The position numbers and the translations under genes are program-made. The notes under the pieces were generated by a model, which had not been told where the DNA came from, did no database searches, and saw nothing but the letters and a program-made list of their open reading frames with translations. 43,118 nt of DNA from Oscillospiraceae bacterium (GTDB lineage Bacteria > Bacillota > Clostridia > Oscillospirales > Acutalibacteraceae): NCBI GenBank assembly GCA_015065845.1, contig SVPQ01000021.1, positions 1-43,118 of the forward strand. Direction: 5' to 3'. Below, piece after piece: positions 1 to 43,118 of this stretch; the stretch's first letter is position 1, and each line of letters opens with the position of its first letter.

Positions 1-255
1 TTAGAAGTAGTTTATGCTCTTCTTAATTTCCTTGGTAATGAAGAAATTGCAAATGTTGTATCTAAGGCTGTTTATGGCGTTTTAACTTCTGATGGTGTTA
101 ACATTGGCGGTCTTAACGGCATAGTTGCGGAATTTGTTCCCCTCGGTGAAATGCGAACCACAAACTTACAGAGTAACATTTCATCATTTTTTACAAACAG
201 AATATCCATTTTTCGACAAACTAAACATTGCAAAATGGAAAATATTATTATATAA
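1..255 (+). CDS. 3' end of an unrecognised gene (partial)
   Basis: The first frame is open from the window edge to a TAA at 253-255, about 84 residues. The other two forward frames are stopped early, and codon use up to about position 190 looks like that of the neighbouring genes. The visible part is alternately hydrophobic and glycine-containing, for example NIGGLNGIVAEF, but I do not recognise a family. The last 20 or so residues look less like real protein, and the stop overlaps the -10 box of the xpt promoter. The gene may therefore end in the window as read, or a frameshift may hide an earlier end. No function is proposed. Confidence 0.45.
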   Translation, partial: LEVVYALLNFLGNEEIANVVSKAVYGVLTSDGVNIGGLNGIVAEFVPLGEMRTTNLQSNISSFFTNRISIFRQTKHCKMENIII

Positions 256-256
256 T
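228..256 (+). promoter_or_regulatory. sigma-A-type promoter of xpt
   Basis: TTGCAA at 228-233, a 17-bp spacer and a perfect TATAAT at 251-256. Transcription would start near 263 and leave a leader of only about 32 nt before the xpt ATG, too short for a purine riboswitch. Confidence 0.75.
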
Positions 257-294
257 TAGTTCGTATATTTAAATCAGCAGTGGGTGGTCATAAA

Positions 295-879
295 ATGAAA
301 CTTTTAGAAGAAAAAATCAGACAAGAAGGACAAGTTATTGGTACTGATATTTTAAAGGTAGATATGTTTTTAAACCACCAGATTGATGTAAACCTTCTAG
401 ACGAGATGGGCAAAGAATTTTACAGACTTTTTAAAGATAAAGGAATCAACAAAATTTTAACTGTTGAATCTTCAGGGATTGCTATTGCTGTTATGGCGGC
501 TAAATATTTTAATGTTCCTGTTGTTTTTGCTAAAAAATCTTCTCATAAAAATGTAGGTAACGAGCTTTACTCTGCTCACAGTCATTCTTTTACACACGGT
601 AAAGATTACGAAATGATAGTTTCTAAAAAATACCTCTCACCTGACGACAACATTCTCTTTATTGACGATTTTCTTGCAGGTGGCAACGCCGCTTTTTCTG
701 TGCTTGACATTTTAAAGCAATCAGGTGCAAATTTAGTCGGCATTGGTATTGCTATTGAAAAAGGTTTTCAGGACGGAGGCAAAAAAATACGCGAGATGGG
801 GATTGAACTTCAGTCACTTGCGATAGTGGAAGAAATGGATGAAGTTGAGGGAATCAATTTCAGGAATGCAGAATGCTGA
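295..879 (+). CDS. xpt: xanthine phosphoribosyltransferase
   Basis: Type I phosphoribosyltransferase, 194 aa, the usual length. It converts xanthine and PRPP to XMP in cytoplasmic purine salvage. The N-terminus (KVDxFLNHQID) and the ESSGIA segment match Xpt, and the PRPP-binding motif appears as ILFIDDFLAGG. A GTG at 280 is in frame, but ATG 295 is the better start: GGGTGG at 282-287 is its SD and the family normally begins MxxLxxKI. The stop codon TGA (877-879) lies in a GAATGCTGA that resembles the heptamer repeat starting just downstream, so an inserted element may have supplied the last residues and the stop. A nucleoside ABC transporter follows after that element, consistent with a purine-salvage locus. 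Confidence 0.93.
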   Translation: MKLLEEKIRQEGQVIGTDILKVDMFLNHQIDVNLLDEMGKEFYRLFKDKGINKILTVESSGIAIAVMAAKYFNVPVVFAKKSSHKNVGNELYSAHSHSFTHGKDYEMIVSKKYLSPDDNILFIDDFLAGGNAAFSVLDILKQSGANLVGIGIAIEKGFQDGGKKIREMGIELQSLAIVEEMDEVEGINFRNAEC

Positions 880-889
880 GCACAAGAAG

Positions 890-987
890 TGCTGAATGCT
901 GAGTGCTGAATGCTGAGTGCTGAATGCTGAGTGCTGAATGCTGAGTGCTGAATGCTGAGTGCTGAATGCTGAGTACTGAATGCTGAG
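890..987 (+). repeat. tandem heptamer array (TGCTGAA/TGCTGAG)
   Basis: Fourteen consecutive 7-bp units alternate TGCTGAA and TGCTGAG, which makes seven copies of a 14-bp unit. The only deviation is TACTGAA at 974-980. A shorter array in reverse complement lies at 1540-1570. There are no unique spacers, so it is not a CRISPR. It forms the outer left arm of the inverted-repeat element that carries the S23-type gene. Confidence 0.97.
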
Positions 988-1093
988 TTTCGGGACCTGC
1001 GGTCGGCAATTGTAATTATTGGCGAATAGAAGTTAATTTATAGTTTCATTTTTATCTTATGAAAACGATTTACCTGAAAGTTAAGGAGTAGTT

Positions 1094-1450
1094 ATGAAAA
1101 GTGTTGCGGTAGATAAGAGTTTTGAGTTTGCAATAAGAATTGTAAATTTACATAAATTTCTTAATAACGAAAAGAAAGAGTTTGTGTTATCAAAGCAACT
1201 ACTTCGTAGCGGAACCAGCATAGGTGCAAATGTATCAGAAGCACAACGCGGTCAGTCAATGGCAGATTTTACAACAAAAATGTGTATTGCTTTAAAAGAA
1301 GCAAACGAAACAGAATATTGGTTAAAATTATTATATAAAACAGATTATTTAGAAAAGAAACAATACGAAAGTTTAAATAGTGATGTTGTTGAATTGATAA
1401 ATATATTAACTTCAATATGTAAAACATCACAAGAAAAGCTACAAAAATAA
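1094..1450 (+). CDS. four helix bundle protein (S23/IVS family)
   Basis: A 118-aa helical protein with the family core RSGTSIGANVSEAQ followed by DFTTKMCIALKEANETEYW, diagnostic of the S23 ribosomal-protein-like family. That family is encoded by 23S rRNA intervening sequences and is related to the Avd accessory protein of diversity-generating retroelements. Its biochemical role is not established; basic members are thought to bind nucleic acid. The length is typical. A clear SD (AAGGAG, 1083-1088) precedes the ATG. It is the only gene inside the inverted-repeat element and has the same orientation as xpt and the transporter operon. No reverse transcriptase or template/variable repeat pair is present, so there is no sign of a DGR. 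Confidence 0.88.
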   Translation: MKSVAVDKSFEFAIRIVNLHKFLNNEKKEFVLSKQLLRSGTSIGANVSEAQRGQSMADFTTKMCIALKEANETEYWLKLLYKTDYLEKKQYESLNSDVVELINILTSICKTSQEKLQK

Positions 1451-1597
1451 AAAGTGCAACGAGTGAGAAAATTTGAGTGTACTGAGAACGGAAAAAACAG
1501 TATCTATTATAAATATAATAGCCGACCGCAGGTCCCGAAACTCAGCACTCAGCACTCAGCATTCAGCACTTATCATTAAATATAAAACCCGTTCTCT

Positions 1598-1613
1598 AAA
1601 TGCGTTTGCATTT
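1598..1613. promoter_or_regulatory. small dyad upstream of the bmp operon
   Basis: AAATGC-GTTT-GCATTT forms a perfect 6-bp dyad 33 bp upstream of the SBP start. It could be an operator or simply a small RNA hairpin in the leader. I found no convincing promoter between the element's right end and this gene, so transcription may come from the xpt side through the element. Confidence 0.3.
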
Positions 1614-1646
1614 TCAGATAAATAAATTCAAACGGAGGTAATTCCA

Positions 1647-2867
1647 ATGAAAAAACTTGCAAAAGTTCTCGCTCTTTGCCTTGCAATTTCTATGATTGCA
1701 CTTTGCTTTGGCGCTTGTGGCGGAACAAAAGACCAGGATGAAAACAAACCAGCAGATTTAAAGGTTGGTTTCATCTTCCTTCACGATGAGCAATCAACTT
1801 ACGACAAAAACTTCATGGATGCTGCTAAAGCTGCTTGTGAAGAAATGGGCGTAGAATATGCTCAAAAAACTCAGATTCCTGAATCAAAAGACTGCTATGA
1901 TGCTGCTGTTGAACTTATTGAAGTTGACGGTTGCGACATCATCTTTGCTGACAGCTTCGGTCACGAATCATTCTTAATTGACGCTGCTAAGAAATATCCT
2001 GAAGTACAATTCTGTCACGCAACAGGTACACAGGCTCACACAGCAGGTGTTGCTAACTTCCACAATGCTTTCGCTTCTATTTACGAAGGCAGATACCTCG
2101 CAGGTGTTGCTGCAGGTCTTAAACTCAACGAAATGATTGACGCTGGCGAAATCACTGCTGACAAAGCAAAAATGGGTTATGTTGGTGCTTTCACATTCGC
2201 TGAAGTTATGTCTGGTTACACTTCTTTCTACCTTGGTGCAAAATCTGTTTGCCCAACTGTTACAATGGATGTTAAATTCACAGGTTCATGGTATGACGAA
2301 CAAAAAGAAAAAGAAGCAGCTCAGGCTCTTATTACCGGTGGTTGCGTTCTTATAAGCCAGCACGCTGACTCAATGGGTGCTCCTACAGCTTGTGAAACAG
2401 CAGGTGTTCCAAATGTTTCTTACAATGGTTCAACTCTTGCTGCTTGTCCTAACACATTTATCGTTTCTTCAAGAATCGACTGGACACCTTACTTCAAATA
2501 TATGATTGAATGTGTTCAGAATGGTAAAGCTATTGACGCTGACTGGACAGGTACTATTGAAACAGGTTCAGTTGTTCTTACAGATGTAAACGAAAAAGCT
2601 GCAGCTAAAGGTACAAAAGAAAAACTTGAAGAAGTTAAAGGTAAACTTCTTGATGGTTCAATCAATGTATTTGACACTGCTAACTTCACAGTTAAAGGTG
2701 AAAAATTAACAACTTATATGGCTGATGTTGATACAGACGCTAAATTCGAGAAAGATACAGAAGCTATTGAAAATGGTGTGTTCTACGAATCAAAACACCG
2801 TTCAGCTCCTTACTTCGATGTTGAAATCGATGGTATCACTCTTCTTGACAGAAACTACGGCGAATAA
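1647..2867 (+). CDS. BMP-family nucleoside ABC transporter substrate-binding lipoprotein
   Basis: A 406-aa extracellular binding protein of the basic membrane protein family (PnrA/TmpC/NupN type), which captures purine nucleosides for ABC import. It begins with a signal peptide and a lipobox ending ...CFGAC, so Cys24 is the likely lipidated residue after cleavage. The mature protein has family features: KVGFIFLHDE at the start of the first lobe, then DIIFADSFGHE and YEGRYLAGVAAGL. A strong SD (ACGGAGGTAA) precedes ATG 1647. It is the first gene of a four-gene operon (SBP, ATPase, two permeases). Nucleoside specificity is inferred from the family and from the nearby xpt. Confidence 0.9.
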   Translation: MKKLAKVLALCLAISMIALCFGACGGTKDQDENKPADLKVGFIFLHDEQSTYDKNFMDAAKAACEEMGVEYAQKTQIPESKDCYDAAVELIEVDGCDIIFADSFGHESFLIDAAKKYPEVQFCHATGTQAHTAGVANFHNAFASIYEGRYLAGVAAGLKLNEMIDAGEITADKAKMGYVGAFTFAEVMSGYTSFYLGAKSVCPTVTMDVKFTGSWYDEQKEKEAAQALITGGCVLISQHADSMGAPTACETAGVPNVSYNGSTLAACPNTFIVSSRIDWTPYFKYMIECVQNGKAIDADWTGTIETGSVVLTDVNEKAAAKGTKEKLEEVKGKLLDGSINVFDTANFTVKGEKLTTYMADVDTDAKFEKDTEAIENGVFYESKHRSAPYFDVEIDGITLLDRNYGE

Positions 2868-2885
2868 TTAAATTTTTTAAGAATT

Positions 2886-2922
2886 GTCTGAGCCGGGGGT
2901 GCTCCCCGTCTCAGACTAATTT
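2886..2922 (+). terminator. intra-operon hairpin / attenuator
   Basis: GTCTGAG (2886-2892) pairs with CTCAGAC (2910-2916), with an inner CGGGG/CCCCG stem and a 5-nt loop, followed by TAATTTT. The T tract is weak. Lying between the SBP and the ATPase genes, it may lower expression of the downstream components or stabilise the SBP message, a common arrangement in ABC operons. Confidence 0.6.
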
Positions 2923-2998
2923 TGAAGAAAGGGCTATAATCATTTAATTTATAACCTTTTCTTGAGAATTAAAATCTCTATATTTTGAGGAGGTTATT

Positions 2999-4546
2999 AT
3001 GTCAAAACAACCTGCTATTGAACTTAAAAATATTACAAAAACATTCGGCAAGGTAGTTGCCAATAAAGATGTCAATCTTACCGCTTACCGTGGTGAAATC
3101 CTCTCTATTTTAGGTGAAAATGGTAGCGGTAAAACCACTCTTATGAATATGATTTCGGGAATTTATTTTCCTGACGAAGGTCAGATTTTTATAGATGGTA
3201 AAGAAGCACTTATTTCTTCACCTAAAGATGCTTTTGACTATAAAATCGGTATGATTCATCAACATTTTAAACTTGTTGATGTTTTCAGTGCGGCAGAAAA
3301 TGTTGTTTTAGGTATTGAAGATAAAAAATACAACCTTTCTGCTTCTACTGAAGAAATTAAAAAAATCAGTTCACAATATGGTTTTGAACTCACACCCGAA
3401 AAGAAAATTTATACAATGTCAGTTTCAGAAAAACAGACAGTTGAAATTATAAAAGTTCTTTACCGCGGTGCAGATATTCTAATTCTTGACGAACCTACTG
3501 CAGTTCTTACCCCACAAGAAACTGAAAAACTCTTTAATGTTTTACGGTGTATGCGTGACGATGGTAAATGTATTATTATCATCACCCACAAACTTCACGA
3601 AGTTCTTTCGCTTTCTGACAGAGTTTCTGTTCTTCGTAAAGGTGAATATGTAGGTACAGTAAACACAAGCGAAACAAACGAAAATGAACTTACTGAAATG
3701 ATGGTTGGTAAAAAGGTTACGCTTAATATTCAGCGTAACGAACCTAAAAACACAGAAGAAAGACTCACAGTAAACAGTATTACCTGTGTTGACAGAGTTG
3801 GCGCTACTGTTCTTGATAATGTTTCATTCACTGCAAAAAGTGGTGAAATTTTAGGTATTGCCGGTATTGCAGGTTCAGGCCAGAGAGAATTGCTCGAATC
3901 AATTGCAGGTCTTCAGAGACTTGAATTTGGTGATATTTTCTACTTTGACCCTAAAACAAATAAAAAAGAAAGTTTAAGAGATAAAACACCTATGCAGATA
4001 AGACAAATGGGTGTGCGTCTTTCATTCGTTCCCGAAGACAGACTTGGTATGGGTCTTGTAGGCAATATGGATATTGTTGACAATATGATGTTGAGAAGTT
4101 ACTCAAAAGGTCACTCGTTCTTCTTAAAACGCAAGTCCCCTAAAGACCTTGCTATGAAAATTATAAATGACCTTGAAGTTGTTACACCAAGTGCTTCTAC
4201 ACCTGTAAGACGACTTTCGGGCGGTAATGTTCAGAAAGTTCTTGTCGGCCGTGAAATTGCCGCTTCACCTACTGTTTTAATGGTTGCTTACCCTGTTCGC
4301 GGTCTTGATATCAACTCATCTTATATGATTTATAATCTTCTCAACGAGCAAAAGGAAAAAGGCGTTGCTATTATTTTCGTTGGTGAAGACCTTGATGTAC
4401 TTCTCGAACTCTGTGACAGAATTATGGTTATCGGTTCTGGTAAAGTTACAGGTATTGTTGACGCAAGAACTGCTACTAAAGAAGAAATTGGTCTTCTTAT
4501 GACTAAAACATCCGATGATGAAGGAAAGGAGAATAACAATGGCTAA
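2999..4546 (+). CDS. nucleoside ABC transporter ATP-binding protein (double NBD)
   Basis: A 515-aa cytoplasmic ATPase with two fused nucleotide-binding domains, as in NupO/YufO and sugar importers of the RbsA type. The first domain has Walker A GENGSGKT (39-46), Walker B LILDEP (161-166) and the H-loop THKLH; its signature is altered to SVSEKQ. The second domain has a degenerate Walker A (GIAGSGQRE, near 288-296), an intact LSGGNVQK signature (406-413) and no DEP Walker B (VAYPVRGLD instead). Such asymmetry is normal in this family, where one composite site hydrolyses ATP. The SD GAGGAGGTTATT lies directly before ATG 2999. The last 8 bp overlap the first permease gene. Confidence 0.93.
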   Translation: MSKQPAIELKNITKTFGKVVANKDVNLTAYRGEILSILGENGSGKTTLMNMISGIYFPDEGQIFIDGKEALISSPKDAFDYKIGMIHQHFKLVDVFSAAENVVLGIEDKKYNLSASTEEIKKISSQYGFELTPEKKIYTMSVSEKQTVEIIKVLYRGADILILDEPTAVLTPQETEKLFNVLRCMRDDGKCIIIITHKLHEVLSLSDRVSVLRKGEYVGTVNTSETNENELTEMMVGKKVTLNIQRNEPKNTEERLTVNSITCVDRVGATVLDNVSFTAKSGEILGIAGIAGSGQRELLESIAGLQRLEFGDIFYFDPKTNKKESLRDKTPMQIRQMGVRLSFVPEDRLGMGLVGNMDIVDNMMLRSYSKGHSFFLKRKSPKDLAMKIINDLEVVTPSASTPVRRLSGGNVQKVLVGREIAASPTVLMVAYPVRGLDINSSYMIYNLLNEQKEKGVAIIFVGEDLDVLLELCDRIMVIGSGKVTGIVDARTATKEEIGLLMTKTSDDEGKENNNG

Positions 4547-5651
4547 AACAAGTGAAACAAAACATCGTGAACCACTTTTTCATGTTGTTAAACGCGATGA
4601 TATGCCTGAATGGAAAGCATGGCTTATAAGAGCTATAACAATTTTAGTCGGTTTTCTCTTTGTAGGTATTCTTTCAATGGCGGTTACTGAAAAAAGTCTT
4701 GGCGACACTTACAATATTATGTTCACGGGTGTATTTGGCAGATTACTTGAGGGCAGTACCACAATGCTCTGGAAATATTTACAGGAAATTGTAATTCTTC
4801 TCTGTCTCGCACTCGCACTTACTCCTGCTTTTAAAATGAAATTCTGGAACTGCGGTGCTGAGGGACAGGCTCTTATGGGTGGTCTTGCTTCTATTTTCTG
4901 TATGATACAATTCGGTGAGAAACTCCCTTACCCTGTTCTCATTATTGTTATTGCAGTTACAAGTATTCTTGCTGGTGCTGTCTGGGGTGTTATTCCAGCA
5001 ATTTTCAAAGCACTTTTTAATACAAATGAAACACTTTTCACTCTTATGATGAACTACATCGCAACACAGATGATTGCTTACTATGTTTACATTGAGGGTG
5101 GCGGTTCAAATGTTATTAACCCTGTTCCTTACGGTAATTTCCCTGTTGTTGGTAACAACGATTATTTTGTAAATATTGTTATTGTTTCAGTTATTACTGT
5201 TTTTATGTTTATTTACCTCAAATACAGTAAACAGGGCTATGAAATTTCTGTTGTTGGTGAAAGCCAGAACACAGCCCGCTACATTGGTATAAATGTTAAA
5301 AAAGTTATTATTCGCACAATGCTTATTTCAGGTGCTCTTTGCGGTGTTACAGGCATGCTCCTTGTTGCAGGTAAGGACCACACAATTAATACTAACCTTG
5401 TTGGCGGTCAGGGCTTTACTGCGATTCTTATGTCGTGGCTCGGTCAGTTCAATCCGTTTATTATGGTTCTTATGACTGCTATTGTAGTATTTTTAAGATT
5501 GGGTGTTGCAAAGGTTGCTGACACTTCACTCCTCAACTCATCATTCTCAGAAATCATCGTTGGTATAGTAATTCTTATGCTTGTTGCGTGTGAATTCTTT
5601 ATTCACTATTCTGTAAAGTTCCGTCACAACAAAAAGGAGGTTAAAGCATGA
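4539..5651 (+). CDS. nucleoside ABC transporter permease 1
   Basis: A 370-aa polytopic membrane protein of the BPD_transp_2 family (NupP/YufP type). It has multiple hydrophobic segments and the family stretch MKFWNCGAEGQALMGG, then TLMMNYIA. An upstream in-frame ATG at 4515 exists, but ATG 4539 has the SD (GAAAGGAG) at the right distance and gives the usual short cytoplasmic N-terminus. It overlaps the ATPase gene by 8 bp, which implies translational coupling, and its own stop overlaps the next permease start (ATGA). It should form the membrane channel together with the next gene product. Confidence 0.9.
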   Translation: MAKTSETKHREPLFHVVKRDDMPEWKAWLIRAITILVGFLFVGILSMAVTEKSLGDTYNIMFTGVFGRLLEGSTTMLWKYLQEIVILLCLALALTPAFKMKFWNCGAEGQALMGGLASIFCMIQFGEKLPYPVLIIVIAVTSILAGAVWGVIPAIFKALFNTNETLFTLMMNYIATQMIAYYVYIEGGGSNVINPVPYGNFPVVGNNDYFVNIVIVSVITVFMFIYLKYSKQGYEISVVGESQNTARYIGINVKKVIIRTMLISGALCGVTGMLLVAGKDHTINTNLVGGQGFTAILMSWLGQFNPFIMVLMTAIVVFLRLGVAKVADTSLLNSSFSEIIVGIVILMLVACEFFIHYSVKFRHNKKEVKA

Positions 5652-6637
5652 TTATTCAATTTATATGCCGTGCAATTCTCCTTGGTGTTCCGCTTCTTTA
5701 TGGCTCGGTCGGCGAAATAGTTACTGAAAAATCAGGTCACCTTAACCTTGGTATTCCCGGTGTTATGTATGTTGGTGCTATAAGCGGTGTTGTCGGCTCA
5801 TTCCTTTATGAAAATGCGTGTGGTAATGATATTGCCAATATGAACGCATTCCTTGCAATTATAATTCCACTTTTGTGTGCCATAGCCGGTGCTACAATTA
5901 TGGGACTTATTTACAGTTTCTTAACAGTAACACTTCACGCAAATCAGAATGTTACAGGTCTTGCACTTACCACTCTCGGTATTGGTCTTGGTAACTTCCT
6001 TGGTGCATCACTTATAAATATTACAAAAAGTGAATTACCATCAATCGCACTTACAAAAACAAGTTCTTTCTTTTCTCAGAAACTTCCTTTTGCAGATGAT
6101 TTAGGTTGGTTCGGCGAATTGTTCTTATCTCACGATTTTCTTACATACCTTGCAATTGTAATTGCATTTGTAGTTTCTTTCACACTCAACCGCACACGCG
6201 TTGGTCTTAACCTTCGCTCAGTTGGTGAAAACCCTGCTACTGCAGATGCTGCCGGTATAAATGTTGTGAAATACCGATACCTTGCAACCTGCATTGGTAG
6301 TGCTATTGCAGGTCTTGGCGGACTTCAGTATGTTATGTCTTACGCTAGTGGTGTTTGGTCAAACAACGCATTTGGTGACCGTGGCTGGATGGCAATTGCT
6401 CTTGTTATTTTTGCTCTCTGGAAACCATCTGCTGCTATTGTTGGTTCTTTCCTTTTTGGTGCTCTTTGCAACGCAAACAACTACATTCAGGGACTTGGTA
6501 CTGAAACTCAGGAACTTTTCAAAATGCTTCCTTACATTGTTACTATAATAGTTCTCATTATTACTAGTATGCGTAAAAAGAGAGAACATCAGCCACCTCA
6601 GAGTCTCGGACTTAACTATTTCAGAGAAGAAAGATAA
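5648..6637 (+). CDS. nucleoside ABC transporter permease 2
   Basis: A 329-aa membrane protein of the BPD_transp_2 family (NupQ/YufQ type), starting directly in a hydrophobic segment. GSVGEIVTEKSGHLNLGIPG near residues 20-40 and the cytoplasmic loop RSVGENPATADAAGINV are characteristic of this subfamily. The ATG lies inside the preceding stop (ATGA), with AAAAAGGAGG as SD within the upstream gene. It is the last gene of the operon, and the strong hairpin at 6662 follows. Confidence 0.9.
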   Translation: MIIQFICRAILLGVPLLYGSVGEIVTEKSGHLNLGIPGVMYVGAISGVVGSFLYENACGNDIANMNAFLAIIIPLLCAIAGATIMGLIYSFLTVTLHANQNVTGLALTTLGIGLGNFLGASLINITKSELPSIALTKTSSFFSQKLPFADDLGWFGELFLSHDFLTYLAIVIAFVVSFTLNRTRVGLNLRSVGENPATADAAGINVVKYRYLATCIGSAIAGLGGLQYVMSYASGVWSNNAFGDRGWMAIALVIFALWKPSAAIVGSFLFGALCNANNYIQGLGTETQELFKMLPYIVTIIVLIITSMRKKREHQPPQSLGLNYFREER

Positions 6638-6661
6638 TTTTCAAAAATTGCTAATAAAATA

Positions 6662-6697
6662 AAATCGCCTGTTAATACTGTTAACAGGTGATTTTTT
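6662..6697 (+). terminator. operon terminator whose 3' arm contains the next gene's SD
   Basis: A 14-bp stem (6662-6675 with 6681-6694, one G-U pair, 5-nt loop) ends in a T tract at 6692-6697. The AGGTGA at 6686-6691 lies in the 3' arm and is the only SD candidate for the ATG at 6698. Confidence 0.85.
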
Positions 6698-7129
6698 ATG
6701 ACTGGAGTTTTAATAGCAATTATTTCGGGTGCTTTAATGAGTATTCAGGGTGTTTTCAACGAAGGTGTAACAAAACAGACTTCTATATGGGTTTCTGCAT
6801 CATTTGTGCAACTGACTGCATTTTTATTCTGTATATTAGCGTGGATTTTTACAGGGCGTGACGGTAGTTTCTCGTCGCTATTTGCAATCAACAATAAATA
6901 TATGCTTTTAGGCGGTATAATGGGCGCTTTAATTACTTACACGGTTATTAAAAGTATGTCGGGACTTGGCCCTGCGGGTGCAGTTATGATAATAGTTACT
7001 GCACAGATTTTAGTTGCTTATTTAATTGAACTTTTCGGACTTTTCGGTACAGATAAAGTGAATTTTGAATGGTCAAAACTGCTCGGTGTAGCACTTGCAA
7101 TAGGTGGAATTATTCTCTTTAAAAAATAA
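6698..7129 (+). CDS. YdcZ/DUF606-type DMT membrane protein
   Basis: A 143-aa protein of four to five hydrophobic segments, a half-size member of the drug/metabolite transporter superfamily (DUF606, YdcZ-like). The N-terminus (GALMSIQGVFNEG) and the C-terminal GVALAIGGIILFKK fit this family. Members usually act as homo- or hetero-dimers; the substrate is unknown. The ATG immediately follows the T tract of the upstream terminator and its SD is buried in that hairpin. Readthrough transcripts from the transporter operon should therefore be poorly translated. No separate promoter is obvious. Confidence 0.8.
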   Translation: MTGVLIAIISGALMSIQGVFNEGVTKQTSIWVSASFVQLTAFLFCILAWIFTGRDGSFSSLFAINNKYMLLGGIMGALITYTVIKSMSGLGPAGAVMIIVTAQILVAYLIELFGLFGTDKVNFEWSKLLGVALAIGGIILFKK

Positions 7130-7132
7130 ATC

Positions 7133-7167
7133 AGTCGGGGTAGAAATAATCTACTCCGACTTGTTTT
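7133..7167. terminator. bidirectional terminator
   Basis: A 12-bp stem (7133-7144 with 7150-7161, one G-U) has a T tract on the right side and, read on the other strand, a T-rich run on the left. It is shared by the convergent genes at 6698 (+) and 7914 (-). Confidence 0.85.
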
Positions 7168-7914
7168 TTATTCAGCATCGCTTGGAATTGCGCCGTCTTC
7201 TTTTAATACCGCAACAATTTTTTCTCTTATTTGCTCCGGCATTGCTTTCATTTCTTCTCTTGAAAGATTATCTGTTTCAATAGCTTCTAAAAATTTTACT
7301 GTTACAGTACCAGGTGTAATATTTTTGGTGCCTTCAAAACGGTCTATAATACCTTCAAGCACAACAGGCACAATTTTTGCATTTGTTTCCTTAGCAATCA
7401 TCATAACGCCTGATTTAAATGGTAACGGAATACCATCACGGGAGCGTGTGCCTTCAGGGAAGATTACCATACTTCTACCCTTTTTTATAAGTTCTATTGC
7501 TTCTTTTAAAGCAACTCTTGCTTCGCGCTTATTTTCTCTGTCAATAAATACACAGTCAAGAAGCCACATCCATGTTCTCACAATCGGAACTTTTTTAAGT
7601 TCAATTTTAGAAACGAAACCACAAGGAGTTGGTGTATTCAAAATAAGTGCAGGCATATCGAAAAGCCCCTGATGGTTAGGTACATAAATTACCGCTTCAT
7701 TTTCCGGAATATTCTCCTTACCTTCCACTACAAAATCAACACCTGCAGATTTCATAAGTGGGTTTAACCATTTTCTTAATTCTTCATCTACAAAAGGTTT
7801 ATAAACAGATAAATCACCTGTATTTTTAAGTTTAACACCTTTTTTCATTTTTGGAATAAGTCTTAAAAGTGAACACGCAACTTGTGTAAACCATTTAAAT
7901 GTACGAAAAGTCAT
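7168..7914 (-). CDS. plsC: 1-acyl-sn-glycerol-3-phosphate acyltransferase family protein
   Basis: A 248-aa lysophospholipid acyltransferase. The catalytic HX4D motif appears as NHQGLFD and the substrate-binding motif as FPEGTRSRDG, in the correct order and spacing. It probably acylates lysophosphatidate to phosphatidate at the inner face of the membrane; a paralogue with other lysophospholipid acceptors is possible. The N-terminus has a basic, partly hydrophobic stretch rather than a full membrane helix. The gene stands alone between a bidirectional terminator and a divergent gene at 8048. Confidence 0.88.
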   Translation of the reverse strand: MTFRTFKWFTQVACSLLRLIPKMKKGVKLKNTGDLSVYKPFVDEELRKWLNPLMKSAGVDFVVEGKENIPENEAVIYVPNHQGLFDMPALILNTPTPCGFVSKIELKKVPIVRTWMWLLDCVFIDRENKREARVALKEAIELIKKGRSMVIFPEGTRSRDGIPLPFKSGVMMIAKETNAKIVPVVLEGIIDRFEGTKNITPGTVTVKFLEAIETDNLSREEMKAMPEQIREKIVAVLKEDGAIPSDAE

Positions 7915-7990
7915 AAAAGCCCTACTTTCTTCTCCCTATTTTTTGATTTTACCATACCCTACTGTCAAATTGCAACATAAATTTTATTTC

Positions 7991-8019
7991 TTGATAAGAA
8001 GTTAATATTGTGTTAATAT
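7991..8019 (+). promoter_or_regulatory. promoter of the putative glycoside hydrolase gene
   Basis: TTGATA (7991-7996), 17-bp spacer, TAATAT (8014-8019), 28 bp before the GTG start. Confidence 0.55.
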
Positions 8020-8047
8020 TTATTTATATTAGCGAAGGAGTGGTTTT

Positions 8048-10255
8048 GTGCAATTTATTTTCGAAAAACTCTGCATTATTGCTGAAAATGATATTGAAAC
8101 ACAAGCAAGTAAATATTTTATAGCTGAATTAAACAAGCGTATTGTCGCTATTTCTGAAACAAAAAATGATATTCTTAATGTTGTTTTCAGACAAGATAAT
8201 AATTTAAAAGATAATGATTGCTACAACATTATTTTCAACAATAATATCCTTATATTTAAAGCTAAAACAATCCGCGGACTTATTTTTGCATACTCACACT
8301 TTTTAAGAAAATGCGAATTTAAAGATGGTAAAATCATTTTAACTAAAGATATAAGCGGTACTTACATACCCAAAAAAGCAATACGCGGACACCAGATTGG
8401 TTACCGCACAACTCCTAATACTTATGATGCGTGGGATTATAACCAGTATTTCGAATATTATCTTGATATGATGGCATTTACCACAAACACTTGTGAGCAT
8501 ATGCCTTATGAAAAAGGGGTTTCAAAAAGAAATTGCCTTATGAAATATGACGAAGAAGAATTTTTAATCGAAGCATCACGCCTTGCTGACACTATTGATA
8601 TGGATGTATCTATATGGCATCCGAACTTAGATGACGAATCAATTGAAGAAGCAACAGAAAAACGCCGTGAACTTTATAAAAAAGTACCGAGAATTGACTA
8701 TTTATTCATTCCAGGTGGCGACCCCGGTGAATATTATGCTGATGAATTTATTGAAAGAACAAAAAGAATAAGCCACGCATTAAAAGAAAGTCACAAAGAC
8801 GCTAAAGTTTATCCGTCAGCACAAGCACCCCATAAATATCACGACTGGGGCAATAAGTTAATAGAAGAATTAAAAAAAGAACCCGATGAAATTGACGGAC
8901 TCATTATGGGGCCAAACCACGCATTCCCTATGCACGAATTAAGGGCGAAAACTCCAAAAAAATATCCTATGAGATTTTACCCTGATATTACCCACAATCT
9001 GCGTTGTGAATACCCTGTTCACTTCCTTAATGATGACTGGCACTACGCTTTTGCATCAACACTTTCAAGAGAAAGTGTAAACCCAAGACCTGTTGAATTT
9101 CACACACTTCACAGACTTTTTTCTCATTATACAGTAGGTAGTGTAAGTTATTCAGAGGGTGTTCACGATGACCTCAATAAAATGGTGTGGTCACTTCTTG
9201 AATTTGATGAAAATTATCCTTTAAACGAAGCAGTGAGCGACTATGTAAGATATTTCTTCTATGGTACAGATACAGAAGCTCTTACCGATGCAATTTTTGG
9301 TCTTGAAAAGAACTGGGAGGGCAACCCGCTCAATAACCCGTCTATAAACTGCACATACAAATCTTTCTGCAAATTAAAGAGGGATTACCCTGCACTCTCT
9401 GAAAACTGGCGTTTCTTACTTCTTTATTTCAGGGCTTGTTGTGACAAACTCGTTCTTGAAAGAATGAAGTTTGAAAATGCTTTAATTGAAGATGCAAAAT
9501 ATTATCTGAAAAAGTTTGATGTTCAGAAAGCAAAAGAAATTTTAAATACTGATTATCCTGAATTTTACAACAATTTACGGACAGAAATTTCTGACTTGGG
9601 TGAACAGTTATTTAATCTTATTGGTATTCAACTTGATGTAGAACACTACCACACAGACAATTGGGAACGCGGCGCAACGCTCGACACTATTGACAGACCA
9701 ATTACAGATAAACTCTGGCTTTTAAACAGACTCGACTATTGCAAGAGTTTACCTGAAAGTGAGCAAAGTTCTTTTATTACCCGTCTTTTAAACAGAAATT
9801 CAGTAGCAAGTGATGAATATTACTATTCAGTTGCTCTTCACGAATTAGTTTCTTTAGGCGTAAAACAAGATGGCGAATTTTATATGAATTTTCAGGGCGA
9901 CAGACCTGATAACGATGGCAGAATGCCTGTGAGTATGCTGAAAGTTTATGACCATTTCAGTTTCAAGGCAAAACTTGGTGGTTTTAGGGACAGGGATTAT
10001 ACTCTTACTGTTATTTACAAAGACCATTCCACTGAAAATACTCACCAGAAAATCACCGCAAACGGTAACATAGTTTACGAAGGTATTTCTTTTGGTGGTG
10101 AAAGAAATAAACTTTTTGACAGTGAAATGCTCTGCGAAGGATTTTTAAGTGCTTCCTATAAAATCAATAAAGAATTCTTTATAAATGGTACACTTGACTT
10201 AGTTATAACAGAAGAAACAAAAGGTATTGAAATCTGCGAATTCTTTATAAAATAA
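8048..10255 (+). CDS. putative glycoside hydrolase with GH20b/GH67N-like N-terminal domain
   Basis: A 735-aa protein without signal peptide, so probably intracellular. Residues 1-105 read as an alternating alpha/beta domain of the kind that precedes the barrel in GH20 and GH67 enzymes (for example TIRGLIFAYSHFLRK). From IRGHQIGYRTTP (about 113) a TIM-barrel-like region follows, with acidic candidates in CEHMPYE, VSIWHPNLDDES and FIPGGDPGEYY. The C-terminal 200 residues look helical and then beta-rich. I know the RGHQ-GYR block from uncharacterised bacterial glycosidase-like proteins, but I cannot name a substrate or a CAZy family. GTG start with a strong SD (GAAGGAGTGG). Monocistronic. Confidence 0.55.
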   Translation: MQFIFEKLCIIAENDIETQASKYFIAELNKRIVAISETKNDILNVVFRQDNNLKDNDCYNIIFNNNILIFKAKTIRGLIFAYSHFLRKCEFKDGKIILTKDISGTYIPKKAIRGHQIGYRTTPNTYDAWDYNQYFEYYLDMMAFTTNTCEHMPYEKGVSKRNCLMKYDEEEFLIEASRLADTIDMDVSIWHPNLDDESIEEATEKRRELYKKVPRIDYLFIPGGDPGEYYADEFIERTKRISHALKESHKDAKVYPSAQAPHKYHDWGNKLIEELKKEPDEIDGLIMGPNHAFPMHELRAKTPKKYPMRFYPDITHNLRCEYPVHFLNDDWHYAFASTLSRESVNPRPVEFHTLHRLFSHYTVGSVSYSEGVHDDLNKMVWSLLEFDENYPLNEAVSDYVRYFFYGTDTEALTDAIFGLEKNWEGNPLNNPSINCTYKSFCKLKRDYPALSENWRFLLLYFRACCDKLVLERMKFENALIEDAKYYLKKFDVQKAKEILNTDYPEFYNNLRTEISDLGEQLFNLIGIQLDVEHYHTDNWERGATLDTIDRPITDKLWLLNRLDYCKSLPESEQSSFITRLLNRNSVASDEYYYSVALHELVSLGVKQDGEFYMNFQGDRPDNDGRMPVSMLKVYDHFSFKAKLGGFRDRDYTLTVIYKDHSTENTHQKITANGNIVYEGISFGGERNKLFDSEMLCEGFLSASYKINKEFFINGTLDLVITEETKGIEICEFFIK

Positions 10256-10263
10256 TTTTTAAA

Positions 10264-10298
10264 GGGTGATATTATTCTTTTGAAGAATAATATCACCC
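10264..10298. terminator. perfect 15-bp hairpin
   Basis: GGGTGATATTATTCT (10264-10278) is followed by its exact reverse complement at 10284-10298, nine bases after the hydrolase stop. The following T content is diffuse, so termination is likely but not textbook. Confidence 0.65.
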
Positions 10299-10346
10299 AA
10301 ATTCTTTCAATTTTGATATTTTTTGAAACTATTTTGTAATAAATTG

Positions 10347-10376
10347 TTGAAAATTGTGTGTATTTTATGTTATTAT
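10347..10376 (+). promoter_or_regulatory. promoter of the zinc-ribbon/TPR gene
   Basis: TTGAAA (10347-10352), 18-bp spacer, TATTAT (10371-10376), 54 bp before the ATG. Confidence 0.5.
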
Positions 10377-10430
10377 AGAGTGAATATTGATTTCTTATAG
10401 TACAATCTAAAAACTATTACGGGGGTAACT

Positions 10431-13001
10431 ATGGAAAAAATTATTTGTGAAAAGTGTAAAAACGCTTATTTACAGAAAACTGAAGAAGGTTATTTCTGCT
10501 CAAGTTGCGGTATGTTCTACTCAAAGGCAGAAGAAAATCTTCTTTTAGGAATCCATCATTATAAAGAAGGCAACCTTCAGGAATCTGCTGATTATCTTAT
10601 GAAAGCTATTGTAAGTGATGGTAGCAACCACACCGCACTTTTATACAAGGCTTTAGGTGACGGCTTTAATCTTGATGAAGATTCTTCATCGTTAGAAGAT
10701 GTTTACGAGCAAATTATTTTCGCTTGTGAATTAGTTCCTGACAGCGACTTTCCTAAATTCCTTGAAATTGCTAATGATGAAGCAGAAAAATTAGAACTTG
10801 CTTTAGCAAGAATTCATATAAATGCTTTTGAAACTGCAGATGCAGAAAAAATCAAAACTATTGTTTCAACAATATTAAAAATTCAGGAAGATGCAAAGAA
10901 GTTCAGAAGCAAACTCGCAGATTTTGCTGATGCATATAATAAACGCAACGGAAACACAATGGTTTATAACCTTTCAAAATGTTTCCTTGTTACACCTGAA
11001 ATTGCTGACGAAATTGGCGAAAAGAAACTTAATAAAATTAAGTCAGATATTGCTTCTCACACAGTTTTCACAGGTATTCTTACTACTGATATTAGAAACC
11101 TTGAAATTTATTATCGTTGCATTGTTATGTTCTTCAGAAAGAATAAAGCAAAATATGACTTCCTTATGAAAAATGCGGAGAAATTTGTTCTTTTAGATGA
11201 ACTTCTTGAAGAAGGCAACTATACATCAATTCAGGGTACTGCTTCAACTGCAGAAAAACTTAAAATTACTGCTTATTCTTTCTTTGAAGAAAGTTTAAAA
11301 GGCGAACCTGATGACGATGAAGAATCAACAAAATCTGTAATTCTTATTGCGGAAGAACCAGAAGAAGTTACAGAAGAAACTCCTCAGGAAGAAATTCAGG
11401 TTGAAACAGAAGATGTTGAATCAGAAACAACTGAAGAAGCTACTGAAATTGAAGAAACAGTTGAAATTGAAGAAGTAAACCTCGAAGAAGAGACAACTGT
11501 TATTGAAGAAATTACTGAAATTACTGATGACACCGAAATTGAAGAGATTTCTGAAATTGTTGAAGAAGTAGTTGAACCTGAAACAAGTTTTCAGGATACA
11601 CCTGTTCAGTTCCACGAAGTGCACGACCCGATTTTAGAAGCAGACACTGTTCAGGAGTTACCTAATACTGATGTTGTTATAGGTAATATTTTCGATTCTA
11701 ACACACAAGAAGCTGAAAATACTCAGGATGAATCTCCTTTCAATTACGAAAATAAAGAAAATACTTCTGAAGCACTCGAGAATGCTGAATCTTCTGAAGA
11801 CGATGAAGCACTCGAAAAAGTTCAGACTGCTAAAACTCAGGAATATCCTGAACTCACACAGGAAGAGAAAGATGACATTGCAAGACATGAGCGTTTCAAA
11901 CAAATTAAAGTTGTTAATACTGATGATGAAAACTTCCAGAAACTTGCAAGAAAATTTGACAGAGCACGAAAAAATGACCCTGACAGAGAAACTACTTTAA
12001 CACCTAAGAAAAAAGGCAATAAAGCAAAAATTATTATTCCTGTTGTTATTTTAATTGTTGCTATTATTGTTGTAAATGCTATAAGATTCGTTCCGGGTTA
12101 TATTGCAGAAACAAAATACAACTCTGCACTCGAACTTATTGAAAGCAAAAATTACACAGAAGCAATTGAAATATTCACTGAACTCGGCGAATATCAGGAT
12201 AGTCAGGAAAAAATAAAAGAATGTAAATATCAGAATGCACTTTTGCTTATTGACGCTGAAGATTACACAGAAGCAAAATCACTTCTTGAAGAATTAAAGG
12301 GTTACAATTCTGATATTCAGACAAAAATTCAGATTTGCGACTACTCAATCGCAAAACATTACCTTGAAAAAGGCAAATATGACAAAGCACAGGAATTATT
12401 TACCGCTTTAAAAGATTACGGTGACAGCAAAGAAATGATTAAAGAATGTTCTTACAAAAAAGCTCTTTCTTTAATTGAAGGCAAGAAATACGAAGACGCA
12501 ATTGCAATTCTTTCAGATATTAAAAAATATTCTGATTCATCTGAAAAAATCAACGAAGCAAAATATTTATATGTAACAGAAAATCTCACTGCTGACAATG
12601 AAACTACTGTTAAATATCTTAAAGAATTAGCAAAAATCAAGTACAGAAACAGTGCCGATTTAAAACAGGAACTTTTAGGTGCATCTTCAGATTCATCACT
12701 TAAATTCTTTGTTAATACATCTTCTACCGATACTGAAACTTCACTTGACAGTGTAAGTCATTTAAGAAGTGCATATTTCCACATAATCGCTTTAGACGAA
12801 ACTTATTATGGTGAAACACTCACTCTTAAATATACAACTCAGTATAATTACACTTCAAAAAGTTATGTAACATTCTCTGAGGATAACACAAGTGCTATTG
12901 TTGTTTACCCACCAACAAATACATCTGGCTACACAGTAACATTCTCAATCCAGACTTCAGACGGTACAACAATAGGCTCACAAAAAATTACGATTTCATA
13001 A
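10431..13001 (+). CDS. zinc-ribbon, acidic-linker, single-TM protein with extracellular TPR-like repeats
   Basis: An 856-aa protein of unknown function with a clear modular order. Residues 6-26 form a CxxC...CxxC zinc ribbon (C6, C9, C23, C26). A helical, TPR-like region runs to about 290. A very acidic Glu/Thr/Val low-complexity linker spans about 297-480. One membrane helix (IIIPVVILIVAIIVVNAI) lies near 533-553. It is followed by four to five repeats of about 35 residues of the type YxxAxxLIExxxYxxAxxxFxxLxxYxDS, common in clostridial surface proteins, and a beta-rich C-terminal domain. The topology puts the ribbon inside and the repeats outside, so it could pass a surface signal inward or scaffold a wall complex. 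The SD is GGGGG before ATG. The GT2 gene follows 20 bp later, likely in one operon. Confidence 0.75.
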   Translation: MEKIICEKCKNAYLQKTEEGYFCSSCGMFYSKAEENLLLGIHHYKEGNLQESADYLMKAIVSDGSNHTALLYKALGDGFNLDEDSSSLEDVYEQIIFACELVPDSDFPKFLEIANDEAEKLELALARIHINAFETADAEKIKTIVSTILKIQEDAKKFRSKLADFADAYNKRNGNTMVYNLSKCFLVTPEIADEIGEKKLNKIKSDIASHTVFTGILTTDIRNLEIYYRCIVMFFRKNKAKYDFLMKNAEKFVLLDELLEEGNYTSIQGTASTAEKLKITAYSFFEESLKGEPDDDEESTKSVILIAEEPEEVTEETPQEEIQVETEDVESETTEEATEIEETVEIEEVNLEEETTVIEEITEITDDTEIEEISEIVEEVVEPETSFQDTPVQFHEVHDPILEADTVQELPNTDVVIGNIFDSNTQEAENTQDESPFNYENKENTSEALENAESSEDDEALEKVQTAKTQEYPELTQEEKDDIARHERFKQIKVVNTDDENFQKLARKFDRARKNDPDRETTLTPKKKGNKAKIIIPVVILIVAIIVVNAIRFVPGYIAETKYNSALELIESKNYTEAIEIFTELGEYQDSQEKIKECKYQNALLLIDAEDYTEAKSLLEELKGYNSDIQTKIQICDYSIAKHYLEKGKYDKAQELFTALKDYGDSKEMIKECSYKKALSLIEGKKYEDAIAILSDIKKYSDSSEKINEAKYLYVTENLTADNETTVKYLKELAKIKYRNSADLKQELLGASSDSSLKFFVNTSSTDTETSLDSVSHLRSAYFHIIALDETYYGETLTLKYTTQYNYTSKSYVTFSEDNTSAIVVYPPTNTSGYTVTFSIQTSDGTTIGSQKITIS

Positions 13002-13021
13002 ATCTAAAGGGAGTATTTGCT

Positions 13022-15112
13022 ATGGCTGCTCAACCACTCTTATCTATTGGTATGATAGTAAAAAACGAATCACGTTGTCTGGAGAAATGCTTAAATGCAT
13101 TAACACCATTACGCAACGCAATTCCTTGCGAATTAGTAATCGCTGATACTGGGTCTACCGATAATACAAAAGAGATTGCAGCAAAATATGCAGATACTCT
13201 TTTTGATTTTCCTTGGGTAAATGATTTTTCAAAAGCAAGAAATGCAGTTATGGACCGTTGTAAAGGAAAATGGTTTGTAACTATTGACGCGGATGAATAT
13301 CTTGAATCTTCACCAGATGAACTTGTTGCTCTCGTAACAGATGAAAACAATCTGAAATATAGTTGTGCAACTTTTGTTAAAAGAAATTATTCATCCGTTA
13401 CTTTACAGGGAATGTACAACGATTTTTCGGCTGTAAGAATTGTCAGATTATTGCCACAAGTAAGATATTCAGGTGCAATTCACGAAAAATTAAACAATGT
13501 AGATTTAAATAAATGTATCTCTCTCCCTAACACGATTTTTGCACACGATGGTTATGCAACTATTGATTCAGATCTTTCTAAACAAAAAGCGGAAAGAAAT
13601 CTGAAGTTGTTAGAAATTGAATACAAGAAAAATCCTGATGATGCAACTGTTATTCTTCAATTATTAGAATCAGCACATATTTCAAAAAACGAGAAATATA
13701 AAAAATCAACCCTCGGAATGAATTTTATAAAAAAACTTAATAAAAATTCTTCTGACTGGAAATATATTGCCCCTGCAATTGGAAGAAAAGCTTTGCAATA
13801 CGCAGTTATGGAGAATTTTAATGAAGCATCTGAATGGTTCAGCTGGGTATTTAAAAACCTTTCAGATTCTTTATTCACTCTTATTGATGTTACCTATCTT
13901 TACACTCAATTCTGTTACCAGAAAGAAGAGTATGTATCCGCTGAAAAGTACGGGAACATTTATTTTGACAATATAAAAAGAAATAAAAACCGATTAAATA
14001 GCAGTATTGAATCTATGATTTCTGCTATGCTCTTTTCACATGAATTGTCGCAAAATAATATTGCTATAATAATTGCAAAATCTGCAATAGAAAATGGTAG
14101 CACCGACACTTGTCTTGATGCATTAAAATCTATAAATCTTTCAAATGCTTTACCTGCAACTGTTACAGAATGGCTTTCCCTGGTGGCAGAGTCAGATAAT
14201 AACTCTGCAATTAATCTTCTGGAAAACTCATTAGTACCATTATTAAATGATAACTCAAAACAAAACAATGAATATATTTATGACTTCTTATTCAAATTTT
14301 TCTCCAGTAAATCGCAAGAAAAAGAGAAGTTTAAAAAATTTCAAGTTCTTCCTTGTGAATACGGAATTTATGCAGATATTTCTACTGCTGAAAACAAGCA
14401 GGAAATAACAAAACTTGCCAATAAAATTAATTCATTCAATAAAATTTTACCTTTGCCATTTTGTAAAATTTTATCTGTTGATATCCAATTACCTGACAAA
14501 TTTTATCAGATACCATTGGAACATCTTCAAAAACTATTTAAAGATTTAACCGAAAACTATAATTCGTGTGAAGACCTTGTTTTAAAGTACACAGATAATA
14601 AGCAATTTGCAGATTTCAATCAACTCTCGTTTGCTTTCAATTTAATTTCTGCAACGATTTCTTCTGATAAAGAGTTTTCGCTTCCTTTTAAAAACCAACT
14701 TAAAGAAAGATTTTACACCATTTCAAAACTTTATCTCACTAATTTATACAGAGATGAAATTCTTGAAAATGATTATGTTTTTTCAACTCTCCCTGCTCTT
14801 CACAGATTCAGTATTTATTTTGTAATAGCTATTGACTCCACTGATATAAAAGAAAAAATCAGTTTACTCCGTCAGGCACTTACAGAAGAGCCGAAAATGA
14901 AAGAACTTGTAAACATTACTCTTGAAGATTTACAGAACGAACAGAAAAAACTCGAAGCAGAAAAGCAATTATCTGCTTCACCTGAGCTTGTTGAATTAGC
15001 AAAACAAATCAAGATTATGTTAGAGAGTTATCCTGAAAATTCCCCCGAACTTTTAGCTATTAAACAAAGTCCGGTTTACAAACAAGTAGCACACTTAATA
15101 GAAAATCTATAA
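13022..15112 (+). CDS. family 2 glycosyltransferase with long helical C-terminus
   Basis: A 696-aa cytoplasmic protein. Residues 1-220 are a GT-A glycosyltransferase family 2 domain: SIGMIVKNES at the start of the fold, the nucleotide-binding DTGSTDNT (42-49) and the metal-binding DADE (89-92), then the SGAIHEKLN block. The remaining 470 residues are helical and TPR-like, with no membrane segments, and could dock a protein acceptor. It is closest in plan to the tetratricopeptide glycosyltransferases near bacteriocin or surface-protein loci, but there is no peptide substrate gene beside it. It follows the zinc-ribbon/TPR gene by 20 bp with SD AAAGGGAG. The partner gene may encode its regulator or acceptor; that is inference. 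Confidence 0.82.
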   Translation: MAAQPLLSIGMIVKNESRCLEKCLNALTPLRNAIPCELVIADTGSTDNTKEIAAKYADTLFDFPWVNDFSKARNAVMDRCKGKWFVTIDADEYLESSPDELVALVTDENNLKYSCATFVKRNYSSVTLQGMYNDFSAVRIVRLLPQVRYSGAIHEKLNNVDLNKCISLPNTIFAHDGYATIDSDLSKQKAERNLKLLEIEYKKNPDDATVILQLLESAHISKNEKYKKSTLGMNFIKKLNKNSSDWKYIAPAIGRKALQYAVMENFNEASEWFSWVFKNLSDSLFTLIDVTYLYTQFCYQKEEYVSAEKYGNIYFDNIKRNKNRLNSSIESMISAMLFSHELSQNNIAIIIAKSAIENGSTDTCLDALKSINLSNALPATVTEWLSLVAESDNNSAINLLENSLVPLLNDNSKQNNEYIYDFLFKFFSSKSQEKEKFKKFQVLPCEYGIYADISTAENKQEITKLANKINSFNKILPLPFCKILSVDIQLPDKFYQIPLEHLQKLFKDLTENYNSCEDLVLKYTDNKQFADFNQLSFAFNLISATISSDKEFSLPFKNQLKERFYTISKLYLTNLYRDEILENDYVFSTLPALHRFSIYFVIAIDSTDIKEKISLLRQALTEEPKMKELVNITLEDLQNEQKKLEAEKQLSASPELVELAKQIKIMLESYPENSPELLAIKQSPVYKQVAHLIENL

Positions 15113-15117
15113 AATCA

Positions 15118-15158
15118 AGAGGCTGTAAAAAACTCAGAGTTTTTTACAGCCTCTTTTC
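15118..15158. terminator. bidirectional terminator
   Basis: Arms 15118-15135 and 15137-15154 are exact reverse complements (AGAGGCTGTAAAAAACTC and its complement), so a long stem with T runs in both directions. It separates the GT2 gene from the convergent SASP gene. Confidence 0.9.
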
Positions 15159-15181
15159 ATTCATAAAATTTATGAATTGAT

Positions 15182-15373
15182 TTATTTCATGCCTTCTTCG
15201 TAAGACTTGATCATTTTTTTAACCATCTGACCGCCAACGCTACCAGCCTGACGAGATGTTAAATCACCGTTGTAACCTTGTTTAAGGTTAACGCCTACCT
15301 CAGAAGCAGCTTCCATCTTAAATCTGTTAAGAGCTTCACGAGCTTCTGGAACTACATTTTTCTTTGATGCCAT
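15182..15373 (-). CDS. alpha/beta-type small acid-soluble spore protein
   Basis: A 63-aa protein with the conserved family blocks: the germination-protease region EVGVNLKQGYNGDLTSRQAG and the C-terminal GSVGGQMVKKMI. These proteins coat spore DNA and shift it to an A-like form that resists UV; GPR degrades them at germination. SD AAGGAGTG sits upstream of the ATG. Expression is expected under sigma-G in the forespore. The upstream AT-rich region holds only weak candidates, so I do not call a promoter. Its presence is strong evidence that the host belongs to a sporulating lineage. Confidence 0.95.
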   Translation of the reverse strand: MASKKNVVPEAREALNRFKMEAASEVGVNLKQGYNGDLTSRQAGSVGGQMVKKMIKSYEEGMK

Positions 15374-15485
15374 TTTCTTTTCACTCCTTTTTGAAGATTT
15401 GGTTTGCGTTTGTAATCATATTATTTTCTGAAAGACTGAAAATATTTATAAATTTTTTTGACAATGTTTGTAAATTTTAAAATTC

Positions 15486-15527
15486 AAAACAGTATGTAAA
15501 AACTAATTGATTTTTACATACTGTTTT
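15486..15527. terminator. perfect 17-bp hairpin terminator
   Basis: Arms 15486-15502 and 15511-15527 (core ACAGTATGTAAAAA) match exactly around an 8-nt loop, with T runs on both strands. It terminates the XRE regulator on the minus strand, which ends at 15532. Confidence 0.85.
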
Positions 15528-15531
15528 TATA

Positions 15532-15825
15532 TCAATTTTTATTTCCTAAATCTTCAAGAAAAGCAAGTAAGAGTTTCTGCTGTTTAGGGGAAAGTTTTGA
15601 AAATACAACAGAAATTTCATCTGTATTAGTATCTTCTTCAAAAAACTCCTTCAGAGAGATACTCATAGCATCACATAGAAGTTGTAAATGCCCCACTGTT
15701 ATATCAGCCTGTCCTAATTCAACCCTACGCAGATGAGTCTGCGATACACCAGCTCTTTCTGCTAAACCATTTTGTGTGTAACCGCACTTTTTTCTCAAAT
15801 CAACTAATCTTTTACTAATATCCAT
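15532..15825 (-). CDS. XRE-family HTH transcriptional regulator
   Basis: A 97-aa DNA-binding protein. Residues 5-60 form a Cro/CI-type helix-turn-helix (LRKKCGYTQNGLAERAGVSQTHLRRVELG), followed by a short helical tail. It is transcribed divergently from the gene at 15958. The shared 132-bp region carries three ATTAGTYTTATAAR sites: the first lies directly upstream of this gene's SD (GGAGGC), and the other two flank and fill the -35/-10 spacer of the divergent gene. The simplest reading is a repressor of the downstream two-gene module that may also control itself. The effector is unknown. Confidence 0.88.
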   Translation of the reverse strand: MDISKRLVDLRKKCGYTQNGLAERAGVSQTHLRRVELGQADITVGHLQLLCDAMSISLKEFFEEDTNTDEISVVFSKLSPKQQKLLLAFLEDLGNKN

Positions 15826-15838
15826 AAAGTGCCTCCGA

Positions 15839-15917
15839 ATTAGTCTTATAAGAATATGTTAGCACAAACACTCTCGAAATATTAGTCTTATAAGGTTGAC
15901 AAATTAGTTTTATAAAG
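15839..15917. promoter_or_regulatory. three phased operator-like sites for the XRE regulator
   Basis: ATTAGTCTTATAAG occurs at 15839-15852 and 15881-15894, and ATTAGTTTTATAAA at 15903-15916. The core CTTATAAG is palindromic. Start-to-start spacings are 42 and 22 bp, about four and two helical turns, so all three face the same side of the helix. The second abuts the -35 box and the third fills the promoter spacer. Confidence 0.75.
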
Positions 15918-15924
15918 TTATAAT
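15896..15924 (+). promoter_or_regulatory. consensus promoter of the 15958 module
   Basis: TTGACA (15896-15901), exactly 17 bp, TATAAT (15919-15924): both hexamers perfect. Such a strong promoter overlapped by operator sites suggests tight repression with high induced output. Confidence 0.88.
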
Positions 15925-15957
15925 AAAAAAGATAAAACATCATAAAGGGGTATTAAT

Positions 15958-17253
15958 ATGGCTACTAATGAAAAAACAGAAAAAACTAAATTGATAAAAA
16001 AACTGCAGAAAATTTATGATTTATATGCAAATGTTCTGAATATAAAATACAAAATAGAAAATTTTGTACCCGATGACACATACGAGAGAAATGTTTTGGT
16101 GCCTCAATTTTCCGGTGAAAGTAAAATAGAAACTTTTGACCAAGTCCAGCATGAAGCAAGAAATGCAGTTGAAACAATTGGTGAATTGTACAATTATTAT
16201 CATTCCCCGAAAAAACCTGAAGAACCAGCGTATCCTAAACAACCAGATACTTACACTGAAGAAACTACCAAGATTAATAATAAATATGGGTTGCGTACTT
16301 TACTTTGTACAATTTTTGGCGTTTGCTCTTTGCTTGGCACAATCACTCTTTTATTTGATGGTTTCAAACAACTTCCCGTAGAAACAATTATATTTATAAT
16401 AATCACTTGTGTTTTAGGATATTTTGTTTTTGATGGTCGAAAAAAACTCGCTAAAGCAAAAGAAGCTGATGCAGCTACACTAATGAAATTGCAAAAAGAA
16501 TATATAGAAGAAGTTGCCAAACTAAAAAGGCAATACGATGAAGAAATTGAAGTTTTCGAAAGCAACCTTGCCTTACACAATTCAGCACGTGAAGACTTTT
16601 TAATTGAATATAAGGCATGGAGAGATATATTTCTTCAACACGTTGAAGAAGAAGCAGAAATAGAAGAAAAACTTGAAAATGATAGAATTGTTGCAACAAA
16701 GAAAATATATGAGGAGGAATATATTCCTGCACTAAATACATTAAATAAAGCTAATGATTTAGTGTCTAATGACTATCTTCCTGCGCTTGAAACAATTATT
16801 GACCTTTTAGAAACAAACAGAGCTGACAGTTTAAAAGAAGCTATAAATCTGTTTGAAGAAATTGTATATAGAGAACGACAATTGCAACTTCAAAAAGAGC
16901 AAGAAGAACAAAGACGATATGAAGAAGAACTGCGTCGTCAGGACGAAGAACGCCGCTACCGAGAAGAAATGGCATTCAAAGAACAACAAGAAATAAACAG
17001 ACAAAACGAAGAAAGGGAACGTCAACGCATAGAAGAGCGCCATTATCAGGAAGAAATGGCGTTCAGAGAGCAACAAGAACGTAACAGACAACGAGAGTTG
17101 GAACAAGAACGTCGTAAACAGGACAAGGTAGAACTGCAAAGAAAAATGGACCAAGACAGAGCTACCCACAGACAATGCCACACTTGTGCTTTGGTAGGTC
17201 GTTGTAGCGTAGCTTTTTCTAGACCTAATTGTGCAAGTTACCAACCAAGATAA
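15958..17253 (+). CDS. two-TM coiled-coil protein with C-terminal Cys cluster (unknown)
   Basis: A 431-aa protein I do not recognise. Residues 1-85 are helical. Two membrane helices lie near 112-133 and 141-158 with a short loop between, so both ends are predicted to be cytoplasmic. Residues 160-400 are a long charged coiled coil rich in Glu, Gln and Arg. It includes an internal duplication: RRYREEMAFKEQQE and RHYQEEMAFREQQE, encoded near 16951 and 17038. The tail ends CHTCALVGRC...NC (C407, C410, C416, C425), a plausible zinc site followed by YQPR. It sits under a perfect promoter with operator-like sites for the divergent XRE regulator. A role in an inducible membrane or stress response is only inference. 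Confidence 0.7.
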   Translation: MATNEKTEKTKLIKKLQKIYDLYANVLNIKYKIENFVPDDTYERNVLVPQFSGESKIETFDQVQHEARNAVETIGELYNYYHSPKKPEEPAYPKQPDTYTEETTKINNKYGLRTLLCTIFGVCSLLGTITLLFDGFKQLPVETIIFIIITCVLGYFVFDGRKKLAKAKEADAATLMKLQKEYIEEVAKLKRQYDEEIEVFESNLALHNSAREDFLIEYKAWRDIFLQHVEEEAEIEEKLENDRIVATKKIYEEEYIPALNTLNKANDLVSNDYLPALETIIDLLETNRADSLKEAINLFEEIVYRERQLQLQKEQEEQRRYEEELRRQDEERRYREEMAFKEQQEINRQNEERERQRIEERHYQEEMAFREQQERNRQRELEQERRKQDKVELQRKMDQDRATHRQCHTCALVGRCSVAFSRPNCASYQPR

Positions 17254-17320
17254 ATAAATTCATTTAAAAGAGTCATTATTAAAATATATTTGACTTTAAA
17301 AATATTAGGAGGAAAACGAT

Positions 17321-17713
17321 ATGGATTTCAAAGAAAAATTCGGAAAATTTAAGGAAGGGGCTGCTAAATTCACAAAAACGACCGCAAGATTTAATAGTCT
17401 TGCTTTCTGTGGTAATGTAAACCGTGGTATAAAAAATGCAGATTTCTGGGAAGGTTCTTATGTAAACATTGAAAACGGTCATGGTATTATTTATGGTGTC
17501 TCACAAGAAGATTACATTTTCACCGCAAATGATATCAAAACAATCGAATTAATAAAAGACCTCAGTCCAAAAGTTACCAAAGGCAATGAAACCTATACTG
17601 CATTAAGATATATTTTTGCATTTAATGATGGTAAAGCAGCACAAATAGACTTAATAGTAGATAAACTCGATACATTTAAAAATACATTTCAAATGGACCA
17701 AAAAATGATTTAA
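17321..17713 (+). CDS. small protein of unknown function, partner of the coiled-coil gene
   Basis: A 130-aa protein with no signal peptide or membrane helix. The N-terminal 25 residues are a basic amphipathic helix (KEKFGKFKEGAAKFTK). The rest alternates short strands (GSYVNIENGHGIIYGV, ALRYIFAFNDGKAAQIDLIV) and could be a small PH-like or beta-barrel fold. A strong SD (TTAGGAGGAAA) precedes the ATG. The gene lies 67 bp after the coiled-coil gene with no terminator or promoter between, so it is probably cotranscribed under the same XRE-controlled promoter. No homologous family is recognised. Confidence 0.65.
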   Translation: MDFKEKFGKFKEGAAKFTKTTARFNSLAFCGNVNRGIKNADFWEGSYVNIENGHGIIYGVSQEDYIFTANDIKTIELIKDLSPKVTKGNETYTALRYIFAFNDGKAAQIDLIVDKLDTFKNTFQMDQKMI

Positions 17714-17724
17714 AAACATTTCAA

Positions 17725-17764
17725 AAAACAGCGATAGAATCCATTAGATTCTATCGCTGTTTTT
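17725..17764. terminator. bidirectional terminator
   Basis: A perfect 17-bp stem (17725-17741 with 17747-17763; core AGCGATAGAATC) with a 5-nt loop and T5 follows the 130-aa gene and serves the convergent gene ending at 17771. Confidence 0.92.
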
Positions 17765-17770
17765 ATATTT

Positions 17771-18571
17771 CTAAAATTCACTATTATACCCTTTTTCTTT
17801 TGCTAATTTCATTACTTCTGCGTGTGCTTTTTTAGTCCCCGCTAAAATTGAACACGGCTCAGTAAATGAAATTTTGCCACCGCCGACTCTTGCTATAATT
17901 CCGCCCGCTTCTTCTATTATTACAGAAGCCGCGGCGTAATCATAAGGTTGTAATCTGTATTCTAAATAAATAACATTACTGCCCTCTGCAATTCTGCTTA
18001 TATCAATCGCGGCAGAACCGCCACTTCTTATAGAAAGACTTTTTAAAAACAACTCTTTTACTGTTTCAAAAAGAATATTTACATCACATTCGTTATATCT
18101 TGCACAACCGAAAGAAACAATGCCTTCTTCTACTGACAAATCTTTCATTGTAAGTTTTTTATCATTAAGAAAAGCACCCTGATTTCTGATTGCTTTATAG
18201 AGTTTATCTACAAACGGATTATAAACAAATCCTGCAATCATTTCGCCATTTTGCGAGAGTCCTACTGAAACAGAACTATGGTAATAGTTAAACATAAAAT
18301 TTGTTGTTCCATCTATAGGGTCAATATAAAAAATGTATTCTTTATTCAAATCTTTTATATTATTCTTTGTATCTTCTTCACCAAAAAATGATGCTTCAGG
18401 TAAAATCTCTGAAAGTTCATCTATTAAGAATTTCTGAACTTTAACATCATACTCTGTGCAAAAGTTAGCGTCACCTGTTTTCTTTTCAACAGAAGCATTT
18501 TCCATATTTGCATTTAAAACCATTTCTCCTGCTTTTTTTACGCAGTCTTCTATTTTTTTATAATCAATCAT
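17771..18571 (-). CDS. inositol-monophosphatase-family phosphatase
   Basis: A 266-aa Mg-dependent sugar or nucleotide phosphatase of the IMPase/FBPase superfamily. Metal-binding motifs are present in order: GEED (64-67), DPIDGTTN (84-91) and PYDYAA with the GG element near the C-terminus. Substrates in this family range from inositol-1-phosphate to PAP and NADP, and the sequence does not tell which. Reading can be extended 36 bp upstream, but ATG 18571 overlaps the MATE stop by 8 bp in the usual coupled way and gives the normal N-terminus. It is the second gene of the MATE operon. Confidence 0.88.
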   Translation of the reverse strand: MIDYKKIEDCVKKAGEMVLNANMENASVEKKTGDANFCTEYDVKVQKFLIDELSEILPEASFFGEEDTKNNIKDLNKEYIFYIDPIDGTTNFMFNYYHSSVSVGLSQNGEMIAGFVYNPFVDKLYKAIRNQGAFLNDKKLTMKDLSVEEGIVSFGCARYNECDVNILFETVKELFLKSLSIRSGGSAAIDISRIAEGSNVIYLEYRLQPYDYAAASVIIEEAGGIIARVGGGKISFTEPCSILAGTKKAHAEVMKLAKEKGYNSEF

Positions 18572-19937
18572 TTTTGACACCCGCTTCAATCTGTTCTGTT
18601 TGACCAAATTGTCTTTTCAATTTTTTCATAACTACAAAATATGCAGGAACGAGTAAGAAATCTGCCGCAAACCAGGCAACAGGGTTTGCAAAGCACGCCG
18701 CCGCAAATCCATATTTCAACACAAAACCGAAGCCTACGCCACCACGGGCTGCAAGTTCAAAGAAGCCTGCAAACATAGCGGTTGTACCGTAGCCCAAGCC
18801 CTGTAAAGCATTTCTGTAAATAAATATAAATGTAAGAACAGGATAAAACCACGCACAAGTATCTAAAAATCTTTGTGAAAGTTCTAAAACTGCAGTTTCA
18901 CTTCCATCTATAAATAAAAGTCCTATATATGAGCCTAAATATCTTGCAATAAAGAATGCAATAAAAGAATATGCAATTCCTAATATTGTACCATTAAGCA
19001 CGCCTTTTTTAATTCTATCATATTTTTTTGCACCTAAATTCTGACCGCAATATGTTGCCATTGTGATGCCGATTGTTTCAGATGGGAGGACAATCATAAG
19101 CTGGGTTTTACCGCCAATTGTCATTGCGGCAATAGCATTAGAGCCTAATGTATTAACGCAAGACTGAAGCATTACAGAGCCAACTGCAGTAATTGAGCAT
19201 TGAAGTGCCATTGGCACACCATTGCCAACAAGCTCTTTTATGCATTTAAAATCAACCTTTCTGTCACCCTCCTGAAAGTGAAGCATAGGGTAATTTTTAA
19301 TTACAAATACAAGACAGAGAACCCCTGAAATAAGTTGAGATACAACAGTTGCAATTGCCGCACCTCTTACACCCATTTTAAATACAATAATTAAAAGCAA
19401 ATCCAAACCGATATTTAAAAATGATGAAAAAATGAGAAAGTAAAGCGGAGTTTTACTGTCGCCTAATGAACGGATAATACTAGAAACAATGTTATAAAGC
19501 ATTGTAGCACCAATACCAATGAAAATTATAACTATATAATTATATGCATCCTGAAATATATCATCTGGTGTATTAAGAATTCTCAAAAGTGGTTTTGCAA
19601 AAACTACAACCAATATTGTTAGCAATATCCCCATTGCTACACTTGTGTAAATAATGTTAGCAGTAATTTTTCTTAATTTTTTAAAATCCTGTGCCCCGAA
19701 ACTTTGCGCTATTGGTATTGCAAAACCTGTGCAAAGACCGAGTATAGAGCCTATAACAAGAAAGTTTAAAGGTCCGACAGAACCAACTGCAGAAAGCGCA
19801 GTTTTACCAACGAATTTACCTACAATAATTGTGTCCGCCATATTGTAAAACTGTTGGAACAAATTACCCATCATTAAAGGAAGGCAAAATCTTATGATTA
19901 TTTTCATAGGATTGCCTTTTGTCATATCTTTAACCAT
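18564..19937 (-). CDS. MATE family efflux transporter
   Basis: A 457-aa polytopic membrane protein with about 12 helices in two similar halves. The N-terminal pattern (MTKGNPMKIIIRFCLPLMMGNLFQQFYNMAD followed by GKTALSAVG) is diagnostic of the DinF/NorM-like MATE superfamily, which exports drugs or metabolites with Na+ or H+ antiport. The frame is open further upstream, but ATG 19937 is chosen because AAAGGAGT lies 4 bp before it and the family begins at MTKG. It overlaps the phosphatase gene downstream by 8 bp. The substrate cannot be inferred. Confidence 0.92.
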   Translation of the reverse strand: MVKDMTKGNPMKIIIRFCLPLMMGNLFQQFYNMADTIIVGKFVGKTALSAVGSVGPLNFLVIGSILGLCTGFAIPIAQSFGAQDFKKLRKITANIIYTSVAMGILLTILVVVFAKPLLRILNTPDDIFQDAYNYIVIIFIGIGATMLYNIVSSIIRSLGDSKTPLYFLIFSSFLNIGLDLLLIIVFKMGVRGAAIATVVSQLISGVLCLVFVIKNYPMLHFQEGDRKVDFKCIKELVGNGVPMALQCSITAVGSVMLQSCVNTLGSNAIAAMTIGGKTQLMIVLPSETIGITMATYCGQNLGAKKYDRIKKGVLNGTILGIAYSFIAFFIARYLGSYIGLLFIDGSETAVLELSQRFLDTCAWFYPVLTFIFIYRNALQGLGYGTTAMFAGFFELAARGGVGFGFVLKYGFAAACFANPVAWFAADFLLVPAYFVVMKKLKRQFGQTEQIEAGVKND

Positions 19938-19962
19938 AAAAACTCCTTTATCAACAATTTTC

Positions 19963-19987
19963 GGGTGACGAATAAAATTCATCACCC
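19963..19987. terminator. hairpin between GDPD and MATE genes
   Basis: GGGTGACGAAT (19963-19973) pairs with ATTCATCACCC (19977-19987), one G-U, 3-nt loop. The T tract is on the plus-strand side, whereas both flanking genes are on the minus strand. It may be a leader hairpin of the MATE mRNA rather than a true terminator. Confidence 0.45.
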
Positions 19988-20003
19988 TTTTTTGCAAATC
20001 TTT

Positions 20004-21029
20004 TTAAACATTTATAACATCATACGCTAAATCAGGAACATCTGACATAATGCAGTCTGCACCAATTTCGTTAAGTCTTTTTATTTCATCTTCTTCGTTA
20101 ATTGTCCAGTACTGAACTGCTATATTATGCCTGTGAGCATAATTTACAACTCTCTCTGAACCGAGCATCAAAAGGCCATATTGATTTGTAGGAATCTGTA
20201 ATGCATCAAATTTATAAAAACTGTCGGGTAAATCAATATTGTAAGAAGCTGCAAGGTAGAAAAGAACTACTTCTACAATTGAAGATGAACGAAGCATATC
20301 AGGATAATTGTCATCAACATATTTTGTTACATCCCCGTTGAATGTACCGAAAACTACCTTTTTAAGTAAATCTTTTTCTTTTAAAATTCTGTAAAGTTCA
20401 TCTGCCGATTTAAATCCGTTTTCACCCTTATCTTTAATTTCGATTATATAAGTAAAATCACCATTACTTTCAAGATAATCAAGAACTTCTTCTAAAAGCA
20501 CAACTTTAAGATTTTCAGGTATGTCATCGCCACGAAGATTTCTGTAAGGATATTCACCCTCTGGTGTTTCGAAATTTTCACCGAAATTAAGCACACTTAA
20601 TTCTTCATAGGTGTATGTACTAGGTTTTACTTCCTTATAACCAAATACTTCAACCGCATTTGTTGTTCTGTCCAATGTATCATCGTGAAGAAGAATGAGT
20701 TTATCGTCTTTTGTAATATGTAAATCAAATTCAAATGTATCAACATTAAATTTCTCATTTTCTACACAGAACTCGAATGCCATCATTGTGTTTTCGGGTG
20801 CAATATCTGCACCAGAACGATGTGCAGAAACGAGCGCTTTATCTGTTGTGATAAAAGGGTTTGATATCTCCTCTTCTGTTGCCTTTTCACCTGCAGATGC
20901 ATAGCACAACCCTGTTGCACCAAGCATTAAAACAAGTAAAATTGCTATTACAGAAGAAATTATTTTAACAACTCTTTTTAATACTTTTTTGTTGTTTTTC
21001 TTTTTATTGTTTTTTCTCTTTTTGCTCAT
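20004..21029 (-). CDS. membrane-anchored glycerophosphodiester phosphodiesterase
   Basis: A 341-aa enzyme that hydrolyses glycerophosphodiesters to glycerol-3-phosphate and an alcohol. A very basic N-terminus (Lys-rich, 1-20) is followed by one hydrophobic helix (21-43), a signal anchor that places the catalytic TIM barrel outside the membrane. Catalytic and metal residues are visible: SAHRSGADIAPENT (H70, R71, E79), TFEFDLHITKD (E100, D102) and LLHDDTLDRTT (H115). The extracellular site suggests turnover of lipid head groups or teichoic-acid material. The start follows GGAGGAATTTTT. It is read towards the MATE gene, with a hairpin between them. Confidence 0.92.
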   Translation of the reverse strand: MSKKRKNNKKKNNKKVLKRVVKIISSVIAILLVLMLGATGLCYASAGEKATEEEISNPFITTDKALVSAHRSGADIAPENTMMAFEFCVENEKFNVDTFEFDLHITKDDKLILLHDDTLDRTTNAVEVFGYKEVKPSTYTYEELSVLNFGENFETPEGEYPYRNLRGDDIPENLKVVLLEEVLDYLESNGDFTYIIEIKDKGENGFKSADELYRILKEKDLLKKVVFGTFNGDVTKYVDDNYPDMLRSSSIVEVVLFYLAASYNIDLPDSFYKFDALQIPTNQYGLLMLGSERVVNYAHRHNIAVQYWTINEEDEIKRLNEIGADCIMSDVPDLAYDVINV

Positions 21030-21097
21030 AAAAATTCCTCCGCAGAGATTATTTTTTGAATATAAAATAATCTACCATAATTACATTAAAATGTCAA

Positions 21098-21126
21098 TTT
21101 ACAAAGTAACAAAAAAGTATTATAAT
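21098..21126 (+). promoter_or_regulatory. promoter of the alkD-like gene
   Basis: TTTACA (21098-21103), 17 bp, TATAAT (21121-21126). The predicted start point near 21133 leaves only about 9 nt of leader before ATG 21142. Confidence 0.75.
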
Positions 21127-21141
21127 AACAGCGGTGATTTT

Positions 21142-21831
21142 ATGAAAAAAATACTTGATGAACTTTTTTCGCTTCAGGATGAAGAGTACAGAGAATTTAA
21201 CAGTAAACTTATACCTACAGTAGCAAAAGAAAATGTTATTGGCATAAGAATTCCTGTTTTAAGAAAATATGAAAAAGAGATAAGAAACACCGAAAAAGCA
21301 AAAGAATTTTTAAATTCTTTACCGCATAAATATACAGAAGAATATAATCTTCACGCATTATTATTAGAAAATATAAAGTCTTATGAAGACACTGTAAAAG
21401 CACTTAATGAGTTTTTACCATTTGTAGATAACTGGGCAACCTGTGACATTATGAGCATAAAAATATTCAAAAAACATCTTGATATTTTGCCCGAACAGCT
21501 TGATATATGGCTTGATTCTACCCACACTTACACTATTCGTTTTGCTATAAAAATGTATATGACTTATTACCTTGATGAGAACTTCAACATTTCATATATG
21601 ACTAAAATTTCGAAACTTCGTTCAGATGAATATTATGTGAATATGATGCTCTCCTGGTATTTTGCAACCGCCTTAGCAAAACAATATGAAACTGCAATAA
21701 AATTTTTAGAAGAAAAGAAACTGAGCGAATGGGTACACAATAAAACTATTCAGAAAGCAATTGAAAGTTACAGAATTACTGACGAACAAAAAACATATCT
21801 AAGAACATTAAAAAGAACTGGAGAATCTTAA
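21142..21831 (+). CDS. DNA alkylation repair protein (AlkD-like)
   Basis: A 229-aa all-helical HEAT-like repeat protein of the AlkC/AlkD DNA glycosylase family, which removes alkylated purines such as 7-methylguanine. IGIRIPVLRKYEKEI, the FVDNWATCDIMS block containing the Trp and catalytic-type Asp, and RFAIKMYMTYYLD follow the family pattern. The frame is open upstream to 20989, but the promoter at 21098-21126 lies inside that extension, so ATG 21142 is the start. The SD is weak (GCGGTGA) and the leader very short. Divergent from GDPD. The stop codon lies inside the terminator loop. Confidence 0.85.
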   Translation: MKKILDELFSLQDEEYREFNSKLIPTVAKENVIGIRIPVLRKYEKEIRNTEKAKEFLNSLPHKYTEEYNLHALLLENIKSYEDTVKALNEFLPFVDNWATCDIMSIKIFKKHLDILPEQLDIWLDSTHTYTIRFAIKMYMTYYLDENFNISYMTKISKLRSDEYYVNMMLSWYFATALAKQYETAIKFLEEKKLSEWVHNKTIQKAIESYRITDEQKTYLRTLKRTGES

Positions 21832-21853
21832 AAGATTCCTCAGTTCTTTTTTT
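21811..21853. terminator. terminator containing the alkD stop codon
   Basis: AAAAGAACTG (21811-21820) pairs with CAGTTCTTTT (21841-21850), and GAATCTT (21823-21829) with AAGATTC (21832-21838), followed by T7. The gene's TAA at 21829-21831 is at the tip of the stem. It probably serves the convergent lipoprotein gene as well. Confidence 0.88.
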
Positions 21854-21856
21854 AGT

Positions 21857-22144
21857 TTATCTTACAGCATTTCTCACATCAGACATACCTTCACTGATAC
21901 CCTCTGATACATCTGTAACAATATCACCTATCAAGCCGTTATCATTTTCGCCTGAAACATCGGTAATTTCGCCATCATTTTTGTCCGGTACTGTTACGAT
22001 ATCCATTGTAGTATCAATGGTTGTATTTTCAGTAGTAAGTGTTGTAGTTGTCATATCTTCTGCATCATTACCACAACCGTAGAATAAAACTGCAACCATT
22101 GAAATTGCAAGAATTGCAATACCGAGTGTTATAATTTTTTTCAT
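21857..22144 (-). CDS. small Thr/Asp-rich lipoprotein
   Basis: A 95-aa predicted lipoprotein: short basic start, hydrophobic helix, then a lipobox ending LFYGC. The mature part is only about 70 residues, rich in Thr, Asp and Gly, with no recognised domain. A GTG at 22153 is in frame, but the SD (AAAGGA, 22156-22160 region) is only 2 bp from it, whereas ATG 22144 has a workable spacing of about 11. It lies 72 bp downstream of ypeB on the same strand and may be cotranscribed with it, which makes a spore-envelope role possible but unproven. Confidence 0.75.
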   Translation of the reverse strand: MKKIITLGIAILAISMVAVLFYGCGNDAEDMTTTTLTTENTTIDTTMDIVTVPDKNDGEITDVSGENDNGLIGDIVTDVSEGISEGMSDVRNAVR

Positions 22145-22216
22145 TGATTTCACATCCTTTCCGGAGTGATTCTACTCCCATCTTATTTTTCCCACAATCA
22201 GAATGAAATATTACTA

Positions 22217-23560
22217 TTATTTTGTAAGGACACCATTATCCATATAAAGCAAAATTAAAATTTCTGCTTCCGTACCTGTTTTCGGGTCAATATAAACTAA
22301 AATTTCCTGATTATCCGGTGCTACACAATGATATTCGTAAGCAAAAATTTCAGTACCAAAATCTGTGGGAATAAACACTTTTTTACTCGCCTTTACTTTA
22401 AGCGATGAATTAAGAAGTTTCTTTGCACTTTCAAGACTATATTTATACTTTCCAGTTTCTTCGCGTTTTGTATGATTCATTAAATACCCTGTCGAATCAA
22501 ATGCAGTAATTTCACCATTATCAAGTGCAACACTTACTTTTATTAAATCCGTATAATAAGTTATTCCGTTTTCGTAAAATGCAAAATTTATTGTCATAAT
22601 ACCGTCTGTTACTGCGTAATAACTCTCTTTTACATTCTTATATCCTCTCTGATTTAAAAAGAGGGTTGCAGTTTTTATTGCTTCTTCATAAGTTAAAGTA
22701 CTTTCATCGGCAAAGCGTGAATAAATCATATAAGTCACAATACCGCCCTTTTTAGTAACAGAAATTGTAAGGTCTGCATTGTAAAAACTGTAACAATCAA
22801 GGTTACTTTTACACTCACTTAAAAAGTATAATTCTGTTTCAGATATTCCTAAAAAATCTGCCGCTTTCTTCTGTGCTTCTTCTTTTGAAATTTCTGGTAA
22901 ATTTTCTATAAGTTCAGATTTTTTTGTGTCAATATTATCTGAAAAAGGTCCATCATAAATAAGTGTAGGGTAATCTGTCATTGTCTGTTTTGCATCGTCT
23001 AATTCTTCACCCAGATAAAGCTTCTCTTCGCCTTCAGTTTTAGCAAGTGTGGATTTTACATGTTCAAACTGAAGTCCTCCACTCTGCTCTTCACTGATTA
23101 AATAATTTACTTCACTACTTAATTTCTCAGCATATTCTGCAAGTTTTTTTAAATTTTCTGTTTCTTCTTTTGAAATCTTCTCGCCCAAAGCACTTTTCTC
23201 GTTGAGTGTCATAGTGTATTCGCCCACTTGCGAAAGAAATTTATAAATAGATGAAAGTTCTGCTTCACCATCAGTAATTTCTGACAAATTTGTTTTTGCC
23301 GCAGTTGAAGCACGCCACACTTCAGTTGAAACATTAGCAATCATCGGAGAAGTAGATGCATAAAGACATTTATCTAAATTAAGACTTATTGCATCAAGAT
23401 GAGTACCTAGTTCTGTAAGTGCTCTTTCTCTGCCGGCATTAAGAATTTTTTCACTTTTCATATATTTTACAGTACTTACTGTGCTTAATGCGACTAATGC
23501 TACAACTAAGGCAACTAAAAAAGATACTATTCTTATACTCTTTCTTCTGCTTTTTTTCAT
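22217..23560 (-). CDS. ypeB: germination protein YpeB
   Basis: A 447-aa membrane-anchored protein required in Bacillus for the spore localisation and stability of the cortex-lytic enzyme SleB. It has an N-terminal anchor helix (about 8-27), a long helical middle region and C-terminal PepSY-like repeats (EISKEEAQKKAADFLG; LTYEEAIKTATLFLNQRGY; YSLESAKKLLNSSL). ATG 23560 is preferred to the upstream in-frame start at 23602 because AAAGGTGAT lies just before it and the basic N-terminus starts there. In most spore formers sleB is directly upstream; here the upstream neighbour is a divergent cysteine desulfurase and no sleB is in the window. Confidence 0.9.
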   Translation of the reverse strand: MKKSRRKSIRIVSFLVALVVALVALSTVSTVKYMKSEKILNAGRERALTELGTHLDAISLNLDKCLYASTSPMIANVSTEVWRASTAAKTNLSEITDGEAELSSIYKFLSQVGEYTMTLNEKSALGEKISKEETENLKKLAEYAEKLSSEVNYLISEEQSGGLQFEHVKSTLAKTEGEEKLYLGEELDDAKQTMTDYPTLIYDGPFSDNIDTKKSELIENLPEISKEEAQKKAADFLGISETELYFLSECKSNLDCYSFYNADLTISVTKKGGIVTYMIYSRFADESTLTYEEAIKTATLFLNQRGYKNVKESYYAVTDGIMTINFAFYENGITYYTDLIKVSVALDNGEITAFDSTGYLMNHTKREETGKYKYSLESAKKLLNSSLKVKASKKVFIPTDFGTEIFAYEYHCVAPDNQEILVYIDPKTGTEAEILILLYMDNGVLTK

Positions 23561-23652
23561 ATAAATCACCTTTAAAATTTTAATCAGAACTATTTTTTCC
23601 AAAAAATTAAAGATTTATTCATTTTTTTGAACTTCAAACTTCCATAAAAGCA

Positions 23653-23714
23653 TTTACAAATTCCCTTTTATATAGTATAATACATTGGTTAGAGTGGGAA
23701 TGTATCGTCACTCT
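23653..23714 (+). promoter_or_regulatory. promoter and leader hairpin of the cysteine desulfurase gene
   Basis: TTTACA (23653-23658), 17 bp, TATAAT (23676-23681). The leader contains AGAGTG (23691-23696) pairing with CACTCT (23709-23714), just before the SD GGAGGTG (23720-23726). No known riboswitch is recognised. Confidence 0.75.
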
Positions 23715-23734
23715 GAAATGGAGGTGTTTGCTCT

Positions 23735-24862
23735 TTGGCTTATTTTGATAACAGTGCTACTACAAAGCCAACCGAAAATGTAGTTAAAGCAGTCAAATTT
23801 GCCCTTACTGAATGCTGGGGTAATCCATCTTCACTTCATTCACTGGGCACAGAAGCAAACAACGCACTTATTAAAGCTAAAAAGCAAGTATCTTCTCTTT
23901 TAGGTTGTCAGAGCGAAAATTTCTTTTTTACTTCTTCAGGCACTGCCGCAAACAATACTGCAATTTTCGGTGCTTACGAAAAACAAAAAAGACTCGGCAA
24001 CAGAATTGTAACTACATCCATTGAACACCCGAGTGTACTGGAACCTGTAAAAAGGCTCGAACAAAATGGTGTTGAAGTTATAAGAATCAATCCCGACAAA
24101 ACAGGTAAAATCAACGAAGATGAATTTTTCTCTGCAATAAACGACAAAACAATTCTCGTTTCTTGTATGCACATAAATAATGAGGTAGGCTCTGTAATGC
24201 CTGTTGCTTCAATAAAATCGGCAGTAAAAAGAGCGAAATCACCCGCACTTATTCACACAGACTGCGTTCAGGCTTTCGGTAAAATTCCACTTTCACCGAA
24301 TTCTCTCGGTGCAGATATTATTACAGTTAGCGCCCATAAAATTCATGGTCCTAAAGGCGTTGGCGGAATTTATTTAAAGGCTAAAAATATTATTAAACCA
24401 TATATGCTCGGTGGTGAGCAGGAAAGTAATATTTTTGCAGGTACTCAAAGTATGCCTGCTATTCTCGGTTTTGGTAAAGCGGCAGAAGACGCAAAGAACA
24501 TTACTGAGAATACAGAAAAAGTCGGAAACTTAAAAAATTATTTATTAGAAAATATCAAAGATTTAAAATCAGTTACAATAAATTCACCCGAAGACGCTAT
24601 ACCCTATATTTTAAATATTTCAATTCTCGGACTCCCCAGTCAACCTATTGTTAATTTTATGAGTGAAAGAAACATTCAGATTTCAGCAGGTTCTGCTTGT
24701 AAAATGGGGCACAGAAGTCCGGTTCTCACTGCAATGGGACTTGACAGTAAAATTATAGATTCTGCAGTTAGAATCAGTTTTTCAAGATATAACACAGAAG
24801 ATGAAGTTAATCTTCTCATAGACGCAATTAAAGAAATAAACCAGAAATATGGAAAAGGATAG
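23735..24862 (+). CDS. iscS: cysteine desulfurase (IscS/NifS family)
   Basis: A 375-aa PLP enzyme that takes sulfur from cysteine as a persulfide for thiolation and Fe-S assembly. Family marks: MAYFDNSATTKP start, the HTDCVQAFGK segment, the PLP lysine in VSAHKIHGPKG (K202) and the sulfur-carrying cysteine in SAGSACKMGH (C322). The start is TTG with an ideal SD 8 bp upstream; no ATG fits. The adjacent thiI indicates a dedicated sulfur donor for tRNA 4-thiouridine, as in the NifZ-ThiI pair of Bacillus. The final TAG stop is formed at the junction with the MITE; without the insertion it would read TAA. Confidence 0.93.
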   Translation: MAYFDNSATTKPTENVVKAVKFALTECWGNPSSLHSLGTEANNALIKAKKQVSSLLGCQSENFFFTSSGTAANNTAIFGAYEKQKRLGNRIVTTSIEHPSVLEPVKRLEQNGVEVIRINPDKTGKINEDEFFSAINDKTILVSCMHINNEVGSVMPVASIKSAVKRAKSPALIHTDCVQAFGKIPLSPNSLGADIITVSAHKIHGPKGVGGIYLKAKNIIKPYMLGGEQESNIFAGTQSMPAILGFGKAAEDAKNITENTEKVGNLKNYLLENIKDLKSVTINSPEDAIPYILNISILGLPSQPIVNFMSERNIQISAGSACKMGHRSPVLTAMGLDSKIIDSAVRISFSRYNTEDEVNLLIDAIKEINQKYGKG

Positions 24863-25135
24863 GGTGAAATGAGTTATCCGAACTTGCCTAAAAGCGAGTC
24901 TTTTTAAGTCTTTTCGGCGTTTCGGTCTTGCAAGGCGAAAGCCTACCTTCACCCTCAACACCAAAAATCCAATAAAAACCCTTCGCTTTTAGGTCGAAGA
25001 TTTTTTACAGAACGGATTTTTGGTCATTCAAGGCAAAAACGGAGCAAATCCTTTGCGGATTTGCGAGTATTATAACGAGGAAGGAGCGAAAATCCGTCTG
25101 TAAAAAACACAGTTCGGATAATTCAATTCACCCTA
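24862..25135. mobile_element. 272-bp MITE with TA target duplication
   Basis: The element 24862-25133 starts GGGTGAA and ends TTCACCC, and its 23-bp terminal inverted repeats (24862-24884 and 25111-25133) match at 21 positions. TA flanks both ends (24860-24861, 25134-25135), as for Tc1/mariner-IS630-type insertions. Inside, 25001-25020 pairs with 25089-25107 (one bulge) around a perfect GCAAATCC/GGATTTGC hairpin at 25044-25064. There is no coding sequence. It sits between the desulfurase stop and the thiI ATG. Confidence 0.82.
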
Positions 25136-25137
25136 AT

Positions 25138-26325
25138 ATGAAAGAAATTATTCTCATTAAAGATGGCGAATTAGCATTAAAAGGACTTAACCGTTCTACA
25201 TTTGAAGATGTTTTAGTTAAAAACATCCGTTGGCGTATTAAGAAATATGGTAACTTCCAGTTTAAAAAGGCACAATCCACAATTACCATTACACCAATTG
25301 ATGATAATATAGATTTTGAAGCAGTTTGCTACGAAATTTCTCATGTTTTCGGTATTGCAGGATTTTCGCGTGCGGCAGTTACCGAAAAAGATATTGATAA
25401 AATACTTGACTTAGCACCTGTTTATTTAAAAGAACAGTTAAATGAAGTTTCTACATTTAAAGTTGAAGCAAAAAGAGCGGATAAAAAATTCCCTCTTACT
25501 TCACCACAGATTTCTGCAATGGTCGGTGAAAGAATTTTAGAAACATTCCCACACCTTTCTGTTGATGTTCATAACCCTGAAATTACAGTTACAGTTGAAA
25601 TCCGTGAAGATGCTTACATAAGAGGTAACCAGACAAAAGGTGCAGGCGGTATGCCTGTTGGTACATCCGGAAAAGGTATGCTTCTTATTTCGGGTGGTAT
25701 TGACAGTCCTGTTGCAGGGTATATGATGGCGAAACGCGGAATTGACCTTTCTGCAATTCACTTCGCCTCCCCTCCTTACACATCAGAAAGAGCAGAACAA
25801 AAAGTTCACGAACTTCTCTCAAAAGTTGCTCTTTATAGTGGCAGAATTGCTCTTTACACAGTTCCTTTTACACACATTCAGGAAGAAATCAAAGAAAAAT
25901 GTCCTGAAGATTGTTTTACACTTATTATGCGCAGATTTATGATGCGTATTGCTAATATGTTGGCAGAAAAATGTGACTGTCACGCACTTATTACCGGTGA
26001 AAGCGTTGCACAGGTTGCAAGTCAGACAATGCTTGCTTTAGGCTGTACAGATACAGTTTCTTCACTTCCTGTATTCCGTCCTGTTATTGGTATGGATAAA
26101 GAAGAAATAATTAAAATTTCAAGACAGATAAACACTTTTGAAATTTCTATTCAACCTTACGAAGATTGTTGCACAGTATTCACACCGAAACATCCTAAAA
26201 CAAAACCGATTTTAGCGGATATAGAAAAAGCCGAAGAACCTTTGGATGTTGATGCACTTTGTGAAGAAGCATTTAACGGTATCAAAAAAATCTTTATAAA
26301 TTCAGACGGTGTTCAGAATGGTTGA
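25138..26325 (+). CDS. thiI: tRNA 4-thiouridine sulfurtransferase
   Basis: A 395-aa enzyme that adenylates and thiolates U8 of tRNA. Order of domains: N-terminal ferredoxin-like region (about 1-60), THUMP domain (about 60-165), then the PP-loop ATPase with GGIDSPVAGY near residue 184. The C-terminal block PYEDCCTVFTPKHPKTKP carries the conserved cysteine. As in most Firmicutes there is no rhodanese domain, so the neighbouring desulfurase would deliver sulfur. The ATG has no SD in the preceding 20 bases because the MITE ends 2 bp upstream; the likely original SD (AAAAGGA) is on the other side of the element. The 3' end overlaps pncC by 8 bp. Confidence 0.93.
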   Translation: MKEIILIKDGELALKGLNRSTFEDVLVKNIRWRIKKYGNFQFKKAQSTITITPIDDNIDFEAVCYEISHVFGIAGFSRAAVTEKDIDKILDLAPVYLKEQLNEVSTFKVEAKRADKKFPLTSPQISAMVGERILETFPHLSVDVHNPEITVTVEIREDAYIRGNQTKGAGGMPVGTSGKGMLLISGGIDSPVAGYMMAKRGIDLSAIHFASPPYTSERAEQKVHELLSKVALYSGRIALYTVPFTHIQEEIKEKCPEDCFTLIMRRFMMRIANMLAEKCDCHALITGESVAQVASQTMLALGCTDTVSSLPVFRPVIGMDKEEIIKISRQINTFEISIQPYEDCCTVFTPKHPKTKPILADIEKAEEPLDVDALCEEAFNGIKKIFINSDGVQNG

Positions 26326-26812
26326 AAGTGAATTAATCGCTCTCGGCGAAAAAGTGGTTAAAAAATTCAAAGAAGAAAAACTCACACTAAGTTTTGCAGA
26401 ATCCTGCACAGGTGGGTGGCTCAGTAAAATAATCACCGAAATAAGTGGTGCTTCAGAAATTTTTATGGGCGGTGTTTGTTCTTACAGTAACGAAGTAAAA
26501 CAGAATGTTTTAGGTGTTAAAGAAGAAACACTTAAACTTCACGGTGCTGTCAGTGAAGAAACCGCAAGAGAAATGTCTGAAGGCATTACAAAAATTATGA
26601 AAACTTCTGTTGGCGTTGGTGTTACAGGAATCGCAGGTCCTTTATCTGATAACACGCAGAAAAAAGTAGGTCTTATATACATTTCTATAACACACAACAA
26701 TAAAACAGATGTAATAAAATTAGAAAATGATTTTTCGGGTGATGTCCGTTACAAAAACAGATTCACCGCGCTAAAAACAGTACTTAGTTTTTTAATAAAT
26801 GAGGAATTATAA
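26318..26812 (+). CDS. pncC: nicotinamide-nucleotide amidohydrolase PncC (CinA C-terminal domain)
   Basis: A 164-aa stand-alone CinA C-terminal domain enzyme that deamidates NMN to NaMN in pyridine-nucleotide recycling. The motifs are intact: FAESCTGGWLS, FMGGVCSYSNEVK, GAVSEETAREM and VGVTGIAGP. ATG 26318 lies within the thiI 3' end; a GTG 9 bp upstream is also in frame. No N-terminal MoCF-like domain is present here. A full-length but degenerate CinA-like protein is encoded 1.1 kb downstream, which makes this gene the probable functional partner of that pseudoenzyme. Confidence 0.92.
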   Translation: MVESELIALGEKVVKKFKEEKLTLSFAESCTGGWLSKIITEISGASEIFMGGVCSYSNEVKQNVLGVKEETLKLHGAVSEETAREMSEGITKIMKTSVGVGVTGIAGPLSDNTQKKVGLIYISITHNNKTDVIKLENDFSGDVRYKNRFTALKTVLSFLINEEL

Positions 26813-26818
26813 TAATTT

Positions 26819-27892
26819 ATGAAAGAAAATCAAAACAAACCAAAATCTGAAAATTTAGTTCATTTTGACAGTTTTGAGGAGACAGTTATTCGTGGCAACA
26901 GTCCCGAAAAAGAAGCGACAAAAAAAGTCTTAAAAAAGAAATATACTTTAAAAAAATTAAGACAACTCGTTTCAATTGTATCTGCTTTTGCAGTTCTTGT
27001 TTCTGCTTTCTTTTTAGGTAAACGCGGATTTGAAAGTTACCTCGTTCACTCACAGGAAAAACAGGAAGAAGAGTATGTTCTCCCAAATAAAGTTACAAAA
27101 GAACTCAGTAATATGACTGAAGAAGAAGCGTGGGCTTATCTTTATGAAAAATACCCACATCTTTTAGATATTGTCTTCCCTGTCGGTTTTGACTACAATT
27201 ATGCTTTATATTATGCAGAAAATCCCGACACAGTCGGTTACATTAAAATAGACGGCACTAAAATAGACACACCTGTTGTTCAAGCGGATAATAACAAATA
27301 TTATCTCAACCACGACTTTTACGGTAAATACACAAGTTATGGTGCTATATATGCAACTTATATTGCAAACCTTAATCCTTTAGACCGCAATATTTTGCTT
27401 TATGGTCACAATATGAACGATGGTTCTCGTTTTGCCGCACTCAAACATTATAAATCTATTGAGTATTTCAAAGAACATCCTGTTATTGAATTCAATACCC
27501 TTTACGAAAAACATAAGTGGAAAGTCGCAGCTGTTATAATAACAAATGGTCATGTAAAAGGTGACAATGGTTATTTCTTTGATTTTACATTCAACAATTG
27601 CTCAGACACTTGTTTTGAAGAATATTTAGTTGAAGTTGAAAAGAGAAAACTCTATGAAACCGGTGTAGATATTCTTCCAACAGATAAACTTCTGACCTTA
27701 TGTACCTGTACTTATGAATTTAACGATGCAAGACTTGTTGTTATAGCAAGAATGGTGCGTGAGGGTGAAAGTGAAGAAGTGGATGTTTCACTTGCAAAGA
27801 AAAAAGAAACACCTGTAAAATATCCTTCTTCTTATTACAGTAATCAATCAAAAAATCCATATAAAGATGACCCTAAGTGGTACTTATATTAA
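26819..27892 (+). CDS. srtB: class B sortase
   Basis: A 357-aa membrane-anchored transpeptidase. A cytoplasmic N-terminal stretch of about 45 residues is followed by one helix (about 50-68) and the extracellular sortase barrel. The catalytic triad is visible: H197 in LLYGHNM, C297 in the TLxTC motif (TLCTC) and R305 in ARLVVIAR. The sequence fits class B (YxNHDFYGK, GSRFAALKHY), the class used for NPQTN-like substrates or special surface proteins. No LPXTG or NPXTN protein is visible in the window. It is cotranscribed with pncC (6-bp gap) and the CinA-like gene. The SD is distant (GAGGA about 14 bp upstream). Confidence 0.92.
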   Translation: MKENQNKPKSENLVHFDSFEETVIRGNSPEKEATKKVLKKKYTLKKLRQLVSIVSAFAVLVSAFFLGKRGFESYLVHSQEKQEEEYVLPNKVTKELSNMTEEEAWAYLYEKYPHLLDIVFPVGFDYNYALYYAENPDTVGYIKIDGTKIDTPVVQADNNKYYLNHDFYGKYTSYGAIYATYIANLNPLDRNILLYGHNMNDGSRFAALKHYKSIEYFKEHPVIEFNTLYEKHKWKVAAVIITNGHVKGDNGYFFDFTFNNCSDTCFEEYLVEVEKRKLYETGVDILPTDKLLTLCTCTYEFNDARLVVIARMVREGESEEVDVSLAKKKETPVKYPSSYYSNQSKNPYKDDPKWYLY

Positions 27893-27908
27893 TTGTGAGG
27901 TGTATAGT

Positions 27909-29390
27909 TTGAAAATTAAAGCATTTTCATTTGAACGCGATAGTTTTACTCTTTCAGATGTAAAAATGTCTGTAATTGAAACTCTTGAAGGTGCAGGGCT
28001 TTATTTTGAAAGTTTTTCAAATGCGAACTCATTTTTTGAAGCAGTTTCAAGTTCTTTAAGCGATAACGATGTTGTAATTTTAGGTGTAGAAAGTTCTCTT
28101 TATTTAAAATTTAAACCAATTCTTATTAAAGCATTTAATTTCACACCTGCTTACAGCGGAAAAATCCAGGACAGAATCCCTGCCAGTATTTCAGACGAAA
28201 GAACAAGAAAAGCTCATATGCTCATTCCTGATAAAGCAACTGAACTTTTGACTTCTGATGGTCTTTACAGTGGTTTTTACATCGTTTCAGAAGGTAAACA
28301 TATTGTTGTTCTTCCTCTTAAAAAGGATTTGTCTGTTGCTCTTCTTAAAAATTCAGACTTTTCTTTCATTAAGAGAAAATCTATTTCAGTTGTTTCTGTT
28401 GACGAAGACCCTGTTGACGATATTTTAGAAAAAATTAAAGTAGTGGTTGAAAAGTTAGAAAAATATGACTTGAAAGTTGCAATTCCTACAACACCTGCAG
28501 CTCTCACTCTTCAGGAAAAATTAAACACTATTGAAGGGGGCGAAAGAGTTATTTTCACACCTTTCGTAAGTGATAAAGGAATTACCGAACCAAAAGAGTA
28601 TTCTGCAGAATTGGCTCGTGGTGCAAAGGAATTAAGAAACACAGAAATAGGTGCAACTATTTCTACAATATTCAGAGAGAAAAAAGGCGACATCACTCTC
28701 AGTTACTACGCATTTATAGGCGTTGCTATTGAAGACAAAGTTGTTGTAAGAAAACTTATAGCAAGTGCTGATGAAAGCGTTCCTAATTTAGTTAAAGAAG
28801 CATCTATTGAGCTTTATAACCTCATAGATAAATATATAGATGAATTCGTTTTCAAACTCGATGCTCCCGAAGAAGAAATTGAAAAATATGAAACAGCTCA
28901 GATTCAGGCGGAAGTAGCAACAGAAATGCGTCCTACTGCTTCACTCAGCAGAAATGGTATGATTGCATCAATCGCAATCCTTCTTCTCGCTGTAGTCACT
29001 TGTGCTGTAATTGGTATTAAATTCAGTGGCTACAATGTTTCTACAACAGATGCACCTGAAACCGAATCACTTCAACAAGTTGAACCCACAACTAAAGGTG
29101 GCGGTGAATTACCACCAAAAACAACTGTTCCTACTACTACGGAACCATCTACTACAACACCTGTTTCTGGCAACAGTACAGAAGCAAATACTTTCGTAGA
29201 GTTTACTGATTCAATTTTCACTCCGGACCCAACAACTCCACCTACACAACCGGTTTATAATCCACAACCTCGTCCTACACAGGCTCCTACACCTACAACT
29301 ACAAAACCAATACCTACTGAAGAGCCTACAATGACAGAAGAACCTACTACAAAACCTTCTGTTTCATTCATTCAGGGCGAAATGGGTTAA
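27909..29390 (+). CDS. membrane-anchored degenerate CinA-like protein with Thr/Pro-rich tail
   Basis: A 493-aa protein. Residues 1-150 align in order with the CinA MoCF-like domain (NDVVILGVESSLYL where CinA has DLVITTGGLGPT; LLTSDGLYSGFYIVSEGKHIVVLPL where CinA has NPVGTAPGF...VIVLPG). Residues 170-310 align with the PncC domain (DLKVAIPTTPAALT in place of LATAESCTGG; ELARGAKELRNTEIGATIST; YYAFIGVAI). The catalytic motifs of both domains are gone, so this looks like a pseudoenzyme. A membrane helix (350-371) and a 120-residue Thr/Pro-rich outer tail follow. TTG start 27909 with SD GAGGTG 6 bp upstream. It is operonic with pncC and srtB. The CinA assignment comes from motif alignment by eye. 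Confidence 0.65.
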   Translation: MKIKAFSFERDSFTLSDVKMSVIETLEGAGLYFESFSNANSFFEAVSSSLSDNDVVILGVESSLYLKFKPILIKAFNFTPAYSGKIQDRIPASISDERTRKAHMLIPDKATELLTSDGLYSGFYIVSEGKHIVVLPLKKDLSVALLKNSDFSFIKRKSISVVSVDEDPVDDILEKIKVVVEKLEKYDLKVAIPTTPAALTLQEKLNTIEGGERVIFTPFVSDKGITEPKEYSAELARGAKELRNTEIGATISTIFREKKGDITLSYYAFIGVAIEDKVVVRKLIASADESVPNLVKEASIELYNLIDKYIDEFVFKLDAPEEEIEKYETAQIQAEVATEMRPTASLSRNGMIASIAILLLAVVTCAVIGIKFSGYNVSTTDAPETESLQQVEPTTKGGGELPPKTTVPTTTEPSTTTPVSGNSTEANTFVEFTDSIFTPDPTTPPTQPVYNPQPRPTQAPTPTTTKPIPTEEPTMTEEPTTKPSVSFIQGEMG

Positions 29391-29441
29391 TAAAATTTTG
29401 ATTTAATTTATTACAAATTCTTATTAAAAGGAGTTTTATAT

Positions 29442-30458
29442 ATGGCAGTACTTATCACAGGCGGTGCGGGTTATATAGGCTCACACGCAGCAGTTGAATT
29501 TTTAAATAATGACAGAGAAATCATTATTCTTGACAACTTCTATAACAGTTGCCCGGAATCTTTGAACAGAATCAAAAAAATCACTGGTAAAGACTTTAAA
29601 TTTTACGAATGTGATATAAATGACAGAGAAGGTTTAGAAAAGATTTTTTCTGAAAACAAAATTGATTCAGTTATCCACTTTGCAGGTCTTAAAGCAGTTG
29701 GTGAATCTTGCCAAAAACCACTTTTATATTACTACAACAATATTTCAGGTACAGTTGCTCTTTGTGAAGTAATGGCAAAATATGGTTGCAAAACAATTGT
29801 TTTCAGTTCATCTGCAACTGTTTATGGCGAACACAATGTTTCACCTCTTAATGAAGAAATGCAGACAGGCGGTACTACTAACCCTTATGGTACTACAAAG
29901 TATTTCATTGAGAGAATTCTTATGGATTTAGCTAAGGCAGACAGCGACTGGTCAGTTTGCATTCTTCGTTACTTCAACCCACTTGGTGCTCACGAAAGCG
30001 GTACTATCGGCGAAGCACCTAATGGTATTCCAAATAACTTAATGCCATACATAACACAGGTTGCTGTAGGCAAACGCCCTCACCTTAATGTTTTTGGTGA
30101 CGATTACGATACAATTGACGGCACAGGTGTGCGTGACTACATTCACGTTGTTGACCTCGCTAAAGGTCACTTAAAGGCATTGGATAAAGCATATTCCTGC
30201 AAGGGTGTAAACATTTACAACTTAGGCACAGGCCGTGGTTACAGCGTTTTAGAAGTTGTTAAAGCATTTGAAAAAGCTTCAGGCGTTACTGTTCCTTATG
30301 TTATAGAGCCACGCCGTCCTGGTGATATAGCAACTTGCTATTCAAACCCTGAAAAAGCAGAGAAAGAATTGGGCTGGAAAGCTGAAAAAGGCATTGACGA
30401 AATGTGTGCTGATTCTTATAGATGGCAAAGTAACAATCCAAACGGATACGAGGACTGA
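29442..30458 (+). CDS. galE: UDP-glucose 4-epimerase
   Basis: A 338-aa SDR-fold enzyme, normal length. The NAD-binding GGAGYIGSH lies at residues 7-15, and the catalytic S-Y-K set appears as FSSSATVYG and [28 protein letters not shown] and the C-terminal [12 protein letters not shown] are typical of GalE. It interconverts UDP-glucose and UDP-galactose in the Leloir pathway and for glycan precursors. A strong SD (AAAGGAG) precedes the ATG. It is followed 5 bp later by the GH13 gene, probably one transcript. Confidence 0.95.
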
Positions 30459-30463
30459 TTTAA

Positions 30464-32326
30464 TTGACTGATTTTGTACCTTTTAATTCAAGAGATTCGA
30501 GGCACAAATCAATATTTGGTAGCATAGCCGCAGGTGAAAACTTGCGGTTTTCTGTTCTTATGCCTCGTTCTATAAATTGTAGCAAAGTAACCCTTGTTAT
30601 TCATGATGATTTCAACAATTACTCTTACCACAATTTATTGTGGTGCGGTATGAATGGTGATAGCGAAGAATGGTGGGGTATTGACTATACATTCGAAAAT
30701 ATCGGTCTTTATTTTTACCACTTCAATTACGAAACACCTTTTGGTACAAATCATATTTACTTGCGTTCTGCAGGTCTCGGGTCTTTTGCATCACAAGGAA
30801 ACGAATGGCAACAAACAGTTTACTCGCCTGACTATAAAACTCCTGACTGGGTTAAAGGCGGAATTATGTATCAGATTTTCCCTGACAGATTTTATTTCTC
30901 AGGTGAAAAGAAAAATAATGTACCAACAGACAGAGTAATTCATAAAGACACAACTGATATTCCTGTATGGAAACCAAACGAAGAAGGTAAAATTTTAAAC
31001 AACGATTATTATAGGGGTGACTTAAAAGGCATTAAAGAAAAATTACCTTATCTTGCTTACCTTGGCACTACAATTCTTTATCTCAACCCTATTTTTGAAG
31101 CACATTCAAATCATCGTTACAACACCGCAGATTACAGTAAAATCGACCCACTTTTAGGTAATGAGAACGATTTTAAAGAACTTTGCAAAGAAGCCCAAAA
31201 GTATGGAATAAAAGTTATTCTTGACGGTGTTTTCAGTCACACAGGCAGTGACAGTATTTATTTCAACAAGGAAAACCGTTACAACTCAATTGGGGCTTTC
31301 AACTCAAAAGACTCTGAATTTTTCCCTTGGTTTACTTTCAATAATGATGGTTCTTATAAAAGTTGGTGGGGAATTGATACTTTACCAGAAACAAATGAAG
31401 AAAATGATAAATATATTGAGTTTATTACAGGTAAAAACGGTATTTTAGAAAAATGGCTTCAGTTTGGTGCATCTGGTTACAGACTTGATGTTGCTGACGA
31501 ATTGCCGGACAAATTTATAGATGCACTTTATAAATCGGTGAAAGCTCTTAGTGATGATTACTTTGTTATTGGCGAAGTGTGGGAGGATGCCACAAACAAA
31601 TTCAGTCACGGTGGTAGAAGAAGATATTTATTAGGCGGTCAGTTAGACAGTGTTATGAACTACCCTTTTTCTAATGCAATTCTTGATTTTATGCGTTATG
31701 GTGTGGCAGAGAATTTTATAGAAACAGTAGTTTCTGTATGCGAAAACTACCCGAAACCCGCACTTGATGTGCTTATGAATCATATCGGTACTCACGACAC
31801 TGCAAGAATTTTAACAAGGCTTATAAATTTCGAGTTAGAACACAAACCACGCGAAATTCAGGTGGGTTACAAGTTAACTGACAACGAATATGCCCACGCA
31901 AAAGAACTTTTAAAAACCGCTACTGTTTTGCAGTACACTTTACCTGGTTTCCCATCAATTTATTATGGTGATGAAGCAGGTCTTCAAGGTGGCAGTGACC
32001 CTTTTAACAGAGCATTTTACCCTTGGGGTAATGAAGACAAATCACTTATAAACTGGTACAAAAAGTTAGGTGAATTACGCCATAAACTCACTTGTCTTAA
32101 AGACGGCAGATTTACTCCTTACTCCGCAATGCTCTCTTGTGTAGCATATATAAGAGAAAGTAAAGAGCAAAAAATATTCGTGATTGCAAATAAAAACAAT
32201 CACGAAATAACTTATAATCTCCCTTATGAATTCTGGAATACAGTAGAACTCACAAAGGATTTACCAGTAACAGACTCTGTTACTGTACCGGCGTTTGGGG
32301 CTGTTGTGCTTTTAAAAGATTTTTAG
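30464..32326 (+). CDS. GH13 alpha-glycosidase (neopullulanase/cyclomaltodextrinase-like)
   Basis: A 620-aa cytoplasmic alpha-amylase family enzyme. Residues 1-120 are a beta domain typical of the neopullulanase group. The barrel begins at GGIMYQIFPDRF and carries the four GH13 regions: DGVFSHTG, GYRLDVADE (nucleophile D342), VIGEVWE (acid/base E371) and NHIGTHDTAR (D445). A C-terminal beta domain is present. No signal peptide, so it acts on imported maltodextrins or cyclodextrins. TTG start with SD GAGGA 9 bp upstream. Its 3' UTR contains one copy of the structured repeat and then a terminator. Confidence 0.93.
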   Translation: MTDFVPFNSRDSRHKSIFGSIAAGENLRFSVLMPRSINCSKVTLVIHDDFNNYSYHNLLWCGMNGDSEEWWGIDYTFENIGLYFYHFNYETPFGTNHIYLRSAGLGSFASQGNEWQQTVYSPDYKTPDWVKGGIMYQIFPDRFYFSGEKKNNVPTDRVIHKDTTDIPVWKPNEEGKILNNDYYRGDLKGIKEKLPYLAYLGTTILYLNPIFEAHSNHRYNTADYSKIDPLLGNENDFKELCKEAQKYGIKVILDGVFSHTGSDSIYFNKENRYNSIGAFNSKDSEFFPWFTFNNDGSYKSWWGIDTLPETNEENDKYIEFITGKNGILEKWLQFGASGYRLDVADELPDKFIDALYKSVKALSDDYFVIGEVWEDATNKFSHGGRRRYLLGGQLDSVMNYPFSNAILDFMRYGVAENFIETVVSVCENYPKPALDVLMNHIGTHDTARILTRLINFELEHKPREIQVGYKLTDNEYAHAKELLKTATVLQYTLPGFPSIYYGDEAGLQGGSDPFNRAFYPWGNEDKSLINWYKKLGELRHKLTCLKDGRFTPYSAMLSCVAYIRESKEQKIFVIANKNNHEITYNLPYEFWNTVELTKDLPVTDSVTVPAFGAVVLLKDF

Positions 32327-32334
32327 TTTTTTTA

Positions 32335-32480
32335 AATGATTTGCCCGAGGCATGAATTGAAATAACTTTCATGATTTGCATCTTACGATGCATGATTTGC
32401 CTTTCGGCATTATATAGGCAAATCAAATCATGTGAAACAATTTATGCGTTTACGCAATTCATGGCACAAGCCAAATCATT
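32335..32480 (+). repeat. structured 3'-UTR repeat, copy 1
   Basis: A 146-bp element between AATGATTTGCC and AGCCAAATCATT ends. By eye it is roughly 85% identical to 38928-39070. Predicted helices: CATGAAT (32351-32357) with ATTCATG (32457-32463), GCATC/GATGC (32378-32391), GATTTGCC/GGCAAATC (32394-32424) and TGCG/CGCA (32445-32456). Two of these helices change in a compensatory way in copy 2. It starts 8 bp after the GH13 stop and ends just before its terminator, so it is transcribed in the 3' UTR. Confidence 0.85.
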
Positions 32481-32490
32481 TAAAAATACA

Positions 32491-32530
32491 AAAACTCCGA
32501 AGACATTTTTTTGTCCTCGGGGTTTTGTTT
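32491..32530. terminator. terminator of the galE-GH13 operon
   Basis: AAAACTCCGAAGACA (32491-32505) pairs with 32512-32526 (one mismatch, one wobble). It has T-rich runs in both directions. Its downstream tail GGGGTTTTGTTTTGTGCTAA is repeated at 32661. Confidence 0.8.
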
Positions 32531-32579
32531 TGTGCTAAATATACAACTCTGTAAAACTGTCAGATTTAGATGCAGAAGG

Positions 32580-32632
32580 CAATTTCTTTACCCCGATGGC
32601 GTACAAAGGTACGTCGAGTGGGTAAAAAATTG
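32580..32632. other. unexplained long imperfect hairpin
   Basis: CAATTTCTTTACCC (32580-32593) pairs with GGGTAAAAAATTG (32620-32632), with inner CGA/TCG (32594-32596, 32614-32616) and GTAC-AAAG-GTAC at 32601-32612. There is no T tract and no coding potential. It lies between two terminators in the convergent region, and its function is unknown. The rest of the 32327-32692 interval holds only the repeat and the two terminators. Confidence 0.7.
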
Positions 32633-32636
32633 ACTA

Positions 32637-32668
32637 AAAACCCCCGAAACTCTTGTTTCAGGGGTTTT
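32637..32668. terminator. terminator of the serine hydrolase gene
   Basis: AAAACCCCCGAAAC (32637-32650) pairs with GTTTCAGGGGTTTT (32655-32668), one C-A mismatch, loop TCTT. On the minus strand it ends in a T run, 25 bp past the hydrolase stop. Confidence 0.82.
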
Positions 32669-32692
32669 GTTCTGCACTAAATATGGCAGTTT

Positions 32693-34312
32693 TTAATAAA
32701 TATCCTTACGACCAACCAATTTACCCTTATGCCTTGGTTCTAACACCCACGGCACATATTTGGTTGCTTTTTGCATTACTTTTACAACTAAATCGTTGTC
32801 AATAACTTCAGAAGCCGCACCTACTAAAGATACTGCCATATCTTTAACCTTTGGTGTAGAAAGAGGTTTCATTATTAAATTTTCTGTACCGACAAATGTA
32901 AATTTGAGTTTTCTTTTTGATGCAGTTTCAATTGGTCTTATATTGACTTTTAAAATGTCACTTTCATCCCATTCTGCATAGCAACAAACCTTGTATTTTA
33001 CACCCGCTAAAGTAATATCACCATATCTTAAATGGCCATCCATACCGCAAGTTATTGTATTTTTTTCATTACCCTCGCACCAACTCATAAGACATTCTTT
33101 TTCTTTGAATGTAAAGTTGATGTTATCTATATTACCCGCTCTTTTGCCATTTAAAAATGTAACAGTAAATGGAATTACACTGACAGGGAAGCCAATTAAA
33201 TTTAAAAGCACTTTTCTTTTAATTTCAATTGTTTTATTGTTTAATTTTGCTTCCTGTAATGAACGGATTGATACACTCGGGTTATCTATTTTGAACTCAT
33301 CAGCAATTCTGTAAAAATCCTCGTAAGCAGGTTCTTTTGCCCTTTTGTCAGGCTCAATAAATGCTTTCGGGAAGTGACGCCAGACACAATCTCTTGCCTC
33401 CTGTTCACTTGCAATTGCACCAAAGCATACTAATACAGCATTTTCTTCTGGGAATACAATACCGAATTGAGAAAACATTCCGTTTGCTCTATAACTTTGG
33501 TTTCCTCCATTACGCCATACGCAGTAACCGTAGCCTTTATCTGTATCAATATTTTTACAGATAGATGTATCCGCGTGAGCATCAGTCATTTCAAGAACCC
33601 AGTTTTCAGGAATAATCTGCTTTTTTTCTACCTTACCGTTATTGCTGAGGCAATACATAATTTTAGCAAGGTCTTCTAATTTTAAAGAGAGACCCCAGCC
33701 ACCTGCTTCTATGCCATCCTGATTTGTTTCCCATTCAGGAAAATCAATACCTAGTGGTGCAAAAAGACGCGGTGTTAAATATTCACGGAGTGTTGTTTTT
33801 GAAAGTCTGCAAATCATTGCACTTAAAACAAAAATATTTTCATTCACATAACGGAATGTACCTGGTTCACCATAAAATGATGATTTGAAATATTCTTCTA
33901 ACCAGTCTGTTTTATTTTTATTAAGGAAAAGATTTGGTGAAACACCCGCTGTCATTGTAAGAAGGTTTCTTACAGTAACTTTAAATATTCTGCCGTCAAC
34001 TTTTTCAGGAATGTATTCTGGAAAAACATCTACAATTCTTGTATCGAGATTAAAAAGACCTTCTTCTATTGCAAAACCTGCCGCAATAGCGGTAACAGTT
34101 TTACTTATAGAATATGCAGAATGCGGTGTTTCTTTATTAAATGGTGCACGATATAATTCACAAGCAACTTTGTTATTTTTTATTACCATAAAACTATGAA
34201 ACTCAAGTTTATTTTCTTTCATATCGCGTAAGAATTCTACTACTTCTTTTGAAGAAACACCAACTTCTTCAGGACTTTTTGCCCTTTCAAGTGTAAATTT
34301 TTCTTTTGCCAT
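32693..34312 (-). CDS. serine hydrolase, beta-lactamase/PBP4* family
   Basis: A 539-aa protein. The first 330 residues are a class C beta-lactamase-like fold with the SxxK nucleophile motif SISK (S68, K71) and the YxN motif as RYVNENIF. The remaining 200 residues form an extra beta-rich domain of the kind seen in AmpH/esterase-type relatives. No signal peptide, so a cytoplasmic esterase or peptidase role is more likely than wall peptidase or resistance activity. SD AAAGGAGTG precedes the ATG. Monocistronic, with its own terminator, divergent from the MFS gene. Confidence 0.85.
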   Translation of the reverse strand: MAKEKFTLERAKSPEEVGVSSKEVVEFLRDMKENKLEFHSFMVIKNNKVACELYRAPFNKETPHSAYSISKTVTAIAAGFAIEEGLFNLDTRIVDVFPEYIPEKVDGRIFKVTVRNLLTMTAGVSPNLFLNKNKTDWLEEYFKSSFYGEPGTFRYVNENIFVLSAMICRLSKTTLREYLTPRLFAPLGIDFPEWETNQDGIEAGGWGLSLKLEDLAKIMYCLSNNGKVEKKQIIPENWVLEMTDAHADTSICKNIDTDKGYGYCVWRNGGNQSYRANGMFSQFGIVFPEENAVLVCFGAIASEQEARDCVWRHFPKAFIEPDKRAKEPAYEDFYRIADEFKIDNPSVSIRSLQEAKLNNKTIEIKRKVLLNLIGFPVSVIPFTVTFLNGKRAGNIDNINFTFKEKECLMSWCEGNEKNTITCGMDGHLRYGDITLAGVKYKVCCYAEWDESDILKVNIRPIETASKRKLKFTFVGTENLIMKPLSTPKVKDMAVSLVGAASEVIDNDLVVKVMQKATKYVPWVLEPRHKGKLVGRKDIY

Positions 34313-34394
34313 AGTGTAACACTCCTTTGCAGTCGTGATTTTTTCTTATTTTATCATATATTTTTATAAATCTCAACTTTTATTTTCATTATGC

Positions 34395-34422
34395 TTGACA
34401 CTACATCTAAATATGGTAAAAT
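34395..34422 (+). promoter_or_regulatory. promoter of the MFS-HAD operon
   Basis: TTGACA (34395-34400), 16 bp, TAAAAT (34417-34422), about 43 bp before the TTG start. Confidence 0.7.
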
Positions 34423-34464
34423 ATTCTTTGTTATTTTACTACTAATTTCTGAGGAAGCGATTAT

Positions 34465-35736
34465 TTGAAAACACAACAATATTTAGAAAGTAAAAAATAT
34501 TCTTTACTCGTTTTTGTAGCGTGTTTTATTGCTTATGCCGCATCTTATGTCGGCAGAATAAACTACTCCGCCGCTTTACCCGATATTTTAGCGGATGGAC
34601 TTTTTACAAAGTCACAGGCTGGTATAATAGGTTCTGCATTCTTTATAGTTTACGGATTTTTCCAGATTATAAACGGATTTTTAGGCGATAAAATTTCTCC
34701 TTTTAAAATGATAATGCTCGGTTTATTTTTATCTGCGGGTACAAATATTTTAATGACATTCTGCACCACAAATGTTATGATGGCGGTTGTGTGGGGGTTT
34801 AATGGTTTTGCGCTCTCTCTTTTATGGGCGGCAATCCTTAAAATTTTAGCAAACATTATAAATTACGATATGCGTAGTAAAGCGTGTCTTAATATTTCTG
34901 CCACATTACCAATAGGTACAGTTCTTGCCTATATTTTAGCTTCAGTTTCTATTAAATTTTTCAACTGGAAATATGTTTTTTACACTTCTTCCGTTGTTCT
35001 TATTTTCGCTTTTGTTTTCTTCACTGTTACATATTTTCTTTCAAAAAAGCATATTACTGATGTGCCAATTGAAGGTAATATTAATAATAACAAAAAAGTT
35101 GACAATAATACTAAAAGCGTAAATAAATTTTTACCACTTTTCCTCTCTGCAGGTCTTCTCTTAGTGTTACCTGCAGACGCAATTCACGGTGCAATCAAAG
35201 AAGGTATTACCACCTGGGTACCAACTATGATTACAGAAACTTACAACACACCTGTTGCTTTTTCTGTATTCGTTTCTATAATTTTACCAATAGTAAATTT
35301 AAGCGGTAACTATATTGTTACACCTTTATATAATAAAGTGTTCAAAAAAGACGAACTTAAAACAGGTGCATTTATTTTAGGATTTGTTTTAATTCCATTC
35401 ACATTCCTTATATTTATGAAAAACTTACCAGTTGTTTTAAGCGTTGTTCTTTTAGCACTCGGCACTACCGCAATGCATACTTTCAACTATATGATTATAA
35501 CACTGGTTCCTATGCAATTTGCAAAATATGGTAAAACTGCAACTGTTACAGGTGTTATGAATGCAACTGCTTACATAGGCTGTGCCGCTGCTACTTATGG
35601 TTTCGGTATAATTTCAGATAACATTGGTTGGAATGGTACTGTTATTGTGTGGATTGTAATTGATATAATCGCTTTACTTTTCACTTCACTCAACATAAAA
35701 AAATGGAACAGGTTTAAAAATAATGAATGTTTATGA
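34465..35736 (+). CDS. MFS transporter, organophosphate:phosphate antiporter (GlpT/UhpT-like) family
   Basis: A 423-aa membrane protein with about 12 helices. The N-terminal pattern SYVGRINYSAALPDI, with the helix-1 arginine, and GSAFFIVYGFFQIINGFLGDK resembles GlpT/UhpT-type organophosphate antiporters, and the protein has the usual cytoplasmic loop between helices 6 and 7. It likely imports a phosphorylated sugar or glycerol derivative in exchange for phosphate. TTG start with GAGGAAG 7 bp upstream. The gene overlaps the following HAD phosphatase by 14 bp. The substrate is unknown. Confidence 0.85.
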   Translation: MKTQQYLESKKYSLLVFVACFIAYAASYVGRINYSAALPDILADGLFTKSQAGIIGSAFFIVYGFFQIINGFLGDKISPFKMIMLGLFLSAGTNILMTFCTTNVMMAVVWGFNGFALSLLWAAILKILANIINYDMRSKACLNISATLPIGTVLAYILASVSIKFFNWKYVFYTSSVVLIFAFVFFTVTYFLSKKHITDVPIEGNINNNKKVDNNTKSVNKFLPLFLSAGLLLVLPADAIHGAIKEGITTWVPTMITETYNTPVAFSVFVSIILPIVNLSGNYIVTPLYNKVFKKDELKTGAFILGFVLIPFTFLIFMKNLPVVLSVVLLALGTTAMHTFNYMIITLVPMQFAKYGKTATVTGVMNATAYIGCAAATYGFGIISDNIGWNGTVIVWIVIDIIALLFTSLNIKKWNRFKNNECL

Positions 35737-36289
35737 TTTTGACAACACAATTTACGACGGCGAAAGTGCTTTTCATCTTTTTAAATTCTTTTTAAAGAAA
35801 GATAAAGGTCTTATTACATTTATGCCGGCAGTAATTACCGCTTTTACAAAATACAAACTCGGTAAATTAACTGTGGAAGAAGCAATAAACAAATACGCTC
35901 AGAGGGCACTTGATTATTATATTGCAAATCCGCATTACCGCAATTGTATGGAAGAATTCTGGGATGAACACGAAAAAAATATAAAACCTTTTTACGAAAA
36001 GGTAAGAAAAGATGATGATTTGATTCTCTCATGTTCACCAGAAATATCTTTAAGTGAAATCTGTAAAAGACTTAATGTAAAGAATTACATTGGTACTTCT
36101 ATCAACGAAGAAGAAGGTAAAATTGAGAGACTTTGTCTTCGCGAAAACAAGGTAAAAGCGTTTTTTGAAAGTTACCCCAACGCACAGATAGACGACCTTT
36201 ACACCGATTCTTTTAACGACAAACCACTTATGGATATAAGCAAAAATGTTTATTTAGTAAAGGGCAACAAAATAAAAAAAATAAAATAA
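35723..36289 (+). CDS. HAD-IB family phosphatase
   Basis: A 188-aa haloacid-dehalogenase-superfamily hydrolase. Motif I is YDFDNTIYDG (nucleophile D5, acid D7), motif II lies in LILSCSPEISLSE, and motif III/IV acidic residues appear in IDDLYTDSFNDKPLMDI. The cap region is the short helical type of subfamily IB, related to SerB and the YfhB-like lipid or sugar phosphatases. It overlaps the transporter gene by 14 bp, so it is translationally coupled, and it may dephosphorylate the imported compound. That link is inference. Confidence 0.88.
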   Translation: MNVYDFDNTIYDGESAFHLFKFFLKKDKGLITFMPAVITAFTKYKLGKLTVEEAINKYAQRALDYYIANPHYRNCMEEFWDEHEKNIKPFYEKVRKDDDLILSCSPEISLSEICKRLNVKNYIGTSINEEEGKIERLCLRENKVKAFFESYPNAQIDDLYTDSFNDKPLMDISKNVYLVKGNKIKKIK

Positions 36290-36297
36290 TAGTTCTT

Positions 36298-36342
36298 AAA
36301 ATCTCTTTTCGGTAATATATATTATCGAAAGGGGATTTTTTT
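36298..36342 (+). terminator. terminator hairpin containing the yabP SD
   Basis: The stem 36298-36315 with 36322-36339 contains several G-U pairs, a TATATA loop and a run of seven T. The 3' arm holds GAAAGGGGAT (36327-36336), the SD of the yabP ATG at 36343. Confidence 0.8.
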
Positions 36343-36627
36343 ATGATTTCAGAAGAAAAAAAGACTGGATTTTTACCACACAACTGCATTTTAGAGGACA
36401 GAAAAACGCTTTCTGTTTCTGGGGTCAATGATGTTGACAGTTTTGACGAACAGACAATTGTTGCTATTACCGATTTAGGTGAACTGACAATTCGTGGCGA
36501 AAAACTTCATATTACAAGACTTTCACTTGAAATTGGTGAATTACAGATTGAAGGAAATATTGCCGCACTTTCTTATGCCGATATTGCACCTAAAACTAAT
36601 AGTTTCTGGGGAAAGGTATTCAGATAA
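36343..36627 (+). CDS. yabP: sporulation protein YabP
   Basis: A 94-aa protein of the YabP/YqfC family: LEDRKTLSVSGVNDVDSFDEQTIVAITDLGELTIRGEKL fits the conserved core closely. It is a sporulation protein made in the mother cell and part of the conserved yabP-yabQ-divIC-yabR cluster. The stop overlaps the yabQ start (TAATG). The SD lies in the upstream terminator hairpin, so translation from readthrough messages should be suppressed. Confidence 0.92.
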   Translation: MISEEKKTGFLPHNCILEDRKTLSVSGVNDVDSFDEQTIVAITDLGELTIRGEKLHITRLSLEIGELQIEGNIAALSYADIAPKTNSFWGKVFR

Positions 36628-37193
36628 TGTACTCATTCGAGCAGAGTGAACAATTAAAACTTTTTTTGCTTTCTTTAGGTGCAGGCTTCGTTCTTGGAAT
36701 TCTTTACGATGTTTTAAGAACAATACGCCTGACATTTACAAAATCAAAAAAGTTGTTTTTCATTTTTGATATTTTGTATTTTTTCCTTTTTGGTCTGGGA
36801 ACTTTTATTTTTTTCTTAGCAACTAACAAAGGTGAATTCCGTTCATATATGATAATCGGAGAGATTATAGGCTGGATTTTCTACTACCTTTCTTTTGGTC
36901 TTGCCGCTAAAAGTTTCACCGATGCTTTTGTAAAAGCAATTCACGCTGTTATTAAATTTGTTTTTAAAATTATTTCTGCGCCATTTTTACTTATTTTTAA
37001 GGTGTTTTTAAAGATAAAAGAAAAAATATCCATAATTTCTCAAAAACTTACTAAAAAAATGCAGAAAAATCGAAAAAAACACTTGCAAAAACTACGGTTA
37101 TATGTGTATAATTTATTAGGTATATTAAAAGGCAACGGATTGTCAAAAAAGAAAGGTGGCTGTAACAATGGAGAACAAAAAGAGAACTCGTAA
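36627..37193 (+). CDS. yabQ: spore cortex biosynthesis protein YabQ
   Basis: A 188-aa integral membrane protein needed for spore cortex formation in Bacillus. Three hydrophobic helices lie in the first 110 residues, with the family block LGILYDVLRTIRLTF near 24-38. The C-terminal third is very basic (Lys-rich) and cytoplasmic. It overlaps yabP at its start and divIC at its end. Confidence 0.9.
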   Translation: MYSFEQSEQLKLFLLSLGAGFVLGILYDVLRTIRLTFTKSKKLFFIFDILYFFLFGLGTFIFFLATNKGEFRSYMIIGEIIGWIFYYLSFGLAAKSFTDAFVKAIHAVIKFVFKIISAPFLLIFKVFLKIKEKISIISQKLTKKMQKNRKKHLQKLRLYVYNLLGILKGNGLSKKKGGCNNGEQKENS

Positions 37194-37482
37194 AAAAACT
37201 AAAAAGCAAAGTTTTTTTATGACTTTAGTATTCACTGCGGCAGCAGCCTTTGCAATTTATCTTGCAGTTTCTTTCTTCTCTGCTTATAAAGATATTAACG
37301 AGAAAAAAGAAGAGTTAGCCGAGCTTCAGACCCAATATGAAGAGCAGGTTCAACAAAATAAAGATATTGAGAAAACAATAAAAGAAAATGACGAAGCCGC
37401 AATTGCTGAAAAATATGCGAGAGAAAACGGGTATGTCAAAACAGACGAACGAGTTTACATTGACATAACTCCGGGCACATAA
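37168..37482 (+). CDS. divIC: septum formation initiator (DivIC/FtsB family)
   Basis: A 104-aa bitopic protein: basic N-terminus, one helix (about 18-38), then an extracellular coiled coil (about 39-75) and the short conserved tail AEKYARENGYVKTDERVY. It belongs to the divisome complex with FtsL and DivIB. ATG 37168 is chosen over an in-frame GTG at 37156 because AAAGGTGG is 7 bp upstream of the ATG. It overlaps the end of yabQ by 26 bp. Confidence 0.9.
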   Translation: MENKKRTRKKTKKQSFFMTLVFTAAAAFAIYLAVSFFSAYKDINEKKEELAELQTQYEEQVQQNKDIEKTIKENDEAAIAEKYARENGYVKTDERVYIDITPGT

Positions 37483-37521
37483 TTCTATTCCAATTTATTT
37501 TAAAAACGAGGTAAGTCTTTC

Positions 37522-37992
37522 ATGGCAGTAGAAATCGGCGAAATCTTAGACGGTAAAGTTACCGGCATTACAAACTTCGGAGCTTTTGTTGAACTTCCTG
37601 ACAAATCAACAGGTATGGTACATATTTCTGAAGTTTCAAACACTTATATCAAAGATATACACGAAAAATTATCTGAAAATCAGGAAGTTAAGGTTAAGGT
37701 AATTGATATTAATGAAAAGGGCAAAATTGCTCTTTCAATAAAAAAAGCACTTCCACAAGAAGAAGCTCCTGCACCTAAAAAGACTTATGATAAACCCAAA
37801 AGAAGTGGTCAGCCACCTGTTTGGAATGGCGCTCCTAAAAATGAACCTGAAAATATGTCTTTTGAAGATATGTTAGCTCGTTTTAAGACAAGAAGTGACG
37901 AAAGAATGAGCGATTTAAAGAAAAACACCGCTGCAAAGCGTGGTAGTTCTGCTCCTCGTCGTGGCGGTAGCGGAACTCAACGCGGATTCTGA
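37522..37992 (+). CDS. yabR: S1 RNA-binding domain protein YabR
   Basis: A 156-aa protein. Residues 3-75 are one S1/OB-fold domain (GKVTGITNFGAFVELPDKSTGMVHISEVS...), similar to the polynucleotide phosphorylase S1 domain. The C-terminal half is a disordered basic tail with Lys/Pro and Arg/Gly segments (RRGGSGTQRGF) that could also bind RNA. The place after divIC matches the usual yabR locus; spoIIE, often next, is absent. The SD is weak (ACGAGG). Confidence 0.9.
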   Translation: MAVEIGEILDGKVTGITNFGAFVELPDKSTGMVHISEVSNTYIKDIHEKLSENQEVKVKVIDINEKGKIALSIKKALPQEEAPAPKKTYDKPKRSGQPPVWNGAPKNEPENMSFEDMLARFKTRSDERMSDLKKNTAAKRGSSAPRRGGSGTQRGF

Positions 37993-38010
37993 TTTTTTAT
38001 CATACGATGA

Positions 38011-38051
38011 AAAGGGTCTGTAAAAAACGCAAGTTTTTTGCAGACCCTTTT
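38011..38051 (+). terminator. terminator after yabR
   Basis: An 18-bp stem (38011-38028 with 38033-38050, one wobble; core AGGGTCTG) with loop GCAA. The following sequence is only moderately T-rich. The fumarase SD (GGAGGTT) is 10 bp downstream. Confidence 0.8.
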
Positions 38052-38074
38052 AGAATTTACGGAGGTTAAAAATT

Positions 38075-38917
38075 ATGCGTGAAATTGATGTTTCAATAAT
38101 TGAAAAGAAAGTTGAGGAACTTTTTATTTCTGCCAATGCAGAATTGCCAACATCTTTAGAGAATTTAATTAAAAATTCAAAAGATAAAGAAACTAATGAA
38201 ACTGCAAAAAATATCTTTTGCGATATGTGTAAAAATTTAAATATTGCAAGAGAAAATGAAATACCTATTTGCCAGGATACAGGAATGGCTGTTCTTTTTA
38301 TTGAGATAGGACAAGATGTGCATTTTATAAACGGCAGTTTAAATGATGCTATAAATAATGGGGTGAGAAAAGCGTATCTTGACGGTAAAATGCGTTGTTC
38401 CATTGTAAAAGACCCTATTCACCGTGGTAATACAAATGATAACACACCAGCACTTATACACTACTCAATAGTTGATGGTGACAAAGTAAAATTAACTGCC
38501 GCACCAAAAGGGTTTGGCAGTGAAAATATGAGCAGAATAAAGATGTTCACACCATCTGCAACTGAAGAAGACATTATAAATTTTGTTGTTGATACTGTTA
38601 AAACTGCAGATGCTAACCCCTGCCCACCTGTTGTTTTAGGTGTAGGAATTGGCAGTGATTTTGAAGGGTGTGCAATTCTTTCTAAAAAGGCTCTCACACG
38701 CGATATTTCAATTTCTAACAAAAACGAATATTATAAAGAATTAGAAGAAAAAATGCTTACAGAAATAAATAAATTAAACATTGGTGCACAAGGCTTTGGT
38801 GGAGATATTACCGCTTTAAAAGTAAATATTGAAACAGCACCAACACACATTGCAGGACTTCCTGTTGCGGTGAATGTTGGGTGCCATGTGACGAGACATA
38901 AAGAATTTGTTATATAA
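38075..38917 (+). CDS. class I fumarate hydratase, alpha subunit (TtdA/FumA type)
   Basis: A 280-aa N-terminal subunit of the [4Fe-4S] fumarase/tartrate dehydratase family. The cluster cysteines lie in PICQDTG, GSDFEGC and the C-terminal VGCHVTRH; PIHRGNTNDNTPA and APKGFGSEN are substrate-region motifs. The length matches a stand-alone alpha subunit, which needs a beta subunit of about 180 aa, normally encoded directly downstream. Here the structured repeat and convergent azlDC follow, so the beta subunit is elsewhere or lost. SD GGAGGTT before ATG. Confidence 0.92.
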   Translation: MREIDVSIIEKKVEELFISANAELPTSLENLIKNSKDKETNETAKNIFCDMCKNLNIARENEIPICQDTGMAVLFIEIGQDVHFINGSLNDAINNGVRKAYLDGKMRCSIVKDPIHRGNTNDNTPALIHYSIVDGDKVKLTAAPKGFGSENMSRIKMFTPSATEEDIINFVVDTVKTADANPCPPVVLGVGIGSDFEGCAILSKKALTRDISISNKNEYYKELEEKMLTEINKLNIGAQGFGGDITALKVNIETAPTHIAGLPVAVNVGCHVTRHKEFVI

Positions 38918-38927
38918 TAACAATACC

Positions 38928-39070
38928 AATGATTTGCCCTGGCATAAATTGAAATCAATTTCATCATTTGCATCTTGCGATGCATGATTTGCCTGTCGGC
39001 ATTATATGGCAAATAGAATCATGTGAAACAATTCATGCATTTATGCAATTTATGGCGTAGCCAAATCATT
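38928..39070 (+). repeat. structured 3'-UTR repeat, copy 2
   Basis: A 143-bp relative of 32335-32480 with the same ends and helices. CATAAAT (38943-38949) pairs with ATTTATG (39048-39054), and TGCA (39036-39039) with TGCA (39044-39047). In both helices a G-C pair of copy 1 is an A-T pair here. It lies 10 bp after the fumarase stop and just before a terminator. Confidence 0.85.
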
Positions 39071-39085
39071 TTAATACAAAATAAC

Positions 39086-39120
39086 AAATCACTCGAAAGC
39101 TAAGTTCTTCGAGTGATTTT
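39086..39120. terminator. bidirectional terminator
   Basis: AAATCACTCGAA (39086-39097) pairs perfectly with 39108-39119, 10-nt loop. The T runs on both sides serve the fumarase gene and the convergent azlD. Confidence 0.85.
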
Positions 39121-39124
39121 CTTT

Positions 39125-39442
39125 TTAAATATATTTCATCAAAATCTCCACCACAAACACCGCTACACACGAGAAAACCGCAACCTGAACAAGACTGCGT
39201 TTAAACAGTGCCGCTATTACTGCAACTAAAAATCCTATAATCGCACTTATGTAAGAATCTGTCGCATAAAAAACCGCGGGTACTGTCATTACGCTTAAAA
39301 CTGTATATGGCACATAGTAAAGAAAAGATAAAATAAATTTATTCTTAATAGGCTTATTAACAAGCACTAAAGGTACCATTCTGACAAGATATGTAACCCC
39401 TGCCATAACTAAAAGATAAATAAAAAATTTGGTGTTATCCAT
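39125..39442 (-). CDS. azlD: AzlD-type branched-chain amino acid transport subunit
   Basis: A 105-aa membrane protein with three to four helices; VTYLVRMVPLVLV near the N-terminus and YYVPYTVLSVMTVPAV are typical of AzlD. It works with AzlC as an exporter of branched-chain amino acids or analogues. The start overlaps the azlC stop by 8 bp. Confidence 0.88.
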   Translation of the reverse strand: MDNTKFFIYLLVMAGVTYLVRMVPLVLVNKPIKNKFILSFLYYVPYTVLSVMTVPAVFYATDSYISAIIGFLVAVIAALFKRSLVQVAVFSCVAVFVVEILMKYI

Positions 39443-40166
39443 TATCTGCCACCTCTTCTTTTATTTCTTCTACCGTTACTGGCTTAATAAATGCAAACAA
39501 AGCACTTGCCACTACCGCACATATTATTACAGTAAAGCCTGTCGGGATTTCTTTTAAAACAGGTGCATAGTAAAAAATGCAACTTAACACAATTGATGTT
39601 GCAACGCAAAGTGCGGTCCATTTTTCTTTTTTTATAACAGGGACTACAATTGCTATAAACATTCCATAAATTGCAAGACCTAATGCTGAAATTACTATTT
39701 CAGGTAAAATATTACCTGCAATAGCACCTGTTAATGTACCTGACACCCAACCTATAACTGGTGTTAAAATCAGTCCCACCATATATTTAAACCCAACTTT
39801 TTCTTTGTTAGAAGATGCAACAGCAAAAATCTCATCAGTATTGCCGAATGCAATTAAAAATCTGTGTGGTATTTTTACGCTTTTTCCGAGTTTTTGTGAA
39901 AGTGATACCGACATTAACGAATATCTGGAATTTATGACGAGTTGCGATAATATAAGTTCAATTACAGTACCGCCACCGACCATTATAGGCACTGCCGCCA
40001 ATTGCCCTGCTGATGTTAAATTGGTAAGGGAAATTAAAACCGCCTGTAATACAGAAAGTCCGTTTTCAACAGAAAATATACCGAATGCAAAAGATACCGG
40101 AAAATACCCCACGCAAATTGGAAACCCTGCTTTTATACCCCTTTTAAAACTGTTTATTTCGTTCAT
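39435..40166 (-). CDS. azlC: AzlC-type branched-chain amino acid transport protein
   Basis: A 243-aa membrane protein, normal AzlC length. The conserved blocks RGIKAGFPICVGYFPVSFAFG, NLTSAGQLAAVPIM and LINSRY-type (QLVINSRYSLMSVSLSQ) are present. It is the large subunit of the AzlCD exporter. First gene of the minus-strand pair, with a promoter at 40201-40228 and SD GAAGGTC. Confidence 0.92.
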   Translation of the reverse strand: MNEINSFKRGIKAGFPICVGYFPVSFAFGIFSVENGLSVLQAVLISLTNLTSAGQLAAVPIMVGGGTVIELILSQLVINSRYSLMSVSLSQKLGKSVKIPHRFLIAFGNTDEIFAVASSNKEKVGFKYMVGLILTPVIGWVSGTLTGAIAGNILPEIVISALGLAIYGMFIAIVVPVIKKEKWTALCVATSIVLSCIFYYAPVLKEIPTGFTVIICAVVASALFAFIKPVTVEEIKEEVADNG

Positions 40167-40200
40167 AATCTGACCTTCATTTTCATTCTTGAATACAGAT

Positions 40201-40228
40201 ATTTTAACACATTTTCTGTATTATTCAA
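40201..40228 (-). promoter_or_regulatory. promoter of azlCD
   Basis: On the minus strand TTGAAT (40228-40223), 16 bp, TAAAAT (40206-40201), 34 bp before the azlC start. Confidence 0.6.
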
Positions 40229-40284
40229 TAGGCTATAAATTAAAACAACCAAATAAAAGAAAATTTTTTTGGTAAATGCACCAA

Positions 40285-40313
40285 TTCAATTAATGCAATT
40301 AAAATGATATAAT
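40285..40313 (+). promoter_or_regulatory. promoter of the large secreted protein gene
   Basis: TTCAAT (40285-40290), 17 bp, perfect TATAAT (40308-40313), 29 bp before the ATG at 40343. Confidence 0.65.
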
Positions 40314-40342
40314 TCTAGTATAAAAATAAGGAGATGAATAAA

Positions 40343-43118
40343 ATGAAAAAATCGATTTCTTTTTTTATTGCTTTATTACTTGTAGTTTCAGTTTTATTTT
40401 GCGCTCCTGTAACCGCAAACGCTGCAACAACTATAAGTAATAATTGCACTTACTATAATTACGATAATACCGGTGACTACAATTACTCGTGGAACTGGTC
40501 TACCCCTATATATTCTTATCTCAATGTTTGTAGCAACGGTGATTTAATGCGTTTTCAGGCAATACAGTCTTATGATGACAGTCTTGTTATGTTCGCCGAG
40601 TTTTTCGACAGTAAATTAAATTTCAAATATCATATTCCTATAAAAAATGAATTGCCGTTATTTGGTGGTTTTTACTCTGATGGCAATAACTATTATATTT
40701 TAAGTGGTCAGAATAACCCTGATGAAGATAACTCTGTAGAGGTTTTCAGACTTACAAAATATGACCTTAACTGGAACAGAATTTCTGCGTGTTCTATTAC
40801 TGATGATAACACTACTGTGGCTTTTCGGGCAGGTACTCCTCGTTTTACACATTCTGGAAATCAACTTTTAATAAGAACTGACCACGAAATGTACACAAAC
40901 CCTAATGATGGACTTAATCATCAGGCAAATGTTACTTTACAAATAAACACAAGTAATATGACTCTTGTAAGTAAAAGAACCCGTGTTCTTAATAGTGGTT
41001 ATGGTTACTCCTCCCACTCATTCAATCAGTTCATAAAACTTGACGGAAACAAAATAGTTGCCGCAGACCACGGTGATGCATACCCAAGAACACTCGCACT
41101 TTTTATATATGATAAAGAACTCTCTTCATCTGGTTTTGGCGATTATCCTACAACTCAATGTTTAAGTTTTCTTGATATACCAGGACAAATCGGAACAAAC
41201 TATACAGGATGTACAATTGGTGGTTTTGAAGTATCAGATTCTAACTACATTATTGCAGGAACCAAAATCAACTTAAATGATTTTGAAAACAGTGAAACTA
41301 AAAATGTTTTTATTTCTTATATTCCAAAAAATTCTACCACCGCTACTGTAAAAATGATTACATCTTATGCAGAAGGAACATCCTCTACCTCTACCCCTCA
41401 TTTTGTAAAGATTTCAAATAATAAATTTATGTTATTATGGGAAAAAGATGATAAAACTCATTATTTATTGATTGACGAATATGGTAATAAACTAAGTGAA
41501 GAAACAACTGTCAATTTTCGTCTCAGCGACTGTCCTCCTGTTATTTATAACAACAATTTAATCTGGTACACTCAGGAAAGCAGTATTCTCAATTTTTATA
41601 AAATCAATTTAAGCAATATTGCAACTGTCTCAAAAACTGAGAAAAAATATGGTTGCGAATTCGTTTTGAAATCTATAACTGATGATACTGCAAATGTAGA
41701 ATGCAAAAAATGCAAAAAAACAAGCTCTGAAAAAATACCAGAGCCTATGGTCAGATTTTACAATAGCGTAACTTACTCTGGCACCACATGTCATATAGGT
41801 TATAATTCAAATTTTGATTTATATTTAGACGATGCTTACAAATACTATCAGATTATTTCTTATAATCAGAAAACTGCAACTATCAAGATTAATAACGCTA
41901 CTGTTTTCTCTGATTACTTTATTGAAATAGAAGATACAAGTATAGCTTCATTTACCGAGCCCGATTACAGTCAATTATTAATAAAACCTATAAAAAATGG
42001 TAAAACAAAATTGACTATCACTTCTGCTCTTTCAGATTCTCTTAAATGGACTGTTGATTTAGAGGTATGTTGTGACCCTTGGTCTCAAAGTACTACATAC
42101 CCTACTTGTGAAAGAGATGGAAAGGTCTTCTCTATCTGTGGAATCTGTGACAGAGAATGGACTGAAGTAATTCCTGCAACAGGGCATACAGAATATGTTG
42201 TAGTGGAAGGTCGTGCACCTACCTGTACTCAAAATGGTGTTACTGATCTCAAACGCTGCTCAACTTGTGGAAACACTACACAAACACAAAAAATACTTCC
42301 TGCTACTGGTCACAAAGAAATAACAATAAAAGGAAATCCCGCAACCTGTACTTCAAATGGTCTTTCAGATGGTAAGAAATGTACAGTATGTGGTAAAATG
42401 ACAGTCAATCAACAAATTCTCAAAGCAAAAGGACACACAACAATTGTAACTAATAAAAAAGTTGCAACCTGTACTGAAGCAGGTTACTCCGGTGATTCAT
42501 ATTGTTCTGTTTGCAAGTTGTCAACTAAAGGTTCGGTAATTCCTGCAAAAGGTCATACTGAAAGCGATTGGGTAATTGACAAACAACCTACCGAAACCGA
42601 AAAAGGTAGTAAGCACAAAGAATGTACAGTTTGTAAAACCATTCTTCAAACTGAAATTTTACTTGCAACGCCAACAGTAAAAGTAGCTAATGCAAGTAAT
42701 GGTGTTACTGTTACCTGGGGTGCTGTGGGCGGTGCAACAAGCTACAAGGTTTACCGCAAAACATACAGCACAAAAACTAAAAAATATGGCAGTTGGAAAA
42801 CTTGCGGTACTGTAACTGCAACAAGTTATGTTGATACAAATGCTAAGAGCGGTACAAAGTATATTTATACTGTAAAAGCATTTAACGGTGATACAAAAAG
42901 CGGTATTAAAAATTCTTCAAGTATTTTATTCCTTAGTCAACCAACAGTAAAAATAGCAAATGCATCAACAGGTGTAAATGTTACCTGGAATAAGATTACA
43001 GGTGCAACAGGTTACAAAGTTTACCGTGCTGAATACAAAAATGGTAAATGGAGCAGTTGGAAAGGTATGAAAACAATTGACAAAGGTTCAACTGTTTCAT
43101 ATACAGACAAATCTGCAA
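40343..43118 (+). CDS. large secreted protein with Cys/TGH repeats and Fn3 domains (3' end outside window)
   Basis: At least 925 residues, open to the window edge. It starts with a signal peptide (hydrophobic 6-20, likely cut after ANA near 27). Residues 28 to about 450 are a beta-rich domain I do not recognise. From about 585 to 775 come five units of the type TCTxxGxxxxxxCxxCGxxxxxxxIPATGH, probably small metal-binding or disulfide modules; the fifth lacks the first Cys and the GH. Two fibronectin type III domains follow (TPTVKVANASNGVTVTW and QPTVKIANASTGVNVTW, also similar in DNA). Such repeats are common in clostridial surface proteins. SD AAGGAGATG. The cell-wall anchor, if any, is beyond the window. 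Confidence 0.88.
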   Translation, partial: MKKSISFFIALLLVVSVLFCAPVTANAATTISNNCTYYNYDNTGDYNYSWNWSTPIYSYLNVCSNGDLMRFQAIQSYDDSLVMFAEFFDSKLNFKYHIPIKNELPLFGGFYSDGNNYYILSGQNNPDEDNSVEVFRLTKYDLNWNRISACSITDDNTTVAFRAGTPRFTHSGNQLLIRTDHEMYTNPNDGLNHQANVTLQINTSNMTLVSKRTRVLNSGYGYSSHSFNQFIKLDGNKIVAADHGDAYPRTLALFIYDKELSSSGFGDYPTTQCLSFLDIPGQIGTNYTGCTIGGFEVSDSNYIIAGTKINLNDFENSETKNVFISYIPKNSTTATVKMITSYAEGTSSTSTPHFVKISNNKFMLLWEKDDKTHYLLIDEYGNKLSEETTVNFRLSDCPPVIYNNNLIWYTQESSILNFYKINLSNIATVSKTEKKYGCEFVLKSITDDTANVECKKCKKTSSEKIPEPMVRFYNSVTYSGTTCHIGYNSNFDLYLDDAYKYYQIISYNQKTATIKINNATVFSDYFIEIEDTSIASFTEPDYSQLLIKPIKNGKTKLTITSALSDSLKWTVDLEVCCDPWSQSTTYPTCERDGKVFSICGICDREWTEVIPATGHTEYVVVEGRAPTCTQNGVTDLKRCSTCGNTTQTQKILPATGHKEITIKGNPATCTSNGLSDGKKCTVCGKMTVNQQILKAKGHTTIVTNKKVATCTEAGYSGDSYCSVCKLSTKGSVIPAKGHTESDWVIDKQPTETEKGSKHKECTVCKTILQTEILLATPTVKVANASNGVTVTWGAVGGATSYKVYRKTYSTKTKKYGSWKTCGTVTATSYVDTNAKSGTKYIYTVKAFNGDTKSGIKNSSSILFLSQPTVKIANASTGVNVTWNKITGATGYKVYRAEYKNGKWSSWKGMKTIDKGSTVSYTDKSA

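Follow-up and report, generated by a model that had tools for sequence, protein, structure and literature searches.

A small MITE subfamily located between SD and start codon, and predicted bridging of the split site at thiI in an Oscillospiraceae bacterium

We identified a new, small MITE subfamily of which every copy found sits in the gap between the SD and the AUG of a gene, in the same orientation. The copy through which this pattern was noticed lies in the window (the whole 43,118-nt stretch analysed, contig SVPQ01000021.1 of assembly GCA_015065845.1, an Oscillospiraceae bacterium, here G000), where it separates the SD of thiI from its AUG. We tentatively propose, with a confidence a little short of even, that the insertion is tolerated by SD bridging, in which the closed stem of the element would bring the SD to the AUG; on our models this would be the best single account of thiI translation.

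Small bacterial mobile elements alter promoters and mRNA stability. If bridging is true, an element that splits an SD from its start yet permits translation would widen what genomes tolerate, and would provide a natural, repeated example of split ribosome-binding sites as well as a test of how long a structured gap the 30S subunit spans. The three loci concerned form a testable system, since close species carry filled, empty or scarred alleles, and specialisation of the subfamily for SD-AUG sites would be the most interesting possibility. No earlier description of a MITE between an SD and a start codon appeared among the matches listed in a search of open-access titles and abstract openings, in which subscription journals are mostly absent and which is weak evidence of absence.

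The desulfurase-thiI junction and its insertion

The element occupies the junction between the cysteine desulfurase gene and thiI (gene order cysteine desulfurase, thiI, CinA-family gene), with TA flanking both of its ends (Table 1). With the element present the desulfurase stop is TAG, the G of which is the first base of the element, and in silico removal of 24862-25135 yielded GGAAAAGGATAATATG. The preliminary description had taken this excision to restore the stop TAA, a 1-nt gap and the ATG; the resulting sequence is as described, but the gap between TAA and ATG is two bases in G011 (GGAAAAGGATAACTATG) and G015 (GGAAAAGGATAATTATG) and one in G000, so that the excision product equals the uninserted site of these relatives minus one base. 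The two relatives otherwise provided the clean empty junctions that had been looked for, with a single TA against TA/TA at the filled site, and together with the multicopy nature of the family they confirmed that a MITE lies between SD and AUG and that the 272 bp are not ancestral unique sequence. Besides the target duplication, the element has terminal repeats of 23 bp and no internal ORF of at least 80 aa.

Using a repeat search, we delimited arms of 25 nt including the TA (24860-24884 and 25111-25135) that are 92% complementary, one of their two mismatches being a G-U pair in RNA. The 5' terminal repeat and its TA together carry stop codons in three frames (TAG, TGA, TGA). The small ORF that begins in this repeat could be opened by melting of the stem, in which case the element might act as a switch. 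A consensus search retrieved no promoter-like site on the + strand within the element; the terminator-like site at 24882-24908, which competes with the predicted element fold, could lower thiI transcription, to judge by its motif.

Among the 37 genes of the window, thiI was the sole one without an SD match in the gene scan, in agreement with the earlier statement that no SD is left near its AUG, and 35 of the 37 had a match of at least 4 nt, a figure that is generous because the scan chose starts partly by SD. The start codon at 25138 was upheld by the orthologues of the genus, which have ATG (21/22) or GTG (1/22) at the same place.

Table 1. Features at the desulfurase-thiI junction, in positions of the window
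Feature	Position	Strand	Basis
Promoter-like site TTTACA-17-TATAAT, ahead of the desulfurase gene	23653..23681	+	Consensus match only
Cysteine desulfurase (class V aminotransferase) gene; stop TAG at 24860-24862	23735..24862	+	ORF, domains
SD AAAAGGA of thiI; within the desulfurase frame, abutting the stem foot	24853..24859	+	Sequence, relatives, fold
Left TA, target duplication	24860..24861	strandless	Sequence, empty sites
MITE copy, 272 bp; orientation relative to the downstream gene common to all five subfamily copies	24862..25133	+	
5' terminal inverted repeat, 5' arm of the closing stem	24862..24884	+	
12-codon ORF MSYPNLPKSESF; ATG 9 nt past the SD; would be buried in the stem when closed	24869..24907	+	Sequence only
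Terminator-like site in the element: 6-pair stem at 24882-24899, then U-rich CTTTTTAAGT	24882..24908	+	Consensus match only
First inner arm of the predicted fold	24886..24994	+	Folding, covariation
Second inner arm of the predicted fold	25001..25107	+	Folding, covariation
Inner SD-like AGGAAGGAG; 51 nt ahead of the AUG, with no start codon to serve	25078..25086	+	
3' terminal inverted repeat, 3' arm of the closing stem; bears the subfamily mark AATTCAATTCACCC	25111..25133	+	
Right TA, target duplication	25134..25135	strandless	Sequence, empty sites
thiI (ThiI; THUMP and ThiI ferredoxin-like domains); ATG 2 nt past the right TA	25138..26325	+	

The thiI gene was present in all 22 genus genomes and the element at its junction in G000 and G018 only, the more distant genomes having other short junctions without it. 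Directly before thiI, G021:C300 and G001:C65 (L012, L015) lack the element and carry a 10-bp near-duplication (GGATAATTAT or GGATAATCAA, then GGATAATTAT), which is a scar or an unrelated slip. The G018 copy has two extra A at its 5' end, leaving the desulfurase stop as TAA (TAG in G000). The two elements are 98% identical, with 5 substitutions in about 275 sites in addition to this 2-base length change; two of the five make up one compensated pair of the closing stem (T-A versus C-G at 24884/25111), and two others break inner-arm pairs in G018. For thiI itself we obtained a dS of 0.45 and a dN/dS of 0.03 between G000 and G018, inside the range of element-free pairs.

We rejected recombination of the element with its flanks between these genomes, as the flanks compared are 91% identical and differ to within about a dozen bases of the element (itself 98% identical), with no common tract visible. 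Two readings are left: recent thiI insertions that hit one TA repeatedly, or strong conservation or homogenisation of the element. A two-gene tree placed G021, which is empty at thiI, with G000 (support 83/86) and G018 outside, so that a single thiI insertion requires a loss in G021; the tree is compatible both with vertical inheritance and with repeated insertion. At an insertion outside the subfamily (L041/L070, in G011:C8 and G018:C9), 96 nt of element are identical, as are the 31 nt adjoining it, beside a flank that is 78% identical over 196 nt; the rest of that element in G018 was deleted between two TTCACCCT motifs. Since element identity can exceed flank identity, as in the thiI copies and L041/L070, it cannot be concluded that the purifying selection seen on thiI acted after the element had inserted.

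Position of the subfamily relative to start codons

The 3' repeat TTCGGATAATTCAATTCACCCTA was found exactly at four places in the 22 genomes, namely at thiI in G000 and G018, at a nitroreductase gene in G011 and at an aminoacyl-tRNA editing domain gene in G001, and a fifth copy, at the nitroreductase gene of G018, has lost 5 nt of the 3' repeat. In a tree of 26 copies, which left out the truncated G011 copy, the four longest subfamily copies formed one clade (support 100/99). In all five copies, at three loci in four species, 2-3 nt separate the right end from the ATG of a downstream gene that is intact; the old SD lies on the far side, and the stop codon of the upstream gene stands at the 5' end (TAG, TAA, TAG, TAG and GGG TGA). 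The frames of the five downstream genes are all open. The automated count caught four of the five right ends; the fifth, masked by its deletion, was read from the sequence.

For comparison, none of the 68 ends of 43 other family copies has such a position relative to an intact gene, under a rule that required the frame to be open to the end of the fetched flank. When this rule was relaxed, four of the 68 ends had an ATG at most 5 nt away, opening only 1, 2, 13 or 21 codons; a few GTG and TTG codons also occur within 5 nt, and although the TTG at L055 begins a long frame, an SD-bearing ATG follows downstream of it. As a chance baseline, 16 of the 617 non-coding TAs in the window end 0-3 nt before a start, which makes three loci of three unlikely by chance, whatever the cause. 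The pattern calls for caution, as it was noticed via the thiI copy itself and three loci are few.

Many other family copies lie upstream of an intact SD, sometimes adjoining it as TA-AGGAG. L053, L054, L059, L071, L081, L083 and L085 end at or within a few bases of the SD, often in this form, with 11-15 nt to the start codon. It is improbable, in our estimate, that the subfamily owes its place at stop/start junctions to targeting or selection unconnected with bridging, such as the target preference of a missing transposase: two species share a filled TA at thiI and two others of the set at nitroreductase, where a further species shows a scar, and the frequent position of other copies directly upstream of an SD points the same way, but copies with nearly the same ends lie outside the gap (0/68 ends) and no such transposase was found in the genus genomes.

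Deletion alleles were seen at the nitroreductase gene in two species. In G021 (L096, G021:C140, upstream of 7371, - strand), all that stands directly before the nitroreductase ATG is TAGGGTGAA, which corresponds to the element's bare 5' end and by its sequence would be a deletion scar with ordinary SD-start spacing regained. In G011 (L075, G011:C34:4396-4866, reverse strand), the subfamily copy is a 77-bp remnant of the element with its stem foot unclosed (P 0.01); a GTG lies 6 nt past the old SD, in frame with the gene, and may give nitroreductase a 25-codon N-terminal extension from transposon sequence. Both deletions look like escapes from a costly intact insert, which weighs against efficient bridging. 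At the editing-domain locus, G011 reads TTAGGGTAATG, which we would guess to be a TA-GGG-TA footprint.

The nitroreductase deletions in two species relieve the split, as they would if an insertion such as that at thiI merely lowered expression and were tolerated because thiI is dispensable there, the hairpin having no translational role. The presence of the element at thiI in just 2 of the 22 genus genomes, its terminator-like site and the high identity of the two thiI copies relative to the dS of the gene, which may mean an insertion too recent for decay, fit such a loss of expression as well. We nevertheless regard it as unlikely, because the downstream genes have open frames in five of five cases at three loci and because every subfamily copy found, not a subset, is in the gap. 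A broader and doubtful extension of bridging would be a transposon lineage living in ribosome-binding sites, which would enter the SD-AUG gap at gene junctions, supply the upstream stop and allow the downstream start across its hairpin; if true, mobile DNA would have become functional within the initiation sites of several genes in more than one species.

Predicted fold and routes to thiI translation

The predicted fold consists of a closing stem of 24 pairs and two inner arms, with a z of -9.1 and none of 200 shuffles as stable. We assessed covariation in an alignment of 32 copies that extends to distant ones whose ends differ, in which 93.5% of pair cells were standard and 42 of the 97 pairs had changes on both sides; the 3' end of L034 is misaligned in this alignment. 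Family covariation, inner arms included, reached 0.190 versus 0.089 for shuffled and at most 0.071 for slid versions, a comparison in which the reference structure, derived from one aligned sequence, is favoured over the slid ones. Since transposition by itself already accounts for complementary ends, the stem does not prove a role in translation; the covarying inner arms are less easily explained in this way, and the frequent G-U at several pairs hints at selection on RNA.

The earlier proposal that the terminal repeats can pair in the mRNA is supported by their complementarity and by the predictions in context, in which the foot of the closing stem is closed in the four full-length copies. 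For the outer closing pairs, P is 0.87-1.00 in the copies at G000 thiI and in G001, one A-A mismatch excepted; in the G018 thiI copy the two extra A shift the foot one pair inward (P 0.92), and in the nitroreductase copy of G018 a 5-nt bulge sits above the closed foot. The SD is predicted to be mostly free in three full-length copies, whereas in G018 thiI it is partly paired; the AUG bases are predicted to be about 0.4-0.75 unpaired in the four (0.4-0.5 in G000). Freeing the SD and the AUG side while the stem stays closed was predicted to cost 5.5, 4.9, 2.1 and 2.1 kcal/mol in the four full-length copies, and 5.0-8.3 kcal/mol with two outer pairs opened, whereas clearing a linear footprint around the AUG would cost 26.0, 27.7, 19.5 and 26.1 kcal/mol, against 3.4 kcal/mol for the same footprint at the empty G011 and G015 sites; these energies cover secondary structure only, the ribosome being excluded. 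In G000 the effective SD-AUG spacing, from stem to AUG, is 2 nt with the outer pairs shut and 6 nt with two opened. Bridging is in these predictions the cheapest route to thiI translation.

Two other starting points were considered and rejected. In frame with thiI, 54 codons are open upstream within the element, but they include no ATG, GTG, TTG or CTG, only ATT, ATA and ATC. The inner SD-like site lies 51 nt away from the AUG and has no start of its own; it is present in four of the five subfamily copies, as AGAAAGGAG in the G018 thiI copy, and is absent from the other aligned copies. As for linear reinitiation, about 20 nt between stop and start nearly abolishes coupling according to the available text of PMC10666635, which makes it unlikely over about 270 nt.

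In the bridging that we propose, a MITE of the subfamily has entered the TA that lies in the SD-AUG gap of thiI, downstream of the desulfurase gene, and desulfurase and thiI would share one mRNA, in which the terminal repeats would pair and make the element a branched hairpin between SD and AUG. A 30S subunit, arriving freely or staying at the stop codon from the ribosome that ended the desulfurase, could bind the SD at one flank of the stem foot and the AUG at the opposite flank, and the hairpin would keep downstream translation possible, probably with less efficiency. The folding, the energy comparison and the same position of five subfamily copies at three loci support this model, and to that extent the earlier suggestion that folding rebuilds the initiation site is partly supported; the model is weakened by the two species that left the arrangement by deletion at nitroreductase. 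The 2-nt spacing and the low predicted exposure of the AUG in G000, the two inner-arm pairs broken in G018 and the terminator-like site also count against it, and a ribosome terminating at TAG would presumably open the lower stem itself.

A short-leader or near-leaderless thiI mRNA might arise by a cut in the long stem (RNase III type) or from a promoter in or near the element. The 24 pairs of the closing stem would suit a cut, and in the case of Neisseria NEMIS, RNase III has been proposed to act on stem-loops that the MITEs form when co-transcribed (PMC2229807, available text). The + strand of the element is without a promoter-like site, which speaks against the promoter version, and a processed leader would presumably leave the restriction of one subfamily to the gap unexplained; we consider either origin quite unlikely.

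The closest precedent for bridging is found in T4 genes 25 and 38, in which SD and AUG are far apart and RNA structure between them shortens the distance (Nivinskas 1999; Malys and Nivinskas 2009, as summarised in the available text of PMC3014915), from 22 to 5 nt for gene 38 and from 27 to 11 nt for gene 25. Gene 25 likewise lies at an intercistronic junction, and its effect is supported by reporters and probing (PMC3014915, same text). These T4 sites involve a structure of the phage's own over 22 or 27 nt and no transposon (PMC3014915), whereas here an inserted mobile element would span a gap of about 280 nt in full-length copies, at three loci and by prediction only. Correia/NEMIS, ERIC, RUP and BOX are likewise short dispersed repeats, co-transcribed with their neighbours and with effects on mRNA, and BOX gives upstream genes stop codons (PMC2229807, PMC3049150); for these elements, mRNA cleavage or destabilisation, promoters and ORF fusions have been reported, and a systematic SD-AUG position is unmentioned in the available text of the two articles. 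The byp elements of yeast mitochondria and the gap of T4 gene 60 are also inserts tolerated since ribosomes pass over them, but that bypass occurs during elongation within a frame (PMC5009743, available text), whereas the crossing proposed here would take place at initiation between two genes.

Distribution and relatives of the element

A DNA search with the element gave matches in 19 of the 40 searched genomes, including 16 of the 22 within the genus. We sampled 59 stretches in addition to the window, which cover 62 of the 82 matched places after contig-edge fragments and weak matches were left out, and added one end-pattern place. The source genome G000, whose assembly is 82% complete, yielded one family match only; an end-pattern search in it gave one further end-like place with 2 mismatches, places with 3 mismatches being no more frequent than the control rate. 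A family-wide pattern scan of 100 genomes returned 3 places, all in G000 and G018, one of which (G018:C5:104383) is a non-subfamily copy where an ATG 3 nt past the TA opens only 2 codons. The exact subfamily pattern occurred in three records only of the GTDB contigs; IMG/VR gave no exact match to the 3' repeat pattern, and plasmids and phages no match to the element.

TA target duplication is linked with the IS630/Tc1-mariner family. A domain search for the DDE_3 transposase (PF13358) gave 0 of the 22 genus genomes, and hence no partner transposase for such an assignment, while DDE_Tnp_1 (PF01609) was present in 2 of the 22 (presence only). We did not file the element under IS630/Tc1-mariner-derived MITEs: the TA duplication fits, and a partner transposase with the same ends was not found. 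A known structured RNA family was also rejected, as the whole window had no Rfam 15 match at gathering score; one weak miRNA match on the opposite strand reached 20.5 bits versus a 90-bit threshold.

Related elements with different ends (TAGAGTGG...) and a similar core were found at L081-L085 and L087 (G002, G020, G017 and G006), and from these sequences the ends and core of family elements seem to evolve separately. L056 and L066 each have another small palindromic repeat, ACATCCTATCATTT...AAATGATAGGAT, next to the MITE.
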